A stretch of 64,000 nucleotides of DNA, taken from NCBI RefSeq assembly GCF_016734805.1, contig NZ_JAERQG010000003.1:248001-312000 (forward strand), given 5' to 3'. Positions 1 to 64,000 of this stretch are shown one piece after another. The notes beneath the pieces were generated by a model, which saw nothing but the letters and a program-made list of their open reading frames with translations, made no database searches and was not told the origin of the DNA. Positions within the stretch are counted from its first letter, which is position 1. The number at the start of each line of letters is the position of its first letter. The DNA comes from Marivirga atlantica. GTDB lineage: Bacteria > Bacteroidota > Bacteroidia > Cytophagales > Cyclobacteriaceae. Made by a program: the position numbers and the translations under genes.

Positions 1-284
1 GATCCGTAAATTCCACCAATTGATCCTCCTGACCAGACCACCATAAATGGCACAAGAAAGAAAGCAATTGGAGACCTGGTGGTAGCTCCAATAACGATTT
101 GGTTCATTTCATGCCTAATCCACGTTCCTTTCGGAGGATTGTTCAGGTCAAATCCATCAGAATTAATATTACCAAAGGCTTCAGATATTTTAAATATGTT
201 ATGACAGCTTTGGCATTGGGCTAAATCCGTTTGGATATTGATATGCTGGCTCTGAACATCTGTATTACAGTTCGGACATTTCAT
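1..284 (-). CDS. Zinc-ribbon membrane protein, 3' part cut off by window edge
   Basis: The start codon is at 282-284 and the frame stays open to the window edge, giving about 94 residues of an incomplete protein. Residues 3-6 (CPNC) and 24-27 (CQSC) form two CxxC knuckles, as in a small zinc ribbon. From about residue 73 the chain is strongly hydrophobic (AFFLVPFMVVW), so a membrane segment begins where the sequence ends. Proteins with an N-terminal zinc ribbon followed by membrane helices are common in Bacteroidetes, but I do not recognise a specific family. The reading frame is well supported by the cysteine pattern; the function is unknown. Confidence 0.7.
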   Translation of the reverse strand, partial: MKCPNCNTDVQSQHINIQTDLAQCQSCHNIFKISEAFGNINSDGFDLNNPPKGTWIRHEMNQIVIGATTRSPIAFFLVPFMVVWSGGSIGGIYG

Positions 285-496
285 ACTAAAAATTTTGAGT
301 AAAAATTAAGCTAATATAATATTTACTTTATACATGTTTAAGCTCCGTTTATGAACAGAGTAACAGGCATATATTTTCGCTTTTCAGCTAGCTAAAAAAC
401 ATTTGAATTTAGCCAAACTATGAACTTAGAAAATTAAAATATGAGATTATCTTTTCTTGGATTGTTGTCTGAACTACTTCAATTAAAGTCTGTCAA

Positions 497-549
497 CCCT
501 CCCAACCTTCCCTAAGTAAATCCTAGGCAGGCACTTCTCCAAGGAGGAG
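497..549 (+). repeat. 53-nt dispersed repeat, copy A
   Basis: This segment aligns without gaps to 710-762, with 43 of 53 positions identical by hand count. It begins with a CCCTCCCAACCTTCCC core and ends with CTCCAAGGAGGAG, and the last part can fold as a short CTCC/GGAG hairpin. Its intergenic position and similarity to copy B suggest a REP-type or degenerate mobile repeat. Confidence 0.65.
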
Positions 550-605
550 AATATCAACGAAATAATGGTAATTAACATCCAAAATCAAATTCCCTTTTTA
601 CCGAG

Positions 606-680
606 ATCGTCATTGCAAGGCGCTAGCCGCGGCAATCTCACAAAGATGAACAAGATTGCTTCGTACCTCGCAATGACGAT
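606..680. repeat. REP-like imperfect palindrome
   Basis: The 15-nt ends ATCGTCATTGCAAGG (606-620) and CCTCGCAATGACGAT (666-680) are inverted copies with one mismatch. Inside lies a second inverted pair, GCAATCT near 632-638 and AGATTGC near 653-659. The nested arms would give a cruciform or long stem-loop. From memory, palindromes with a CGTCATTGCGAGG end are repeated in many bacterial genomes, including Bacteroidetes; the number of copies in this genome cannot be seen here. Confidence 0.75.
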
Positions 681-709
681 GAAGTTAAGAGATTTGTTTA
701 CTGAGTTAA

Positions 710-762
710 TCCTCCCAGCCTTCCCGAAGTAAATACGGGATAGGCACTTCTCCACGGGGGAG
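710..762 (+). repeat. 53-nt dispersed repeat, copy B
   Basis: This is the second copy of the repeat at 497-549. It contains an internal inverted pair TCCCG (722-726) and CGGGA (736-740), and ends with CTCCACGGGGGAG. It stops about 50 bp before the start codon at 812, so it may lie in the leader of that gene. Confidence 0.65.
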
Positions 763-811
763 TTTTCCATAACACGCATTTTCTGTATATTCAGCATAAA
801 ATTGAGAGATC

Positions 812-2410
812 ATGCAAAAGCTACTTATCGGATTGTTTTTTCTGAGCTGCACCACGCTAGCCACAGCACAAAAGCGCAGGCTTCCACAAAATATTTCAAG
901 CTGGAGCAATAATGAATACGCACCCAAATTAACAGCAGACGGCCGCACCTTGCTCTACATGTCTGACTATACTGATTCCGGAGAACCTGAAATATTCATC
1001 AGCACTGCTATAGGAAATAATTGGAGTAAAGGGCAGAAGGTGGACATTCCTAATAAAAACATGATCCCTTTTGGTGCATACAACATCTCCTATGATGGTG
1101 AGCAGTTGATCTATGCTTCCAAGAAAAGTCCTGGAATTGGCGGTTATGATATTCGCTTTCAGCAAAAGGAAGGTAATAACAGCTGGGGACAATCTGTTAA
1201 CCCAGGCAAGCCACTCAACTCTCCCTTAAACGAGATGGATCCTACCCTATCGGCAGATGGCAAAACATTGTATTTCAGCCGTTGTGAAACATTGGATCCT
1301 GATGGTGGAAATTGCAAAATCTACGCTGCCGAATTTTTGGGAGATGTTTACTGGAAAGAACCTGAGGAAATCAAACTGGATTTAGCCTCCTCCTCCTTTG
1401 TAAACCCAGTAATACTACCCGATAATAAAACGCTTTACTTCGCTGCCCTCAATAAAGAGGGGAATTACGACTTCTATATGAGCCGCAAGGAAGCTAATGG
1501 CTGGAGCAAGCCACTGCCTATGGATTTTCTGAATACGGATGCGCATGATCGTTACATTGGTGTTACTGCTTTGGGTGATGTAGCTTACATTCATGAAGAA
1601 GATGAGCGCGGCTATGATTTGTATATGGTTAAAGTACCGGAAGCATTTCAGCCGGCTAAAGTGTATTACCTGGAAGGTACAGTCACCAATCTACCAGCAA
1701 AAGCTTTGATAAAAGCCACAGATGTAGCAACAGATCAAGAATTGGTTCGGTTAATTCTCGACCCGGCAGATAAAACCTTTGGTATTTATATACCTGAAGG
1801 CCATCAGGTAGACTTTTCTATAGAAACCAAGGAATCAGGCTATGGCTATTATAGCGAGTATTTGGATTTGGAAGATTTAGGATCGTCTAAGAAGGTAGTG
1901 AAAGACATCCTGCTTCCTACTTTGGAGAGTGGGCAAGCCTATCCGGCAGCCATCGTATTTGAAGAAAATTCAGCAGACTTTGTTTCCGGAGCTGAGGAAG
2001 AGTTAGACCGATTGATCACCCTCATGAAACAAAACCGCGACTTTCATTTCAAGCTGGAGGTTTATCAAGCAAGTGTAACAGAATCAGATCAATATGCCGA
2101 CAGCTTAACGGAGACACGTTATGATACACTTTTAGTTACAGCCAACAAAATGGATTCTATTTCAGAAAACACCACAGAAGTTTCAGCTACTGATAGCACA
2201 AGTTTTGAGTATACCCCTCTTGAAGAAATCGTGACTATTTACCATAACGACCTTAGCCAAAAACGAGCCGATGCCATTACCGCCTATTTATTGGATAAAG
2301 GGGTACCTGAGAGCATGTTTAGCACCAGTGGCAAAGGTGCAAATGCTGAGTTGAATTATTCTGATTTAGAAAGAGATAGAAATTATAAGGTGGTGTTTAG
2401 TCTGGAGTGA
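812..2410 (+). CDS. Exported PD40 beta-propeller protein with degenerate OmpA-like C-terminus
   Basis: The 532-residue product starts with a signal peptide ending near ATAQ (about residue 20), so it is exported. Residues about 35-285 contain five PD40/WD40-like repeats of the type 'LTADGRTLLYMSD' and 'LSADGKTLYFSR', which build a beta-propeller. A small beta-sandwich-like stretch follows. The C-terminal part (about 385-532) matches the OmpA peptidoglycan-binding fold in outline (IVFEENSADF at the start, QKRADAI near 484-490, KGA after it). However, the usual HTDxxG segment is missing and about 50-60 unrelated residues sit between the halves. PD40-OmpA proteins normally link the outer membrane to peptidoglycan; whether this one still binds is doubtful. 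Confidence 0.85.
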   Translation: MQKLLIGLFFLSCTTLATAQKRRLPQNISSWSNNEYAPKLTADGRTLLYMSDYTDSGEPEIFISTAIGNNWSKGQKVDIPNKNMIPFGAYNISYDGEQLIYASKKSPGIGGYDIRFQQKEGNNSWGQSVNPGKPLNSPLNEMDPTLSADGKTLYFSRCETLDPDGGNCKIYAAEFLGDVYWKEPEEIKLDLASSSFVNPVILPDNKTLYFAALNKEGNYDFYMSRKEANGWSKPLPMDFLNTDAHDRYIGVTALGDVAYIHEEDERGYDLYMVKVPEAFQPAKVYYLEGTVTNLPAKALIKATDVATDQELVRLILDPADKTFGIYIPEGHQVDFSIETKESGYGYYSEYLDLEDLGSSKKVVKDILLPTLESGQAYPAAIVFEENSADFVSGAEEELDRLITLMKQNRDFHFKLEVYQASVTESDQYADSLTETRYDTLLVTANKMDSISENTTEVSATDSTSFEYTPLEEIVTIYHNDLSQKRADAITAYLLDKGVPESMFSTSGKGANAELNYSDLERDRNYKVVFSLE

Positions 2411-2444
2411 TTCTGCTACAATCTCTCATTTCTATCTTCCAGAA

Positions 2445-4430
2445 TCAGCTCATCATCCTGTCATCAGCTTTGAAAGCCCCACGCATATGGAGAATCCATT
2501 GTGATTCATTGAGTGGGGAAACACCTTTATAAGCTCTTGTCTTTTCTTCACTGAAACTTGTCTTTTCATATCCGTCTAGTGTGAGTTTAAGCCTTCCTTT
2601 ACCAGAAGTAGTAGCATTAAATTGAATGGAGTAATCCATAGCTTCGGCTACAGCTACCCTTCCTTTCATACTAAAATACTCCCCCTCAAAAAGTGGAGAT
2701 TCTATTTGTGCATGCATCTGATTTAGGTCACCCGAAATTGCTCCTAATAATTCCTGATGTGCTTTGATTTCAAAAGCATACATAGGTTCAAGCAAATCGG
2801 TACCAGCATTTTCCAAAGCTCGCATCACTCCCATTGGTGTGGCTAACAAAAAATCACCGGGATTGGAGTGGACTGTATGCTCTTCTCCAGCAAGCAAGGT
2901 GATCTTAATATCCGTTACTTCATAGCCATGAATACCCTGTTTGAGCGTCCACGGAATAGCTCGCTTCACTTCATTGATGTACTTATTGCTTACATCGCTG
3001 GTACGCACCGTATTCTCAAATTCAACACCACTGCCAGCTGGAGCAGGCTCTATCAGGAAAGTCATGATTGCCCAGCAAGGTTTAGGCATCCAGTAGCGCA
3101 CATAGCCCTCAGCAGCTTTGGTAGGTGTTTCTTTGTAAATAACTTGAGGCTGAAGAAATTCAGCGGCAATTCCCCACCTTTCCTGCAGACTGTCTTTCAA
3201 TACTTCCGTTTGGATGGGGCCTAATATCTTGATATGAAATTCGCGTTCTTCCTTAAACCATCTGAAGTCCAATACAGGATCTTCCATATGGAGTATTTCT
3301 AAAGCTTCCCCTAACTTCTGGTAGTCCTTATCCTCTAAAGGCTTCACTTCCACCCCTAATACCGCATGGCTTATAGGGGTAAAACCATCCGCTATTTTTG
3401 AAGTTCCTAAAACATCCCCTGCCTGAATAGCTTCCGAAGTGGTAACCAAGCCTATTTCTCCTGTTTGTAATTCTGTTACCTGTTCCAATCCGCTGGCCTC
3501 TGCTTTAAAAATCTGATTCACCTTAATCTCCCGTTCCAGCTGTTGTGAATAGATACTATCCTTTGTTTTAATAGTAGCTCCATAAGATTTGAGGTAGGAT
3601 AACCTTCCTAATTTATCGTGATACTCTACTTTGAACACTCTGGCACTGATCTTTTCATAGCTTTGCCTGGCCTCGGGTACCTTTTGCTCCAGTTCTTGCA
3701 GCAAAGCTTCTATGCCAATGCCTAGCTTAGCACTTCCGAAAATGGCAGTTTGCAGCATTTGGTTTTTAATATAGGGAGTAGCCAGATGCTGGATTCTCTG
3801 CAAATCATCCGTTTGGCCACCAAGATAAGCTTCCATAAAAGCTTCATCACATTCTGCCAGATTTTCTAATGATTGCTCCAGGATGTAGGAATCAAAGCCC
3901 TTTGCCTCTGCCATTGGAATAAGTTCAACTTGCTCATGAGTAATTTTAGGAAGATTGATAGCAAACAATTTAGCGTCTAACTCCTTCTGGAAATCTGAAA
4001 ATACCTGCTCAAGCTCTACTCCATCTCGGTCTATTTTGTTAAAGAAAATGATGACCGGAAGCTTCCGCTCTTTGAGACTCTCCCATAGATTTAAAGTATG
4101 CGCCTGCACGCCTTCTTTAGCGGAAACCACTAATATTACACCATCCAGAATAGACAGGGAGCGATCTACCTCTGCTGCAAAATCGAGGTGACCGGGCGTA
4201 TCTACCAGTTGGAAGGTCGTGCCCTTCCATAAAAAATTTACAGAGGAAGCTTTTATGGATATCCCTCTACTTTTCTCCATTGCCAGTGCATCAGTTATGG
4301 CAGATCCTTTATCCACGCTTCCCAAGGCTTTTGTAGCTCCTGCCTGATGTAGCAGGCACTCGGTGAGAGAAGTCTTCCCTGCATCTACATGTGCTAGAAT
4401 CCCTATCGTTAAAACTTTATTTTCTGCCAT
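2445..4430 (-). CDS. TetM/TetO-like ribosomal-protection translational GTPase
   Basis: The 661-residue protein is collinear with tetracycline ribosomal protection proteins and related to EF-G. GTPase motifs are intact: AHVDAGKT (residues 13-20), RGISI (55-59), DTPGH (77-81), NKID (131-134) and GSAK further on. Domain II, the EF-G-like domain IV and the C-terminal domain follow at the usual total length of about 640-660. Known family members use GTP to eject tetracycline from the ribosomal decoding site. The gene stands alone, without a conjugation gene, recombinase or tet regulator, so it may be an ancestral chromosomal homologue. Actual resistance is inference. EF-G itself is excluded by the TetM-like spacing and the SVDKG segment. 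Confidence 0.85.
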   Translation of the reverse strand: MAENKVLTIGILAHVDAGKTSLTECLLHQAGATKALGSVDKGSAITDALAMEKSRGISIKASSVNFLWKGTTFQLVDTPGHLDFAAEVDRSLSILDGVILVVSAKEGVQAHTLNLWESLKERKLPVIIFFNKIDRDGVELEQVFSDFQKELDAKLFAINLPKITHEQVELIPMAEAKGFDSYILEQSLENLAECDEAFMEAYLGGQTDDLQRIQHLATPYIKNQMLQTAIFGSAKLGIGIEALLQELEQKVPEARQSYEKISARVFKVEYHDKLGRLSYLKSYGATIKTKDSIYSQQLEREIKVNQIFKAEASGLEQVTELQTGEIGLVTTSEAIQAGDVLGTSKIADGFTPISHAVLGVEVKPLEDKDYQKLGEALEILHMEDPVLDFRWFKEEREFHIKILGPIQTEVLKDSLQERWGIAAEFLQPQVIYKETPTKAAEGYVRYWMPKPCWAIMTFLIEPAPAGSGVEFENTVRTSDVSNKYINEVKRAIPWTLKQGIHGYEVTDIKITLLAGEEHTVHSNPGDFLLATPMGVMRALENAGTDLLEPMYAFEIKAHQELLGAISGDLNQMHAQIESPLFEGEYFSMKGRVAVAEAMDYSIQFNATTSGKGRLKLTLDGYEKTSFSEEKTRAYKGVSPLNESQWILHMRGAFKADDRMMS

Positions 4431-4496
4431 GAAGCCGTAAACTTATCATTTTGAATAGAAACTAAAACGGGATTGGGAATAATTGCAATTATAAAC

Positions 4497-4955
4497 TCAT
4501 AGTAAGGGTAAGGCAAAATAGGCTGCCACTAACAGTGCCGGAAAAGCCCGATAAAGCACAGGAATAAGCTGCTGTAAATCTAACCCTTTAGTTAAGCGCA
4601 AAATAATTAATATCAAGGTACAAAAGGTAATTGTACCTCCTCCGATTAACAACATGTTTAGCGCTCCAGGAAAATGATTGAGATAGAATAAAATTCCTAT
4701 TGTAGTAATTGCTGTACCAATCCACAAAACTTTAGGCATAAGTACATGCCCTAACAAGTCGTTGAAATCTCTCTCCTTTTCTGATGGTTCAGATTGGCCA
4801 TTAGGAAGCTGAGCAAATAAAAAGAATACCAAACCTAAGCCTGATATACTGATAGAATATAGCAGGTCGATTTTGGAACCTAATAGCTGCAATGCTATAG
4901 CAATAACCAGAATCCCCATCATTAGAAGCTCAGCTTTATTTAAAATTTTCTTCAT
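4497..4955 (-). CDS. Small integral membrane protein, unknown function
   Basis: The 152-residue protein has about five hydrophobic helices, near residues 10-26, 31-50, 75-95, 99-121 and 137-152. A short hydrophilic loop, rich in charged residues (about 51-72), lies between the second and third. There is no cleavable signal peptide, cysteine cluster or enzymatic motif. It lies 66 bp upstream of the TetM-like gene on the same strand, so the two could be co-transcribed, though the gap is not tight. A promoter-like TATGTTTG lies just upstream. I do not recognise the family. Confidence 0.7.
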   Translation of the reverse strand: MKKILNKAELLMMGILVIAIALQLLGSKIDLLYSISISGLGLVFFLFAQLPNGQSEPSEKERDFNDLLGHVLMPKVLWIGTAITTIGILFYLNHFPGALNMLLIGGGTITFCTLILIILRLTKGLDLQQLIPVLYRAFPALLVAAYFALPLL

Positions 4956-4977
4956 AGTGCCTTAATTTCGTAAATAA

Positions 4978-4985
4978 CAAACATA
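4978..4985 (-). promoter_or_regulatory. -7 promoter element (TATGTTTG) for the 4955 gene
   Basis: On the minus strand this reads TATGTTTG, matching the Bacteroidetes primary-sigma -7 consensus TAnnTTTG, and sits 22 bp ahead of the start codon. No clear TTG is seen at the -33 position. Confidence 0.4.
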
Positions 4986-5028
4986 ATAAATTTATTAGCT
5001 TGCTATCTAAACATTTCAGGAAACACTA

Positions 5029-5232
5029 ATGTCAGACGGAAGAAATAGAAAAGATATCCAAATAGGAATAGAGGTGGAAGTTGTACAAAAGCAGGACCAA
5101 AGATCTGGTGACTTAACAAATGGCTTTGTGAAAAAGATATTAACCAAATCTTCATTCCATCCTCATGGTATTAAGGTAATGTTAGAAACTGGTGAAGTAG
5201 GCAGAGTAAAGGATATTGTTGAGGAAGAATAG
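5029..5232 (+). CDS. ywbE: YwbE family protein (DUF2196)
   Basis: The 67-residue protein matches the small YwbE family along its whole length. Diagnostic features are NRKDIQIGIEVEVV near the start, KDQRSG-like 'KQDQRSGDLTNG', SSFHPHGIKV and the ending GEVGRVKDI. The family is widespread in bacteria but has no established biochemical role; the fold is expected to be a small beta-barrel. The gene is alone on its strand and ends at a bidirectional hairpin terminator shared with the convergent gene. Confidence 0.9.
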   Translation: MSDGRNRKDIQIGIEVEVVQKQDQRSGDLTNGFVKKILTKSSFHPHGIKVMLETGEVGRVKDIVEEE

Positions 5233-5265
5233 ACATAAAATCACTTAACAACCCCACAAAAAAAA

Positions 5266-5293
5266 CTCATGATAACTAAATCATGAGCTTTTT
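5266..5293. terminator. Bidirectional rho-independent terminator
   Basis: An 8-bp stem CTCATGAT/ATCATGAG (5266-5273 and 5280-5287) with a 6-nt loop is followed by CTTTTT on the plus strand and preceded by a run of A, so it can end transcription from both the ywbE gene and the convergent gene at 5328-5735. Confidence 0.8.
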
Positions 5294-5327
5294 AATTAAG
5301 CATTAAAAATTTGATTTTAACGCTTAC

Positions 5328-5735
5328 TTATTTTGCCTGCCAAACAACCTCTTTGTGGTCGTTACCAGCTTGCAATACAATTCTTGTTGGGTTTGGTGCT
5401 AAAGCTAACGTTACCTTAGGGCTTTTAAAGTCATCAGCTTCAACTAATACGCCATGGCCAGGAGCTACCTCAAACGTGTCGCCATCAACTATGTATTCAT
5501 CTGCCAGGTAAGCAATAGGAAGTAACACATCATTATCAGGACAGAATTCATCATGTACCTGAGCCAATGCATCTTCCATATATTCTCCATAATTTTCAAT
5601 GAAGTCGTCTTCAGCATCATGAAGCTCCTCCTCAATTTTGTCATAGTCCTTATCAGCATAAGTAAGCTTGCTTAATGCAATCTTCTTTTTCACTAAATCT
5701 GTAAGGTCTTTGTCTAATTTCTTTATATCTACCAT
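5328..5735 (-). CDS. Acidic hypothetical protein conserved in Bacteroidetes
   Basis: The 135-residue product is soluble and acidic. Its N-terminal half is helical and rich in Asp/Glu/Lys (YDKIEEELHDAEDDF), and the C-terminal half looks like beta strands (DTFEVAPGHGVLVEADDF). There is no signal peptide or membrane segment, so it is probably cytoplasmic. No catalytic motif is recognisable. The gene is monocistronic, with a terminator directly behind it. I believe similar proteins occur in other Cytophagales, but no function is known to me. Confidence 0.75.
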   Translation of the reverse strand: MVDIKKLDKDLTDLVKKKIALSKLTYADKDYDKIEEELHDAEDDFIENYGEYMEDALAQVHDEFCPDNDVLLPIAYLADEYIVDGDTFEVAPGHGVLVEADDFKSPKVTLALAPNPTRIVLQAGNDHKEVVWQAK

Positions 5736-5860
5736 TTGATTTATATAAGGTTAAACCGTTTTCGAGCTGTAAAATTCCTGTAATTGCTTTGAACTTCCAA
5801 GCTTTCCTAACACTAATTAGGATAAGTTTCTCTTTTATTTCAATTACTAAGTAAAAGCCT

Positions 5861-5868
5861 TAATTTTG
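5861..5868 (+). promoter_or_regulatory. -7 promoter element (TAATTTTG) for hppD
   Basis: TAATTTTG matches the Bacteroidetes TAnnTTTG element and lies 30 bp ahead of the hppD start codon. The -33 box is not obvious. Confidence 0.5.
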
Positions 5869-5898
5869 ATACACAACATTAAAATAACTACTGAATAA

Positions 5899-6993
5899 AT
5901 GGAGCAAGATTTTTTACCTATAAAAGGAACAGATTACATTGAATTTTATGTAGGCAATGCCAAGCAATCATGCATGTTTTATCAGACAGCTTTCGGCTTT
6001 GAATTGAAAGCTTATGCTGGTCCTGAAACTGGCGTGAGAGACCGAGTTTCTTATATGTTACAACAGGGCAAAATTCGTTTAGTACTTACCTCTGCATTAA
6101 AGCCTGACTCTCCTATCACCGAACATGTTACCAAGCATGGTGATGGTGTTAAAGTATTAGCCCTTTGGGTGGATGATGCTGAATTATCATACAAAGAAAC
6201 TACCAGCCGTGGTGCTAAATCCCACACCGAACCAAAAGTTTTGGAAGATGAAAATGGTAAAGTAACTATTTCAAGTATTCATACTTATGGCGAGACAATC
6301 CATACTTTTGTAGATCGCTCTCAGTATGATGGTCCTTTCCTTCCTGGATTTGTAGAGAAGAAAAGTGAGCTTCCGGCTTCTCCAATTGGTTTGGAGTATG
6401 TTGACCATTGTGTTGGTAATGTAGGCTGGGGTGAAATGAATACATGGGTTGAGTTTTACGAAAAAGTGATGGGCTTCAGCCTCTTATTAACTTTCGATGA
6501 CAAAGATATTTCTACTGACTACACTGCTTTAATGAGTAAGGTAGTATCCAATGGTAATGGTTATATTAAATTCCCTATCAATGAGCCTGCTGAGGGTAAA
6601 AAGAAATCGCAGATTGAAGAGTATATAGATTTCTATAATGGCGCAGGTGTACAGCATATAGCTATTGCCACAAAAGATATTTGCCAAACAGTTTCTGAAA
6701 TGAAAAAACGAGGAGTCGAATTTCTTCATGTCCCTGAAAACTATTATGAAGATTTGCACGAACGTGTAGGCGAAATAGATGAAGACATCCAACCTTTAAA
6801 GGATTTGAATATTTTAGTAGATAGAGATGATGAAGGCTATCTGCTTCAGATATTTACAAAGCCGGTTCAGGACAGACCAACTGTTTTTTATGAAATAATC
6901 CAGAGAAAAGGCGCTAAGTCGTTCGGAAAAGGTAACTTCAAAGCATTATTTGAAGCAATTGAAAGAGAACAAGAACTTAGAGGAAACCTATAA
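5899..6993 (+). CDS. hppD: 4-Hydroxyphenylpyruvate dioxygenase
   Basis: This Fe(II) enzyme converts 4-hydroxyphenylpyruvate to homogentisate in tyrosine degradation. The 364-residue length fits the family. It has two vicinal-oxygen-chelate repeats: an N-terminal one with DYIEFYVGNAKQ and a catalytic C-terminal one. The expected iron ligands are the His in YVDHCVGN (about 169), the His in GVQHIAIAT (about 253) and the Glu in FYEIIQRKG (about 331). The first start codon fits the family N-terminus. No homogentisate dioxygenase or fumarylacetoacetase gene is adjacent, so the rest of the pathway must lie elsewhere. The next gene begins 27 bp downstream and may be co-transcribed. Confidence 0.95.
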   Translation: MEQDFLPIKGTDYIEFYVGNAKQSCMFYQTAFGFELKAYAGPETGVRDRVSYMLQQGKIRLVLTSALKPDSPITEHVTKHGDGVKVLALWVDDAELSYKETTSRGAKSHTEPKVLEDENGKVTISSIHTYGETIHTFVDRSQYDGPFLPGFVEKKSELPASPIGLEYVDHCVGNVGWGEMNTWVEFYEKVMGFSLLLTFDDKDISTDYTALMSKVVSNGNGYIKFPINEPAEGKKKSQIEEYIDFYNGAGVQHIAIATKDICQTVSEMKKRGVEFLHVPENYYEDLHERVGEIDEDIQPLKDLNILVDRDDEGYLLQIFTKPVQDRPTVFYEIIQRKGAKSFGKGNFKALFEAIEREQELRGNL

Positions 6994-7020
6994 AAAATTA
7001 TTGCATAAGCCTTAAAAACT

Positions 7021-8745
7021 ATGACTGCACAGGAAAGAGCTGATCAGTGGTTGCACAGTGCTGCCGTTGACGAACAAACCAAAGATACCATCAGGAAAAT
7101 GCAAAGTGAGCAACCTGATGAATTTGAAGAATCTTTTTACAAAGATCTTGAATTCGGAACTGGTGGCCTAAGAGGAATTATGGGAGTTGGTAGTAACCGA
7201 ATGAACAAATACACACTCGGTATGGCTACTCAGGGCTTAGCCAACTACCTCAACAAAACCTTTACTGATCATGGCATCTGTGTAGCCATAGCACATGATA
7301 GTAGAAACAACAGTGACGTTTTCTCTAAAACAGTTGCTGATGTTTTTACTGCCAATGGCATAAAAGTCTACTTTTTTGATGCTCTAAGACCTACACCGGA
7401 GCTTTCATTTGCCATCAGGTATTTGCAGGCTAAAAGCGGTGTGGTATTAACAGCATCTCATAACCCGAAGGAATATAATGGCTATAAGGCTTATTGGTCT
7501 GACGGTGCTCAAATGATTTACCCTCACGATGTAAATGTAATGGAAGAGGTTAAATCCATTAAATCAATTGATGACGTACAGTTCAACGGCAACGATGCAC
7601 TATTAGAATACATTGGGGAAGATGTTGACAAAGCTTATTTAGAGGAGCTACAGAAAATATCCTTGTTCAAAGATGCCTCTGACAAGGATAAAGACATCAA
7701 AATAGTGTACTCTCCTATCCATGGAACAGGTGTTACTTTGGTACCTAAAGCACTGCACAATTACGGTTTCAATGAGCTTTACATAGTGGAAGAACAATCA
7801 AAACCTGATGGTAATTTTCCTACCGTAGTATATCCTAATCCTGAAGAAAAGGAAGCCATGAAACTGGCTTTAGCCAAAGCCAAGGAAATTGATGCGGATA
7901 TAGTGATGGCTACCGATCCGGATGCAGACAGAGTAGGTATTGCTGTAAAAAACAATAAAAATGAGTGGGAGCTTTTAAATGGTAACCAAACGGGTTCCCT
8001 TCTTATATACTACCTACTTAGCCGATGGAACGACTTAGGTAAATTAGATGGCAACCAATTCATAGTGAAGACCATTGTTACCACTGAGCTCATTAAAAAC
8101 ATAGCTGATAGGTTTAAAGTCGAAAGTTATGACACCTTAACAGGCTTCAAACATATCGCAGGGCTCATCCGCGATTTAGAAGGTAAAAAGAAGTTTATAG
8201 GTGGTGGTGAAGAAAGTTATGGCTACTTAATTGATGACTTTGTAAGAGATAAAGATGCTGTAGCCTCAGCCGTTATGATTGCTGAGATGACAGCTTTTGC
8301 TAAATCTCAGGGTAAAACAGTTTACGAATACTTGTTAGAAGTTTACGAAAACTGCGGCCTTTACAGAGAAGAACTTGTGTCTATTACTAAGAAAGGAATT
8401 TCAGGAAGTGAGGAAATTCAGCAGATGATGACGAACTTCCGTGAAAACACTCCTAAAAGCCTTCATGGCATTGAAGTAGTAAGCTTGCGAGATTATCAGA
8501 AAGGACATGAGGTTGACCTAGAGAGTGGAAAGAAAACCACACTAGACTTTCCAAAATCAAATGTACTACAATTCTTCCTTGCAGATGGAAGTAAAGTATC
8601 AGCCAGACCTTCTGGCACAGAACCTAAAATCAAGTTCTATGTAAGTGTTAAAGGTGAGCTAAAAAATAAAGCCAATTTTGAAGAAAGCTTCAGCAAGTTA
8701 AAAGATAAGATTGAAGCTATTATTGATGACCTTAACGTAAGATAA
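7021..8745 (+). CDS. Phospho-sugar mutase (phosphoglucomutase/phosphomannomutase family)
   Basis: The enzyme moves a phosphate between C1 and C6 of hexoses, probably glucose, feeding sugar nucleotide or storage metabolism. The 574-residue length matches the PgcA/PGM2 branch of alpha-D-phosphohexomutases. The phosphoserine loop TASHNP lies near residues 143-148, the Mg-binding DPDADR near 298-303, the sugar-binding GGGEESYG near 395 and the phosphate-binding RPSGTEPK near 529. The preference for glucose over mannose is inferred from family length. It lies 27 bp after hppD and 4 bp before the phosphoesterase, suggesting an operon. Confidence 0.92.
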   Translation: MTAQERADQWLHSAAVDEQTKDTIRKMQSEQPDEFEESFYKDLEFGTGGLRGIMGVGSNRMNKYTLGMATQGLANYLNKTFTDHGICVAIAHDSRNNSDVFSKTVADVFTANGIKVYFFDALRPTPELSFAIRYLQAKSGVVLTASHNPKEYNGYKAYWSDGAQMIYPHDVNVMEEVKSIKSIDDVQFNGNDALLEYIGEDVDKAYLEELQKISLFKDASDKDKDIKIVYSPIHGTGVTLVPKALHNYGFNELYIVEEQSKPDGNFPTVVYPNPEEKEAMKLALAKAKEIDADIVMATDPDADRVGIAVKNNKNEWELLNGNQTGSLLIYYLLSRWNDLGKLDGNQFIVKTIVTTELIKNIADRFKVESYDTLTGFKHIAGLIRDLEGKKKFIGGGEESYGYLIDDFVRDKDAVASAVMIAEMTAFAKSQGKTVYEYLLEVYENCGLYREELVSITKKGISGSEEIQQMMTNFRENTPKSLHGIEVVSLRDYQKGHEVDLESGKKTTLDFPKSNVLQFFLADGSKVSARPSGTEPKIKFYVSVKGELKNKANFEESFSKLKDKIEAIIDDLNVR

Positions 8746-8749
8746 GGTT

Positions 8750-9250
8750 TTGAAAATAGGGCTTATTTCAGACACTCACGGTCATTTAGAAGCTTCAGTA
8801 GCTAAGTACTTTAAAAATTGTGATGAAATATGGCATGCAGGTGATATTGGAGAGGGAAACATAATGGAATCCCTCTCCGAAATTGCCCCGGTTCAGGCGG
8901 TATTTGGCAATATCGATACACCGGCTGTCCAAAAGCAATATTCTGAAGACCTGATACTAGAGAGAGAAGGAAAGAAAATCCTGATGACGCATATAGCGGG
9001 TAAACCACCACGCTATAATCCTAGGGTCAAAAAGCTGATCAAAGAATTAAAGCCTGACATCTTTATTTGCGGTCACTCCCATATACTTCGTGTAATCCCT
9101 GACAAAGAAAATAATTGCTTATACATCAATCCCGGGGCTGCCGGGAAACAAGGTTTTCACCGCGAAAAGACAATCATCAGATTTGATATCAATTCAGGGA
9201 AAATAGAAAACATGGAAGTAATAGAGTTGGGTAAAAGAGGTGCTTCCTAA
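8750..9250 (+). CDS. YfcE/MJ0936-type metallophosphoesterase
   Basis: The 166-residue protein has the calcineurin-like phosphoesterase motifs in order: SDTHGH (7-12), GDIGEGN (about 32-38), GNID (about 54-57), a histidine in MTHIAGK and GHSHI with the final metal-binding histidine. The family hydrolyses phosphodiesters with two metal ions, usually Mn. I place the start at a TTG four bases after the preceding stop, because the family N-terminus (MKIGLISDTHGH) begins exactly there and no ATG or GTG is nearby. This tight spacing suggests translational coupling to the sugar mutase gene. Confidence 0.88.
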   Translation: MKIGLISDTHGHLEASVAKYFKNCDEIWHAGDIGEGNIMESLSEIAPVQAVFGNIDTPAVQKQYSEDLILEREGKKILMTHIAGKPPRYNPRVKKLIKELKPDIFICGHSHILRVIPDKENNCLYINPGAAGKQGFHREKTIIRFDINSGKIENMEVIELGKRGAS

Positions 9251-9295
9251 ATCTGTCTAGGTAAAATTTGTTTCTTCAAGAACATTGTAAAAAGA

Positions 9296-10300
9296 CTATC
9301 CATTCATTTCAATCAAATGGCTTTTCTCAAAACTTAAGAAAATCTGCTCACCAGCTTTATGAGCGTGCTCCGAATGGACCGTCCATTTCAGATTCTTTTC
9401 TAATTCACATACCACCTGGTAATAGCCACCCATAAACTTACAGGAAAGCACAGAGGCCTTCAAACTATTCTTTTGAGACTTAGTTCTTATTTTAAGGTGA
9501 TAAGGCCTAAGGCCTATCAAGCCTTTTTTCGAATCAATATGAAAAGCATCGAGCAACTGCTCATTGAATACATTAATCTTTCCAAATAACTCAGCCGTTT
9601 CGAGATTATTGGGTTGTAAAAACACCTTTTCAGGCGTGTCAATCTGCTTTAAATTCATTTTAACAAGTACTCCCACTCTATCAGCCAATTGAAAGATTTC
9701 ATCTGTTTGGTGCGTAATAAATACGATTGTAGTGGAAAGTTCTTGATTAGCTGCTCTTAAGGCATCAAATAAAGTAGACCTGTTCAGTTGATCGAGCTGG
9801 GTAAATGGCTCATCAAGTAATAAAACCTGTGGTTCCGTTGCCATAGCTCTGGCCATAGAAAGCCTTTGTTTTTCACCACCCGACAATTGTTCAACGGAGT
9901 AATCTAAAATTGTTTGTAATCTAAATATTTTGGTAAGCTGTTGAACTTTTTCCTCGGTAAAAGAATCATTAAAAGCTAAAAGGGCTTCGGTGAGATTCTC
10001 CAATACCGTCCTTCTATGGAGCAATTTAAAATCCTGCGCCATATATTTTATTTCCTCATGGCCGGGAACTAAATGATCAGCATAAGGTAAAATAGACTCT
10101 CCATCAAAATCTATATCTCCTGAATTAGCTCCTATTAAACCTCCCAACATTTTTAAAAGCGTAGATTTGCCAGCACCACTTCTACCTGTAATAGCTAATA
10201 TTTCTCCACGATTTATGTCAAACGACACATCATCAAGAATAACAGTCTCATCAAAAGACTTGCTTAGTTCTGCTATTTTAAAAATCTTGGATTTAGGCAT
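9296..10300 (-). CDS. Orphan ABC transporter ATPase, PotA/FbpC-like with TOBE-like tail
   Basis: The 334-residue protein begins with a complete ABC ATPase domain: Walker A GRSGAGKST (about 39-47), Q-loop around 'YMAQDFKLL', signature LSGGEKQR, Walker B VLLLDEP and switch histidine THQ. Residues about 240-334 resemble the TOBE domain of importer ATPases (GLRPYHLKI). Such proteins power uptake of spermidine, iron or molybdate together with a permease and a binding protein. None of these partners is encoded nearby, so the substrate is unknown. The lysine-rich gene lies upstream behind a strong terminator, so this gene probably has its own promoter. Confidence 0.85.
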   Translation of the reverse strand: MPKSKIFKIAELSKSFDETVILDDVSFDINRGEILAITGRSGAGKSTLLKMLGGLIGANSGDIDFDGESILPYADHLVPGHEEIKYMAQDFKLLHRRTVLENLTEALLAFNDSFTEEKVQQLTKIFRLQTILDYSVEQLSGGEKQRLSMARAMATEPQVLLLDEPFTQLDQLNRSTLFDALRAANQELSTTIVFITHQTDEIFQLADRVGVLVKMNLKQIDTPEKVFLQPNNLETAELFGKINVFNEQLLDAFHIDSKKGLIGLRPYHLKIRTKSQKNSLKASVLSCKFMGGYYQVVCELEKNLKWTVHSEHAHKAGEQIFLSFEKSHLIEMNG

Positions 10301-10324
10301 TGGCTCAGTCAGGTACCAACAAAA

Positions 10325-10354
10325 AAAGCGTCCTGTTAGTTATCAGGACGCTTT
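10325..10354 (-). terminator. Strong rho-independent terminator
   Basis: Perfect 11-nt arms AAAGCGTCCTG (10325-10335) and CAGGACGCTTT (10344-10354) enclose an 8-nt loop. On the minus strand the stem is followed by a T run, so it terminates the lysine-rich gene (10378-10674) before the ABC ATPase gene. Confidence 0.9.
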
Positions 10355-10377
10355 CAAAATTATGTTGTAAGAAGAAA

Positions 10378-10674
10378 TTAGTCTTCTTTCTTATCTTCTT
10401 TATCTTCTGTCTTTTTTGGAGCAGCCTTTTTCTTAGGAGCAGCTTTCTTTGCTTTTGGAGCTTCCTCCTTTTTAGCTTCAGCTTTTTCCTCTTTGGCAGC
10501 TTCTTTTTTCGCAGCTGGCTTTTTCTTATCCGCTTTTGCAAATTCAGCTTTTACAGCTTCAATATCTACATTTTTGATCACAGGCTTCTGCTGCAATCTT
10601 TGGATTGAATCTACTCTCTTCTTAGCTGTTACTCTATTTTTTCTCGCTTTTCTTTTAAGACTTGTTCCTGCCAT
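10378..10674 (-). CDS. Lysine/alanine-rich histone-H1-like protein
   Basis: The 98-residue protein has a short ordered N-terminal part (MAGTSLKRKARKN, then a helix around RVDSIQRLQQKP and VIKNVDIEAVK). It is followed by a tail made almost only of Lys, Ala, Glu and Pro (repeated AAKKE and KKAAPKK blocks). This composition resembles bacterial histone-H1-like DNA-binding proteins, so binding to DNA or RNA is plausible but inferred. A longer start at 10704 is rejected because that TTG lies inside the -7 promoter box. The chosen ATG sits about 28 bp behind a textbook promoter. The low-complexity tail produces spurious open frames on the opposite strand. Confidence 0.8.
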   Translation of the reverse strand: MAGTSLKRKARKNRVTAKKRVDSIQRLQQKPVIKNVDIEAVKAEFAKADKKKPAAKKEAAKEEKAEAKKEEAPKAKKAAPKKKAAPKKTEDKEDKKED

Positions 10675-10701
10675 GGTTAATTCTTTATCAAAATTGGAAT
10701 G

Positions 10702-10732
10702 CAAAGGTAAAATAAACCTTTAATTAATCAAA
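10702..10732 (-). promoter_or_regulatory. Bacteroidetes-type promoter for the lysine-rich gene
   Basis: On the minus strand, TTTG (10732-10729) and TACCTTTG (10709-10702) are separated by 19 bp, matching the TTTG-N19-21-TAnnTTTG consensus. It fires away from the hisS promoter, so 10675-10834 is a divergent promoter region. Confidence 0.75.
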
Positions 10733-10780
10733 CTATTAACACACACAAATAATGAGAATGTGATATATTAAATTACAATT

Positions 10781-10813
10781 TTTGATTATTTATAACATAT
10801 CCTCATAACTTTG
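10781..10813 (+). promoter_or_regulatory. Bacteroidetes-type promoter for hisS
   Basis: TTTG (10781-10784) and TAACTTTG (10806-10813) are separated by 21 bp and lie 21 bp ahead of the hisS start. Both boxes match the consensus, so this probably drives the hisS-hutH run. Confidence 0.75.
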
Positions 10814-10834
10814 CGACAGTAAAATAATGCATCA

Positions 10835-12214
10835 ATGAGTAAGCAAAAACCTTCATTACCAAAAGGAACAAGAGATTTCGGACCTGCAGAGATGAATAAA
10901 AGGCATTTCATTCTGGAAACTATAAAGAAAGTTTATCAGAAATATGGATACGCCCCTATTGAAACACCAGCTATGGAAAACCTAAGCGTTTTACAAGGCA
11001 AATATGGTGATGAAGGTGATCAATTACTTTTTAAAATATTAAACTCAGGAGACTTTCTTTCAAAAACTGAAAAGACAGACCTAAACAGCTCGAAGGATTT
11101 ACTACCTAAGATAGCTGAGAAAGGTCTGCGTTACGATTTAACAGTTCCTTTTGCCCGCTTTGTGGTAATGAATCAGCATAATTTGAGTTTTCCTTTCAAG
11201 CGCTACCAAATTCAACCTGTTTGGCGTGCTGACAAACCTCAAAAAGGTCGCTACAGAGAGTTTTACCAATGTGATGCAGATGCCATCGGTACAGACTCTC
11301 TTTTATGTGAGGCAGAGATTGTGCTAATGATCAAAGAAGTCTTCACTTTACTTCAAGCTAAAAAAGCCAATAGCCTTGACTATAGCATTAAAATAAATAA
11401 CCGTAAAATACTGAGTGGCTTGGTTGAAGCCATCGGGCAAAAAGGTAAAGAAACCGATTTTGCAGTAGCCATTGATAAGCTTGATAAAATCGGCATTGAT
11501 AAAGTAAAAGAAGAACTGAGTTCTAAGGGTTTTGATCAGGCTGCTATCGATAAACTTGATCCTGTATTTGCTATTTCTGGAAATAACAGAGAAAAGTTGC
11601 AAGCCGTTAAATCAGTTCTTCAATCATCAGAAGTTGGATTGAAAGGCACAAATGAGCTTGAAGAAGTGCTCAATATACTTGATAGCTTCGGTATGGAAGT
11701 TCCTGAACTGGAACTGGATATTACCCTGGCAAGAGGTCTCTCCTATTACACGGGTGCTATTTTTGAAGTAAAACCCAATAACGTGAAAATGGGAAGCATC
11801 AGTGGTGGCGGTCGATACGATGGGCTTACTGATAACTTTGGCCTACCTAATGTTTCTGGCGTAGGTATTTCTTTTGGTGTAGACAGAATATATGATGTGC
11901 TGGAGGAATTGGATTTATATCCTGACAACAATATTACGAGCACAAAAGTACTGATTACCGCATTTGATCAGGATAGCTGGAATTATGGTTTAAAAGTACT
12001 TTCTAGTTTGAGAAATGCTGAAATTAAATCTGAAATATATCCTGAGCCGGTTAAGATTAAGAAGCAGATGAAATATGCCAACGATAAGCAAATACCTTTT
12101 GTAATTGTTATCGGTTCTGAAGAAATAAAAAGCGGTAAGCTTGCACTCAAAAACATGCAAGAAGGCACACAAGAGATGCTTTCTACAGATGAAATCATTA
12201 ACTTTTTAAAATAA
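10835..12214 (+). CDS. hisS: Histidyl-tRNA synthetase
   Basis: This class II synthetase charges tRNA-His in the cytoplasm. The 459-residue protein begins with PKGTRDFGP, the family hallmark. Motif 2 is seen around YQIQPVWRADKPQKGRYREF, the histidine-specific segment in ARGLSYYTGAIFEV, and motif 3 in SGGGRYDGL with the GISFGVDRI loop. A C-terminal anticodon-binding domain covers about 360-459. The gene has its own promoter at 10781-10813, and only 3 bp separate its stop from hutH, so the two are almost certainly one transcript. Confidence 0.97.
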   Translation: MSKQKPSLPKGTRDFGPAEMNKRHFILETIKKVYQKYGYAPIETPAMENLSVLQGKYGDEGDQLLFKILNSGDFLSKTEKTDLNSSKDLLPKIAEKGLRYDLTVPFARFVVMNQHNLSFPFKRYQIQPVWRADKPQKGRYREFYQCDADAIGTDSLLCEAEIVLMIKEVFTLLQAKKANSLDYSIKINNRKILSGLVEAIGQKGKETDFAVAIDKLDKIGIDKVKEELSSKGFDQAAIDKLDPVFAISGNNREKLQAVKSVLQSSEVGLKGTNELEEVLNILDSFGMEVPELELDITLARGLSYYTGAIFEVKPNNVKMGSISGGGRYDGLTDNFGLPNVSGVGISFGVDRIYDVLEELDLYPDNNITSTKVLITAFDQDSWNYGLKVLSSLRNAEIKSEIYPEPVKIKKQMKYANDKQIPFVIVIGSEEIKSGKLALKNMQEGTQEMLSTDEIINFLK

Positions 12215-12217
12215 GCT

Positions 12218-13708
12218 ATGTCCAATTTTTATAGCATAAGCCATGAAGCACTCACAATTGATTCAGTAGAGTCAATCATAAAAAGCAATAAGAAACTTCA
12301 ACTGTCTGATGCTGCCAAGTCATCAATCCTTAAATGTCGCCAGTTTCTAGATGATCACATCAAAAATTCTGAAGCTCCTGTTTATGGTATTAACACTGGC
12401 TTTGGTTCTTTATATAGCAAAAACATTTCGCGTACCGACCTTGAGCAATTACAAACCAATCTGGTGATGTCCCATGCTTGTGGTACTGGTGCCAAGATAG
12501 ATAAAAGCATTGTTAAAATTATGCTTTTGCTAAAGATACAATCATTAGCATACGGCCACAGTGGCGTTCAACTCACTACAGTTGAGCGTTTGATAGAATT
12601 CTTTAACAATGATATTTTACCGGTTATTTATGAAGCAGGCTCTTTAGGTGCTTCCGGTGATTTAGCTCCTTTGGCTCACCTCTCCCTGCCTCTATTAGGT
12701 AAAGGAGAAGTATACTTCAAAAATGAAAAAATCAGCGGTGAGGATTTGCTTTCTAAAATGAATTGGGAACCTATCCACCTTAGGTCAAAAGAGGGCTTAG
12801 CATTATTGAATGGCACCCAGTTTATGAATGCTTTTGCCACTCAAGCTTTGATAGATGGACGAAGAATTTTCAAATGGGCGAACTTTATTGGAGCCACTTC
12901 ATTAGATGCTTTTGATGGTAGAATTGATCCTTTTGATGAGAAAATACATCAAATAAGAAAACAGAATGGGCAAATTGAAGTAGCTAAAGAAATTAGAAGC
13001 ATTCTGGCCGATAGTCAAATCATTAAACAACCTAAGCGGCATGTACAGGATCCCTACAGTTTCAGATGTATCCCTCAGGTACATGGAGCCACTTTTGATG
13101 CGATAAAACATTGCGAAAATGTTATATCAGCAGAACTAGCAGGTGTCACTGATAATCCAAATATTTTCCCTGAAGAGGGAGAAATCATTTCAGGAGGTAA
13201 CTTCCATGGTCAGCCTTTAGCCATCACGATGGATTTCCTCGCTATTGCCCTTGCCGAACTAGGTAATATTTCAGAAAGAAGAACCTATCAGCTTATTTCA
13301 GGCTTAAGGGGACTTCCCGATTTCCTAGTAATGAATCCTGGTTTAAATTCAGGATTAATGATTCCGCAATACAGCGCAGCAAGTTTAGTAAGCCAAAACA
13401 AACAATTGTGCACACCTGCATCTGTTGATAGTATTGTTTCATCAAATGGGCAGGAAGATCATGTAAGCATGGGAGCCAATTCTGCTACTAAATTGTATAA
13501 AATCGTTCATAACTTGTATCAGATTTTGGCTATTGAAATGATAACTGCTTCACAAGCACTTGATTTCAGAGAACCATCTAAATCGAGTAGTTCGATACAG
13601 GAAGTGCTTAATAATTTCAGGAAAGAAGTTCCGTTAATTAAGGAAGATCGTATTTTGCATGATGACATCATAAAAGCAGAAGATTTCCTTAAAAATTACT
13701 CTATTTGA
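12218..13708 (+). CDS. hutH: Histidine ammonia-lyase
   Basis: The enzyme deaminates histidine to urocanate and ammonia. The 496-residue length fits the family. The MIO prosthetic-group tripeptide Ala-Ser-Gly is in GSLGASGDLAPL (near residues 145-147). YGINTGFG near the start and SHACGTG are substrate-pocket motifs. QEDHVSMG near 412-419 carries the Glu typical of histidine rather than phenylalanine or tyrosine lyases. No hutU, hutI, hutG or regulator is adjacent; instead hisS lies 3 bp upstream. The stop codon overlaps the TTG start of the next gene. Confidence 0.93.
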   Translation: MSNFYSISHEALTIDSVESIIKSNKKLQLSDAAKSSILKCRQFLDDHIKNSEAPVYGINTGFGSLYSKNISRTDLEQLQTNLVMSHACGTGAKIDKSIVKIMLLLKIQSLAYGHSGVQLTTVERLIEFFNNDILPVIYEAGSLGASGDLAPLAHLSLPLLGKGEVYFKNEKISGEDLLSKMNWEPIHLRSKEGLALLNGTQFMNAFATQALIDGRRIFKWANFIGATSLDAFDGRIDPFDEKIHQIRKQNGQIEVAKEIRSILADSQIIKQPKRHVQDPYSFRCIPQVHGATFDAIKHCENVISAELAGVTDNPNIFPEEGEIISGGNFHGQPLAITMDFLAIALAELGNISERRTYQLISGLRGLPDFLVMNPGLNSGLMIPQYSAASLVSQNKQLCTPASVDSIVSSNGQEDHVSMGANSATKLYKIVHNLYQILAIEMITASQALDFREPSKSSSSIQEVLNNFRKEVPLIKEDRILHDDIIKAEDFLKNYSI

Positions 13709-15645
13709 GAAAGTTATTAATAACCATATTATTCACTTCATTAGTAAGCCTTTCGCTAAAAGCGCAAGACGGATTTTCAAGTGAAAATGGCTTATTTACA
13801 ATTAATTACCTAAAAGGTTGTGCTGGAACCGAAGTAGTTGTTACCCCTCAAAGACCAGGAACAGTCTTTGTATGTTATGATGGAGACCCTACTAATCCTG
13901 AAAGTTCTGAAAACTTGGCTTGTTATAACGAAAGTGCAAATAATCCAGACGGAAGACTCATACACACATATGATCAACCCGGAATTTACAAAGTATTAAT
14001 GTTTAAAGAGGATTCCCCAGATTTCCCAAGGGAGTTTGACAGTTTAACCGTAGAAATTATTGATCCGCAAGTACCCTCAATTTCTGCCATCAATTGCAAT
14101 GATGACATAATCTTTGACCTTAATGGTTCTCAGGAGTCTTTCGATTTCTATTCAATAGATTTTGGAGATGGAAGTATGGTTGACGATTACAGCGTAAACA
14201 ACTTTCCTCTAACACATACTTATGCTAACAACAATCAGCAATACACTGTAACTATAGATGGAAAATTTGATGATTCAGGTAATAATAATTGTAGCAATAC
14301 AAATAATACATTTACAATAACCCCAGCAAATTTGAGCGAATCCGAAGCAATCATTTCTTCTCTTAGCATGATAGATGAATCATCATTTAGTATTGACTAT
14401 GAACTGAACAACTATCAGAATTACAACCTGCAGTTAAAAGAAACTGCTAATGGAAACTATCAGGATATTTTATTTATTTCAGGAGAAACAACAGGTAGCT
14501 ATACTTTTCAAAATCTATCATTAAATGAAAGCTTCTATTGTGCAAGAATCATAAGTGAAAGTGCCTGTAACAATAACACCCTAACTTCAAATGAGGCATG
14601 CACCATTTTGTTTGAAGGCGAAGCTCAGCAAGAAGGTAATTCACTTAATTGGAACTCCACTCAATTTCAAAGTTCTTCTCTCTTTAAAAATGGAACTGAA
14701 ATACATTCAGGGCCAGCCCCTTACCTTGACGAGAATGTTTTATGCGGTCAAGATGATACTTATTTTGTTCAGGTAACTGATTCAAGCGGGTTAAACATAC
14801 AATCCTTTGAACAAACTTTAACGGCATTAAGCGGAGATCCGGCATTATCCATCACTGAAATGGCTGTAACAACACTTAGTGATAATGAGGTACTTTTATC
14901 CTGGCTTGTTCCTCAAGGTATTGAACCAGAGAACTTTGTTGTTTATAAGAAGAGAAGTGCAGAAGAAGATTTCTTTTTACTGGATTCAGCTAAGCAAAAT
15001 GAATATACAGATGTAGGCTTGGATTTTACAGTCAGAGAATTCTTTTACACTGTTACTTACACCAATAATTGCGGAGGCATAGCTGATGTAGTTATTGAGG
15101 CACAAAATATTGTATTAACAGCCAGTCAAGAGGGAAGCAATCTTACCTTAAACTGGAATGATTACACAGGTTATAGTGCTAATTTCAGCAATTACATAGT
15201 TCGCCAATACGATGAAAATATGAACCTTATCAACAGCTTTGATGTGCAATCAGAAACAAGCTTTGAACAAAACCTGGCTACTTCCGACATTCAAAAATAT
15301 ATCTATCAGGTAGAGGCTATTTCATCAAGCGGATTGATTTCTTACAGCAATGAACTTGCATTTAAAATCCCTGCTACTTTTTTCGTTCCCACCGCCTTCA
15401 CTCCTAATAATGACGGTAGAAATGAGGAATTAAAAGTACTAGGTAAATTTATTGATAAAGTAGATTTCAAAGTTTTTAACAGATGGGGCAACCTGCTTTT
15501 CCAAACAACTACCCTTGATAAAGGTTGGGATGGATACTTAACTAATAGAGAAGCACCGGAAGGCACATACACCTACACACTAACTGTAATTGACCAATAT
15601 GGTGAAGAATATAACAAAAACGGAACAGTAAATTTAATTAGATAG
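13705..15645 (+). CDS. T9SS type B sorted surface protein (CHU_C domain, PKD-like repeats)
   Basis: The 646-residue protein has a signal peptide ending near LSLKAQ (about 21). A PKD-like domain around 120-200 contains the typical DFGDGS segment, and fibronectin-III-like beta domains fill about 200-560. The last 85 residues form the gliding-motility-associated CHU_C domain: FFVPTAFTPNNDGRNE, then FKVFNRWGNLLF, WDG and APEGTYTYTLTV. This is the type B signal for the type IX secretion system, so the protein is exported to the cell surface or medium. The TTG start overlaps the hutH stop as TTGA, which suggests coupled translation. Its ligand or activity is unknown. Confidence 0.9.
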   Translation: MRKLLITILFTSLVSLSLKAQDGFSSENGLFTINYLKGCAGTEVVVTPQRPGTVFVCYDGDPTNPESSENLACYNESANNPDGRLIHTYDQPGIYKVLMFKEDSPDFPREFDSLTVEIIDPQVPSISAINCNDDIIFDLNGSQESFDFYSIDFGDGSMVDDYSVNNFPLTHTYANNNQQYTVTIDGKFDDSGNNNCSNTNNTFTITPANLSESEAIISSLSMIDESSFSIDYELNNYQNYNLQLKETANGNYQDILFISGETTGSYTFQNLSLNESFYCARIISESACNNNTLTSNEACTILFEGEAQQEGNSLNWNSTQFQSSSLFKNGTEIHSGPAPYLDENVLCGQDDTYFVQVTDSSGLNIQSFEQTLTALSGDPALSITEMAVTTLSDNEVLLSWLVPQGIEPENFVVYKKRSAEEDFFLLDSAKQNEYTDVGLDFTVREFFYTVTYTNNCGGIADVVIEAQNIVLTASQEGSNLTLNWNDYTGYSANFSNYIVRQYDENMNLINSFDVQSETSFEQNLATSDIQKYIYQVEAISSSGLISYSNELAFKIPATFFVPTAFTPNNDGRNEELKVLGKFIDKVDFKVFNRWGNLLFQTTTLDKGWDGYLTNREAPEGTYTYTLTVIDQYGEEYNKNGTVNLIR

Positions 15646-15651
15646 AAAGAT

Positions 15652-15990
15652 ATGTTTGACATGATGAAAATGATGGGCCAAATCAAAGATGTGCAAGCCA
15701 AAGTCAAAAAAGCACAAGAAGAATTGGTACACATCACTGCTGATGGAGAAGCTGGAGCAGGAATGGTAAAAGCAACAGTTAATGGGAAAAGACAGGTAAT
15801 CAAAATTGATATTGATAACTCATTAATGAATGACAACGATAAAGAAATGATTCAAGACCTTACCGTTGCTGCCATCAATAAAGCGATGGAAGAGGTGGAC
15901 ATTTTGGCAAAAGATGCCATGAAAAAAGCTACAGATGGCGTATTACCTAACATTCCTGGTATGGATCTGGGTGGTATGTTTAACGCCTAA
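15652..15990 (+). CDS. ybaB: YbaB/EbfC family nucleoid-associated protein
   Basis: The 112-residue protein has the YbaB/EbfC pattern: a methionine-rich N-terminal helix (MFDMMKMMGQIKDVQAKVKK), a central beta region with VKATVNGKRQVIKIDID and a C-terminal helix ending in a glycine/methionine-rich tail. Family members form dimers that bind DNA with little sequence preference. In many bacteria the gene lies next to dnaX or recR; here it sits 6 bp behind the T9SS protein gene and 11 bp before a glycosyltransferase gene, so that classical linkage is lost. Confidence 0.93.
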   Translation: MFDMMKMMGQIKDVQAKVKKAQEELVHITADGEAGAGMVKATVNGKRQVIKIDIDNSLMNDNDKEMIQDLTVAAINKAMEEVDILAKDAMKKATDGVLPNIPGMDLGGMFNA

Positions 15991-16001
15991 CAAGGAACTA
16001 A

Positions 16002-17003
16002 GTGAATAGTACGGTTGCAGTAGTCATCCTCAATTATAATGGCAGAAATTATCTGGAGCAATTTCTGCCATCTGTTATTGAACATAGTCATCCTCATCAA
16101 ATTATCATTGCCGATAATGCCTCAACCGATGATTCTGTTGCATTCCTTAAAGAAAACTATCCATTACTCACCTTAATTGAACTTGCAGAAAATACCGGCT
16201 ATGCGGGTGGCTATAACAGAGCTTTAAAGCATGTTGAAGCCGATTATTTTGTTTTGCTTAACTCAGATGTAGAGGTCACTCCTAGCTGGATTGATCCTGT
16301 AATTGAATACATGCAAGCGGACGAACAAATTATTGCGTGCCAACCCAAAGTAAAATCGTATCACAAGAAAGACTATTTTGAATATGCAGGTGCCGCGGGT
16401 GGGTTTATAGATTATTTAGGCTATCCATTTTGCAGAGGGCGCATATTCTCTACCCTAGAAAAAGACGAAGGCCAATATGATAATAGCCAAGAAGTGTTCT
16501 GGGCTACAGGTGCTTGTTTATTTGTGAAATCAAAAGCTTTCTTTGAATTGGGTATGCTAGATGAAAGCTTTTTTGCACACATGGAGGAAATCGATTTCTG
16601 CTGGCGCGCAAAAAATAAAGGATATAAAATAGCTTACTGCAGTAATAGTATAGTTTACCATGTAGGCGGTGGTACTTTACAAGCTGAAAGTCCTTTTAAA
16701 ACCTACCTTAATTTCAGGAATAACCTTTTAATGCTCTATAAAAATTTGAGTATTGCTGAGTTTCCTGCCATCTACAAACTTAGACGCTGGCTCGATTTCA
16801 TGGCGGCTTTCCAATTATTTCTACAAGGAAAGGCAAAGAATGCTAAAGCTGTCTATACTGCACATAGGGATTTCAAAAGCATGAGGTTGAAATATTCCAC
16901 TACAGACAAACTTGGCTTATCACATGCTCAGATATATTCCAAATCAATTGTTAGAGAATACTTTGCCAAAAAGTATAGAAAATTTAGTGAGCTGAATTTC
17001 TAA
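16002..17003 (+). CDS. Family 2 glycosyltransferase
   Basis: The 333-residue soluble enzyme has the GT-A nucleotide-sugar fold: VVILNYNG at the N-terminus, IIADNASTDDS, then LLNSDVEV in place of the DxD metal motif and ATGACLFV plus MEEIDFCWRAKNKGYKI for acceptor binding and catalysis. This layout is typical of the rhamnosyltransferase-like WbbL/RfbF branch used for surface polysaccharide. The start is GTG, 11 bp after ybaB. The sugar transferred cannot be told from sequence. A short AT-only hairpin behind the stop is too weak to call a terminator. Confidence 0.88.
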   Translation: MNSTVAVVILNYNGRNYLEQFLPSVIEHSHPHQIIIADNASTDDSVAFLKENYPLLTLIELAENTGYAGGYNRALKHVEADYFVLLNSDVEVTPSWIDPVIEYMQADEQIIACQPKVKSYHKKDYFEYAGAAGGFIDYLGYPFCRGRIFSTLEKDEGQYDNSQEVFWATGACLFVKSKAFFELGMLDESFFAHMEEIDFCWRAKNKGYKIAYCSNSIVYHVGGGTLQAESPFKTYLNFRNNLLMLYKNLSIAEFPAIYKLRRWLDFMAAFQLFLQGKAKNAKAVYTAHRDFKSMRLKYSTTDKLGLSHAQIYSKSIVREYFAKKYRKFSELNF

Positions 17004-17074
17004 CAACAAAATAATAGATAATTTTTACTATTATTATTCCTTAAACTTTTTGCTCACTAAACCACCACAGAACC

Positions 17075-18367
17075 ATGGTGCAATTCAAAGGCTCTAAACC
17101 TGATAATAAAATCCCTCAATGGCTAGAAACTATTCAGGAAAACTCGTGGGAAGCTGAATTACTCCTTTCAGCTGTGCTGTTATTCGGTTTGATTCAAACT
17201 CCAATATTTCTTGACACATGGACGCGTGAGTTCTTTGCCTGGAATGATGGCTACCTTAAAACGCTATTGGAAAATATCAATAGAGGTTTAGAAATTCTAA
17301 GAATAGGCTTCATATTCCATATTATTGTAAGAGCTATGTGGATTGCCCAAGTTGGCTTCAGTTATGTATATCCCTCCGGTATAAAAGTAGACGCATTAAA
17401 ATTTAAAGGAAGATTTAGAAAAGAGCTAAGCAAAGTTGATTCAAGTGTTCAAAGTATAATGTTCCTTGAGCGACTGGCCAGTACAATATTCGCTATTTCC
17501 TTTTCTCTATTTGGACTGCTGCTAGGAATAGTGGCATGGGCTTCTCCATTTTTAGGTTTTGCTTTATTAATAGAAAATCCAGATATACATACAGCGGTTA
17601 AAGGGATTTTGATCTTTTTAATGTTGTCCTATCTGTTTTTATCATTCTTGGTATTTATAGATTTTGTAACTAATGGATTGCTAAGAAGAGGTAGAAGAAG
17701 AGCTAAATACTTTTATCATATCTCTTGGTTCTTCCGAATTTTCACGCTTTCATTTCTTTACAGAAAAACACTTCTAACAATAGTTTCTAATACAAAGGGT
17801 TATAAAAAATACGTAATAACAATAGGCCTTCTTCTAATTGTTGTATTCAGTGATAATTTAACTGATATGGTTCCCGACCACTACTTTGATAACTACAGAG
17901 AAAACCTGAAAATGGGTTTCACTCAAAACGCCAATTATGAATCGAAAAGAAGTGTTTCCGATGTGATGGTAGCTACTGTTCAATCCGATATTATAGACAA
18001 TAATGTGATTAGCCTTTTTATTAAAGACATTTCTCTTTTTGGAAAGTTTGACTGGAAAGAAGATGAAAAAGATACTTCTAAGATTAAGTTTACTACTTCT
18101 TTGAAAGATGAAGTATTTAATATTAAAACAGAAAATTTAAATGAGGTATTAAATATTTATGTTGATTCTGTTCAGTGTCAAGAGTTAAATTGGAATAGTA
18201 CGGTTCATCCTAAAACTTATGACAAAGGCTATATCGCTTACATTAATTTAGATACGCTACCAGCTAAACTTTACAACCTCATTATAAAAGTGAAAGAAGA
18301 GGAAGATGATAAGCCTATTGAAAAAGACTCTACCATTGCATTTATCCCTTTTTATTTAAATAAATAA
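17075..18367 (+). CDS. Polytopic membrane protein with extracytoplasmic C-terminal domain
   Basis: The 430-residue protein has hydrophobic segments near residues 28-46, 75-92, 134-165 (probably two passes), 176-198 and 246-260. A basic cluster, LLRRGRRRAKYFYH, lies around 202-214. Residues about 262-430 form a soluble domain with several predicted beta strands and no cysteines. There is no recognised motif. The gene overlaps the end of the convergent DUF1304 gene by 12 bp. It follows the glycosyltransferase by 71 bp and may be expressed with it. I do not recognise the family. Confidence 0.75.
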   Translation: MVQFKGSKPDNKIPQWLETIQENSWEAELLLSAVLLFGLIQTPIFLDTWTREFFAWNDGYLKTLLENINRGLEILRIGFIFHIIVRAMWIAQVGFSYVYPSGIKVDALKFKGRFRKELSKVDSSVQSIMFLERLASTIFAISFSLFGLLLGIVAWASPFLGFALLIENPDIHTAVKGILIFLMLSYLFLSFLVFIDFVTNGLLRRGRRRAKYFYHISWFFRIFTLSFLYRKTLLTIVSNTKGYKKYVITIGLLLIVVFSDNLTDMVPDHYFDNYRENLKMGFTQNANYESKRSVSDVMVATVQSDIIDNNVISLFIKDISLFGKFDWKEDEKDTSKIKFTTSLKDEVFNIKTENLNEVLNIYVDSVQCQELNWNSTVHPKTYDKGYIAYINLDTLPAKLYNLIIKVKEEEDDKPIEKDSTIAFIPFYLNK

Positions 18368-18730
18368 TTTATTAAGCCAGATTAGAATTAGGGCTATAAG
18401 TGCAGGAAGTGCCTGAACAATAAATATTTTCTTCGAAGCTGTTATAGCTCCATATATCCCTGCGACCGCAACACAGGCCAGAAAGAATGTAGCCACATTA
18501 ACTGACCATTCTTCGTCATGGATAAAAAACGACCAAATTAAACCAGCAGCCAGAAAACCATTATATAAACCTTGATTAGCTGCCAGCGCTACTGTTTTAG
18601 GAAACAAGTCTTTGGGAAACGACCTGAAAATCTTAGGACCTTTGGTAGTCCACGCAAACATCTCAAACCATAAAAAATATAAGTGAAGGACTGCGATAAT
18701 GCCTATTAGAATGTTTGCTACAATTACCAT
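18356..18730 (-). CDS. DUF1304 family membrane protein
   Basis: The 124-residue protein has four predicted membrane helices (about 3-22, 50-70, 76-96 and 100-122). It carries the DUF1304 landmarks: HLYFLWFEMFAW near the start, NQGLYNGFLAAGLIW in the middle and VAGIYGAIT later. The family is found in many bacteria and has no defined function; a small transporter or channel is only a guess. The 3' end overlaps the convergent membrane gene by 12 bp, so the transcripts must be partly antisense to each other. Confidence 0.88.
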   Translation of the reverse strand: MVIVANILIGIIAVLHLYFLWFEMFAWTTKGPKIFRSFPKDLFPKTVALAANQGLYNGFLAAGLIWSFFIHDEEWSVNVATFFLACVAVAGIYGAITASKKIFIVQALPALIALILIWLNKLFI

Positions 18731-18815
18731 GTGGATTCTTTATTAGCAAAATAAATAAAATTAGGCTGAGTAGCTAATCATTGCAAATTTAGTCCTTCTA
18801 AGTAAAATCAATTTT

Positions 18816-18823
18816 TATCTTTG
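18816..18823 (+). promoter_or_regulatory. -7 promoter element (TATCTTTG) for the epimerase gene
   Basis: TATCTTTG matches TAnnTTTG and lies 29 bp before the start codon at 18853. No good -33 box is visible. Confidence 0.5.
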
Positions 18824-18852
18824 TGGCATAGTAGTATCACAGCAAAATCTTT

Positions 18853-19815
18853 ATGTCAAAGAAGAAACTTATAATCACCGGAGGATCAGGCTTTATCGGA
18901 TCAAATCTAACTCAAAAATACCTAAACGATGATAGGGTTGAAAAAGTAAGGGTGATAGATGATCTTTCCAATGGATACTATGACAATATCAAAGAATTTG
19001 AAAGTCATCCTAAATTTGAATTCTTTAAAGCTGACATTTGTGATTATGAGCGCATGCTCGAACTAACTAAAGGTTTTGACTTGATCACACATCAGGCCGC
19101 ATTAGGTTCGGTACCAAGATCAATAGAGAACCCAATGCGAAGCACACAGGTGAACATTGATGGTACTGTCAACATTTTACATTGTGCTGTTCAAAACAAA
19201 ATAGATCGTGTAGTTTTAGCTTGTTCTTCAAGTACATATGGCGATAGCCCTACCCTCCCAAAGGTTGAAGATAAAATAGGAAATCCCTTAAGCCCATATG
19301 CAGTAACAAAATACGCTGTAGAGTTATTTGCAGATGTATTTCATAAAACTTACGGACTCAATTATGTTGGTCTGCGTTACTTCAACATATTCGGCCCTAA
19401 GCAAAATCCAGACAATCCTTATGCTGCGGTAATCCCTATTTTCTGTAAAGCTTTTATGGAAGATAAAGCGCCAACTATTAATGGGGATGGTGAAACCAGT
19501 CGTGACTTTACTTTTGTAGAGAATGCCTTGCATGCTAATGACAGAGCACTATTTACTGAAAACTCAAGGGCACTCAATCAGATTTATAATGTAGCTTGTG
19601 GAGATCAGGTTACACTTAATGAGATGATTGATATGCTAAAAGACATTACAGGAAAAGACATTTCTCCTAATTATGGACCTGAAAGACCTGGTGATGTAAA
19701 GCACTCTAAAGCCGATATCTCAAAAATAGAGGAGCTTCTAGAATATTCCCCTAAAGTGCGATTCAGAGAAGGTCTGGAAAAGGTGTATGAATGGTATAAG
19801 GAAACCTATCCTTAA
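18853..19815 (+). CDS. NAD-dependent nucleotide-sugar epimerase, WbpP/Gne-like
   Basis: The 320-residue protein is an extended short-chain dehydrogenase. The Rossmann loop GGSGFIGS is at residues 10-17. SSSTYGD supplies the catalytic Ser/Thr and SPYAVTKYAVE the Tyr-xxx-Lys pair. The segments SVPRSIENP, RYFNIFGPKQNP and NGDGETSRDFTFVEN are typical of UDP-N-acetylglucosamine 4-epimerases of the WbpP group, which supply sugars for surface polysaccharide. The exact substrate is inferred. A UDP-glucuronate epimerase or decarboxylase is a less likely alternative. Its 3' end overlaps the convergent channel gene by 4 bp. Confidence 0.88.
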   Translation: MSKKKLIITGGSGFIGSNLTQKYLNDDRVEKVRVIDDLSNGYYDNIKEFESHPKFEFFKADICDYERMLELTKGFDLITHQAALGSVPRSIENPMRSTQVNIDGTVNILHCAVQNKIDRVVLACSSSTYGDSPTLPKVEDKIGNPLSPYAVTKYAVELFADVFHKTYGLNYVGLRYFNIFGPKQNPDNPYAAVIPIFCKAFMEDKAPTINGDGETSRDFTFVENALHANDRALFTENSRALNQIYNVACGDQVTLNEMIDMLKDITGKDISPNYGPERPGDVKHSKADISKIEELLEYSPKVRFREGLEKVYEWYKETYP

Positions 19816-20570
19816 ATATTTAATAAAAGCTTTTTATATCGCTTGTTTCTAATAGCATGAAAAGTTGGCAATAAAACCGGATATAGCCAATAAGAAAAGC
19901 CGGCTATTATAACTTTTGAAAATTGATTACTAAATGGAATTAACGTAATTATACAGGAAATAAAAGGCACCGCAGCCATTAATAAGTTATTGTATATTCC
20001 AGTTCTAGTAAGAAATACTTCCACAGTATTAAGTCCGATAGCCCTTCTTCTACTATTTGCCAAGGCATACATCCAAGCAAGTACCAGGAAAATAAGCATT
20101 GCTCCAATACCATAAATAAATAGTAAACTTGACATTTCCGATGAATTAATCACTTCGGTATTTAAGTAATTAAATGTTTCCCTGTCATCAGTAAGAAGGG
20201 CGCTATACATTCCAAAAAGGAACTTAAATAGAAATTTCAAAGGATATACATAGATGAGCACCAGAAATAACAAGATAGTATTTATGGCTACTATTTTCAC
20301 ATCTCTAAAACCATACCTGATGAAAAAGATATAATGTTGAAACCAAATAACCGAAAGCAGCACTATACATATCCCAAAGGGTACTACATCAGCCAAAGAC
20401 TTTTGTAAGTCTGCAAAAGTATTCGGCACTGTAGATGATAATACCATTAAAGTTACTGCCAAAGCAAAAACGGCATCACTAAAGGTTTCAATTCTTGTTT
20501 GCTCCTCTCCTCTGTATCTAAATTCAGGGTTCAGTCCTCCATGACTTTTCTTTACTGCTTTTCTAATCAT
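19812..20570 (-). CDS. TMEM175-family (DUF1211) membrane protein, putative potassium channel
   Basis: The 252-residue protein carries the family signature RIETFSDAVFALAVTL at residues 26-41, the conserved FSD at the start of the first helix. About six hydrophobic segments follow. Bacterial members of this family form tetrameric K+-leak channels with a hydrophobic gate in the first helix. Function here is inferred from the signature. Bacterial proteins usually have one six-helix repeat, as seen here. The C-terminus is basic (RNKRYKKLLLNI). Confidence 0.85.
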   Translation of the reverse strand: MIRKAVKKSHGGLNPEFRYRGEEQTRIETFSDAVFALAVTLMVLSSTVPNTFADLQKSLADVVPFGICIVLLSVIWFQHYIFFIRYGFRDVKIVAINTILLFLVLIYVYPLKFLFKFLFGMYSALLTDDRETFNYLNTEVINSSEMSSLLFIYGIGAMLIFLVLAWMYALANSRRRAIGLNTVEVFLTRTGIYNNLLMAAVPFISCIITLIPFSNQFSKVIIAGFSYWLYPVLLPTFHAIRNKRYKKLLLNI

Positions 20571-20701
20571 AAGGTCGATTTTACAGCAATATAGGACTTC
20601 AGTACATTAATTAAATAATTTATCAAGCGATTTTATAAAGGATAATAAAGATGATATCTACTAAAACTGAAGGAAAGCATTCCAAACTATAGAGAAATTC
20701 A

Positions 20702-20709
20702 TATTTTTG
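20702..20709 (+). promoter_or_regulatory. -7 promoter element (TATTTTTG) for fabI
   Basis: TATTTTTG matches the Bacteroidetes -7 consensus and is 23 bp ahead of the fabI start. The -33 position has no TTG. Confidence 0.5.
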
Positions 20710-20732
20710 TTGAAACACTAAGTAATTAAACT

Positions 20733-21542
20733 ATGTCGAATAATTTATTAGCAGGAAAAAAAGGGATTATAACAGGCGCGTTGGATGAAAACTCAATAGC
20801 CTGGAAAACAGCCCTAAAGGCAAAAGAACAAGGTGCTCAATTTGTATTAACAAATGCTCCGGTTGCACTTCGAATGGGTGGCATTCAGGAGTTGGCAAAA
20901 GAGTGTAATACAGAAGTAATTCCGGCAGATGCCACTTCCGTTGACGATATCAAGAATTTATATACCCAATCAAAAGAGCTTTTAGGTGGTAATTTTGATT
21001 TTATACTTCACTCAATAGGTATGAGCCCGAATGTTAGAAAGGGAAAAGCTTACCATGAGTTAAATTATGACTGGTTACAGAAAACTTATGACATCTCTGC
21101 AGTATCATTTCATAAAATGATGCAAACAGCTGATCAAATGAATGTAATGAATGATTGGGGTTCAATAGTAGGTTTATCATACATTGCGGCTCAACGTACT
21201 TACCCTTTCTATAATGATATGGCCGATGCAAAAGCCTTATTAGAATCAATTGCCAGAAGCTACGGTTACAGATTCGGTAAAAAGAATAAAGTAAGAGTAA
21301 ACACAATTTCTCAGTCACCTACACCTACAACTGCAGGCTCTGGTATTGACGGATTTGATTCATTCTACAACTTCGCACAGAAAATGTCTCCATTAGGAAA
21401 TGCTACTGCTGACCAATGTGCTGACTACATCATCACTATGTTCTCAGACCTTACAAAAATGGTTACCATGCAGAATTTATTCCATGATGGTGGGTACTCA
21501 TTCACAGGTATTTCTGAAGAACTAATTGAAGAAATGAAATAA
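20733..21542 (+). CDS. fabI: Enoyl-[acyl-carrier-protein] reductase (FabI)
   Basis: FabI reduces trans-2-enoyl-ACP with NAD(P)H in the last step of each fatty-acid elongation cycle. The 269-residue length fits. The N-terminal cofactor loop is GIITGALDENSIAW, the divergent FabI variant of the SDR glycine motif. ILHSIGMSP is the strand-4 motif, and the catalytic pair is the Tyr and Lys of YPFYNDMADAKALLE (spacing Y-x6-K). TPTTAGSGI is the substrate-binding loop. The gene has its own -7 box and terminator, so it is probably monocistronic. FabI is the target of triclosan-type inhibitors. Confidence 0.95.
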   Translation: MSNNLLAGKKGIITGALDENSIAWKTALKAKEQGAQFVLTNAPVALRMGGIQELAKECNTEVIPADATSVDDIKNLYTQSKELLGGNFDFILHSIGMSPNVRKGKAYHELNYDWLQKTYDISAVSFHKMMQTADQMNVMNDWGSIVGLSYIAAQRTYPFYNDMADAKALLESIARSYGYRFGKKNKVRVNTISQSPTPTTAGSGIDGFDSFYNFAQKMSPLGNATADQCADYIITMFSDLTKMVTMQNLFHDGGYSFTGISEELIEEMK

Positions 21543-21564
21543 TCATCTCGCTTGAGATATATAC

Positions 21565-21599
21565 AAAAGCAGTATTGTTCAAGCAGTGCTGCTTTTTTT
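21565..21599 (+). terminator. Rho-independent terminator of fabI
   Basis: A 13-bp stem with two G-U pairs is formed by AAAAGCAGTATTG (21565-21577) and CAGTGCTGCTTTT (21584-21596), with loop TTCAAG and a T run to 21599. It ends 25 bp before ispE, so ispE may need its own promoter or read-through. Confidence 0.85.
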
Positions 21600-21624
21600 A
21601 TGAAAATTTATTTAAACGTTACAA

Positions 21625-22419
21625 ATGATTAGTTTTCCAAACGCTAAAATCAACTTAGGTCTTCACATTACCTCGAAAAGGGCTGATGGCTACCACAACA
21701 TTGATAGCTGCTTTTATCCTATCCCGCTCTATGATGTTTTAGAAATTATTGAAGCTAACGAAACTACATTAAATACCTCAGGTCTTGATATAGACGGCAG
21801 TCATTCAGATAACCTTATATGGAAAGCATATAACCTATTAAAACAGGATTATGACCTTTCTGCTCTTGAAATTCATTTACTGAAAAAAATTCCAATGGGC
21901 GCTGGCATGGGGGGTGGATCAGCAGATGGTGCCTTTATGCTCAAATTGCTAAATGAATATTTCAAATTAGGTCTTAACACAAAAGAACTTGAAAAGTATG
22001 CATTACAGTTAGGTAGTGATTGTCCATTTTTTGTAGAGAATACCGCCAAGCATGTTACAGGAAGAGGCGAGATCATGGAGCCTATTGACTTAGATTTAAA
22101 GGGTTATTGGCTAGCCCTTATTTACCCGGGCATTCATATCAGTACTAAAGAAGCTTACAGTGGCATAGTGCCAGATAATACCCGAGCATCTGTGAAAGAA
22201 ATCATTGAGAAGGAACCAATTGAAAACTGGAACTCCCTATTAGCCAACGATTTCGAAAATACAGCTTTCAAAAATCATCCTGAACTGGCTAGTTACAAAA
22301 ATGAATTATACGAGTTAGGTGCTATATATGCCGCTATGACAGGTAGCGGATCAACCATGTTCGGCATATTTAAGGAAGTGGTAGATTACCCAAAAATCGA
22401 TAAGTGGCTAGAACTATAA
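21625..22419 (+). CDS. ispE: 4-Diphosphocytidyl-2-C-methyl-D-erythritol kinase
   Basis: IspE phosphorylates CDP-methylerythritol in the non-mevalonate (MEP) isoprenoid pathway. The 264-residue protein begins with FPNAKINLGLHI, holding the catalytic Lys and Asn. The GHMP-kinase ATP loop PMGAGMGGGSADGA is near residues 91-104. An Asp in the LGSDCPFF segment is the expected base, and MTGSGSTMFG is the C-terminal GHMP motif. The protein is slightly shorter than many IspE proteins but complete. Its stop lies 1 bp from the end of the convergent gene. Confidence 0.95.
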   Translation: MISFPNAKINLGLHITSKRADGYHNIDSCFYPIPLYDVLEIIEANETTLNTSGLDIDGSHSDNLIWKAYNLLKQDYDLSALEIHLLKKIPMGAGMGGGSADGAFMLKLLNEYFKLGLNTKELEKYALQLGSDCPFFVENTAKHVTGRGEIMEPIDLDLKGYWLALIYPGIHISTKEAYSGIVPDNTRASVKEIIEKEPIENWNSLLANDFENTAFKNHPELASYKNELYELGAIYAAMTGSGSTMFGIFKEVVDYPKIDKWLEL

Positions 22420-22420
22420 G

Positions 22421-24265
22421 CTATTGGTTTTGATTGAGGAAATCCCAAGCTAATTCTCCTTCTCGCCCCTTTCTTCTATTACGTTTGATTTGCTTTTTTA
22501 TGTAGTTAAGTTCTCTATAGTTATCTTCCAACTTCTCCAACTCAATGTGTTGTTCAATTAGCTGCTGTCTGTAGCTTTTTACCTTATCAACTAGTTCAGG
22601 GTTCTTTAACTGTTCATCATTCTCATCAAGCACATCATAAATAAGCAGATAAGATCTATTTCTGATTAGGTTTTTCTCAACTGCTTCCAGCTTCACCTTA
22701 AGCGTAGTAATTTGCCCTTCTTGATTAAAGGCCAATGCATTGACACTACTGCTAATTGCCAATGCTGCTCCTGTATAAGGTACTGCCTGGTTAGCAATAG
22801 TTTGCTCATCAAAAAAGGAGCCTACAGCACTAAACCCACCTAGAAATATGGAAGAAAGTAAAAAAGCCTTTTTCAATTTAGCATTACGCTCTAATCTATC
22901 ATCAAGTTCTTCTATTCTTAATCTCAACCCACCTAGTATGGCCTCAGTATTTTGTAGATAATTGGTATACTGCTGATATATCTTTTGAGAGTTGATGCCT
23001 TCATTGACTGTAATTGTAAAAAATTTATTGTCACTAGCCATTTCAGGATCTCTCACGCTCAACAGCACATCATACTGAACAGGTATACCATCAGCTTTGA
23101 CTATATCAAATCCTAAAGTATCACTCATTAAGAATAGTGCCTCCCCGTCTTGTTGCAAGTAAAGCCATTGTGGCTCATTCTCAAGCTTGAATTCCAGCTG
23201 ATTTAAAGAATGGTTTTCATCATTCACAAACACTCTCCTTTTTACAGCATAACCTTCTCTTATTGATAAATTACTTAATCTGGCAATAGTTGGTGGTGTA
23301 TTATTACGGTTCTGGGTAATCTGTACTTTTTTGGCTATTAATTCTTCAGAATTATTTTTATTTACTGCCTTTAATGTGAGTTCAACAGGAAAGTTATCTG
23401 ATAAAGCAGCTAATTCATTACTACTTAGTTTCCAGCTAAACTGACCATCTTTTGTGGTTAAAACAGCGCCACCCTGAACTGATAAATCTGCCAGGTAATT
23501 GTATTCCTCATTATCAGGATCATTCACCGAGAAGTCGATCGTTAAGGGTTGGTCGGCTGAAATAATATAATTTTCACTTAATGAGTATTTAAAAGTGGGT
23601 GGTAAATTTTTATCCTGAATTTTAAAATGAAAATCCGATCGACTTATGCTATTGGTTTCATCAATAGCTATAATTTCAAGGTCATAATATTTATTATCAG
23701 CTTGTTGCTGCGTTGGTTTCCATTGTAGCAGCAGTCGGTTTCCTAATATGGTGATTTCGGATTGCTCAAAAGACTTTATATTAGGATTTCCATTCAGCAC
23801 ATAACTGATCAATACATTTTCATTTCTTCGGACATTAGCGGAAGTAGCCACAAACTCCAGCTCATAGCTTTCACCTTGACCTAACACTATAAAACCATCA
23901 TTAATCAAACTATCAGGACTAAAATTAATCAGAGGCGTGTAGGCTCTCTTCATCACTTTAATAACTGTAGTGGCTTTCTCTAATAATTTTTCAGCAGAAT
24001 CAGTTAAAGTGAACTCTACTTGAAACAAGCCATTTACTCCTTTAGGATTGTCCCAATAAAACTCTCCTTCTTGTCGATCGAACTTGGCACTATCCAGGTT
24101 AGAAGTCCAGCTTAATTGATACTGCTCATTCCAATCCACTTTAAAAATTACGGCCTCGCCTATTTCAACCTCTTGTATGAGAGGGGCTGTTAATTGAGAC
24201 TTATTCTGTGCACTCAGCTGAGCTATAAAAAAGTACAGAATAGTAAGTAACTTAAGAATCTTCAT
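22421..24265 (-). CDS. Large exported protein with Ig/cadherin-like repeats and C-terminal coiled coil
   Basis: The 614-residue protein starts with a signal peptide ending near FFIAQLSAQ (about 19). Residues about 25-440 look like four or five beta-sandwich repeats of Ig or cadherin type (for example ADQPLTIDFSVNDPDNEEY, and NNTPPTIARLSNLSIREGY). Residues about 450-610 change character: an acidic coiled coil (EAILGGLRLRIEELDDRLE), a hydrophobic stretch (AFLLSSIFLGGFSAVGSFF) and a long basic helix with KKQIKRNRRKGRE. I do not recognise the family. The order suggests a periplasmic or surface domain anchored near the C-terminus, but topology is unclear. There is no T9SS sorting domain. Confidence 0.75.
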   Translation of the reverse strand: MKILKLLTILYFFIAQLSAQNKSQLTAPLIQEVEIGEAVIFKVDWNEQYQLSWTSNLDSAKFDRQEGEFYWDNPKGVNGLFQVEFTLTDSAEKLLEKATTVIKVMKRAYTPLINFSPDSLINDGFIVLGQGESYELEFVATSANVRRNENVLISYVLNGNPNIKSFEQSEITILGNRLLLQWKPTQQQADNKYYDLEIIAIDETNSISRSDFHFKIQDKNLPPTFKYSLSENYIISADQPLTIDFSVNDPDNEEYNYLADLSVQGGAVLTTKDGQFSWKLSSNELAALSDNFPVELTLKAVNKNNSEELIAKKVQITQNRNNTPPTIARLSNLSIREGYAVKRRVFVNDENHSLNQLEFKLENEPQWLYLQQDGEALFLMSDTLGFDIVKADGIPVQYDVLLSVRDPEMASDNKFFTITVNEGINSQKIYQQYTNYLQNTEAILGGLRLRIEELDDRLERNAKLKKAFLLSSIFLGGFSAVGSFFDEQTIANQAVPYTGAALAISSSVNALAFNQEGQITTLKVKLEAVEKNLIRNRSYLLIYDVLDENDEQLKNPELVDKVKSYRQQLIEQHIELEKLEDNYRELNYIKKQIKRNRRKGREGELAWDFLNQNQ

Positions 24266-24323
24266 AAAAGCTTATTTCTAAAAATACCCATTAAGCTGAT
24301 AGTTTGTTTATGATTCAGAAGAA

Positions 24324-25223
24324 TTACCGGATCATGTCGCTTCTGAGTGCTCTCCTTTTAACCATTTTGTTGATTAAAGGATAAGCCAATACCGATAACA
24401 AAATGATGGAGGTTCCCAGATAAAACCCTCCAGACATCTCTTCCTGTTTACCAAAGATAAGAAAGGCTAAAATAATACCATAAATAGGCTCAAGATTAAC
24501 AGTGAGGTTTACCACAAATGCAGAGAGCACTTTTTGAATTTCTACTGAAACCGCAAACGCATAAACCGTACAAAAGGCAGCAAGAAGGATCAAATAAGTC
24601 CAATCCATTTGAATTTCAGGCAAAACAAATAATGAAGGCTGATAAAAAAGCATGAATATGGCTGTACCCAAACATGCACCAAACATTTCATAGAAAGTAA
24701 TTGTGTAAGCAGGATGGTGCTTGGTAAACTCTCCGTTTAGTACGGTAAAAACGCTACAAAGAATGGCAGATATGATAGCCATACCAATGCCAAGTACATA
24801 ATCGAATTCAAATTGTAGTATGATGTAGAGACCAACTATCACAAACAAGCCTAGAAAAAGCTCGTAGATTCTAATTTTCCTTCTGGTCATCATAGGCTCA
24901 ATTAGGCTAGTCCAGAAGGAACAAGTAGCCATTCCTGCCAAACAAATGGAAGCAGTTGAAACCCTGGCGGACCAGAAAAAAAGTATCCAGTGCGCTGATA
25001 TAATAAATCCGGTACCAATGATTTTAAGAATAGCTGCCCTACCAATATTGAGTTTCCGCTTCCTTAACAGCAGCAGAATAAACAGAATGATACTGGCGAA
25101 CAATGTTCTATAAAGCACAACCTGTGGTGCCGAAAGTGTAATTAATAAACCAAGAATTGCTGAAAAGCCCCAAATTAATACAATGAAATGTAGTTTCAGA
25201 TAACTTTTTAGCTCGTGGTTCAT
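24324..25223 (-). CDS. EamA/DMT-family transporter
   Basis: The 299-residue protein has ten hydrophobic helices in two EamA repeats, with LIWGFSAILGLLI in the first and VNLEPIYGIILAFLIFG near the end of the second, both typical of the drug/metabolite transporter superfamily. Substrates of this family range from amino acids to nucleotides and cannot be read from sequence. Its ATG overlaps the stop of the upstream LptG-like gene by 4 bp, so translation is likely coupled, although no functional tie between the two is known. Confidence 0.88.
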   Translation of the reverse strand: MNHELKSYLKLHFIVLIWGFSAILGLLITLSAPQVVLYRTLFASIILFILLLLRKRKLNIGRAAILKIIGTGFIISAHWILFFWSARVSTASICLAGMATCSFWTSLIEPMMTRRKIRIYELFLGLFVIVGLYIILQFEFDYVLGIGMAIISAILCSVFTVLNGEFTKHHPAYTITFYEMFGACLGTAIFMLFYQPSLFVLPEIQMDWTYLILLAAFCTVYAFAVSVEIQKVLSAFVVNLTVNLEPIYGIILAFLIFGKQEEMSGGFYLGTSIILLSVLAYPLINKMVKRRALRSDMIR

Positions 25224-26293
25224 CGTGGTGTAAATTTATAGAGTATCAGTCCTATACAGCTAAAGACTATATTAGGTATCCATACAGCTAAAATAGGATT
25301 CATGGTTGAATTTTCAGCTATGGCCTTGCTCATTATAAAGAAAATAATAAAAACAAAGGCTATTACGAACCCAAGCGCAATTTGGAAACCTGTACCACCT
25401 CTGGTTTTTCTTGATGAAACTACAACTCCAATAAAGACTAGAATAATAGCCGCAAAAGGTGACATATATCGGATATAACGTTCAATCAAGTACACTTTAA
25501 CGTTATCCGCACCACGTTCTTTGAGCAGGCCAATATAGCTATTAAGCTCCGTCATGGTTAGTGTTTCCTGCAGTCCCTTATCACTCTCAAAATCATCAGG
25601 TGAGATATTTAAAACGGTATCCATCTCTTTTCCTGAACTCACAAATTCCTTAAAACCTTCAATTTCTCGCAGCTCCCAATCCTTTATGGTCCAGCTGGCT
25701 TTGGCAGAATCCCACTCTATTCTTCTTGCAGAAAGTTTAGCCTTTAGTTCCTGATTAGTAATTTTTTCTAGCGTAAATCTGTAGCCTACATCTCTTTGGT
25801 TGTTATAGCTTTCCATATAAGCGTAGGTCTCAGGAGCTATTTTTATATGAATATCTCTATCACTGTAATAAAACGGCTTTTGAATATAGGCTGCCTCAAA
25901 AGCAATCCTGGTTTTATTAGCTTCAGGAATTATAAAGGAATTTAAAAAGAAACTTGCTACGGCAATAATGCTGGCACCTATAAAGTAAGGTCGCATAAAC
26001 CTTCTAAAGCTCATACCGCCTGCTAGCATAGCAATAATTTCTGTATGCCCTGCTAAACGTGAAGTCACAAAAACAGTGGCTATAAAGATGGTTATTGGCG
26101 TAATGAGGTTAGCTATCCAGGGAATAAAAGCTCCATAATAAGGAAGAATATCAATAAGCTTCAAATTGTGCTCCATGAAGTCATCATTCTTCTCTGTGTA
26201 ATCAATAACCACTACAATGGCTAATATGATTAAAACCACAAATATGAATGTTGACAATAACTTCTTTATAATGTATTTATCTAATAGCTTCAT
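25220..26293 (-). CDS. LptF/LptG family permease (YjgP/YjgQ)
   Basis: The 357-residue protein starts MKLLDKYIIKKLLSTF, the typical LptG/LptF opening, so I choose the ATG at 26293 rather than a TTG 15 bp upstream. Three N-terminal helices, a periplasmic beta-jellyroll (about 130-260) and three C-terminal helices follow. The helix with AMLAGGMSFRRFMRP is the coupling helix to the ATPase LptB. The family extracts lipopolysaccharide from the inner membrane. In Bacteroidetes two YjgP/Q proteins are usual; which this one is cannot be decided. The gene lies 80 bp after tgt and overlaps the EamA gene. Confidence 0.88.
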   Translation of the reverse strand: MKLLDKYIIKKLLSTFIFVVLIILAIVVVIDYTEKNDDFMEHNLKLIDILPYYGAFIPWIANLITPITIFIATVFVTSRLAGHTEIIAMLAGGMSFRRFMRPYFIGASIIAVASFFLNSFIIPEANKTRIAFEAAYIQKPFYYSDRDIHIKIAPETYAYMESYNNQRDVGYRFTLEKITNQELKAKLSARRIEWDSAKASWTIKDWELREIEGFKEFVSSGKEMDTVLNISPDDFESDKGLQETLTMTELNSYIGLLKERGADNVKVYLIERYIRYMSPFAAIILVFIGVVVSSRKTRGGTGFQIALGFVIAFVFIIFFIMSKAIAENSTMNPILAVWIPNIVFSCIGLILYKFTPR

Positions 26294-26373
26294 TAATTCA
26301 ATTGGCAATTAACAATGAACAATTATCAATTGATCATTTTAAATTCGTAAATCGTAAATCTCAATTCTAAAAT
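26294..26373. repeat. AT-rich spacer of short degenerate repeats
   Basis: The spacer between tgt and the LptG-like gene is made of variants of CAATTAACAATGAACAATT and a near-tandem TCGTAAATCGTAAATC. Similar AATTGATAATT strings occur at 34442-34456 and 58024-58040. Such spacers appear in other Bacteroidetes genomes as I recall; a role is unknown. Confidence 0.5.
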
Positions 26374-27504
26374 CTACAGCCTCTCCATCAATTTTCTAGC
26401 CATCTTTTCTTTCCAGCTATAAAAAGTGCCTTGCTCTATTTGCTCCCTCGCCTGCTCAACCAGCCAAAGGTAAAAAGTTAGGTTATGAATACTAGCGATT
26501 TGAGCTCCAAGTATTTCTTTTGAAGTTATCAAGTGTCGTAAATAAGCTTTAGAATAGAAAGTATCTACATAAGTACCAAGAGCCGGATCAATAGGACTTA
26601 AATCATCTTCCCACTTTTTATTTCTGATATTGATGATCCCTTCCGTTGTAAATAGCATCCCATTTCTGGCATTTCTGGTTGGCATTACACAGTCAAACAT
26701 ATCAACACCTAATGCAATACACTCCAATATATTAGCAGGTGTTCCTACTCCCATTAAATACCTTGGCTTGTCCGATGGAAGAATATCACAAACCAACTCA
26801 GTCATTTCATACATCATTTCAGCAGGCTCACCTACTGATAAGCCGCCAATGGCATTTCCATCTCTACCTTTTGAGGCAATTACTTCTGCTGACTGCTTTC
26901 TTAAATCTTTATAAGTACTTCCTTGAACTATTGGAAATAAAGTTTGCTCATAGCCGTAATGACCTTCCGTTTCATCAAATCTGGTAATGCACCTATCTAG
27001 CCAGCGGTGGGTCATGTCCATCGACTTTCGGGCATACTCATAATCGCAAGGATATGGTGTACACTCGTCAAAAGCCATCATGATATCCGCGCCTATTTTG
27101 CGCTGTATATCCATCACACCCTCAGGGCTGAAGATATGCTTTGATCCATCTATGTGAGATTTAAAGGTTACTCCCTCCTCTTTGATTTTCCGCGTACCGG
27201 ATAAGCTATAAACCTGGTATCCTCCACTATCTGTTAGTATGGGTTTATCCCAACCATTGAACTTGTGCAAGCCTCCGGCTTTTTGAAGAATATCTAAACC
27301 AGGTCTCAGGTAAAGGTGATAGGTATTTCCTAAAATAATTTGTGCCTCAATATCATCCTTCAACTCGCGCTGATGAACTGCTTTCACTGAACCAGCTGTG
27401 CCAACAGGCATAAAAATGGGTGTTTGAATATCGCCATGAGCTGTCTTAACAATTCCGGTTCTTGCTTTTGAATCTTTATCGGTATGCTTAATCTTAAATT
27501 CCAT
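26374..27504 (-). CDS. tgt: tRNA-guanine transglycosylase (queuine tRNA-ribosyltransferase)
   Basis: Tgt swaps guanine 34 for preQ1 in tRNAs with GUN anticodons on the way to queuosine. The 376-residue protein has the catalytic core: MPVGTAGSVKAV, LTDSGGYQVYSL with the active Asp, GGLSVGEP, and the nucleophile Asp in GVDMFDCVMPTRNARNG. The zinc site is unusual. Where most bacterial enzymes have CxCxxC before the SRAYLRHL segment, this protein has ALGTYVDTFYSKAYLRHL, so all three cysteines are absent although the following His (IHNL) remains. It is the first gene of a minus-strand run with the LptG-like and EamA genes. Confidence 0.95.
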   Translation of the reverse strand: MEFKIKHTDKDSKARTGIVKTAHGDIQTPIFMPVGTAGSVKAVHQRELKDDIEAQIILGNTYHLYLRPGLDILQKAGGLHKFNGWDKPILTDSGGYQVYSLSGTRKIKEEGVTFKSHIDGSKHIFSPEGVMDIQRKIGADIMMAFDECTPYPCDYEYARKSMDMTHRWLDRCITRFDETEGHYGYEQTLFPIVQGSTYKDLRKQSAEVIASKGRDGNAIGGLSVGEPAEMMYEMTELVCDILPSDKPRYLMGVGTPANILECIALGVDMFDCVMPTRNARNGMLFTTEGIINIRNKKWEDDLSPIDPALGTYVDTFYSKAYLRHLITSKEILGAQIASIHNLTFYLWLVEQAREQIEQGTFYSWKEKMARKLMERL

Positions 27505-27511
27505 GCTGGTG

Positions 27512-27519
27512 CAAAAATA
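27512..27519 (-). promoter_or_regulatory. -7 promoter element (TATTTTTG) for tgt
   Basis: On the minus strand this reads TATTTTTG, 7 bp before the tgt ATG. The leader would be extremely short or the transcript nearly leaderless. Confidence 0.4.
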
Positions 27520-27554
27520 TAGCTTATATAGAAATTATAGTTTTTATTTTCCAA

Positions 27555-27562
27555 TATCTTTG
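27555..27562 (+). promoter_or_regulatory. -7 promoter element (TATCTTTG) for the glycosyltransferase operon
   Basis: TATCTTTG matches TAnnTTTG and is 27 bp before the start at 27590. It lies in the divergent region shared with tgt. Confidence 0.5.
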
Positions 27563-27589
27563 CCGCCAAAGTAAAAAAGACAGCGCTTC

Positions 27590-28705
27590 ATGCCTCAGAT
27601 ACATTTCACCTTTTATTTATTATCAACTTTATTAATCATTCAACTCTACTTTTTTCTTCGCTATATCATTAAGCTACTTAATTATAATAGTTCAGATGAA
27701 ACATCAGATTTGCATCCAACTTCGGTAGTGATTTGTGCGCACAACGAATTTGATAATCTACAAAATCATTTACCCAGCATCTTAACCCAACAGCATGCTA
27801 ACTATGAAGTAATTGTGGTCGATGACCGCTCGCATGATCAGAGTTACGATTGGCTATTAGAGCAGAAAAAAGCTTACCCCCACCTCAAAGTAATTCGGAT
27901 TGATGAAGTGCCCAATCATATCAATAATAAAAAGTATGCACTTACAATTGGTATTAAAGCTGCTAAAAATGAATTTATTCTCTTAACAGATGCTGATTGT
28001 GAGGTTAAGTCAAAACTTTGGGTTGACAGAATGTCACAATCTTTTAATCAATCTACAGATTTTGTCTTAGGCGCTTCTCTATATCAAAAAAGGAAAGGAT
28101 TTCTAAATCAGCTCATACAATTCGAAACCTATAAAACTGCCATGCTTTATCTATCGAAAGCATTAGTGAGTAAGCCCTATATGGGTGTAGGTAGAAATTT
28201 AGCCTATCGGAAATCACTTTTTCTTCGGCAAAAAGGCTTTCATGGCTATCAATCTTTAACTGGGGGTGATGATGATTTATTTGTTAATAAACATGCTAAC
28301 AATAAAAATACAAGAATAAGCATAAGCTCTGAGTCTGTTACTTATTCAATCCCCAAAACCAATTGGAGTGCGTATAACTTGCAAAAGAAAAGACACTATT
28401 CTGTAGGTAAGTATTATCACAGAAGCGATAAATTGTTTTTAGCAAGTATTCAATTGTCCACAGGACTTATATACCTCTCATATATTTTAGGCTTGATCTT
28501 TTTATCAAGAAACTTTATACTAATTTCATCATCATTAATGTTAGTGAGGTGGGTAGGACAATATGTCGCATATTTGAAACTTAGCATTAAGTTTGGTGAT
28601 AAGTATCAACCTTGGCTTTTACCCGTAATAGAAATATTTGAATTATTCTATTACTTCGTTATAGGGTTAAGGGCTATTCGCTCAAAACGAATTCGATGGA
28701 AATAA
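27590..28705 (+). CDS. Membrane-bound family 2 glycosyltransferase
   Basis: The 371-residue protein has an N-terminal helix (about 5-24), a GT-A catalytic domain and two or three C-terminal helices (about 285-305, 308-330 and 340-360). Motifs are SVVICAHNE, VVDDRSHD, LTDADCEV as the DxD motif and GGDDDLFVN as the acceptor/catalytic region. QKKRHYS stands where processive enzymes have QxxRW. The layout resembles membrane glycosyltransferases of polysaccharide synthesis, but the sugar is unknown. The 3' end overlaps the sigma-factor gene by 10 bp. Confidence 0.85.
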   Translation: MPQIHFTFYLLSTLLIIQLYFFLRYIIKLLNYNSSDETSDLHPTSVVICAHNEFDNLQNHLPSILTQQHANYEVIVVDDRSHDQSYDWLLEQKKAYPHLKVIRIDEVPNHINNKKYALTIGIKAAKNEFILLTDADCEVKSKLWVDRMSQSFNQSTDFVLGASLYQKRKGFLNQLIQFETYKTAMLYLSKALVSKPYMGVGRNLAYRKSLFLRQKGFHGYQSLTGGDDDLFVNKHANNKNTRISISSESVTYSIPKTNWSAYNLQKKRHYSVGKYYHRSDKLFLASIQLSTGLIYLSYILGLIFLSRNFILISSSLMLVRWVGQYVAYLKLSIKFGDKYQPWLLPVIEIFELFYYFVIGLRAIRSKRIRWK

Positions 28706-29313
28706 ATAAGAACAGAAACTTTTCTGAAAAAGCACTCAAAGATTTCAGACTTATAGATCAAGCTGTTATCAATAAAGACCAAATGGCATATGCCGAGTTG
28801 ATGCAGCGCTATAAAAAGCCGGTTTATCACATGATTCTTAAAATGGTAAGAAATGTAGATGATGCCGAAGATTTAACAATTGAAGCTTTCTCCAAAGCTT
28901 TCAAGAGTTTGCACCGCTTTAAGAAAGACTACACTTTTAGTACCTGGCTTTTTAGAATTGCTACTAATAATGCTATTGACTTCATTAGAAAAAAGAAGCT
29001 GAAAACAGTCAGCATTCATAACTCTTACACTGATGATAATGGTGATGCCGTAGCAATGGATATTGAGGATGATAAGAACCTTACTCCACAGGATTCAGCT
29101 ATAAAACAGCAGCGTATAGAATTGATGCGCATGTTTGTTGATAAGCTCCCTGCCAAATATCAGCGTCTGGTAAAGTTGAGATATTTTCAGGAATTATCTT
29201 ATGAAGAGATTGCTACCGAACTTGAAGCTCCATTGGGTACTGTAAAGGCTCAACTGCATCGTTCAAGAGAGCTTATGAAAGAATTGATCCAAGGCAAAGA
29301 AACACGTTTCTAA
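28696..29313 (+). CDS. ECF-type RNA polymerase sigma factor
   Basis: The 205-residue protein has region 2 (YKKPVYHMILKMVRNVDDAEDLTIE and STWLFRIATNNAIDFIRKKK) and region 4 (LPAKYQRLVKLRYFQELSYEEIA with GTVKAQLHRSRELM), the minimal layout of extracytoplasmic-function sigma factors. It directs RNA polymerase to a set of promoters that cannot be read here. The linker between the regions, about 45 residues and acidic, is longer than usual. No anti-sigma factor gene follows; rsmG starts 2 bp downstream and the glycosyltransferase overlaps upstream. It may therefore be controlled by its level rather than by a membrane anti-sigma factor. Confidence 0.92.
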   Translation: MEINKNRNFSEKALKDFRLIDQAVINKDQMAYAELMQRYKKPVYHMILKMVRNVDDAEDLTIEAFSKAFKSLHRFKKDYTFSTWLFRIATNNAIDFIRKKKLKTVSIHNSYTDDNGDAVAMDIEDDKNLTPQDSAIKQQRIELMRMFVDKLPAKYQRLVKLRYFQELSYEEIATELEAPLGTVKAQLHRSRELMKELIQGKETRF

Positions 29314-29315
29314 GT

Positions 29316-29939
29316 ATGGATTCAGTTGAACTCATTAATAAGTACTTTCCTGATTTATCAGAGCAGCAGCAAAAACAATTTGCACAGCTAGGTAAATTAT
29401 ACTCAGAGTGGAATGAGAAAATCAATGTGATTTCAAGAAAAGACATTGATCACATTTATGAGCGACATATATTGCATGCCCTCTCCATTGCCAAGTTTAA
29501 AGACCTAAATGGAAAAAAGATTCTTGATGTGGGCACAGGTGGTGGTTTTCCAGGTATCCCATTAGCTATAATGTTTCCGGATGCACAATTTACTTTAGTC
29601 GATTCTATCGGTAAAAAGATAACTGTTGTTCAGGAAGTTGCAGAAGCCATCGGTTTGCAGAATCTAAAGGCACATCATCAAAGAGCTGAAAAAGTAAAAG
29701 ATAAATTTGATTTTGTAGTGAGCCGCGCTGTTACCCGAATGAATAAATTTCTGCCCTGGGTAAGGGAGAAAATCAAAATGGATGCTAACTCAACAGATGT
29801 TGGCATTATTGCACTTAAGGGTGGTGATTTGACCGAGGAAATGGCGGAAATAAAGAGAGGCTATCAAGAAAAAAGCCTTACCGATTATTATGAAGAAGAA
29901 TTTTTTGAAACCAAGAAAATCATCTTTATACCTTTCTAA
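29316..29939 (+). CDS. rsmG: 16S rRNA m7G527 methyltransferase (RsmG)
   Basis: RsmG (GidB) methylates N7 of G527 in 16S rRNA using S-adenosylmethionine. The 207-residue length is typical. The SAM-binding motif LDVGTGGGFPGIPLAI is at about residues 66-81, preceded by the helix NEKINVISRKDIDHIYERHILHAL. VSRAVTRMNKFLPWV is the RNA-side motif. It follows the sigma-factor gene by 2 bp. In many bacteria it lies near the origin with mnmG, but not here. Loss of RsmG is known to give low-level streptomycin resistance. Confidence 0.95.
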   Translation: MDSVELINKYFPDLSEQQQKQFAQLGKLYSEWNEKINVISRKDIDHIYERHILHALSIAKFKDLNGKKILDVGTGGGFPGIPLAIMFPDAQFTLVDSIGKKITVVQEVAEAIGLQNLKAHHQRAEKVKDKFDFVVSRAVTRMNKFLPWVREKIKMDANSTDVGIIALKGGDLTEEMAEIKRGYQEKSLTDYYEEEFFETKKIIFIPF

Positions 29940-29982
29940 CTTATGAGAATTCCATGTGGCTTTTGAAAACAAACACATACGC

Positions 29983-30726
29983 ATGAAAATATTTAAGTAC
30001 ATCGTAATATTTCTCTTGCTAATTGCAGCAGCAGGAACCGTTACCTTTTTTGTTTTAGACAAACCACTTCCTGAAGGTGAACAAGGCCCCAGAGCTGAAG
30101 CTTTGGCTGATCGCATGTTGGAAGCAATAAATGATTCTGCATGGCAAGCTACGGGAGTTGTTAGTTGGAACTATCAGGATATTCATGATTTTGTGTGGGA
30201 CAAGGACCGAAGCTTTGTAAAAGTTAGCTGGGAACAGTATGATGTATTCGTCAACCTATCAACCAAGCAAGGAAAAGCTTATGCAAAGAGTAAACTTGTA
30301 AAAGACTCAAGTGCCACAGTTGAGTTTGTTACCAAAGCTTATAATTTTTGGGCCAATGACAGCTTTTGGCTAAATCCCATTTCTAAAATTAGGGATAGAG
30401 GCACCAAACGATCACTCATTAACTTAGATCAGCCTAATAAAACCGGACTATTGGTAACATATCAATCTGGGGGTGTAACACCTGGAGACTCCTATCTCTA
30501 TGTTGTGGATGAAGAGAATTACAGACCTGAAGCCATAAAAATGTGGGTGTCCATTATTCCTATAGGTGGTATTGAATTTAGTTGGGAAGAATATGTGAAG
30601 ACTGAAACGGGTGCAATAATTTCTGTTTATCATGATGGGCCTATTGGTGTTAAGATCAACGGACTCAAAACCTATTCAGATATCACAGCATTTGAGGAAG
30701 GTGATATTTTTGAAGTTTTAAATTAA
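29983..30726 (+). CDS. Membrane-anchored envelope protein, unknown function
   Basis: The 247-residue protein starts with one N-terminal helix (MKIFKYIVIFLLLIAAAGTVTFF) and no clear cleavage site, so it is probably inner-membrane anchored with a periplasmic domain. The body is rich in Trp and beta strands (GVVSWNYQDIHDFVW, VKVSWEQYDVFVN), a pattern of lipid- or lipoprotein-binding periplasmic domains, but I cannot name the family. I chose the ATG at 29983 over a GTG at 29956 because it places the helix directly at the N-terminus. It follows rsmG by 43 bp. Confidence 0.7.
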   Translation: MKIFKYIVIFLLLIAAAGTVTFFVLDKPLPEGEQGPRAEALADRMLEAINDSAWQATGVVSWNYQDIHDFVWDKDRSFVKVSWEQYDVFVNLSTKQGKAYAKSKLVKDSSATVEFVTKAYNFWANDSFWLNPISKIRDRGTKRSLINLDQPNKTGLLVTYQSGGVTPGDSYLYVVDEENYRPEAIKMWVSIIPIGGIEFSWEEYVKTETGAIISVYHDGPIGVKINGLKTYSDITAFEEGDIFEVLN

Positions 30727-30840
30727 GATTGACACCTATGGAATCAGCCTATTCATAAACAATTAATATCACTCTTTCCATTTCAAATTGTATTCTCAAT
30801 TTAATTCTCTATTCAACTGCACATTTTCAAAAGCTTATTG

Positions 30841-30848
30841 TACCTTTG
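30841..30848 (+). promoter_or_regulatory. -7 promoter element (TACCTTTG) for pyrG
   Basis: TACCTTTG is a perfect match to TAnnTTTG and lies 37 bp ahead of the pyrG start. A -33 box is not clear. Confidence 0.55.
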
Positions 30849-30885
30849 TATCCCATAAGTATTAAAGCGACTCGAACACTATCTT

Positions 30886-32520
30886 ATGGCATCTCAAAAA
30901 TCTACTAAATTCATCTTCGTTACAGGAGGTGTTACTTCATCACTCGGAAAAGGTATAATTGCAGCATCACTGGCTAAACTTTTACAGGCCAGAGGCTTCT
31001 CTGTTACCATCCAAAAATTAGATCCTTATATCAATATAGATCCGGGAACTTTAAACCCATATGAGCATGGCGAATGTTTTGTTACGGATGATGGAGCGGA
31101 AACGGATTTAGATTTAGGTCATTATGAGCGTTTTTTGAATATTAACACTTCACAAGCCAATAATGTAACAACTGGTAGAATTTATAATAATGTTATTACT
31201 AAAGAGCGTGAAGGTGCCTATTTGGGAAAAACTGTACAGGTTATTCCTCATATCACAGACGAGATAAAAAGAAATATTTATGCTGTTGCTGATAATGATG
31301 AATATGACATTGTTATTACAGAGATTGGCGGTTGCGTAGGTGATATTGAGTCTCTTCCCTTCATTGAGGCAGTTCGCCAGGTAAGGTGGGATGTTGGAGC
31401 CAACAATTTCCTTGTAATAAATTTAACGTTGGTGCCTTACCTAAGAGCAGCAAAAGAATTAAAAACTAAGCCTACACAACACGCAGTTAAGCAATTATTG
31501 GAAGCTGGTATTCAACCAGATATACTAGTTTGTAGAACTGAGCATAAACTTCCTCAAGAGATTAGAAAGAAACTGGCTCAATTCTGTAATGTTAATATTA
31601 ATTCAGTAATTGAAGCAATGGACGCAGATTCAATCTATGATGTGCCTTTATTAATGAGAAAGGAAAAGCTTGATGAGCGAGTGCTTGCCAAGTTAAAGCT
31701 TTCACACAAGGTAGATCCAGAGCTCACACAGTGGAAAGAGTTCCTTGGAAAGCTCAAAAACCCGATCTCTGAAATAAATATTGCCTTAGTGGGTAAATAC
31801 ATTGAATTACCTGATGCTTATAAATCAATAACCGAAGCTTTTGTACATGCAGGTGCACAGAATGAAACCAAGGTAAATATCAAATGGGTACATTCTGAAG
31901 AAATTAATGATGCCAATGTGAAAGAGCTATTAGGCAATGTTCATGGGGTTCTTGTTGCTCCAGGGTTTGGTGAAAGGGGTATTGATGGAAAGATTACCGC
32001 CATTAAATATGTGCGAGAAGAAAAAATACCATTTTTTGGTATTTGCTTAGGCATGCAATGTGCGGTGGCAGAATTTGGTCAAAATGTGTTAAAACTTAAA
32101 GGAGCCATTTCAACTGAAATGAATCCTAAAACAAAGCATCCGGTAATTGACCTCATGGTTGAGCAGCAAGGCATCACTAAAAAAGGTGGAACTATGCGTT
32201 TGGGAGCTTATCAGTGTGATCTTAAGAAAAACACTAAAGCCTACCAGGCATACGGAAAATCTAAAATAAAAGAGCGACATAGGCACAGATATGAATTTAA
32301 TAACTCATATTTGCAGCAGTTTGAAGAGGCAGGCATGATTGCCAGCGGAATTAATCCGGATACTAATCTTGTTGAAATTATAGAGATTCCGGATCATCCT
32401 TGGTTTGTGGGCTCGCAATTTCACCCTGAATTAAAAAGTACGGTGTTAAATCCACATCCTTTATTCGTTCGCTTCGTAAAAGCCTCTCTGGAACATAAAA
32501 TTTTATCAGAATCGAATTAA
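30886..32520 (+). CDS. pyrG: CTP synthase
   Basis: PyrG makes CTP from UTP, ATP and glutamine. The 544-residue protein has the synthetase domain ([14 protein letters not shown] near residue 9, then [21 protein letters not shown]) and a C-terminal class I glutamine amidotransferase domain. Its nucleophile Cys is in [11 protein letters not shown], and the His-Glu pair is in [11 protein letters not shown]. All segments expected for a complete enzyme are present. yidC begins 7 bp downstream, so the two form an operon ending at the terminator at 34406-34433. Confidence 0.97.
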
Positions 32521-32527
32521 AAGTTAA

Positions 32528-34381
32528 ATGGACAAAAATCAAGCAACAGGATTAATCCTAATGTCAATTTTGTTAGTTGCCTATTTCTGGTTTTTTGGTA
32601 GCCCAACAGAGCTACCTGAAAATGCAGACAATACATCACAAACTACCGAAGTTGATTCTTCATATAATAAAAGTACAGAAATAAAGTCTGGTGAGAATAC
32701 TTCACCCGTAGAAACGGTAGCCAATGACTCGTTAATTAATGAACAATTAAAATCGAGATATGGCGTATTTGCTCCTGCTGCTCGAGGTGAAGAAAAGAAC
32801 ATTACTGTAAGTACTGATGTAATCAACCTGGTTTTTAATGCTAAAGGTGCCTCTATTGATAATTTAGAGTTAAAAGACTTTAAAACATTCAATCAAGAGC
32901 CTCTTATTTTGGTGAATAAAGAATGGGAAGAGAAAGAGCTATTGGTAAATACTGTAGTAGGTGCGGTAAATATCAATGAGCTTTATTATGAACTTCAGAA
33001 CAACCCTAAAACCTCATTAACTGAAGGTGATACTGTAACATATGACTTTGTGGCTGACCTTGGCGGTGGCAGAAAAGTTATTCAAAGTTATACCCTTTCA
33101 GGTAATGCCTATGAAGTGGGGTATGATGTAAGCTTAAAGGGTTTCCAAAATGAACTATTAGGTGACCAAATCACGCTGGTTTGGGACAAACAGATGAAGC
33201 TCTATGAGAAGGACCTTGAATCTAGCAGAACTAAATCTACCATCAAATACTATAATTCAGAGGATGGTGTTGATGACCTGGGCGAAAGAAGCGTAGATGA
33301 AGAAACAGAAGAGTTAGCAATACCAATTAATTGGGTGGCTTACAAACAAAACTTCTTTACTTCTGCCCTAATTACGGATTTACCAATGCGCAGGGCTAAG
33401 TTAACTACAACTGGCGAAGGTATATCTGATGAATTTGTAAAATATGGTAGCATCAGAACCGAAATTGGTTTAGATGAAGTAAAAGATAATAAGGCATCTT
33501 TCAAGTATTACTTTGGTCCTAATAATTACAAAATATTAAAGAAAACAGCTCCTGATTTTGAAGACAACTTAAATTTAGGATGGTTCCCAATTTCATTGGT
33601 TAACAAATTTGTTATCATCAATGTATTCCAGTTCCTTGAAAAATATATTGCTAATTATGGTATCATCATCATCATATTAGTATTGCTTATCAAATTAGCT
33701 TTATCGCCACTTTCTTACAAGTCATATGTTTCTATGGCTAAAACGAAGGTTTTAAAACCACAGCTTGATGAGATTAAAGAAAAGCATGGTGGTGATATGC
33801 AGAAGGCACAGGCTGAACAAATGCAGCTCTATCAAAAAGTAGGTGTTAATCCACTTTCGGGCTGTATTCCTTTGTTATTACAGATGCCTATACTTTTTGC
33901 CATGTTCTACTTCTTCCCTAGTAGTATAGAGTTAAGAGGCCAGTCATTCCTTTGGGCAACTGATTTATCAACTTATGATAGCATAGCAAGCTTACCGTTT
34001 GACATACCTTTTTACGGTGATCATGTAAGTTTATTCACCATATTAATGACAGCTTCTACCTTGCTTATCACTTGGTCGCAAGGTCAGGTAAGTTCTGTTC
34101 AAGGGCCAATGAAGAATGTACAGTATATGATGCCAATCATCTTCATGTTTGTATTGAATAGTTTCCCTGCTGCACTAAGTTTCTATTATCTTATTGCTAA
34201 CCTAATCACATTTGGTCAGCAGACATTAATCAGAAGAATGATTGATGAAGATAAGATTAAGCAAATACTTGAAGAAAATAAGAAGAAGAACGCTAACAAA
34301 AAGACTTCTAAATTTCAACAGAGACTTCAGGAAGCTATGAAGGCTAGCGAGGAAAACAAAAAGTCAAAAAACAAGAAATAA
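32528..34381 (+). CDS. yidC: Membrane protein insertase YidC
   Basis: YidC inserts and folds inner-membrane proteins with or without the Sec translocon. The 617-residue protein has an N-terminal helix (MDKNQATGLILMSILLVAYFWFF), a large periplasmic beta-supersandwich domain (about 60-350) and the conserved C-terminal five-helix core. The core starts at YIANYGIIIIILVLLIK, with SYKSYVSMAKTKVLKPQ and NPLSGCIPLLLQMPILFAMF. The tail is lysine-rich (KKNANKKTSK), as expected for ribosome contact. Gram-negative architecture and operon position behind pyrG fit other Bacteroidetes. Confidence 0.96.
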   Translation: MDKNQATGLILMSILLVAYFWFFGSPTELPENADNTSQTTEVDSSYNKSTEIKSGENTSPVETVANDSLINEQLKSRYGVFAPAARGEEKNITVSTDVINLVFNAKGASIDNLELKDFKTFNQEPLILVNKEWEEKELLVNTVVGAVNINELYYELQNNPKTSLTEGDTVTYDFVADLGGGRKVIQSYTLSGNAYEVGYDVSLKGFQNELLGDQITLVWDKQMKLYEKDLESSRTKSTIKYYNSEDGVDDLGERSVDEETEELAIPINWVAYKQNFFTSALITDLPMRRAKLTTTGEGISDEFVKYGSIRTEIGLDEVKDNKASFKYYFGPNNYKILKKTAPDFEDNLNLGWFPISLVNKFVIINVFQFLEKYIANYGIIIIILVLLIKLALSPLSYKSYVSMAKTKVLKPQLDEIKEKHGGDMQKAQAEQMQLYQKVGVNPLSGCIPLLLQMPILFAMFYFFPSSIELRGQSFLWATDLSTYDSIASLPFDIPFYGDHVSLFTILMTASTLLITWSQGQVSSVQGPMKNVQYMMPIIFMFVLNSFPAALSFYYLIANLITFGQQTLIRRMIDEDKIKQILEENKKKNANKKTSKFQQRLQEAMKASEENKKSKNKK

Positions 34382-34405
34382 AAGTTTACTTAAGTATATA
34401 ATAGT

Positions 34406-34433
34406 AAAAGCCGGACTTTGTTCGGCTTTTTTT
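34406..34433 (+). terminator. Rho-independent terminator of pyrG-yidC
   Basis: AAAAGCCGGAC (34406-34416) pairs with GTTCGGCTTTT (34420-34430), with one G-U pair and a TTT loop, followed by more T. It lies 24 bp after the yidC stop. Confidence 0.88.
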
Positions 34434-34562
34434 GTGTTTAAACAATTGATAATTGCATAATTCATAAAATCTTCCAACCGTTCATAGACTTTCAAAATCC
34501 TTTTCATAAATTACATCTATTAACTGTATAATTATCAAATAAAATAGGGGAAAGGATTCTTA

Positions 34563-35000
34563 ATGAAACTTTATACTCATCCTAAACTTACTGTTGAAAT
34601 AAAAGAAGTTGAAGGGGTAAAGTATTTTAAAGAGGTTTGGAGAGGTATTTTCAATACTGTTGTCTTCAGGGACCTCATGTGGAAAACCATAAAAATTTAT
34701 GAAAAACAAATACCTGAACTAGGTAATAAGCCAGCAGATAAGATTCTTATCTTGTCAGATACAAGTGAGATGGAGCTTATTAGGGAGGAAGATATTCAAT
34801 GGACTATAGACATAATAGAACCTATCTACATTGGGTTAGGAATTACCTATCAGGCATTTATACCCCCAAAAACTGAACGTCTTCAGGATTTAGTTGAATT
34901 GTATTCTACAAGCTCCAATGATAGATCTTTTCAGAACTTCCCATTTGCAACGGAGGAAGATGGATTAGAATGGTATCTTAACCAGTTAAATAAGAGTTAA
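34563..35000 (+). CDS. Hypothetical cytoplasmic protein, possibly STAS-like fold
   Basis: The 145-residue protein has no signal peptide or membrane helix. The alternating pattern of strands and helices, with KILILSDTSEMELIREEDIQWT in the middle and FPFATEEDGLEWYLNQL at the end, resembles small SpoIIAA/STAS-like proteins common in Bacteroidetes, but this is a weak impression. A purine-rich GGGGAAAGG about 10 bp upstream of the ATG is an unusually good ribosome-binding site for this window. The gene is alone on its strand, and its end is 5 bp from the convergent ppk1 gene. Confidence 0.7.
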   Translation: MKLYTHPKLTVEIKEVEGVKYFKEVWRGIFNTVVFRDLMWKTIKIYEKQIPELGNKPADKILILSDTSEMELIREEDIQWTIDIIEPIYIGLGITYQAFIPPKTERLQDLVELYSTSSNDRSFQNFPFATEEDGLEWYLNQLNKS

Positions 35001-35005
35001 AACCG

Positions 35006-37120
35006 TTAGAAAAGACTAACGGATTCTATTATTTCTGGTGTGATGCGATAGAACTCTTTATGAATATTAAACTCATCAGCCTCTCCTTGAGTTGAGGCTG
35101 TATATGAACCATCTTCATTCATTATAAAGCTATTACTGTTATCCTTAAGATTATATCGCAAGATGTTCATTACTTGACGCTTTAAGGTATCATCCACCAA
35201 AAGGAAGAGTGACTCGAGTCTTCTTTCGAAAGAACGTACCATCATATCAGCGCTTCCTCCATACACTTTAGGGTTATTATTATTGTGGAAATAATAAATT
35301 CTTGAATGTTCTAGATAATCACCAACTATTGACCTCACTTCAATATTTTCACTCAAATCTTTTCTTCCAGGCCTTAAACAGCAAATGCCTCTAACGATCA
35401 GCTTAATGGGAACACCCGCCTGAGAAGCTTTATACAATTCAGCAATTGACTCATTATCCTCCAGTGAGTTAACTTTTATACAGATGCCAGACGGCAATCC
35501 ATTTTTGGCATTTTCAGCTTCATTTCTAATGAGATCAATCAATCGATCGCGCATATCCTTCGGTGCTGTAATCAGACGCTTATATTCCGGAGGATAGCTA
35601 TGTCCTGTAATTACATTAAAGAATTCTGATATGTCCTGAGCATAGTCCTCATCGGTAGTCATCAAGCCGATGTCGGTATACAATCTCGCAGTATCTTCAT
35701 TATAGTTACCACTTGCCAAATGCAGATAACGGGTTACCTTCTCCCCTTCTTTACGCACTATCATTAATAGTTTAGTGTGTGTTTTATATCTACTCACGCC
35801 ATATATAACAAAGCAGCCGGCTTTTTGAAGGCGTTTGGCTTCCCTCATATTGTTCTCTTCATCAAAGCGAGCCTTTACCTCAAAAAGAACCGAAACGTGA
35901 ATTCCATTTTCTGCAGCTTTTAGGAGTGCATTTGTAATTCTTGAGTCCTCAGCTAAACGGTAAATAGTTAATTTGATGGATAATACTTTAGGGTCTTCAG
36001 CAGCCTTCTCTAGCATATCAAGCACTGGTTCTATGCTGTTATAAGGATGATGCAAAAGGATATCCCTACTTTTTAAAATTTCAAAGATATTGTCTGCATC
36101 AGATTTGTGTTCAGGAAAAGCCAAAGGTGGTACTGGTGAACCTAAGTGCGGTAATTGACTTTTAAAGTCAGAGTGTTTAACTATTTGCCAAAGACCTGTA
36201 TAATCTATTAAGGAGTCCTCATCTACCTTAAAAATATTTTCCTTATCTATCTCCCATCTGTCACAGAGTACTTTCATCATCCACTTATCATAGCCCTTCT
36301 CTACCTCAAGTCTTACCACCCTACCCGTTCTTCTGGTTTTGAGCTTTTTGCGCATCTCTTCAAGGAAGTTCGCATCAATGTCATCACTTTCTTCAAGTGT
36401 AAAATCTCCATTTCTGGTAATCCTGAAAAGGTTGATAGCTAATATTTCTATATTTCTAAATAGCTTGTAAATATTGGCTCTCACTATTTCCTCAACGGGC
36501 AGAAATATCATGTCATCTTCTCTCTCAATTTCATAGAAGCGCTGAATATTTGATGGGATTTGTATAAACGAAAGCTTTTTGTTTTCCTTCTTATCTCCTA
36601 CTGTTCTGGTCACAACCGAGAATATCTGAATTTTATTCATCAGTATGGGGAAGGTGTGATAGGTATCATACACCATTGGTGTAAGCATTGGGAAAACTAT
36701 TTTATCAAAAAAACTATCAGCTTTTGATTTTTCCCCTTCCGTCATTTCATCATACTTGATGAGCTGAAAGCCATTTTCATGAAAAAGAGGTTTTAAATGC
36801 TCTTTAAAAGTCTCATGCTGCTTGCTCACAAACTGCTGACATTCAGATAGTAACTTCTTTCTGAAAGGAATCTCTCTTAGCCCTGAATAATCAATTCTTT
36901 CACGTCCATAATCAATATAATTATAAAGCGATCCTACCCTGATCATAAAAAACTCATCCAGGTTGGATGCAGTAATGGCAAGGAACTTGAGCCTATCAAA
37001 TATTACCCTGTCGGTATGCAATGCCTGATCAAGCACTCTATAATTAAACTGTAACCAACTAAGGTCACGACTAATTAAATTACTTTTCTGAACAAGTGAA
37101 GAAACTCTATCTAATGCCAT
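35006..37120 (-). CDS. ppk1: Polyphosphate kinase 1
   Basis: Ppk1 reversibly makes inorganic polyphosphate from ATP. The 704-residue protein has the four family domains: N-terminal SRDLSWLQFNYRVLDQA and TASNLDEFFMIRVGSL, the head domain, then two phospholipase-D-like catalytic domains. The autophosphorylated His is in YKTHTKLLMIV, ATP-site residues are around LHLASGNYNEDTARLYTDIG, and the second His is in LEHSRIYYFHNN. It lies 89 bp downstream of gyrB, behind gyrB's terminator, so it probably has its own expression. Confidence 0.96.
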   Translation of the reverse strand: MALDRVSSLVQKSNLISRDLSWLQFNYRVLDQALHTDRVIFDRLKFLAITASNLDEFFMIRVGSLYNYIDYGRERIDYSGLREIPFRKKLLSECQQFVSKQHETFKEHLKPLFHENGFQLIKYDEMTEGEKSKADSFFDKIVFPMLTPMVYDTYHTFPILMNKIQIFSVVTRTVGDKKENKKLSFIQIPSNIQRFYEIEREDDMIFLPVEEIVRANIYKLFRNIEILAINLFRITRNGDFTLEESDDIDANFLEEMRKKLKTRRTGRVVRLEVEKGYDKWMMKVLCDRWEIDKENIFKVDEDSLIDYTGLWQIVKHSDFKSQLPHLGSPVPPLAFPEHKSDADNIFEILKSRDILLHHPYNSIEPVLDMLEKAAEDPKVLSIKLTIYRLAEDSRITNALLKAAENGIHVSVLFEVKARFDEENNMREAKRLQKAGCFVIYGVSRYKTHTKLLMIVRKEGEKVTRYLHLASGNYNEDTARLYTDIGLMTTDEDYAQDISEFFNVITGHSYPPEYKRLITAPKDMRDRLIDLIRNEAENAKNGLPSGICIKVNSLEDNESIAELYKASQAGVPIKLIVRGICCLRPGRKDLSENIEVRSIVGDYLEHSRIYYFHNNNNPKVYGGSADMMVRSFERRLESLFLLVDDTLKRQVMNILRYNLKDNSNSFIMNEDGSYTASTQGEADEFNIHKEFYRITPEIIESVSLF

Positions 37121-37150
37121 ATTAAACTGATTGTTACACTAAATTAAAAA

Positions 37151-37177
37151 AGGGTTTACTTAATAAAAGCAAACCCT
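37151..37177 (-). terminator. Rho-independent terminator of gyrB
   Basis: AGGGTTT (37151-37157) and AAACCCT (37171-37177) form a 7-bp stem; on the minus strand the stem is followed by TTTTTT. It lies between gyrB and ppk1. Confidence 0.8.
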
Positions 37178-37209
37178 CTCCAAATTGTTAAAATTTAATT
37201 ATTTGATAA

Positions 37210-39189
<1,980 letters not shown>

Positions 39190-39190
39190 T

Positions 39191-39198
39191 CAAAAATA
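39191..39198 (-). promoter_or_regulatory. -7 promoter element (TATTTTTG) for gyrB
   Basis: On the minus strand TATTTTTG lies 19 bp before the gyrB start; the -33 region lacks a TTG at the right distance. Confidence 0.45.
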
Positions 39199-39348
39199 GT
39201 CTTTTTTGCTGGATTTTGATAGTAATTCAATACCTTTTTTAAGGTAATGTTCTGCTTTAGAAAATGAAATAAAAACTAAATATTTTAAATAGGTTATTGG
39301 TTAAGAAAATAATCAACTATATATTTAGTTCAACCAATTATTATTAAC

Positions 39349-40788
39349 ATGAAAAAACTAAGCCATCTTCTTTTATTCATCATCATATCGACACAATTAA
39401 CAGCTCAGTCACGAGGTGTCAAATTTTACAATCCTCAAGATTCAATTAGGTATGATGAACTTACTTTGATGCTTTTTAATGGGTATAAAGTTGTTAGCAC
39501 GAAAGATGGTTTAAAAATGCAAGTTGTTGATAGTAGCTTATTGAAACATAATTATTCCCGAGACTCACTTAACAAGCTAAGAAATAACATACCTACTTAT
39601 TCATTTCTTACATACAATTCTAATCCTTCTTATACTACGCTAACACAATTGCATGCAAGTGATAAAAAAGATACCATCCAATATCTATCTTTCGAAGGCC
39701 CCTCAATAGATAAACTACCTATTCGCGAAATACTAAAATGTAAGAAGCTTAAAGGATTAGAACTTGTTAATACAACTGTAAAGAAAATACCATGGTTGCT
39801 CAATTGGAGTTTATTTGGCTTAGATAGCTTACAGACTATACATATCTACAATCACCAATCAAAAAAGGCTCTTAAGTTCACGAAAAATGATCAGGTGACT
39901 AAATTAGTTTATCGCGAAAATCCATATGCTAAAGCACCAAAAGGCTTATGGAAATTGAAGAATCTTCGAGAATTAGACTTAGTCAGGAATGACTTAAGAG
40001 ATGCTGCGGTTCTAAAGTTGAACAAATTCAAAAAATTAAAAGAGTTAAACATGAGTAGGAATAAAATCCGCATTCAGGATTTAACCAACTCTCAAATTGA
40101 TAACCTAGAAAACCTAATTTTGAGCTTTTGCGATTTGGATGGAATACCAGCTACCATCAAACATTTTCCCTCACTAAAAGAACTTCAATTAGCTGAAAAT
40201 GACATAAAATCAGAAAATATATCTTCTGAAATGGCCAATCTTAAAGAACTAGAAATCCTCTCATTCTATAAAAATAATCTAACCTTTTTACCTGCTTTCC
40301 TTTTTGAATTAAATCAATTGGAAGAGCTCGATCTATATTACAATGAAATTGAAATAGTACCTAAAGAAATCGGTCAATTAAAGCAACTAGAAAGACTTTA
40401 TTTAGCCAACAACCGCTTATTTAATATACCAGATGAAATTGGACAACTTACTATGCTCAAAGAGCTCTATCTGAAGCATAACAGAATTTCATATCTTCCC
40501 AACACCCTTTGTAAGCTCGAAAATATAACTGACTTTCACGTTAATGATAACTACTTACAAGGATTCCCTGACTGCATTCTAGCTTTTAAAAAACTTCGTG
40601 ATTTAGATATCTCCAATAACGAAATACACTCTATTCCACCAGAATTACTGGATTTACATGATTTAAAATTACTTTGGATGCGAGGTATAACATTTGAAGC
40701 CAGAAATAGAGAAGAGGCAGAATCTATCAGAAATACAATTGAAGGGTTACAGAAAAAAGGCGTAAAAGTAAGTTTAGATTTAGAATAA
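39349..40788 (+). CDS. Exported leucine-rich-repeat protein
   Basis: The 479-residue protein has a signal peptide ending near STQLTAQ (about 20). From about residue 120 to 460 it contains ten or more leucine-rich repeats of the typical bacterial 23-residue type, such as LEELDLYYNEIEIVPKEIGQL, LERLYLANNRLFNIPDEIGQL and LKELYLKHNRISYLPNTLCKL. Such proteins usually bind other proteins. The lipobox, membrane anchor and T9SS domain are all missing, so it is probably a soluble periplasmic protein. It ends 1 bp from the convergent ung gene. Confidence 0.88.
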   Translation: MKKLSHLLLFIIISTQLTAQSRGVKFYNPQDSIRYDELTLMLFNGYKVVSTKDGLKMQVVDSSLLKHNYSRDSLNKLRNNIPTYSFLTYNSNPSYTTLTQLHASDKKDTIQYLSFEGPSIDKLPIREILKCKKLKGLELVNTTVKKIPWLLNWSLFGLDSLQTIHIYNHQSKKALKFTKNDQVTKLVYRENPYAKAPKGLWKLKNLRELDLVRNDLRDAAVLKLNKFKKLKELNMSRNKIRIQDLTNSQIDNLENLILSFCDLDGIPATIKHFPSLKELQLAENDIKSENISSEMANLKELEILSFYKNNLTFLPAFLFELNQLEELDLYYNEIEIVPKEIGQLKQLERLYLANNRLFNIPDEIGQLTMLKELYLKHNRISYLPNTLCKLENITDFHVNDNYLQGFPDCILAFKKLRDLDISNNEIHSIPPELLDLHDLKLLWMRGITFEARNREEAESIRNTIEGLQKKGVKVSLDLE

Positions 40789-41460
40789 TTACCAGTTAAT
40801 ACTTTCTAAACCAAGCTTGTCTAAATACTCATTTGCTTTTGAGAAAGGTTTACTACCAAAAAAACCTCTGTGAGCCGCGAAAGGAGATGGATGAGCAGAC
40901 TCAATAATATGGTGTTTATTTCTATCAATTACTGCTCCTTTTTTTTGTGCATAAGCTCCCCAAAGAATGAATACAACATTTTGTTTTTTCTCCGAAACAG
41001 TCTGGATCACTGCATCAGTAAATTGCTCCCAACCTTTGTTTTGATGACTTCCAGGTGATTTGGCTCTTACTGTTAAGGTAGCATTCAACAACAAAACTCC
41101 CTGTTCTGCCCAGTTAGATAAATCTCCATTTGGAGGCATAGGCTTTCCTACATCAGCTTTTCGTTCTTTAAAAATATTCAAAAGTGACGGTGGCATGGGA
41201 ACACCCGGTTTTACTGAAAAGCATAAACCATTTGCCTGACCTTCACCATGATAAGGATCCTGCCCTATGATAACAACCCGCACATCATCGAAATAACATT
41301 TATCAAAAGCATTGAAAATTTCATTCCCGGGTGGATATACTATATTCTTAGCATATTCTGACTTCACAAATTTTACAAGCTCATCAAAATATGGTTTTTC
41401 GAACTCATTTTTTAAGTAAGCCTTCCAACTCTCATGAATTTTTACTTCTGAAGCATCCAT
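40789..41460 (-). CDS. ung: Uracil-DNA glycosylase, family 1
   Basis: Ung removes uracil from DNA, starting base-excision repair. The 223-residue protein has the family 1 motifs in order: GQDPYHGEGQANGLCFSV with the catalytic Asp (about 65-82), LLNATLTVRAKSPGSHQNKGWE, ILWGAYAQKKG and HPSPFAAHRGFFG with the catalytic His and the intercalating loop. Length and motifs are typical, and no domain is missing. The gene appears monocistronic and its stop abuts the convergent LRR gene stop. Confidence 0.97.
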   Translation of the reverse strand: MDASEVKIHESWKAYLKNEFEKPYFDELVKFVKSEYAKNIVYPPGNEIFNAFDKCYFDDVRVVIIGQDPYHGEGQANGLCFSVKPGVPMPPSLLNIFKERKADVGKPMPPNGDLSNWAEQGVLLLNATLTVRAKSPGSHQNKGWEQFTDAVIQTVSEKKQNVVFILWGAYAQKKGAVIDRNKHHIIESAHPSPFAAHRGFFGSKPFSKANEYLDKLGLESINW

Positions 41461-41555
41461 TATCTTACACTAATTAATATTGGTTTACAAAACACAAACA
41501 GACCAAAGTTGCGTTACAATATGCATATTGACAAGTTTTAAAGTATATTTACAAT

Positions 41556-41942
41556 ATGGTTAAATTGATTACAGAAGGTATAGTAGTTAGTGTTGAAACT
41601 AGCTATTTGCAGGAATACTCTAGTCCTGCACAAAACCATTATGTTTTTACGTACAAAATAACCATTGAAAATAATGGTCAGCATACAGTTCAGCTACTTA
41701 GCCGTCATTGGTTCATACATGATGCTGGTTATGAAATGAAAGAAGTAGATGGTGAAGGTGTTGTGGGCAACCAGCCTATACTGGAACCAGGGCAAAAACA
41801 TATTTATGTATCAGGCTGTAACCTTAAATCAGCTTTGGGTAAAATGCATGGATATTACACCATGGAAAGAATTGTTGATGGTCAGCTTTTTGATGTTAAA
41901 ATACCAGAATTTAATCTGATAGCAGAATTTAAATTAAATTGA
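41556..41942 (+). CDS. apaG: ApaG family protein
   Basis: The 128-residue protein has the fibronectin-III-like ApaG fold: TEGIVVSVETSYLQEYSSP at the start, HYVFTYKITIENNG, QLLSRHWFIHDA and the glycine-rich GEGVVGNQPILEPGQ, followed by YVSGC. ApaG has been linked to Co2+/Mg2+ tolerance in enterics, but its biochemistry is unclear. The stop overlaps the TTG start of the next gene as TTGA, so the two are co-translated. Confidence 0.92.
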   Translation: MVKLITEGIVVSVETSYLQEYSSPAQNHYVFTYKITIENNGQHTVQLLSRHWFIHDAGYEMKEVDGEGVVGNQPILEPGQKHIYVSGCNLKSALGKMHGYYTMERIVDGQLFDVKIPEFNLIAEFKLN

Positions 41943-42721
41943 ATTTCTTTATCATAAAGGAGTGGCTCAAGTATTTCCACCTACAAACTGACGAGCACTC
42001 TTTACATTCTCCTTACTTTTATAAGTTCTATACTGAACTAATCAAGCCTAAGCACAGAAGAAATAATTCTGCCTTCGATGAGATAGAAAAGCAAAGAAAA
42101 GTCTATTTAAAGAGTACCGAAGATATAGAAATGCTTGATTATGGTGCTGGATCGAAAGTGCTAAAGATAGATAGAAGAAGGATCAGTGAAATAGCAGCAT
42201 CAAGTATCTCACAAAAGAAATTTTCTATTTTCCTCAATAGAGTTATTAATCATTTTAGTTATAAAAATGTGATAGAATTAGGCACCTCTTTGGGGATAAA
42301 CACTGCCTATATAGCGCATAATACTTTATCAAATATTACAAGCTTTGAAGGTGATCCTTCTCTTTGTACAATAGCCAATGATCATCTGAGATTTTATAGA
42401 AACATAAAAATCATTCAAGGAAATATAGATGATACACTTGCTTTACACCTTGAAGAAAGCAATGAACCCCTTGATTTGGCCTATATTGATGCTAATCACA
42501 CATACGAAGCCACCCTAAAATATTTTGAGCTCATGCTTAACTATTGTCATGCAAATAGCATACTCGTTTTTGATGATATTCATTGGTCACGTGAGATGAA
42601 AGAAGCTTGGGAAAACATCAAAAGACATCCTCAGGTAACAGCCAGCATGGATATATTTGATGCAGGCCTAGTTTTTTTTAATCCAGATTTCAGCAAACAA
42701 CACTATATACTAAACTTTTAA
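41939..42721 (+). CDS. Class I SAM-dependent methyltransferase, O-methyltransferase-like
   Basis: The 260-residue protein has a Rossmann-type SAM site with VIELGTSLGINTAYIA (about 110-125), an acidic strand ITSFEGDPS, and LDLAYIDANHTYEATLKYF followed by ILVFDDIHWSREM, which suits the metal-using O-methyltransferase branch. The N-terminal 90 residues are basic and helical. The start is TTG and overlaps the apaG stop; this choice keeps the conserved N-terminus MNFFIIKEWLKYFH. The substrate is unknown. Its 3' end overlaps the convergent methyltransferase gene by 12 bp. Confidence 0.82.
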   Translation: MNFFIIKEWLKYFHLQTDEHSLHSPYFYKFYTELIKPKHRRNNSAFDEIEKQRKVYLKSTEDIEMLDYGAGSKVLKIDRRRISEIAASSISQKKFSIFLNRVINHFSYKNVIELGTSLGINTAYIAHNTLSNITSFEGDPSLCTIANDHLRFYRNIKIIQGNIDDTLALHLEESNEPLDLAYIDANHTYEATLKYFELMLNYCHANSILVFDDIHWSREMKEAWENIKRHPQVTASMDIFDAGLVFFNPDFSKQHYILNF

Positions 42722-43297
42722 AGGAGACATTTCAATAAACAGTTCATTACCTAACCTTTGGGGAATTGAGTTTGAACTTATCTTCATATGCTGTATATCA
42801 AAACATGTTTGGAAAAGAGGTTCATAATCGCTTTTATGACCTCCAAATGGAGGTTGATCTTGGTTGAGAGGTATATTAAACAATAAACCAACGAGCTTCC
42901 CTCCTTCTTTTATCAATTGGCTCATTTTACGTACATAAATAGGTCTTAACTTAATCGGAAGTGCACAAAAGAAGGTCTGCTCAACAATGTAATCATAACT
43001 ACCTTCATGTTCAAAGAAATCACTATGTAAAAGATTTTCATCAGGAAACTCTGGGCATCTTGCTTTAAGATTCTCCAATGGTTTTTTAGACAAATCAAGA
43101 ACTTCTACATTTTTAAATCCTTTCTCAAAAAGCACCTGAGCCTCATAAGAATTACCTCCACCAGGAATGAGAATATGTACATCCTTATCATCAATACCTT
43201 CAAAGTATCTAATAATGGCGGGTGCAGCATAGCCTATATCCCAACCAGTTTCACCGTTTAAATATCTTTTGGTCCAATAAGATTCGTTTAGCTGCAT
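42710..43297 (-). CDS. Thiopurine S-methyltransferase-like SAM methyltransferase
   Basis: The 195-residue protein opens with the TPMT family pattern: YWTKRYLNGETGWDIGYAAPAI, ILIPGGGNSYEAQVLFEKGF as the SAM site, VLDLSKKPL, YDYIVEQTFFCALP and PFGGHKSDYEPLF. Bacterial members methylate thiol or metalloid compounds such as thiopurines, selenium or tellurium; the substrate here is inferred only. It is a small single-gene unit convergent with another methyltransferase gene. Confidence 0.88.
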   Translation of the reverse strand: MQLNESYWTKRYLNGETGWDIGYAAPAIIRYFEGIDDKDVHILIPGGGNSYEAQVLFEKGFKNVEVLDLSKKPLENLKARCPEFPDENLLHSDFFEHEGSYDYIVEQTFFCALPIKLRPIYVRKMSQLIKEGGKLVGLLFNIPLNQDQPPFGGHKSDYEPLFQTCFDIQHMKISSNSIPQRLGNELFIEMSPLKV

Positions 43298-43319
43298 TAG
43301 TATGATATCAATAAATGAT

Positions 43320-43327
43320 TAAATTTG
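43320..43327 (+). promoter_or_regulatory. -7 promoter element (TAAATTTG) for the coiled-coil gene
   Basis: TAAATTTG matches TAnnTTTG and lies 49 bp before the start at 43377. A -33 box is not visible. Confidence 0.45.
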
Positions 43328-43376
43328 CCGTTAATTTTACTCAAAAAAAGCAAGAAACAATACTAATCAATCATTT

Positions 43377-44306
43377 ATGAGTCAAGATTTAACAGGTAAG
43401 TCAGCCAACGAGTCCGAAAGAAAAAGCAAGAACCAGAGTAGAACTATTTATGTCATTCTATTTTTAGTAGTGATAAGTGCGGCAGTTGGTTTTAAATTTT
43501 ATATGGATGCTGAAAGCGAAAACAAAAAGCTTCAGGCCGATTTAGAGGAGACTTACACGGAATTAGATAGTATAAGCAGTCAACTTGACAATAAAATTTC
43601 CGAAATAGAAGCATTAGGCGGAGATGTTACTGAACTTCAGTTGATTAGAAAAAACCTTGAAAGTGAGAAAGAAGCCTTACAAAAATCCAATAAGTGGGCA
43701 GCAAACGAAATAAAAAGATACAAGGATAAGGTAAGCGGCTATGAAGAATTGCTAACCTTACAAGATGAAAAAATTAAGAAGTTAGAGGCCGTAAACAAGG
43801 AGTTGATGGGTGAAAACACCAACCTTAAAAAGGAGAAAAATGTACTTAACGATAGCATCTCCGAATTAAAATCAAGAAGAAAAGAACTTGCTAGTAAGGT
43901 TGCCTTGGCCTCACGCTTAAAAGCAGAAAATATTAAGGTTTATGGTGTTAACGACAGAGGAAGAGAGCGAGAGGATGAATTTAGATCAAGACAAATAGAT
44001 AAACTAAAAATAGAATTCAATCTGGAAGAAAATAATGTAGCACAGCCTGAAGGTAAAAACATTATTCTTCGAGTAATCAACCCTAAAGGAAATGCCCTAT
44101 TCGATGTAGCTACAGGATCAGGCTCTTTCATGGTAGATGGAAAGGAAATGTTTTACACTGCGAAACAGGAAATACTTTTCGACAACACCAAACAACAACT
44201 TTCCTTTGTTTATGATAGAGGTCAGGAATATGAAGAAGGTATTTATAAGGTAGAATTATACGCAGATGACTATTTAATAGGTAAGGCAGATTTTACTGTT
44301 AAGTAA
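43377..44306 (+). CDS. Membrane-anchored coiled-coil protein
   Basis: The 309-residue protein has a polar N-terminal tail, one membrane helix near residues 23-43 (TIYVILFLVVISAAVGFKFYM) and then a long coiled coil (about 48-180, with heptads such as ENKKLQADLEETYTELDSISSQL). The C-terminal part (about 200-309) is a beta-rich domain with NIILRVINPKGNALFD and YEEGIYKVELYADDYLIG, which resembles an Ig-like fold. The layout suggests a periplasmic scaffold or envelope-tethering protein. I know similar anonymous proteins from Bacteroidetes but not a function. Confidence 0.78.
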   Translation: MSQDLTGKSANESERKSKNQSRTIYVILFLVVISAAVGFKFYMDAESENKKLQADLEETYTELDSISSQLDNKISEIEALGGDVTELQLIRKNLESEKEALQKSNKWAANEIKRYKDKVSGYEELLTLQDEKIKKLEAVNKELMGENTNLKKEKNVLNDSISELKSRRKELASKVALASRLKAENIKVYGVNDRGREREDEFRSRQIDKLKIEFNLEENNVAQPEGKNIILRVINPKGNALFDVATGSGSFMVDGKEMFYTAKQEILFDNTKQQLSFVYDRGQEYEEGIYKVELYADDYLIGKADFTVK

Positions 44307-44472
44307 AAAGTATTGCTCAAATACGTGTTTTCAAATCTATCTTGCGGATCATTATTCATGCGTTTATTGTGCATCATTCAACATGTATATGGACAGAATA
44401 GAGTCGAAAAACACTACACTTTCAACCTAATTCATGAAATTAGTGCTGGTCACTTGGTGCTTAGATAAAAGA

Positions 44473-44919
44473 TTAGAAATAAATACAATCACCCTCGTAG
44501 CCTTCGAATAAAGAAAAGGTTAGCTTTTGGTTACTCTGGTTTCTGATAATATCTAGTTTATAACTGCCTGCAAAAACTGTTTTAGAAGCTAGTTCATTAT
44601 TTAAATAAACAGTATCAGAAGTATAAGCTATCTCCTCAGAAACACCTTCTGCATAAACATATTTGGCATGCATAGAATCGAGATTTATCCAACATGAAAA
44701 TTGATTATTCGCTAATACATAAACTGTATCCACCTGGCCACCAATGCTCCACGTAAATTCATCGAAATCCAAAGAAGTATTATTATAAACAGCTAAATTA
44801 ACCTTATCATCTAAAATTTCACCGCAAAAAACCTCAGTACAGAGATCTTCGTTAGCAAAATCTTCTTCAAGGCAAGACATCAAAATAAGTACCAATAAAA
44901 TACTAAAAAGCTTCCTCAT
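44473..44919 (-). CDS. Small lipoprotein, unknown function
   Basis: The 148-residue product begins MRKLFSILLVLILMSC, a signal peptide with the lipobox LMSC; the Cys would be lipidated. I use this ATG rather than one 18 bp upstream because it puts the signal peptide at the N-terminus. The acidic stretch EEDFANED after the Cys resembles export signals of surface lipoproteins in Bacteroidetes, which would place it on the outer face. The rest is beta-rich with a few cysteines (CTEVFCG, GDCIYF at the end) that may form disulfides. No family is recognised. Confidence 0.75.
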   Translation of the reverse strand: MRKLFSILLVLILMSCLEEDFANEDLCTEVFCGEILDDKVNLAVYNNTSLDFDEFTWSIGGQVDTVYVLANNQFSCWINLDSMHAKYVYAEGVSEEIAYTSDTVYLNNELASKTVFAGSYKLDIIRNQSNQKLTFSLFEGYEGDCIYF

Positions 44920-45006
44920 AAAATATTTATTCCACATTCAAGACAATATAATGAATGGAATGGTTGCAACGCACTTAAAATATAAGCTACAAAAGTACAA
45001 TAACTA

Positions 45007-45037
45007 TTGTTTAAATAAATACAATACCCTATTTTTG
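45007..45037 (+). promoter_or_regulatory. Bacteroidetes-type promoter for rpsF operon
   Basis: TTG at 45007-45009 and TATTTTTG at 45030-45037 are separated by 20 bp, and the -7 box is 25 bp before the rpsF start. Confidence 0.65.
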
Positions 45038-45062
45038 CAGTCCAAAATTAAAAATTAATATA

Positions 45063-45434
45063 ATGGAATTGAAAAATTACGAGACGGTATTCATTTTAAC
45101 TCCCGTTTTATCTGATGCTCAGATGAAGGATGCTGTCGACAAGTTCAGAAAGGTTTTGGAAGATAAGAAAGCCGAAATTATTAATGTTGAGCAGTGGGGC
45201 TTAAAAAAACTAGCTTACCCTATTCAGCATAAAAGCACCGGCTTTTACAATCTTATCGAATTCAAAGCAACTCCTGAAACTGTTGCAGTGCTAGAATTAG
45301 AGTACAGAAGAGACGAGAAAGTGATGAGATTCTTAACAGTTGCTTTAGACAAGCATGCTATAGAATACGCTGAAAGACGCAGAAATGGCGCATTTAATAA
45401 ATCCAAAGAAAATAAAGAGGAGGTAGCGAAATGA
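45063..45434 (+). CDS. rpsF: 30S ribosomal protein S6
   Basis: S6 binds the central domain of 16S rRNA together with S18. The 123-residue protein matches the family from [15 protein letters not shown] through [19 protein letters not shown] to [14 protein letters not shown]. Its C-terminal extension (about 105-123) is rich in Lys, Glu and Asn. The stop overlaps the rpsR start as ATGA, the normal coupled arrangement. It is the first gene of the rpsF-rpsR-rplI operon. Confidence 0.97.
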
Positions 45435-45688
45435 CACTTCATAACGAACCTATCAACGCGAAAAAGCAAGATAACCAGAAAAAATACTGCCGATTCAAAA
45501 GATTTGGCATTAAGTATATAGATTATAAAGATCCGAACTTCTTATTGAAGTTTGTGAACGAGCAAGGTAAACTTTTACCAAGCAGAATCACTGGTACTAG
45601 CGCTAAATATCAAAAGAAAGTGGCTCAGGCTGTAAAAAGAGCTAGACACCTGGCTTTATTACCTTACGTTACTGATTCATTGAAATAA
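45431..45688 (+). CDS. rpsR: 30S ribosomal protein S18
   Basis: S18 partners with S6 in the small-subunit platform. The 85-residue protein contains the family core [20 protein letters not shown], then [34 protein letters not shown]. Only one Cys is present, so the zinc-binding form is excluded. The start overlaps rpsF by 4 bp. Confidence 0.97.
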
Positions 45689-45709
45689 TAACCCAAAAAT
45701 TTAATTAAA

Positions 45710-46153
45710 ATGGAAGTAATATTAACTGCAGATATTAATGGTTTGGGCTATAAAAATGATACAGTAAATGTTAAGCCTGGTTATGGTAGAAATTACCTAA
45801 TACCTCAAGGTTTCGCAATTATTGCAAACGACTCAAACCGTAAGATGATTGACGAAAATATTCGTCAGGCTGCTCACAAAGCTGAAAAATTACAAAAAGA
45901 TGCTGAAGAGCTAGCTAATAAAATTGGTGATTTAACTTTAAACATTAAAACCAAAGCTGGTGAAAGCGGTAAAATATTTGGTGCAGTAACTACTGTTCAA
46001 ATTGCTGATGGCTTAAAAGAAAAAGGTTTTGATGTAGATAGAAAGAAAATTGCTATTAATGGTGATATCAAGCAAGTAGGTGAATATACTGCTGTTCTTG
46101 ATCTACATAAAGAGGTTAAAAAAGAAATAAACCTAGTTGTTGAGGCTGACTAA
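45710..46153 (+). CDS. rplI: 50S ribosomal protein L9
   Basis: L9 spans the large subunit from the L1 stalk base. The 147-residue protein begins with the N-terminal domain pattern EVILTADINGLGYKNDTVNVKPGYGRNYLIPQGFA. A long connecting helix (about 45-75) follows, then the C-terminal domain with GKIFGAVTTVQIADGL. It lies 21 bp after rpsR and ends before a strong terminator. Confidence 0.97.
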   Translation: MEVILTADINGLGYKNDTVNVKPGYGRNYLIPQGFAIIANDSNRKMIDENIRQAAHKAEKLQKDAEELANKIGDLTLNIKTKAGESGKIFGAVTTVQIADGLKEKGFDVDRKKIAINGDIKQVGEYTAVLDLHKEVKKEINLVVEAD

Positions 46154-46174
46154 GTCCATAAACAATTAAATTAG

Positions 46175-46209
46175 AAAAGCTCTGACAGTTCGCTGTTAGA
46201 GCTTTTTTT
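46175..46209 (+). terminator. Rho-independent terminator of rpsF-rpsR-rplI
   Basis: A 14-bp stem with one G-U pair (46175-46188 with 46193-46206), a TTCG tetraloop and a following T run make this the strongest terminator in the window. Confidence 0.95.
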
Positions 46210-46245
46210 ATGTCCGGTTCACAAGAAATAATTTAACAATAATGA

Positions 46246-47334
46246 TTAGAGTCTATCAGCTGGTATACCGAATAACCAAATTTGTGTTTCTTGTTGACTG
46301 CTGAAGTTATTATCAGAAACAAATAAGAGGCTCTTGGTTTCACTATCAAAATCTCTTCCAAAAGCCATCCCCTCTATATTGTCAACTCTTTCTCCATACT
46401 GATTGAGGTCAATAAACAACTCCTTATCCACAGCAGTAAAAGTGGCTTGTGTTAAAGCTGGTTCATCCATTACATTGGTAGCATTAGAAACATTCACTTT
46501 AAATACATTTACAAAGTTTCCTACTCCCGTTATATAGGACCTTTCTAGAACAAGTAATTCAGTCTCGCTCAAACTAATCAACTCCGTAACTGAATTAATA
46601 TTAAATTCATTAGCTGGTTTAGTAATAGCCTGAACTGGTTCAATTGGATAGGCGTATTCTGCTAGCACCTCTTCATTTTTAATATCAAACCTCGTAAGTC
46701 TAATTGGTCTTTTACTTTCAGCATATTTCGGAACATCGCCATCCTCTTTCAATGGAAGTTCGTTGGCAAACCAAATGATAGTATCATTTTCAAAAGTTAA
46801 ACTCTCAAATCCCCCATTCTTTCTTAGACCTTTCGTTTCATAATAATTAAATACAGTAGGCACTTTATATGATTTTATAAGGTTACCTAAAGTATCCATT
46901 TCTCTAATGAAAGGCGCTTTGTTGTTTTCTTGCCTACCACCCTCGCTCGTATAAATAAGAGTTTTACGATTCTGATGAAAGCGAATGGCTTCGGGATCTA
47001 AGGAGTGCTCTCTATAATTAAATCCACTATCATTTTTTAGAAATACCGTCTTTCCGATTATAACGGTATCAATTCCTTTGTCAGTGTAGTCAATTCGAGC
47101 ACGATAATAACGAGCATCATTATATTCCGATCTATCATCAGAAATAAAATACCAAAAGGCATTACCATCGTAATCAATGGAGGATAAACCTCCTAGAATG
47201 GTGTTATCTACAATAGAGCTATCTCCAATAACATATTTATCTATAAACTTTACTTCACTTGACTTATCAATTTTCGGGTTACAGCCTAGTAAAAATGAGC
47301 CCACCACTATCAGTAAAAAAATTCGACTATACAT
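46246..47334 (-). CDS. Lipoprotein with esterase-like phytase-family domain
   Basis: The 362-residue protein has a signal peptide ending in the lipobox FLLGC (Cys near 18). The body fits the 'esterase-like activity of phytase' beta-propeller family: LGGLSSIDYDGNAFWYFISDDRSE, SLDPEAIRFHQNRKTLIYTSEGG, GGFESLTFENDTIIWFANE and DNIEGMAFG near the end. Family members hydrolyse phosphate or organic esters at the cell surface, but catalytic residues are not well defined. It is a single-gene unit; a -7 box lies at 47352-47359. Confidence 0.85.
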   Translation of the reverse strand: MYSRIFLLIVVGSFLLGCNPKIDKSSEVKFIDKYVIGDSSIVDNTILGGLSSIDYDGNAFWYFISDDRSEYNDARYYRARIDYTDKGIDTVIIGKTVFLKNDSGFNYREHSLDPEAIRFHQNRKTLIYTSEGGRQENNKAPFIREMDTLGNLIKSYKVPTVFNYYETKGLRKNGGFESLTFENDTIIWFANELPLKEDGDVPKYAESKRPIRLTRFDIKNEEVLAEYAYPIEPVQAITKPANEFNINSVTELISLSETELLVLERSYITGVGNFVNVFKVNVSNATNVMDEPALTQATFTAVDKELFIDLNQYGERVDNIEGMAFGRDFDSETKSLLFVSDNNFSSQQETQIWLFGIPADRL

Positions 47335-47351
47335 AGCATCTTTTTATCTCG

Positions 47352-47359
47352 CAAAAATA
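47352..47359 (-). promoter_or_regulatory. -7 promoter element (TATTTTTG) for the phytase-like gene
   Basis: On the minus strand TATTTTTG is 17 bp before the start at 47334. No TTG at the -33 distance. Confidence 0.4.
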
Positions 47360-47415
47360 ATATAAGCCCGTAACTTTTAAACTAATTGTAAGTTAATAAT
47401 TGAAACTTAATAGAA

Positions 47416-47862
47416 ATGATAGATTGGAATGAAGTTATAAAAAGAGCTAACAATGGAAATCCTAAGCCTCCGAGAAGAGTTGAAAAAACGGAAAGTGAAT
47501 GGAAATCCGAATTGACTCCTGATCAATTCTTTATAACTAGGAAACACGGAACAGAAAGAGCATTTACCGGTGAATACTGTGAAGCTCATGAGCCGGGAAA
47601 ATATGGATGTATATGCTGTGGCACTACCCTATTTGATTCGAACTTAAAGTTTGACTCAAACTCTGGCTGGCCAAGCTTTACTGAACCATTTGAAGACGAT
47701 GTAATAAAACATACCAAAGATACCTCACATGGCATGGTAAGAGTTGAGGTGAGCTGTAACGTTTGCGATGCGCACTTAGGCCATGTGTTCCCTGACGGCC
47801 CAAAGCCAAGCGGCTTGCGCTATTGCATAAATTCAGCCTCTATTAAATTACAAAACAATTAA
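47416..47862 (+). CDS. msrB: Peptide-methionine (R)-S-oxide reductase
   Basis: MsrB repairs R-methionine sulfoxide in proteins. The 148-residue protein has the zinc pairs CICCG and CNVC (with DAHLGHVF), the segment SGWPSFTEPF and the catalytic Cys in LRYCINSASI. It lacks a signal peptide, so it acts in the cytoplasm. It is a separate protein, not fused to MsrA. Its 3' end overlaps the convergent sensor gene by 4 bp. Confidence 0.95.
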   Translation: MIDWNEVIKRANNGNPKPPRRVEKTESEWKSELTPDQFFITRKHGTERAFTGEYCEAHEPGKYGCICCGTTLFDSNLKFDSNSGWPSFTEPFEDDVIKHTKDTSHGMVRVEVSCNVCDAHLGHVFPDGPKPSGLRYCINSASIKLQNN

Positions 47863-50060
47863 TTAAACTCTTCAGGAGCAAAAAGTCGTCTGAGTGCCTT
47901 TTTATCATATTCCTGACTCACTTTGTTAAATAATATGAAGCTATAGAAACAGCCATTTGCCTTGATTTTAGTCATAACAAACTTGGCCTGATCTATAGCT
48001 CCATATTTATCCATGATTGCACATTCCTTCCTCTCAGAAATCCCTGTTAATATAAATTGGGGATCTGAATCAAGTTCTGCAATTCGCTTATCTAAAGAAC
48101 ATTTAAATACCTGTTCTGGTGTGTTACCTATTAGATCCTCCTTATTAAAGTAAAGCTCATCTTGCAAGTATTGACTGATTGCCACAATCTTATAATGCTC
48201 ATCAATTACCAGAACGCCATCGTATACTTTAGCAATTAATCTATTGAAAAGCTTCTTTTCAAGTTTCACTCCTTCTAACTGAGCTTCAATATTTTGTTGA
48301 TTGCGGGTCATTTCTTCTTGCGTAGCCTGAAGTTCTTCCATATTCTGCCTCATCTCTTCCTCCTGAGCTTTCAATTCCTCAGTCATCTCCTGCGAGTCTT
48401 GCAATAATAAGGTTGTTTTTTCTTGCATTTTTATGGCACTTAGGTTAGCACCTAATCTGGAAGCAAACTCCTTGATAAATTCAATACTGGCCTCTGAGAA
48501 TTCTTTAAAACTTGCTAATTCAATTACGCCAGTAATAGTCTCTTTATGTTTTACAGGTACTATTAATATGGATCGAGGTGATGCATCTCCCAAACCGCTT
48601 CTAATATTCAAGTAATTATCAGGCACATCAGTTAAATAAATATGATCACCCTCCAGCCAACTTTGACCGATGAGTCCCTCGCCTCTAGCTATTTTTTTAT
48701 TCAGATACTTTTTGCGTTCAAAAGCATAACACCCTTTAAGGCTTAGATAATCTTGTTTAGAATCGAAATCATTTTCACTTTCAACCACGAACAGAGCTCC
48801 CTGACTTGCTCCTATATACTTTACAAGTTCACTTATTATAGTATAAGCGAATGTTGCCTGATCCGACTCGTCATTTTTCATTAATTGAGCAAACTTTGCT
48901 AATCCTTCTGTGCTCCAATTTCTGCGTTCATCTAATTTAGCTTTTGCCTCAAGTGTTTCATTCTTCTCATTGATCAACCTAAGGTTTGATCTCAGATTCT
49001 CAAGCATCTGCTGGAAGTTTCTACTCAAGCTTCCAATTTCATCTTTGCTATCCACATCCAAATACTTGTCAGCCTCTCGATCACCCGAAAGAACCTTTTT
49101 AACGATATTATCTAATTTAATTATAGGTTTAGAAACTGTCTTTCTGAGTAAATAAATTAGAAATAAGCTACCCATTATTAAGAATAAGATAGTTAAGCCA
49201 ATCGTTATCTGCGCTTGCTTCTTCAGAGCATTATTTTTATCGTTAATTTTAGCATAAATAAAATTGATCTTTGGAGTAGTCTGTTTCAATATTTCCTCCA
49301 ACTCTAAAAGCATACCGTTCTCTTGAGTAAGGCCTATCTCCATTTCGGCTAAAACTATTCTATCAAAATGGTTTTTATAAGCATTAATTTCATCAATTGC
49401 CTTTTCCTTATAATTAGAAGTCATATGAGGAAATTCTTGAATGTCAGCATTCTTGATAAACGCAACAAATTCAGACACTGTGTTATGAAGTCTATCAACA
49501 TATTTTGTATCGTGTCGAAGTGCAAAATCCTTCTCATGCTTTCTTAAGGTAAGCGCAAAAACCTGTTCTTCAGGAGAAATACGTTCCTGCAGTTGATGAG
49601 CATATGTGCGCATCTCTCCTTCCAAACCATGATCTTTGAAACCTCTTTTGTGAAATAAAGCAGTTAAATCATTGAAATTTTGTTGATAGCTATTAACCAA
49701 ACTGGAGAGTTTTTCCACGTCAAAAGATAAATCAACACTTTCAACCACATCCAATTGAGACGTTTGATTTAGTGCCGCTCTAATAATATTGAGATTTGAG
49801 TTAATTTCTGTTGTGATATTACTTTTACCATCTTCTAGAAATGCAGGTTCCTTCCATCCAAAAAGCATAAACTCCTTTTGTCTTTTCTGAGCCTTATCCA
49901 GGTCTAGCATTATTTCAGCCATTTCTATTCTAAGGGTTTGAAAATTACTTATGTCGCGGTACGAATTGAAAACTATAAGCCCTCCGAAAAGCCCTAGAAA
50001 TAGTAAAAGTGAAAATGAAATGATGAATTTCTTCCTGATTGCTAAATCTTTGTATCGCAT
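47859..50060 (-). CDS. HAMP-GAF-PAS membrane sensor without an output domain
   Basis: The 733-residue protein has a first membrane helix at about 11-31, a helical periplasmic sensor region to about 282, a second helix at about 283-305 and a HAMP domain to about 360. A coil and a GAF domain (about 386-546, with RGEGLIGQSWLEGDHIYLTDVP) are followed by a long Glu/Gln-rich coiled coil (about 546-605) and a PAS domain (about 605-720, YDGVLVIDEHYKIVAISQ). There is no histidine-kinase, cyclase, GGDEF or methyl-accepting domain, so it must signal through a partner. A promoter-like TACCTTTG precedes it. Confidence 0.85.
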   Translation of the reverse strand: MRYKDLAIRKKFIISFSLLLFLGLFGGLIVFNSYRDISNFQTLRIEMAEIMLDLDKAQKRQKEFMLFGWKEPAFLEDGKSNITTEINSNLNIIRAALNQTSQLDVVESVDLSFDVEKLSSLVNSYQQNFNDLTALFHKRGFKDHGLEGEMRTYAHQLQERISPEEQVFALTLRKHEKDFALRHDTKYVDRLHNTVSEFVAFIKNADIQEFPHMTSNYKEKAIDEINAYKNHFDRIVLAEMEIGLTQENGMLLELEEILKQTTPKINFIYAKINDKNNALKKQAQITIGLTILFLIMGSLFLIYLLRKTVSKPIIKLDNIVKKVLSGDREADKYLDVDSKDEIGSLSRNFQQMLENLRSNLRLINEKNETLEAKAKLDERRNWSTEGLAKFAQLMKNDESDQATFAYTIISELVKYIGASQGALFVVESENDFDSKQDYLSLKGCYAFERKKYLNKKIARGEGLIGQSWLEGDHIYLTDVPDNYLNIRSGLGDASPRSILIVPVKHKETITGVIELASFKEFSEASIEFIKEFASRLGANLSAIKMQEKTTLLLQDSQEMTEELKAQEEEMRQNMEELQATQEEMTRNQQNIEAQLEGVKLEKKLFNRLIAKVYDGVLVIDEHYKIVAISQYLQDELYFNKEDLIGNTPEQVFKCSLDKRIAELDSDPQFILTGISERKECAIMDKYGAIDQAKFVMTKIKANGCFYSFILFNKVSQEYDKKALRRLFAPEEFN

Positions 50061-50076
50061 ACAATGCTTTTTTTTG

Positions 50077-50084
50077 CAAAGGTA
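50077..50084 (-). promoter_or_regulatory. -7 promoter element (TACCTTTG) for the sensor gene
   Basis: TACCTTTG on the minus strand, 16 bp before the start codon; the -33 box is not obvious. Confidence 0.45.
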
Positions 50085-50202
50085 CGATGTGCAGAGAGGC
50101 TAATTATTAAGAATAAGCAATCGGTCTGTTAAGAAATTATGAGTAGTAAAAGTATTTATTGGAAATGTTCAATTACTACACAGAAGCTCTATTTTAATAA
50201 AA

Positions 50203-50232
50203 AAGAAGAGGTTGCTTAAGCAACCTCTTCTT
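50203..50232. terminator. Perfect 30-bp palindromic terminator overlapping the fadD stop codon
   Basis: The sequence is a perfect inverted repeat with 13-nt arms around TTAA. On the minus strand the 5' arm is the last codons of fadD and the loop is its stop codon; the hairpin is followed by TTTTTT. It should terminate fadD. Confidence 0.88.
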
Positions 50233-51895
50233 TATCTCTTAAATGCCTTCTTATTATTTTTCCCACATTTGATTTAGGCAACTCGGTTTCAAATGAAACC
50301 AACTTAGGACATTTATAAGCGGTCAAATTTTCTTTGCAGTAGGCAATAACTTCTTCTTCAGTTAAACTATCATCTTTTTTAACAATAAAAGCTTTTACCT
50401 TTTCAGTAGAATGCTCATCTGGAACACCAATTACCGCAACTTCCAATACTTTATCCATTCCGGCAATTACATCTTCAATCTCATTAGGATATACATTAAA
50501 GCCAGAAACGTTAATCATATCTTTCTTACGATCAACAATTTTGAAGAAGCCATCTTTATCCATCACTCCCACATCACCTGTTCTAAACCATTCACCATTA
50601 AAGAAAGTGGTTTCATTTAATTCGTCTTTATTCCAATAGCCTGACATTACTTGTGGACCCTTACCACAAATTTCTCCAGGCTCTCCCAAAGGAACCTCTT
50701 CACCTTGCTCATTCATTACTTTCATTTCTGTGCTAGGCGTTGGAATACCAATTGTACCAATTCGCTCAGTACCATCTAAAGGATTTACACTTAGTACTGG
50801 GGAGGTTTCACTCAGACCATAACCTTCCACTAAAGGACCACCTGTTATCTTTTTCCATTTTTCAGCAACAGCACGCTGTACGGCCATACCACCACCTATG
50901 GAGCCTTTCAAATGGGTAAAGTCAACTTCATTTATATTAGGTTGATTCAGTAATCCATTAAATAAGGTATTTACTCCTGTCATCAAAGTAAAAGGATGTT
51001 TCTTCAACTCCTTTATAAAACCCGGCATGTCCCTAGGATTAGTTATTAAAATACTTTTTGCACCAATGCTAAACATTAACAAACCATTTACCGCCAAGGC
51101 AAAAATATGATAGAGCGGCAAGGCTGTTATCATTACTTCCTGCTCTCCATCTGTAAATAATGGTTTAAACCATTCCTGCGTTTGCATAGTGTGTGCTACT
51201 AAGTTTCTATGCGATAGTTTTGCTCCTTTACTTACTCCTGTTGTTCCTCCCGTGTACTGTAGAAAAGCTAAATCAGAAGAGGAAATCTCGGGTCTTTCAA
51301 AAGAATGCTTACTTCCTTCCTTTAAGGCTGTCTTAAACTTCACAGCCTTAGGTATATTATATGAAGGAACCATCTTTTTGATGTACTTCACAACGAAGTT
51401 CACTATAAAGCCTTTCAATCCACCGATCATATCTCCCAGTTCAGTATGAATCACTGTTTGAATGTCAGTTTCTGGTAATATCTTTTCTAAATTATCAGCA
51501 AAGTTGGCTACAATAACAACTGCTTTAGCACCTGAGTCCTTAAACTGATGAGCCATCTCTCTTGCGGTATACAAAGGATTAGTCCCCACTACAACTAAAC
51601 CGGCTTTTAAGGCTCCAATCATTGAAATAGGATACTGCAGACAGTTTGGCATTTGTATAGCTATCCTGTCTCCTTTCTTTAATCCGGAAACGTTTGTCAA
51701 ATAACTCGCGAAATTATCAGATAATTCATCAACTTCACTGTAGGTTAAAACCTTACCCATATTTTCGTATGCCTCTGCATCCGCATACTTTTTGAATATT
51801 TCTTCAAAAAGCTCAGGAAGGCTTGAATATTGATCTGGGTTTATCTCTCTAGGCACTCCTTTCGGATAATGCTTAATCCATGGAAAATCACTCAT
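50216..51895 (-). CDS. fadD: Long-chain fatty-acid-CoA ligase
   Basis: FadD activates fatty acids with ATP and CoA. The 559-residue protein has the AMP-forming motifs YTGGTTGVSKGAKLSH (near 218-233), EGYGLSETSPVLSVNP, WFRTGDVGVMDKDGFFKIVDRKKDMI and the C-terminal KSNVGKIIRRHLRD with the catalytic Lys. The N-terminus (PWIKHYPKGVPREI) is typical of the FadD branch rather than acetyl-CoA synthetase. It is monocistronic and divergent from sufB across a 360-bp region. Confidence 0.93.
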   Translation of the reverse strand: MSDFPWIKHYPKGVPREINPDQYSSLPELFEEIFKKYADAEAYENMGKVLTYSEVDELSDNFASYLTNVSGLKKGDRIAIQMPNCLQYPISMIGALKAGLVVVGTNPLYTAREMAHQFKDSGAKAVVIVANFADNLEKILPETDIQTVIHTELGDMIGGLKGFIVNFVVKYIKKMVPSYNIPKAVKFKTALKEGSKHSFERPEISSSDLAFLQYTGGTTGVSKGAKLSHRNLVAHTMQTQEWFKPLFTDGEQEVMITALPLYHIFALAVNGLLMFSIGAKSILITNPRDMPGFIKELKKHPFTLMTGVNTLFNGLLNQPNINEVDFTHLKGSIGGGMAVQRAVAEKWKKITGGPLVEGYGLSETSPVLSVNPLDGTERIGTIGIPTPSTEMKVMNEQGEEVPLGEPGEICGKGPQVMSGYWNKDELNETTFFNGEWFRTGDVGVMDKDGFFKIVDRKKDMINVSGFNVYPNEIEDVIAGMDKVLEVAVIGVPDEHSTEKVKAFIVKKDDSLTEEEVIAYCKENLTAYKCPKLVSFETELPKSNVGKIIRRHLRDKEEVA

Positions 51896-52036
51896 AATGT
51901 TTCTGTAGTTATCAATACTAATCTTTTGGGTCTGGAAATTACTAAAAAATATTATTCTAACATAAACTCATATACATATGGAAACGTTTGCAAATTTCAC
52001 CTTTTTCATTACTTCTCTGTTAATCAATGGATTAGT

Positions 52037-52054
52037 GTTATGCATGCATAACAA
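52037..52054. promoter_or_regulatory. Perfect 18-bp palindrome, possible operator
   Basis: TGTTATGCATGCATAACA reads the same on both strands. It is about 160-200 bp from both start codons, in the divergent fadD/sufB region. A dimeric repressor (for example TetR- or FadR-like for fadD, or a redox/iron regulator for suf) is plausible but unproven. Confidence 0.5.
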
Positions 52055-52213
52055 TTAAGGCTTTAATAAAAATTGATTTTTTAAAACCATTAAAGAAACC
52101 ATCAGTTTAAAGCACTAAAACTATTGATAAAAGTAATTGAGTTAATAGATTTCATCGATAGTTCAATTGTTAAAAAAAATGCTTAAAGGTTAACATAAGG
52201 CATCTTTTTATGT

Positions 52214-52221
52214 TAGCTTTG
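52214..52221 (+). promoter_or_regulatory. -7 promoter element (TAGCTTTG) for the suf operon
   Basis: TAGCTTTG matches TAnnTTTG and lies 34 bp before the sufB start. The -33 box is weak. Confidence 0.5.
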
Positions 52222-52255
52222 TAGTTAAATTAAAATTAGTCTAAATAATTCATAT

Positions 52256-53701
52256 ATGAGCAAAGACGATCAAATTTTAGAAGAATTTGCCTCAAAAGAA
52301 TATGAACATGGATGGAATGTGGATATCGAAGCAGATTCAGCTCCTCCAGGTTTAAATGAAGATATTGTACGATTTATTTCCGCTAAAAAAGAAGAGCCAG
52401 AATGGCTTCTTGAATGGCGATTAAAGGCTTACAGAAATTGGAGGAAAATGGTAGAGCCGGAATGGGCTAATATTCATTATCCTAAGCCTAAGTTTGAAGA
52501 CATCATATATTATTCTGCCCCAAAGCAGAAAAAGAAAATTGAGAGCTTGGATGATGTTGATCCTGAATTACTCAAAACATTTGAGCGTTTAGGTATTTCC
52601 TTGACCGAGCAAAAAAGATTAACAGGGGTAGCTGTTGATGCTGTAATGGATTCTGTTTCAGTGGGTACAACATTCAAAAAGCAATTAGCTGAGCAAGGAA
52701 TTATATTCTGCTCTTTCAGCGAAGCTGTTAAAGAACATCCGGAATTAGTTAAGAAATATATTGGCTCAGTAGTGCCAAGTAATGATAACTTCTATGCAGC
52801 TTTAAATTCCGCAGTATTCTCTGATGGATCATTCTGTTATATTCCAAAAGGAGTAAGATGTCCGGTTGAGCTTTCAACTTATTTTAGAATTAATGCAGCT
52901 AACACTGGCCAATTCGAGAGAACGCTTATAGTAGCTGAGGAAGATTCTTATGTTAGCTACCTTGAAGGTTGTACAGCTCCGCAGAGAGATGAAAATCAGC
53001 TTCACGCTGCTGTAGTTGAAATATATGCAGCTAAAAGCGCAGAAGTGAAATATTCAACCGTACAGAACTGGTTCCCTGGTGATAAAAATGGAAAAGGTGG
53101 TATTTACAACTTTGTAACTAAAAGAGGTATTTGTGCGGGTGATTATGCGAAAATATCATGGACACAGGTGGAAACCGGTTCTGCAGTTACCTGGAAATAT
53201 CCTAGCTGTATCTTAAAAGGTGACCATTCACAAGGTGAGTTTTATTCTGTGGCTGTAACTAACAATTATCAGCAAGCTGATACGGGTACCAAAATGATCC
53301 ACTTAGGTAAAAACACCAAGAGTAGAATCGTATCTAAGGGTGTATCTGGGGGAAAAAGTCAGAACTCGTACAGAGGTTTGGTAGAAATTCATCCAAGAGC
53401 TGAGAATTCAAGAAACTTCTCACAGTGTGATTCGCTATTAATGGGAGACCAATGTGGTGCTCATACCTTCCCTTACATTGAGGTGAAAAACAAATCATCT
53501 CAGGTGGAACATGAGGCTACAACATCAAAAATTGGCGAAGATCAGATTTTCTACTGTACGCAGAGAGGTATTGATGAAGAAAGTGCTGTGGCATTAATTG
53601 TAAACGGCTATTGTAAAGAAGTTTTAAACAAGCTTCCTATGGAGTTTGCAGTAGAAGCTCAAAAGCTTCTCGCATTAACTTTGGAAGGATCTGTAGGATA
53701 A
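52256..53701 (+). CDS. sufB: Fe-S cluster assembly scaffold SufB
   Basis: SufB is part of the SufBCD complex on which iron-sulfur clusters are built. The 481-residue protein has the right-handed beta-helix core and the conserved segments [78 protein letters not shown] and [21 protein letters not shown]. It is the first gene of a complete suf operon (sufB, C, D, S, E plus DUF59 and a bacilliredoxin). Confidence 0.97.
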
Positions 53702-53739
53702 TCAATAAGTAAATAATATTAAATTTCAGAAGATAAGTA

Positions 53740-54498
53740 ATGTTATCAATAAAGAATTTACACGCTTCAATTGAAGGCAAAGAGATATTAAAAGGTATTA
53801 ACCTTGAGGTTAAGCCAGGTGAAGTTCATGCTATTATGGGACCAAATGGTTCAGGTAAAAGTACATTAGCTTCCGTATTGGCTGGTAGAGAAGATTATGA
53901 AGTAGATAAAGGTGAAATCACTTTCAAAGGAAAAGACCTTTTAGATTTAGGTGCTGATGAAAGAGCTAAAGAAGGTGTTTTTCTGGCATTTCAATATCCT
54001 ATTGAAATACCTGGTGTAACCACAACCAACTTCATGAAAACTGCTCTTAACAAAATTAGAGAGCATAGAGGTCTGGAGCCTTTAGATGCGGTTTCTTTCT
54101 TAACATTAATGAAAGAAAAAATGAAATTGGTTGAAATTGATCAATCACTTTTAAGCAGATCTCTTAACGAAGGTTTTTCAGGTGGTGAAAAGAAAAGAAA
54201 TGAGATTTTCCAAATGGCTATGCTTGAGCCTGAATTATCTATTCTTGATGAAACAGATTCAGGACTTGACATTGACGCTTTGAGAATCGTTTCTAACGGA
54301 GTTAACAAACTTAAAACTCCTGATAATGCTACCATAGTAGTAACCCACTACCAAAGATTATTAGATTACATTGTACCTGATTACGTTCACGTACTATTTG
54401 AAGGTAAGATAGTAAAAACTGGTGGTAAAGAATTAGCTAAAGAATTAGAAGCTAAAGGTTACGATTGGATTAAAGAAGAGGCAGGCGTTGCTTCATAA
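53740..54498 (+). CDS. sufC: Fe-S cluster assembly ATPase SufC
   Basis: SufC is the ABC-type ATPase that drives conformational change in SufBCD. The 252-residue protein has Walker A GPNGSGKST (about 34-42), Q-loop FQYPIEIPG, signature GFSGGEKKRNE, Walker B LSILDETDSGLD (Asp-Glu) and switch TH in VVTHYQRLL. It is soluble with no membrane partner, as expected. It lies 38 bp after sufB. Confidence 0.97.
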   Translation: MLSIKNLHASIEGKEILKGINLEVKPGEVHAIMGPNGSGKSTLASVLAGREDYEVDKGEITFKGKDLLDLGADERAKEGVFLAFQYPIEIPGVTTTNFMKTALNKIREHRGLEPLDAVSFLTLMKEKMKLVEIDQSLLSRSLNEGFSGGEKKRNEIFQMAMLEPELSILDETDSGLDIDALRIVSNGVNKLKTPDNATIVVTHYQRLLDYIVPDYVHVLFEGKIVKTGGKELAKELEAKGYDWIKEEAGVAS

Positions 54499-54515
54499 AC
54501 ATTTGCTATAATTTT

Positions 54516-55835
54516 ATGAGTAAACTAACGAAAGAACAAATAGATCAATTCTTTATTGAGCAGTTTGAGTCATTCGAGCAACAATTGAATGGTGAGAAAT
54601 CACTTCCTCTGCACAAAACGAGAAAGGAAGCATTTGATACATATAAACAATCAGGTTTTCCCGCTCCGAAGGATGAAGAATATAAATACACCAATATAGC
54701 GAAGGCTTTTGCTTCTCACATTTCTTCTGTTGAGACATCTGACATTGAATTGACAAAAGAGGATGTACAAAAGCATTTTATCAGTAAGCTGAAAGCTATA
54801 AATTTGGTGTTTGTTAATGGTGAATTGAACACATCATTATCCGACCTCAAAGATTTACCTGGTGGTCTTATCATTGAGAACATAAATGATGCACAAACCA
54901 AGTATGAGTCGGATTTTGCCTCATACTTCAATAAAGCTGATATGGCTGGTGCAGATAACTTCTTTTCACTGAATACTGCCTTCACCAATGGTGGAGCCTT
55001 TATTAAAGTAGAAAAGAGTGCAATTATCGAGCAACCTCTTGCATGTTATTTCTTTAGCACATCTCAGAAGAATGACATGATTTCTCAACCAAGAAACATG
55101 ATCATTGCTGGCGAAAATAGTCAAGCCACTGTTATAGAAAACTTTATTACACTAGGTGAGCATGCAAGCTTCACCAATGCTGTAACTGAGATTACACTTG
55201 AGCAAGATGCCATTTTCAATTATTACAAATACCAGAATGAATCGGATAAGGCCATTCATGTTGGTGCTACAATGGTTGAACAAAGAGGTAAATCAGTATT
55301 TAATGCCGGCAGTTTTAGCTTGAGAGGCATGATGCTAAGGAATAACCTAAACATTGCGATTCATAAACCTCATTCTGAAACTAATATGTATGGCATGTAT
55401 TTACTTGATGGTAAATCACATGTTGATAACCATTCAGTAGTAGATCATATTGCTCCAGATTGTGAAAGTAATGAGCTTTACAAAGGAGTATTAGATGGTA
55501 AATCTAAAGGTGTTTTCAATGGTAAAATCTTTGTTAGGCAGGCTGCGCAGAAAACTAATGCTTTCCAATCGAACGGAAACATCTTATTAGCAGATACTGC
55601 TGAAGTGGATACCAAGCCACAATTAGAAATTTGGGCTGATGACGTTAAATGTTCTCACGGCTGTACTGTAGGGCAGCTAGATGCTGATCAGCTATTCTAT
55701 TTGAAAGCCAGAGGCATAGATGAAAAAACTGCGAAGTCAATGCTACTTAAGGCCTTTGCCGCAGATGTAATTACTACTGTGAAGGTAGATGCACTCCGTG
55801 AGCTTATTGAAAAAAATATTGAAGAACGTATATAA
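54516..55835 (+). CDS. sufD: Fe-S cluster assembly protein SufD
   Basis: SufD is the SufB paralogue in the SufBCD complex. The 439-residue protein has a helical N-terminal part (about 1-110, with FPAPKDEEYKYTNI) and the beta-helix core. It ends with the conserved HGCTVGQLDADQLFYLKARGI segment and a C-terminal helix. It lies 17 bp after sufC. A stem-loop without a T run lies in the gap to sufS. Confidence 0.96.
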   Translation: MSKLTKEQIDQFFIEQFESFEQQLNGEKSLPLHKTRKEAFDTYKQSGFPAPKDEEYKYTNIAKAFASHISSVETSDIELTKEDVQKHFISKLKAINLVFVNGELNTSLSDLKDLPGGLIIENINDAQTKYESDFASYFNKADMAGADNFFSLNTAFTNGGAFIKVEKSAIIEQPLACYFFSTSQKNDMISQPRNMIIAGENSQATVIENFITLGEHASFTNAVTEITLEQDAIFNYYKYQNESDKAIHVGATMVEQRGKSVFNAGSFSLRGMMLRNNLNIAIHKPHSETNMYGMYLLDGKSHVDNHSVVDHIAPDCESNELYKGVLDGKSKGVFNGKIFVRQAAQKTNAFQSNGNILLADTAEVDTKPQLEIWADDVKCSHGCTVGQLDADQLFYLKARGIDEKTAKSMLLKAFAADVITTVKVDALRELIEKNIEERI

Positions 55836-55841
55836 TTAAGG

Positions 55842-55864
55842 CAGGGCTTCAACTCAAAGCCCTG
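55842..55864 (+). other. Intercistronic stem-loop between sufD and sufS
   Basis: CAGGGCTT (55842-55849) and AAGCCCTG (55857-55864) form a perfect 8-bp stem with a 7-nt loop. The sequence after it (TACTTATCG) has no T run, so it is not a standard terminator. It may protect or process the operon transcript. Confidence 0.6.
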
Positions 55865-55902
55865 TACTTATCGTTCACATTCTCATTTCTAAAAATCTAG
55901 CA

Positions 55903-57138
55903 ATGCAGGTAACCGAAACCACTTTCGATATCAATAAAATAAGAGCAGACTTCCCTGTTCTTGATCAAAAGGTTAACGGCAAACAGCTGGTTTATTTTGA
56001 TAACGCTGCTACCACGCAAAAGCCTAAGGCAGTTATTGAGGCCATAAAAACTTATTATGAAGGCTATAATGCCAACATACATAGAGGTCTTCATACGCTT
56101 GCCGAAAAGGCCACTACTGCTTTTGAAGAAACCCGTAAAACCTTCCAGCAATTTGTTAATGCTAATGAAGTTGAGGAAATTATTTTCACTAAAGGCACTA
56201 CTGATAGTATTAATTTGGTAGCACATGCTTATGGTAGAAAGTTTTTCAAATCAGGTGATGAAATTCTAATATCAGGGATGGAGCACCATTCCAATATAGT
56301 GCCTTGGCAATTATTGTGTGAAGCAACCGGGGCTCAGTTAAAAGTAATTCCAGTCAAAGAAGATGGAAGTATTTCATTGGCAGATGTTGAAGATCTTATT
56401 ACTGACAAAACTAAGTTGGTATCTGTTGTATATGCTTCCAACTCTTTAGGAACAATTAATCCTGTTAAAGAAATTGCTGCTTTGGCCCATAAAGCGGATG
56501 CAGTAATGATGGTAGATGGTGCTCAGGCAGCTTCTCACTGTAATGTAGATGTTCAGGATTTAGACTGCGACTTCTTTGCGACTTCAGGCCACAAAATGTA
56601 TGGTCCTACAGGGACAGGTATTTTATACGGTAAAAGAGCCTTACTGGAAGCAATGACTCCTTATCAGGGAGGTGGGGAAATGATCAAAAATGTAAGTTTT
56701 GAGGAAACAACCTATAATGACATCCCTTATAAATTTGAAGCCGGCACACCTAACATAGCGGATATTGTAGCTTTGAAGGAGGCAGCTGACTACATCAGTG
56801 CTTTAGGAAAAGATAACATTATGGTCTATGAGCAGGAATTAACTAAGCATGCTCATCAGGTTATGGCTGAAGTTCCGGGCATTAAGTTTTATGGAACGGC
56901 AGAAGAAAAAGTAAGTGTTGTTTCTTTCACACTCGAAACCGTTCATCCGTATGATGTAGGAATGATGCTTGATGCCAAAGGTATTGCTGTAAGAACTGGC
57001 CATCATTGTACGCAACCTTTGATGGATCATTTTGGTATTGAAGGAACAATCAGGGCGTCCTTCTCTGTTTACAACACAAAAGAAGAAATCACTCAATTAG
57101 CTGAAGGCTTGAAAGATATAGTGAGCAAATTCGGCTAA
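55903..57138 (+). CDS. sufS: Cysteine desulfurase SufS
   Basis: SufS removes sulfur from cysteine with pyridoxal phosphate, giving a persulfide for cluster assembly. The 411-residue protein has YFDNAATTQKP, GMEHHSNIVPWQ, MVDGAQAASH, the PLP lysine in SGHKMYGPTGTG and the catalytic Cys in RTGHHCTQPLMDHF. This loop places it in the type II (SufS) branch. It is 67 bp after sufD and 14 bp before sufE. Confidence 0.97.
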   Translation: MQVTETTFDINKIRADFPVLDQKVNGKQLVYFDNAATTQKPKAVIEAIKTYYEGYNANIHRGLHTLAEKATTAFEETRKTFQQFVNANEVEEIIFTKGTTDSINLVAHAYGRKFFKSGDEILISGMEHHSNIVPWQLLCEATGAQLKVIPVKEDGSISLADVEDLITDKTKLVSVVYASNSLGTINPVKEIAALAHKADAVMMVDGAQAASHCNVDVQDLDCDFFATSGHKMYGPTGTGILYGKRALLEAMTPYQGGGEMIKNVSFEETTYNDIPYKFEAGTPNIADIVALKEAADYISALGKDNIMVYEQELTKHAHQVMAEVPGIKFYGTAEEKVSVVSFTLETVHPYDVGMMLDAKGIAVRTGHHCTQPLMDHFGIEGTIRASFSVYNTKEEITQLAEGLKDIVSKFG

Positions 57139-57152
57139 TAAAAAATAAAGTA

Positions 57153-57596
57153 ATGAGCGATCAAAGTATAAATCAAATTCAGGATGACATCATAGAAAAA
57201 TTCTCCATGCTTGATGGAGATATGGAAATGATGATTGGCTATTTAATGGAACTAGGTGAGAAATTACCTGAAATGCCTGAAACCTTAAAAACAGAAGATA
57301 ACATTGTAAAAGGCTGCCAATCAAAAGTATGGCTAGTTGCTGATGAACAAGAAGGCAAACTTTACTTTCAAGCCGATAGTAATACAGCTATAACCAAAGG
57401 CTTGGTAAGCCTTTTGGTAAGCATATTAGGTGGGCAAAAGATTGAAGATATAATGGATGCGGACTTATATTTCATCCATAAAATAGGAATGAATAGATTC
57501 ATAGGAACTCAGCGTTCCAATGGATTTTTAGCAATGATCAAACAAATAAAAATGTTTGCCATTGCTTATAAAACAAAAATTGAAAACGAAGCGTAA
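57153..57596 (+). CDS. sufE: Sulfur acceptor SufE
   Basis: SufE takes sulfur from SufS onto its own Cys. The 147-residue protein has the pattern YLMELGEKLPEMPE, the acceptor Cys in NIVKGCQSKVWL (near 50) and the C-terminal GMNRFIGTQRSNGFLAMI segment. It is a close neighbour of sufS, as expected for a two-component desulfurase. Confidence 0.96.
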   Translation: MSDQSINQIQDDIIEKFSMLDGDMEMMIGYLMELGEKLPEMPETLKTEDNIVKGCQSKVWLVADEQEGKLYFQADSNTAITKGLVSLLVSILGGQKIEDIMDADLYFIHKIGMNRFIGTQRSNGFLAMIKQIKMFAIAYKTKIENEA

Positions 57597-57605
57597 AACA
57601 AGGCT

Positions 57606-57944
57606 ATGTCAGATACACAACAAGAAACTAAAGGGAGCATCCCTAACTTGCGCGATAAAGTTTTAGATGCCATTAAAACAGTTTACGATCCGGAAATACC
57701 GGTGGATATTTACGAGTTAGGTCTTATATATGAGATTAACGTGTATCCATTAAATAATGTGTACGTTTTAATGACACTTACTTCTCCGTCTTGTCCTTCA
57801 GCCGAAGAAATTCCGGGTGAGGTGGAAGCTAAAGTGAAAGCGATACAAGGGGTTAATGATGTTAGAGTTGAATTAACATTTGACCCTCCTTACACTCAGG
57901 AAATGATGAGTGAGGCTGCTAAGTTAGAGCTTGGCTTTATGTAA
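57606..57944 (+). CDS. SUF-associated DUF59 protein (MIP18/SufT-like)
   Basis: The 112-residue protein has the DUF59 segment VLDAIKTVYDPEIPVDIYELGLIYEI, followed by the loop TLTSPSCPSAEEIP, whose Cys is expected to be functional, and VRVELTFDPPY. Related proteins (MIP18 in eukaryotes, SufT in bacteria) help to mature iron-sulfur proteins. It lies 9 bp after sufE in the same operon. The C-terminal segment EAAKLELGFM is typical of the group. The exact step it performs is not settled. Confidence 0.92.
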   Translation: MSDTQQETKGSIPNLRDKVLDAIKTVYDPEIPVDIYELGLIYEINVYPLNNVYVLMTLTSPSCPSAEEIPGEVEAKVKAIQGVNDVRVELTFDPPYTQEMMSEAAKLELGFM

Positions 57945-58046
57945 TAGATTTGCCGGTATTGAGTATAGAGTACTTAGTATTGAGGAATTTAGCTTTAGAG
58001 AATAGAATATAAGATAGATTAACTGATAATTGATAATTAGATAAAT

Positions 58047-58463
58047 ATGTATCCAGAAGAATTAGTAGCACCAATGCGTGCAGATTTAACAGAAGTTGGT
58101 TTTGAAGAGTTAAAAACTGCTGATGCCGTAATAGAGCATTTGAAAGACCACAAAGGAACATCTTTAGTGGTAATTAACTCTGTATGTGGTTGTGCAGCAG
58201 GTGCTGCAAGACCAGGCGTTAAATGGGCTGTTCAATCAAGTGAGAAAAAGCCTGATCATTTAACAACTGTATTTGCTGGTGTTGACCAGGAAGCAGTAGC
58301 TAAAATGAGAGAGATGACAGCTCCTTATCCACCATCATCACCTTCTATTGCTTTATTTAAAGACGGTGAGTTGGTACACTTTGTAGAAAGACACCATATT
58401 GAAGGTAGAAATGCAGAAATGATTGGTAACCACCTGATTCAGGTTTTTGAAGAGTATTGTTAA
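58047..58463 (+). CDS. BrxA/BrxB family bacilliredoxin
   Basis: The 138-residue protein matches the YphP/YqiW (BrxA/BrxB) family: MYPEELVAPMRADLTEVGF at the start, the active Cys-Gly-Cys in SVCGCAAGAARPGV, and PYPPSSPSIALFKDGELVHFVERHHIEGR. Family members remove bacillithiol from mixed disulfides in Firmicutes; in Bacteroidetes the related thiol is less certain. Its place behind the suf genes suggests thiol protection of iron-sulfur assembly. It is 102 bp downstream of the DUF59 gene, beyond a spacer of short AT-rich repeats. Confidence 0.93.
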   Translation: MYPEELVAPMRADLTEVGFEELKTADAVIEHLKDHKGTSLVVINSVCGCAAGAARPGVKWAVQSSEKKPDHLTTVFAGVDQEAVAKMREMTAPYPPSSPSIALFKDGELVHFVERHHIEGRNAEMIGNHLIQVFEEYC

Positions 58464-58481
58464 TTGTTAACAAATCGCATG

Positions 58482-58518
58482 AATAAGAAAGGCTGCTCAA
58501 TGAGCAGCCTTTCTTATT
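58482..58518. terminator. Very stable bidirectional terminator
   Basis: Perfect 18-nt arms (58482-58499 and 58501-58518) flank a single base, so in practice the loop is 3-5 nt. The core is AAGAAAGGCTGCTC paired with its complement. It lies between the convergent bacilliredoxin gene and the small gene at 58540-58752. Confidence 0.9.
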
Positions 58519-58539
58519 TATATATTTTCATTAATTTAT

Positions 58540-58752
58540 TTAATCTTCATCATCTTCGTGAGAGCTAAATGCCCATATTGCTAAACCTGTCAACGTTATC
58601 ACACCACCTACTACCAGAGCCACATTAACATTTCTTTGAACTTTCTTGGCTCTATTGAGATATGAAGATCCAATTCCTTTACTTGCAATAAAATCTTCAA
58701 GCTGAGTTACTCTATGTTCTAATTCGTCTTTTGCTTTTTTAGTCAAATCCAT
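58540..58752 (-). CDS. Small single-pass membrane protein
   Basis: The 70-residue protein has a helical polar N-terminal part (about 1-38, with VTQLEDFIASKGIGSSYLNRAKKVQ), one membrane helix near 43-64 (VALVVGGVITLTGLAIWAF) and an acidic tail SSHEDDED. It has the look of the many small envelope proteins of Bacteroidetes, such as DUF883- or stress-related proteins, but no family is identified. It ends at the strong terminator and is divergent from the next gene. Confidence 0.65.
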   Translation of the reverse strand: MDLTKKAKDELEHRVTQLEDFIASKGIGSSYLNRAKKVQRNVNVALVVGGVITLTGLAIWAFSSHEDDED

Positions 58753-58833
58753 AGTTTTAGTGTTTGAAATATAACTTATAAACTCATTTATGTCCGTAAT
58801 TGTTTATATAAAAGCTTTTGTATAAATTAACTA

Positions 58834-58851
58834 TAAGATTAATTAATCTTA
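58834..58851. promoter_or_regulatory. Perfect 18-bp palindrome upstream of the plug-like lipoprotein
   Basis: TAAGATTAATTAATCTTA is an exact inverted repeat ending 15 bp before the start codon at 58867. It could be an operator or a leader stem-loop. The composition is AT-only apart from two bases, so chance palindromes are somewhat likely here. Confidence 0.4.
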
Positions 58852-58866
58852 ACAAGGTTTATACAT

Positions 58867-59208
58867 ATGCGTCTCCTATCTACTATCGCTCTACTTACTT
58901 TTCTTTCTTTAACATCATGTAACGATGACTTAGCAGATGTAGCACAAGAAATAGAACAAGCCGAAGAAATTGAAAAAACCTATAATGTCAGCCTTAATGA
59001 CGAAGATTTTAAAGGTTTACGATGTTACGCTAGTATTCCAGCAAATGGACCTATTTATATAATCGATGGTCTATCAGTTTCAGAAGAAAAGCTTAAAGAA
59101 ATTCAGCCGAATGAAATTAAATCAATTACCGTATTAAAGGGCGTAAAAGCTACCGCATTTTACGGTAGCAGAGCAAAAGATGGTGTAATCATTATCAATA
59201 AAAAGTAA
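58867..59208 (+). CDS. Lipoprotein with SusC plug-like C-terminus
   Basis: The 113-residue protein starts with a lipoprotein signal, SLTSC (Cys at 18), followed by an acidic, surface-export-like stretch (NDDLADVAQEIEQAEE). Residues 62-113 match the end of a TonB-dependent receptor plug domain as found in SusC proteins: PIYIIDG (62-68), EIKSITVLKG (83-92) and YGSRAKDGVIIINKK (99-113). The receptor barrel is completely missing. The first part of the plug (before residue 60) is not recognisable. It therefore looks like a detached plug tail on a lipid anchor. A role as a decoy or partner for a receptor is inference. Confidence 0.8.
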   Translation: MRLLSTIALLTFLSLTSCNDDLADVAQEIEQAEEIEKTYNVSLNDEDFKGLRCYASIPANGPIYIIDGLSVSEEKLKEIQPNEIKSITVLKGVKATAFYGSRAKDGVIIINKK

Positions 59209-59210
59209 GC

Positions 59211-60884
59211 TTACTGATAATTTTCTGGCACTTTACGTTTATGGGAGGCCTCTTCATAAATATTGCCCCACTTTAATAATTTCGCCTCCTCAAAAGGTTT
59301 GGCAACGAATGTTAAGCCTTTGGGCTGCCCTTCATCATACCCCATAGGTACAGTTAGGCAAGGATAATGAGCAACGGCAGCATAACCTGCGCTCCAGTTG
59401 TTGATCGAAAGTATGCCATCAAGTTTATTTTTCTCCATTGGCTCTGAGAAATATTTCTTTCCTTCTGTCATTAGTCTTTGCTTGAGTATTTCCAAACTAT
59501 CCAATTTGGTTGAATCTTCAGCAACACCTTCAAATCTACCCTGACCATACGGAATTCTTACTATAGTGTCATTTAAGTTATAGGCCATTATTTCCTGAAT
59601 ATTTGCAACGGTAAGATTCGGATTACCATAATTTTTAATGTAAGCGGGTAGATCAGCTTTCATATCTGCATTGAGTAAAGTAAGAAAACCTTCCAACTGA
59701 TAAGGTTTCGGTTCTATCTCTATAATTTCAGCACCCAGATTTTCCAAATCTTCCAACGCCAACTGATATAAGCTATCTTCCATAAAGTTTTTGATAGCCC
59801 CGAACCTTAAGCCTGTAAGGCTCTTTTCATTAAGAATTGCAGTATAATCAATACTTGCATCCGAAGCCATGGTAATTTCATCCAAAGGATCATTCCCTAC
59901 CATAGCCGATAACAAAATGGCATTATCGGCAACAGTTTTTGTCATAGGGCCAGGCGTATCTAAGGTACTCGAAATAGGCACAATTCCTCCCCTGCTTAAT
60001 AAGCCTACGGTAGGTTTCAAACCCACAATGGAATTGGAACTAGATGGTGACAAGATAGAACCTGATGTTTCAGTTCCTACAGCTGCAACTGCATAATTAG
60101 CAGCAACTGCAGAGCCACTGCCAGAGCTTGAACCACCCGTATCAAACTTTCTTGGTCCATAAGGATTTAGCGTTTGGCCACCAACTGCACTGTAGCCATT
60201 TGGACAAACTGTACAAAGAAAGTTTGCCCATTCACTTAAGTTAGCTTTACCCAAAATAATGCCTCCTTTTTCTTGAATTCTGTCTGCGATAAAAGCATCT
60301 CCGGTAATATTATCTGCAAATACTACTGCTCCTGCTGTAGTAGGTAATACTTCGGTATTGATATTATCTTTCAACAGAATCGGCATTCCGTAAATTGGAT
60401 GCGATTTGTCCTTTATATGCTGGTCTAGTTGTTCTGCTTGCTCTACGGCCTTCGGGTTAACGGAAATAATATTATTCAGTGCCGTAGCGCTATCATTTTC
60501 AAATAATACGATTCTATAGAGGTACCACTGTGTCAGTTGCTTGTAGGTAAGCCTCTTATCAGCTACTGCCTTTTGAATATCAGTAATACTTCTCTCCAAT
60601 ATAAAAGGCTTTAATGCATCGTAGTCTTTCACATTGAAATCTGATAATTGCGGTTCTATCTGCGCCCACAGCTCATTTTTATCTGAAAAGCGAGACTGAA
60701 TCAGTTTATATTGCACCCTTTCAGAAGGATGATCAGCATTCTCTGCTATTAATGCAGCTTGATCATAAGGAACCCAGGTTGGTATTTTAGTATTTTCCTT
60801 CTCACAACAAGAGGAAACGATTATTAAAACCAACAGAATAATTAATCTGGCAATTCCTTTAGTAGTACTAGATGTAAATTTCAT
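59211..60884 (-). CDS. Amidase-signature lipoprotein
   Basis: The 557-residue protein has a lipoprotein signal peptide (IVSSC). The amidase-signature core contains PILLKDNINTEVLPTTAGAVV with the catalytic Lys and GGSSSGSGSAVAANYAVAAVG, with the nucleophile Ser in TETSGSILSP. A further family segment is SRGGIVPISSTLDTPGPMTKTV. Such enzymes hydrolyse amide or ester bonds; the substrate is unknown, and export suggests an extracellular peptide or amide. I choose the ATG at 60884, not 60911, because AGGAG sits 4 bp upstream of it. This is a rare strong Shine-Dalgarno site for the window. Confidence 0.88.
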   Translation of the reverse strand: MKFTSSTTKGIARLIILLVLIIVSSCCEKENTKIPTWVPYDQAALIAENADHPSERVQYKLIQSRFSDKNELWAQIEPQLSDFNVKDYDALKPFILERSITDIQKAVADKRLTYKQLTQWYLYRIVLFENDSATALNNIISVNPKAVEQAEQLDQHIKDKSHPIYGMPILLKDNINTEVLPTTAGAVVFADNITGDAFIADRIQEKGGIILGKANLSEWANFLCTVCPNGYSAVGGQTLNPYGPRKFDTGGSSSGSGSAVAANYAVAAVGTETSGSILSPSSSNSIVGLKPTVGLLSRGGIVPISSTLDTPGPMTKTVADNAILLSAMVGNDPLDEITMASDASIDYTAILNEKSLTGLRFGAIKNFMEDSLYQLALEDLENLGAEIIEIEPKPYQLEGFLTLLNADMKADLPAYIKNYGNPNLTVANIQEIMAYNLNDTIVRIPYGQGRFEGVAEDSTKLDSLEILKQRLMTEGKKYFSEPMEKNKLDGILSINNWSAGYAAVAHYPCLTVPMGYDEGQPKGLTFVAKPFEEAKLLKWGNIYEEASHKRKVPENYQ

Positions 60885-60930
60885 AGCTCCTATATTGAAT
60901 ATCAAATACAATATAGAAGTAAATTATGTT

Positions 60931-61920
60931 TTATTCTTTTTCTAAACCTACAAGTTCATCTACAGTTACGTGTCCATCAGCCACTACTGTTTCCATGTAA
61001 TTATCTTTAGTTACCACCTTGGGTTCTAATAGAATTGCTTTAACCTTCACACCAGCAACAGTAGTATATTTTAACTCATTAATTGACTCATTATTTGCCA
61101 ATTTCATAGCGGACTTTGCAGCTAGCTTGGCTAAATCCTTTATGGGTTTGTAAACCGTCATGTCTTGCAAGTCTTTCTTAAGGTTTCTCACCGCTCGAAT
61201 TTCCGCATCCTGACCTGTTATATACATTGGCTTAACCACACTTTCATCTCCTAAAGCTGAAATTACTCCGCTTGCCAGCGCATCATTAGCTGCTACAACA
61301 GCATTGATCTCATTAGTTAAAGTAAGAGATTGTTCTTGCATTTCAAGGAAGGCATTAAGCTCTCCCCACTCTTCCAAAACAATGTCTTCAAGAATCTTTA
61401 TGTCACCTTTTTCCTCATATGGTTTCAACACTTGCAATTGACCTTTTCTAAATAAAATAGCATTGTAATCGCTTTTTGGTCCGTTCATGAGTACATAATT
61501 GCCTTTTGGTGCATTTTTTATGGCATATTCAGCCTGCAACATTCCAACCTTCTCATTATCGAAAGATAAATATGCCGCTAACTTATCTGTTGGAATAATA
61601 CGATCATAAGCTATCACTTTTACACCTTTTTCCGTAGCATAATCAACTACTTTTACAGCCTCTTTTATATCTACTGGAACAACTATTAATACTTTTGCTC
61701 CCGCTTTGATGAGCTCTTTGGCTTGTTTCAGTTGAGTCTCAGCTACTCCTTCAGCCACCTTTACCAAACACTCTCCACCTAATTTGGTGATCTCTTCGCA
61801 TATGTAATTTCTGTCATTCAACCACCTTTCTACCACATAACTATCCATTAACAGACCTATTTTCTGACTGTACCCTACACTAGCACAGCCAATTAAAACT
61901 ATCAGCAATAACTTTTTCAT
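60931..61920 (-). CDS. Orphan XylF-like periplasmic sugar-binding protein
   Basis: The 329-residue protein has a signal peptide (MKKLLLIVLIGCASVGYSQ) and the fold of periplasmic sugar-binding proteins. KIGLLMDSYVVERWLNDRNYI, LIVVPVDIKEAVKVVDYA and YITGQDAEIRAVRNL resemble XylF (D-xylose-binding protein). Such proteins deliver sugar to an ABC importer or act as sensors. No ABC permease or ATPase is adjacent, so it may serve a remote importer or a receptor. I choose the ATG at 61920, after which the signal peptide begins at once, over an upstream ATG at 61971. Confidence 0.88.
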   Translation of the reverse strand: MKKLLLIVLIGCASVGYSQKIGLLMDSYVVERWLNDRNYICEEITKLGGECLVKVAEGVAETQLKQAKELIKAGAKVLIVVPVDIKEAVKVVDYATEKGVKVIAYDRIIPTDKLAAYLSFDNEKVGMLQAEYAIKNAPKGNYVLMNGPKSDYNAILFRKGQLQVLKPYEEKGDIKILEDIVLEEWGELNAFLEMQEQSLTLTNEINAVVAANDALASGVISALGDESVVKPMYITGQDAEIRAVRNLKKDLQDMTVYKPIKDLAKLAAKSAMKLANNESINELKYTTVAGVKVKAILLEPKVVTKDNYMETVVADGHVTVDELVGLEKE

Positions 61921-62128
61921 GGTTTTATCTTTTTTGGTGAAACTTCTTTCTGGTTCTATAAAAGATAGCATTTTTTCATGAGAAAGTCATTTAATTGAGC
62001 GTGTAAAAAGCAATCGGTTGCAAAAGTATTCTATAAAGAAGCCTCACATTAAAATATATAAGCCTTTAGTTTTTTCATTTATTTCTTATTTATGTTACTT
62101 TCATTGTGATTTTAAAAACAGGATCATT

Positions 62129-63232
62129 ATGGGTTTCTTTAGCAGCTTAAGGAGTGAATTCATTGATATTATTGAATGGACGGATAACTCCAGCAATACA
62201 TTAGTCTATCGTTTTGAAAGACATGACAATGAAATTAAAAACAATGCGAAACTGACTGTAAGAGAGGGGCAGGCAGCAGTTTTTATAAACGAAGGAAAAC
62301 TGGCCGATGTATTTATGCCTGGCATGTACAGCTTAAACACCCAGAACTTACCTATACTTTCCACTTTAAAAGGTTGGAAATACGGTTTCGATAGTCCTTT
62401 TAAGGCCGAAGTATATTTCGTTAACATGCGAAATTTTACAGACCAAAAGTGGGGTACCAAGAATCCGATTACACTTTCCGATAATCGTTTTGGGATGCTA
62501 GAAATCAGGGCTTTCGGAACATATGTGATTAAAGTAAAGGATCCTGCACTGTTCATAAAAGAGATAGTTGGAACGGATGGTCATTTTACAACAGAGGAGA
62601 TAGCCAATCAGCTTAGAAGTTTAATTGTAACAAGATTTACTGATGCCATAGGAGAAGCTGATTTGCCTGTAGAAAAATATGCTGCTAATACAAATGAAAT
62701 AGCTCAGCTCATTAAAGGCATCATGCAAGAGGATTTTAACGCATATGGTATTGACCTCACCAATTTTCTGATTGAAAATATCAGTATGCCTGATGAAATC
62801 AAGACAGAAATATTTGAGCTTAGTCGTTTGGACAGGGTTGACTTAGATAAATTTGCTAAGATCAAGGCTGCCAAAGCGATGGAAAAGGCTGCCGAAAATG
62901 AAAGCGGTACTGCTGGTGCCGGCATGGGTATGGGAATGGGATTTGCCATGGCTAACCAAATGGGTAATGCTTTTCAGGGAAACCAACAAAATAATCAGTC
63001 AGCTGGTGGGCCTCCTCCGTTACCAAATCAGACTAGCTTTCATGTCGCTATAAACGGTCAACAATCTGGCCCATATGACTTGAATACTTTACAGCAAATG
63101 ATCAACAGCAATCAGGTTAATAAAGACACACTTGTTTGGAAACAAGGTATGGCACAATGGACTGCTGCGGGCCAAGTAAGTGAATTAAGCCAGTTTTTTG
63201 GTAGTGTGCCTCCACCCTTACCTCCTCAATAA
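62129..63232 (+). CDS. SPFH-domain protein with C-terminal GYF_2 domain (YdjI-like)
   Basis: The 367-residue protein starts MGFFSSLRSEFIDIIEWTDNS, the opening of the YdjI 'virion core' branch of SPFH proteins. The SPFH core follows (NAKLTVREGQAAVFINEGK, and EIRAFGTYVIKVKDPALFIKEIVG). Residues about 258-280 are a Gly/Met/Ala-rich linker. The C-terminal part (about 303-355) is a GYF_2 domain (AINGQQSGPYDLNTL, DTLVWKQGMAQW), which usually binds proline-rich peptides. The tail is proline-rich (PPPLPPQ). SPFH proteins scaffold membrane microdomains. An upstream start at 62018 lacks similarity. The next gene begins immediately after its stop. Confidence 0.88.
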   Translation: MGFFSSLRSEFIDIIEWTDNSSNTLVYRFERHDNEIKNNAKLTVREGQAAVFINEGKLADVFMPGMYSLNTQNLPILSTLKGWKYGFDSPFKAEVYFVNMRNFTDQKWGTKNPITLSDNRFGMLEIRAFGTYVIKVKDPALFIKEIVGTDGHFTTEEIANQLRSLIVTRFTDAIGEADLPVEKYAANTNEIAQLIKGIMQEDFNAYGIDLTNFLIENISMPDEIKTEIFELSRLDRVDLDKFAKIKAAKAMEKAAENESGTAGAGMGMGMGFAMANQMGNAFQGNQQNNQSAGGPPPLPNQTSFHVAINGQQSGPYDLNTLQQMINSNQVNKDTLVWKQGMAQWTAAGQVSELSQFFGSVPPPLPPQ

Positions 63233-64000
63233 ATGGACGAGCAAAAAGAAGCAGCTGCAAATAACGTAATTACTTTTGGCTGTACTGATTGTGGTGCAGA
63301 CCTAAAGTATGAACCTGGTACTACCTCGCTTACTTGCGAATATTGCGGTGCAAAAAATGATATCCCTGCTGTTGATGATGACATAGAAGAGTTGGATTAT
63401 GAAGCTTTTCTAAACAAGGAAACCGCCACAGCAGATGAAATGACCATCAATCTGGTCAAGTGTCATGTTTGTGCTGCCGAATCTAGCCTGGAGCCTCATG
63501 TAACATCGGCTAATTGCCCCTATTGCGACTCGTCATTGGTAGTGGAAGATGCTCATGAAGAGAGTGTATTAAAGCCAAAGAGCTTGCTCCCCTTCAAACT
63601 AAAGAAGGATGAGGCCATCGCACAATTTAGAAAGTGGATAAAAAAGTTATGGTTTGCTCCCAATGACTTGAAGAAAGCTGTTCTTTCGTTCGATCACTTT
63701 AAAGGTTTATACATCCCTTATTGGACTTACGATTCTGCCACACATACCAACTATACCGGTCAAAGAGGTACTTACTATTATGTGACTGAAAGTTATACCA
63801 CCACAGAAAATGGTAAAACTGTTCGGAAAACCAGACAGGTAAGGAAAACCAGATGGAGTTTTACCGCAGGCAGTATAAATCACTTTTTTGATGATGTATT
63901 AGTTCCTGCAAGTAATTCACTACCTAGAAAACAAGTAGAAGCCCTAGAGCCCTGGGACTTGAAGAACTTGGAGCCATTTACTCCCCAATATTTAAGTGGA
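63233..64000 (+). CDS. Zinc-ribbon protein (YdjG-like), truncated by window end
   Basis: The reading frame starts at the ATG directly behind the SPFH gene stop (no gap) and is open to the window edge, giving 256 residues. It has two zinc ribbons: Cys17/Cys20 with Cys35/Cys38 (CTDC, CEYC), then Cys77/Cys80 with Cys95/Cys98 (CHVC, CPYC). A positively charged stretch and the segment FKGLYIPYWTYDSATHTNYTG follow. In related YdjG-type proteins membrane helices come after this point, beyond the window. The name reflects resemblance to the zinc-ribbon protein of the Bacillus PspA operon and the SPFH partner; proof needs the missing part. Confidence 0.82.
   Translation, partial: MDEQKEAAANNVITFGCTDCGADLKYEPGTTSLTCEYCGAKNDIPAVDDDIEELDYEAFLNKETATADEMTINLVKCHVCAAESSLEPHVTSANCPYCDSSLVVEDAHEESVLKPKSLLPFKLKKDEAIAQFRKWIKKLWFAPNDLKKAVLSFDHFKGLYIPYWTYDSATHTNYTGQRGTYYYVTESYTTTENGKTVRKTRQVRKTRWSFTAGSINHFFDDVLVPASNSLPRKQVEALEPWDLKNLEPFTPQYLSG

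Follow-up and report, generated by a model that had tools for sequence, protein, structure and literature searches.

An SPFH-GYF_2 protein and a YdjG-type zinc-ribbon protein encoded as a PspA-free two-gene unit in Marivirga atlantica

In Bacillus subtilis, whose Psp network is described in PMC9239133, published work presents YdjI and YdjG as partners that bring PspA to the membrane. Passages of PMC8581546 report that YdjI is required for PspA foci, that the membrane recruitment of YdjI and PspA requires YdjG and YdjH, and that loss of YdjG or YdjH leads to bulged, curved cells under alkali shock. The two-hybrid contacts given there connect YdjG with YdjH, YdjH with YdjI, YdjI with PspA and YdjH with PspA, and none connects YdjG with YdjI. 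But what would such proteins do where PspA is missing? The locus studied here, from Marivirga atlantica, encodes an SPFH protein and a YdjG-type protein side by side and raises exactly this question. Are the two genes kept together in relatives? What holds the SPFH protein at the membrane? And what is the function of its tail?

The gene pair and its two proteins

The window, meaning the whole stretch of 64,000 nucleotides that was analysed, covers positions 248001-312000 of contig C8 in a genome of 4.19 Mb on 14 contigs. An earlier note on this DNA had described an SPFH-GYF gene followed with zero gap by a double-zinc-ribbon gene, and this is what the sequence holds: the stop codon TAA of the first gene is immediately followed by the ATG of the second at 63233. 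As the second gene ends 342 bases beyond the window, it was taken in full from the contig. The features of the pair are:

62129..63232, plus strand: SPFH-GYF_2 gene, YdjI-type (P0001); ATG at 62129, TAA at 63230-63232, 367 aa
62204..62830, plus strand: SPFH / Band_7_1 domain of P0001, residues 26-234 (Pfam PF13421, E 1.4e-97)
62912..62977, plus strand: Gly/Met-rich segment after the SPFH domain, residues 262-283 (alignment)
63011..63025, plus strand: first proline motif, PPPLP, residues 295-299, just ahead of GYF_2 and found in relatives too
63041..63187, plus strand: GYF_2 domain, residues 305-353 (Pfam E 3e-21, 75.4 bits against a cut-off of 25.8)
63209..63223, plus strand: C-terminal proline motif, PPPLP, residues 361-365 (sequence)
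63233..64000, plus strand: zinc-ribbon gene, YdjG-type (P0002), with the first 256 of 369 residues in the window; the gene ends at C8:312342
63281..63346, plus strand: zinc ribbon 1 of P0002 (C17, C20, C35, C38; 18-sequence alignment)
63461..63526, plus strand: zinc ribbon 2 of P0002 (C77, C80, C95, C98; 18-sequence alignment)

Both neighbours of the pair lie on the minus strand, opposite to it; upstream is a periplasmic-binding-protein gene, and downstream come a methyltransferase gene and then a peroxiredoxin gene. The unit thus comprises two genes. A linked TPM or PspA gene beyond position 64000, which the earlier note had proposed to look for, was sought and is absent, the next gene being on the other strand. 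That note had also held that unrelated downstream genes and a lack of linkage in relatives would speak against it: the downstream genes are indeed unrelated, because the unit has just two genes, and the relatives do keep the two genes linked (see below). A sigma-70 promoter scan stayed at chance level. The GC3 values of the two genes, 0.354 and 0.347 against a mean of 0.316 (sd 0.033) for 24 chosen ORFs of the window, carry no strong foreign-DNA signal. The neighbouring methyltransferase gene has a match in 15 of 30 other family genomes, the best with only 47% identity. A phage origin of the pair was considered and is unsupported: viral contigs were scanned twice by pattern, and neither protein had a confirmed relative there.

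P0001 has no predicted transmembrane segment, and its GYF_2 domain is the sole GYF_2 match in the genome. Part of its SPFH region falls near stomatins of known structure in a profile search (best E 4e-4), and a stretch similar to its Gly/Met-rich segment can be seen by eye in its relatives and in Bacillus YdjI. Folding without an alignment gave weak models only, with a mean pLDDT of 40 for the whole protein and of 60.6 for GYF_2 plus tail, most of the tail lying below 50.

Only P0002 of the pair has a predicted transmembrane helix, which is C-terminal: its single hydrophobic segment (residues 349-367, mean hydropathy 2.7) lies outside the window. The C-terminus of Bacillus YdjG peaks at 1.56, just below the threshold of 1.6 used by the script. 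Across 18 sequences including Bacillus YdjG, seven of the eight ribbon cysteines are invariant and C35 is nearly so; the columns N332, G336, G340, P343 and S345 are also invariant and form an NGQTGxVxGxxPxS-like motif. In Pfam the ribbons stay below the curated cut-offs, the sole non-ribbon match is a weak one to DUF3094 (E 0.32), and no family of its own for the middle region stands among the matches listed. Could the pair be a known defence system? This idea was dropped: P0001 has no PADLOC match, and P0002 has just four, all weak (HEC-08 is the best, E 1.4e-5), which match best within residues 6-100, the ribbon part.

The best profile matches of the P0002 ribbons include TFIIB- and RNA-polymerase-type ribbons, and regulatory DNA binding is one published reading of YdjG, found in passages of PMC9239133. 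Might the pair then be a zinc-responsive or regulatory device, in which the ribbons attach to nucleic acid or to RNA polymerase while the SPFH protein keeps this membrane-held regulator sequestered until stress releases it? We consider this improbable. The similarity is at ribbon level only and below the Pfam cut-offs, whereas the rest of P0002 is conserved across phyla and matches no family among those listed; moreover, a membrane-held regulator would probably have to be set free by proteolysis, and the comparison of family loci shows no conserved gene next to the pair.

How close is the kinship to the Bacillus proteins? The ydjG genes of Bacillus tequilensis and B. spizizenii were located via a primer sequence from PMC8581546. 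BLASTP aligns P0002 collinearly with B. tequilensis YdjG over 343 columns (27% identity, E 2e-36) and the SPFH part of P0001 with B. spizizenii YdjI over 265 columns (31% identity, E 2e-36). The likeness to YdjI and YdjG first noticed in the window thus holds, for YdjG over the full length and for YdjI over the SPFH part, and judged from these alignments P0001 and P0002 are homologous to the two proteins.

Linkage, spread and the place of PspA

A P0002 match at E 0.001 or better was found in 15 of 296 genomes of the same phylum. Strong Band_7_1 SPFH proteins (E 1.3e-37 or better) occur in 42 of the 296, including all 15 carriers of P0002. The SPFH and YdjG-type genes are adjacent in 12 of these 15; in the other three, all of one genus, they lie unlinked on different contigs. 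Three of the 15 P0002 matches are weak (G067, G180 and G271, E 1.5e-5 to 1.9e-7); the tails of their SPFH neighbours look SHOCT-like by eye, and the three were excluded from distances and trees as too divergent. At L035 and L036 a SHOCT-like-tailed SPFH gene is followed by two divergent tandem zinc-ribbon genes with weak matches to the YdjG profile.

Within its own family the pair is patchy, as a match at 1e-50 or better occurs in 42 of 390 genomes (2 of the 10 listed in its own genus). Where it occurs, the linkage is tight: the best 30 of the 42 family loci, own locus included, all have, next to the YdjG-type gene and in the same orientation, an SPFH gene whose product ends in a GYF-type tail. 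Wider windows were compared for 18 chosen family loci and the own locus. Both genes of the pair are present in all 19, any other gene family in at most five, and the search for a third conserved gene therefore ended without a candidate; since the pair alone is shared by all, it sits in different surroundings in different genera. In one genus of the family (g4; L224, L225, L227, L228 and L232) three homologous genes in tandem, each coding for about 600-810 aa, come after the pair, and two more genes upstream of the pair are common to all five loci.

The distances among SPFH proteins and among YdjG-type proteins correlate with r 0.91 over 48 pairs and r 0.89 over 30 family pairs, values that shared species ancestry alone can produce. 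The Bacillus row in these distances and in the first trees combined B. spizizenii YdjI with B. tequilensis YdjG. As the first trees differed locally, a partner swap in the own genome was envisaged; it was rejected after family sequences had been added, with which the six closest relatives are identical and in the same order for both genes. Most of the relatives examined keep the two genes together as one unit, as the 30 of 30 family loci and 12 of 15 phylum carriers attest, and the linkage expected by the earlier note is upheld.

Is this a speciality of Bacteroidetes, as had been suggested? That part of the proposal does not stand. The pair is also found in Bacillota and, from the neighbourhood of one record each, on plasmids of Vibrio, Paracoccus, Pseudorhodobacter, Comamonas, Tsukamurella and Enterococcus, the Enterococcus plasmid having a TPM gene after it. 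In the plasmid pFER4 of Paracoccus ferrooxidans (L041, 3542-8260) the pair is linked to a gene of a toxic-anion-resistance family: TelA, DUF2927, SPFH-GYF and YdjG-type genes form one same-strand run.

The other part, a module free of PspA, does stand. A profile search of the whole own genome for PspA_IM30 (PF04012) gave no match, in agreement with the absence of PspA first noted, and the same profile was positive in 9 of 14 known genomes used as a control. Two TPM matches exist in the own genome, both on contig C6 and neither linked to the pair. Could the system be split, with the pair working together with a PspA/ESCRT-III-type protein that is encoded elsewhere and missed by Pfam? PspA_IM30 is over the cut-off somewhere in 7 of the 15 phylum carriers, but in the other eight, the own genome included, nothing exceeds it, and in none of the 15 does a match adjoin the pair. 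The nearest (66 bits, over the cut-off) is separated from the YdjG-type gene by 7.3 kb and lies on the opposite strand, in a genome (G034) that has its SPFH gene on another contig than the YdjG-type gene. A split system is thus very hard to credit.

Which arrangement, then, prevails in Bacillota? Of 199 genomes sampled from the phylum of B. spizizenii, this species included, 15 match YdjG below 1e-50 and another 31 have weak matches only, mostly to the ribbon part alone. SPFH is adjacent or one gene away at 11 of these 15 loci; of the four without it, one is at a contig end and one has its gene cut by a contig end. PspA is found at 4 of the 15 (L167-L170, with B. spizizenii itself among them) and TPM at 9 (one called by Pfam), counts from PspA and YdjH profiles that were built from single Bacillus sequences and could therefore miss remote copies. 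Seven of the 11 SPFH-bearing loci are without PspA. In an unrooted tree of 36 YdjG sequences (G254, L178 and L179 left out; 6 of 29 other family sequences used), the PspA-linked genes occupy two places: three group within a clade that is mostly TPM-linked, and the fourth stands apart from them with weak support. Being unrooted, this tree fits PspA as an addition and does not prove it.

Exchangeable tails, proline motifs and the proposed working

What follows the SPFH domain differs among the relatives. A Pfam scan of 18 aligned SPFH proteins found GYF_2 in 14, SHOCT in two, HTH_17 in one and a zinc ribbon in one; on this domain evidence the tail is exchangeable between GYF_2, SHOCT, HTH and zinc ribbon. 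The tails were compared further in 50 SPFH proteins (21 from the first sets and 29 further family ones), of which 43 are GYF-type by pattern. All 43 have PPP within their last 14 residues, against none of the seven others, and in 42 of them it takes the form PPP[LIVPM]P, the exception being Vibrio. A PPP-like motif before GYF_2 was called by pattern in 38 of the 43; in the other five the pattern began inside the motif, and their printed tails all show PPP[LIV]P at that place. Thirty of the 43 come from one family and are therefore not independent.

Is this coupling peculiar to SPFH proteins? As a control, 20 GYF_2 proteins without SPFH were collected from 198 genomes (one further locus gave no match). 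In seven of these 20 a PPP follows the domain at a distance of at most 35 residues, three of the seven being tandem genes of one genome (G076), so the motif is not specific to the SPFH scaffold. That GYF_2 is often accompanied by a PPP motif supports a putative cis or self ligand in general. In G076, which is of the same family, the three tandem GYF_2 proteins (C4:313068-315537; L149, L157, L164) continue after the domain with PPPL, PPPL and PPPI. The GYF tail is also not tied to YdjG, since one genome (G231) has an SPFH-GYF protein and no YdjG match anywhere. On a Bacteroides finegoldii plasmid SPFH-GYF likewise occurs without YdjG, and the second gene on encodes a different zinc-ribbon protein.

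Several SPFH genes of the phylum that lack YdjG adjoin other zinc-ribbon genes. A Zn_ribbon_RanBP gene lies beside SPFH in L088, a DUF4178 gene with ribbon-like cysteines in L095, and among the ORFs printed for L087 and L090 SPFH has no zinc-ribbon-type neighbour. In one genus (g13; L091-L094) there is a conserved four-gene run of a Band_7_1 SPFH gene with a tail that is SHOCT-like by eye, an 80-aa zinc ribbon, a protein of about 314 aa and one of about 318 aa, the last being DUF6620 in L091, the sole copy checked. In L096-L098 and L103 the next gene after a SHOCT-like-tailed SPFH gene encodes a Gly-rich stretch close to its N-terminus; in L096, again the sole copy checked, it has a Tim44-like domain.

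What could GYF_2 bind? One possibility is an outside client with a proline-rich tail, which GYF_2 would recruit for gathering, the protein's own PPPxP serving as an autoinhibitory plug that the client displaces. PPP motifs on both sides of GYF_2 in the SPFH proteins would suit such a plug, the seven of 20 non-SPFH proteins are what a general cis-plug would lead one to expect, and human CD2BP2 uses its GYF domain to bind sites that contain PPPGHR segments, according to passages of PMC12034629. However, no candidate client is conserved beside the pair in the 19 family windows, and a second GYF_2 protein is absent from the own genome; we regard the client as possible and rather doubtful. A putative contact of GYF_2 with the protein's own tail fits the conserved PPPxP tail.

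The evidence tips slightly towards the pair being a self-contained, two-gene scaffold of YdjI/YdjG type at the inner membrane, which would work without PspA and without a linked TPM protein. P0002 would be tail-anchored, its ribbons and middle domain facing the cytosol, and would recruit the soluble SPFH protein to the membrane. With YdjH and PspA lacking here, it is simplest to suppose that tail-anchored P0002 itself keeps the SPFH assembly in place there. The latter may form a ring or cage on the membrane like other SPFH proteins, and its GYF_2 domains may bind the flanking PPPxP motifs, either of neighbouring subunits or in cis. These contacts would set or regulate assembly and tie subunits together, a role that SHOCT, zinc-ribbon or HTH tails could take over in relatives. 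Under envelope stress the assembled scaffold may stabilise either the membrane or membrane proteins in its vicinity; this role in stress we infer from B. subtilis YdjGHI only. Several points tell against this self-contained scaffold as the best explanation: the two-hybrid contacts reported for B. subtilis link YdjI with YdjH and not with YdjG, and no linked YdjH is present here; the two genes are unlinked in three of the 15 phylum carriers, SPFH is missing at four of the 15 Bacillota loci, and the pair is patchy within its family.

A bolder version, which we put forward tentatively and rate as somewhat less than probable, takes the SPFH-YdjG dyad rather than PspA as the autonomous core of the membrane system and as a two-gene cassette mobile across loci and phyla, to which PspA and TPM were added in some Bacillota. 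The tail would be a plug-in part, and a self-zipper of GYF_2 and PPPxP would enable assembly free of PspA.

Comparison with known systems

A PspA-free pair in several phyla implies that YdjI/YdjG-type proteins have a job of their own, and the pair offers a minimal system of two proteins for finding that job. GYF_2, SHOCT, zinc-ribbon and HTH tails on one SPFH scaffold form a natural tail-swap series through which the role of such short C-terminal domains can be tested, and PPPxP is a defined candidate ligand for a bacterial GYF_2 domain.

How new is the arrangement? A literature search whose coverage leaves most subscription journals outside found no description of a PspA-free SPFH-GYF and YdjG pair. 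Passages of PMC11237479 (2024) describe the coupling in Firmicutes of PspA with band-7 and zinc-ribbon proteins, with YdjG and with TPM, and assign to YdjG two ribbons, an NTF2-like domain and one transmembrane segment. The network presented there centres on PspA and its partners; a two-gene PspA-free unit is not seen in these passages, and the term GYF does not occur in the main text as available. PMC2636767 classifies prokaryotic SPFH proteins, and 'ydjI' is absent from its text in the form consulted. Being absent from the passages of these sources, the pair is called a new variant of the YdjI/YdjG kind: the kind is known and this variant is undescribed in them.

Where does the tail have its nearest counterparts? 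The closest solved relative of the P0001 GYF_2 domain is the GYF_2 region of the Myxococcus gliding protein GltJ, which we take PDB 7z3c to be; the record is entitled 'Adventurous gliding motility protein X', and the name GltJ comes from an NCBIfam match over the same residues. The match is limited to the GYF_2 part, about residues 298-361 of P0001. Proteins that combine Band_7_1 (PF13421) with SHOCT share with P0001 the same SPFH domain and a short C-terminal domain, band 7 (PF13421) being the commonest partner of SHOCT according to passages of PMC3581485; P0001 has GYF_2 instead of SHOCT.

The closest system as a whole is that of Bacillus. P0002 shares with YdjG two four-cysteine zinc ribbons, a conserved middle region and a hydrophobic C-terminus, and P0001 shares with YdjI the SPFH domain, the Gly/Met-rich stretch behind it and the lack of a transmembrane segment. 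Compared with pspA-ydjGHI, the pair has neither PspA nor a linked YdjH/TPM gene, and its order is SPFH and then YdjG with zero gap. P0001 ends in GYF_2 with PPPxP motifs, whereas the tail of Bacillus YdjI is a zinc ribbon.
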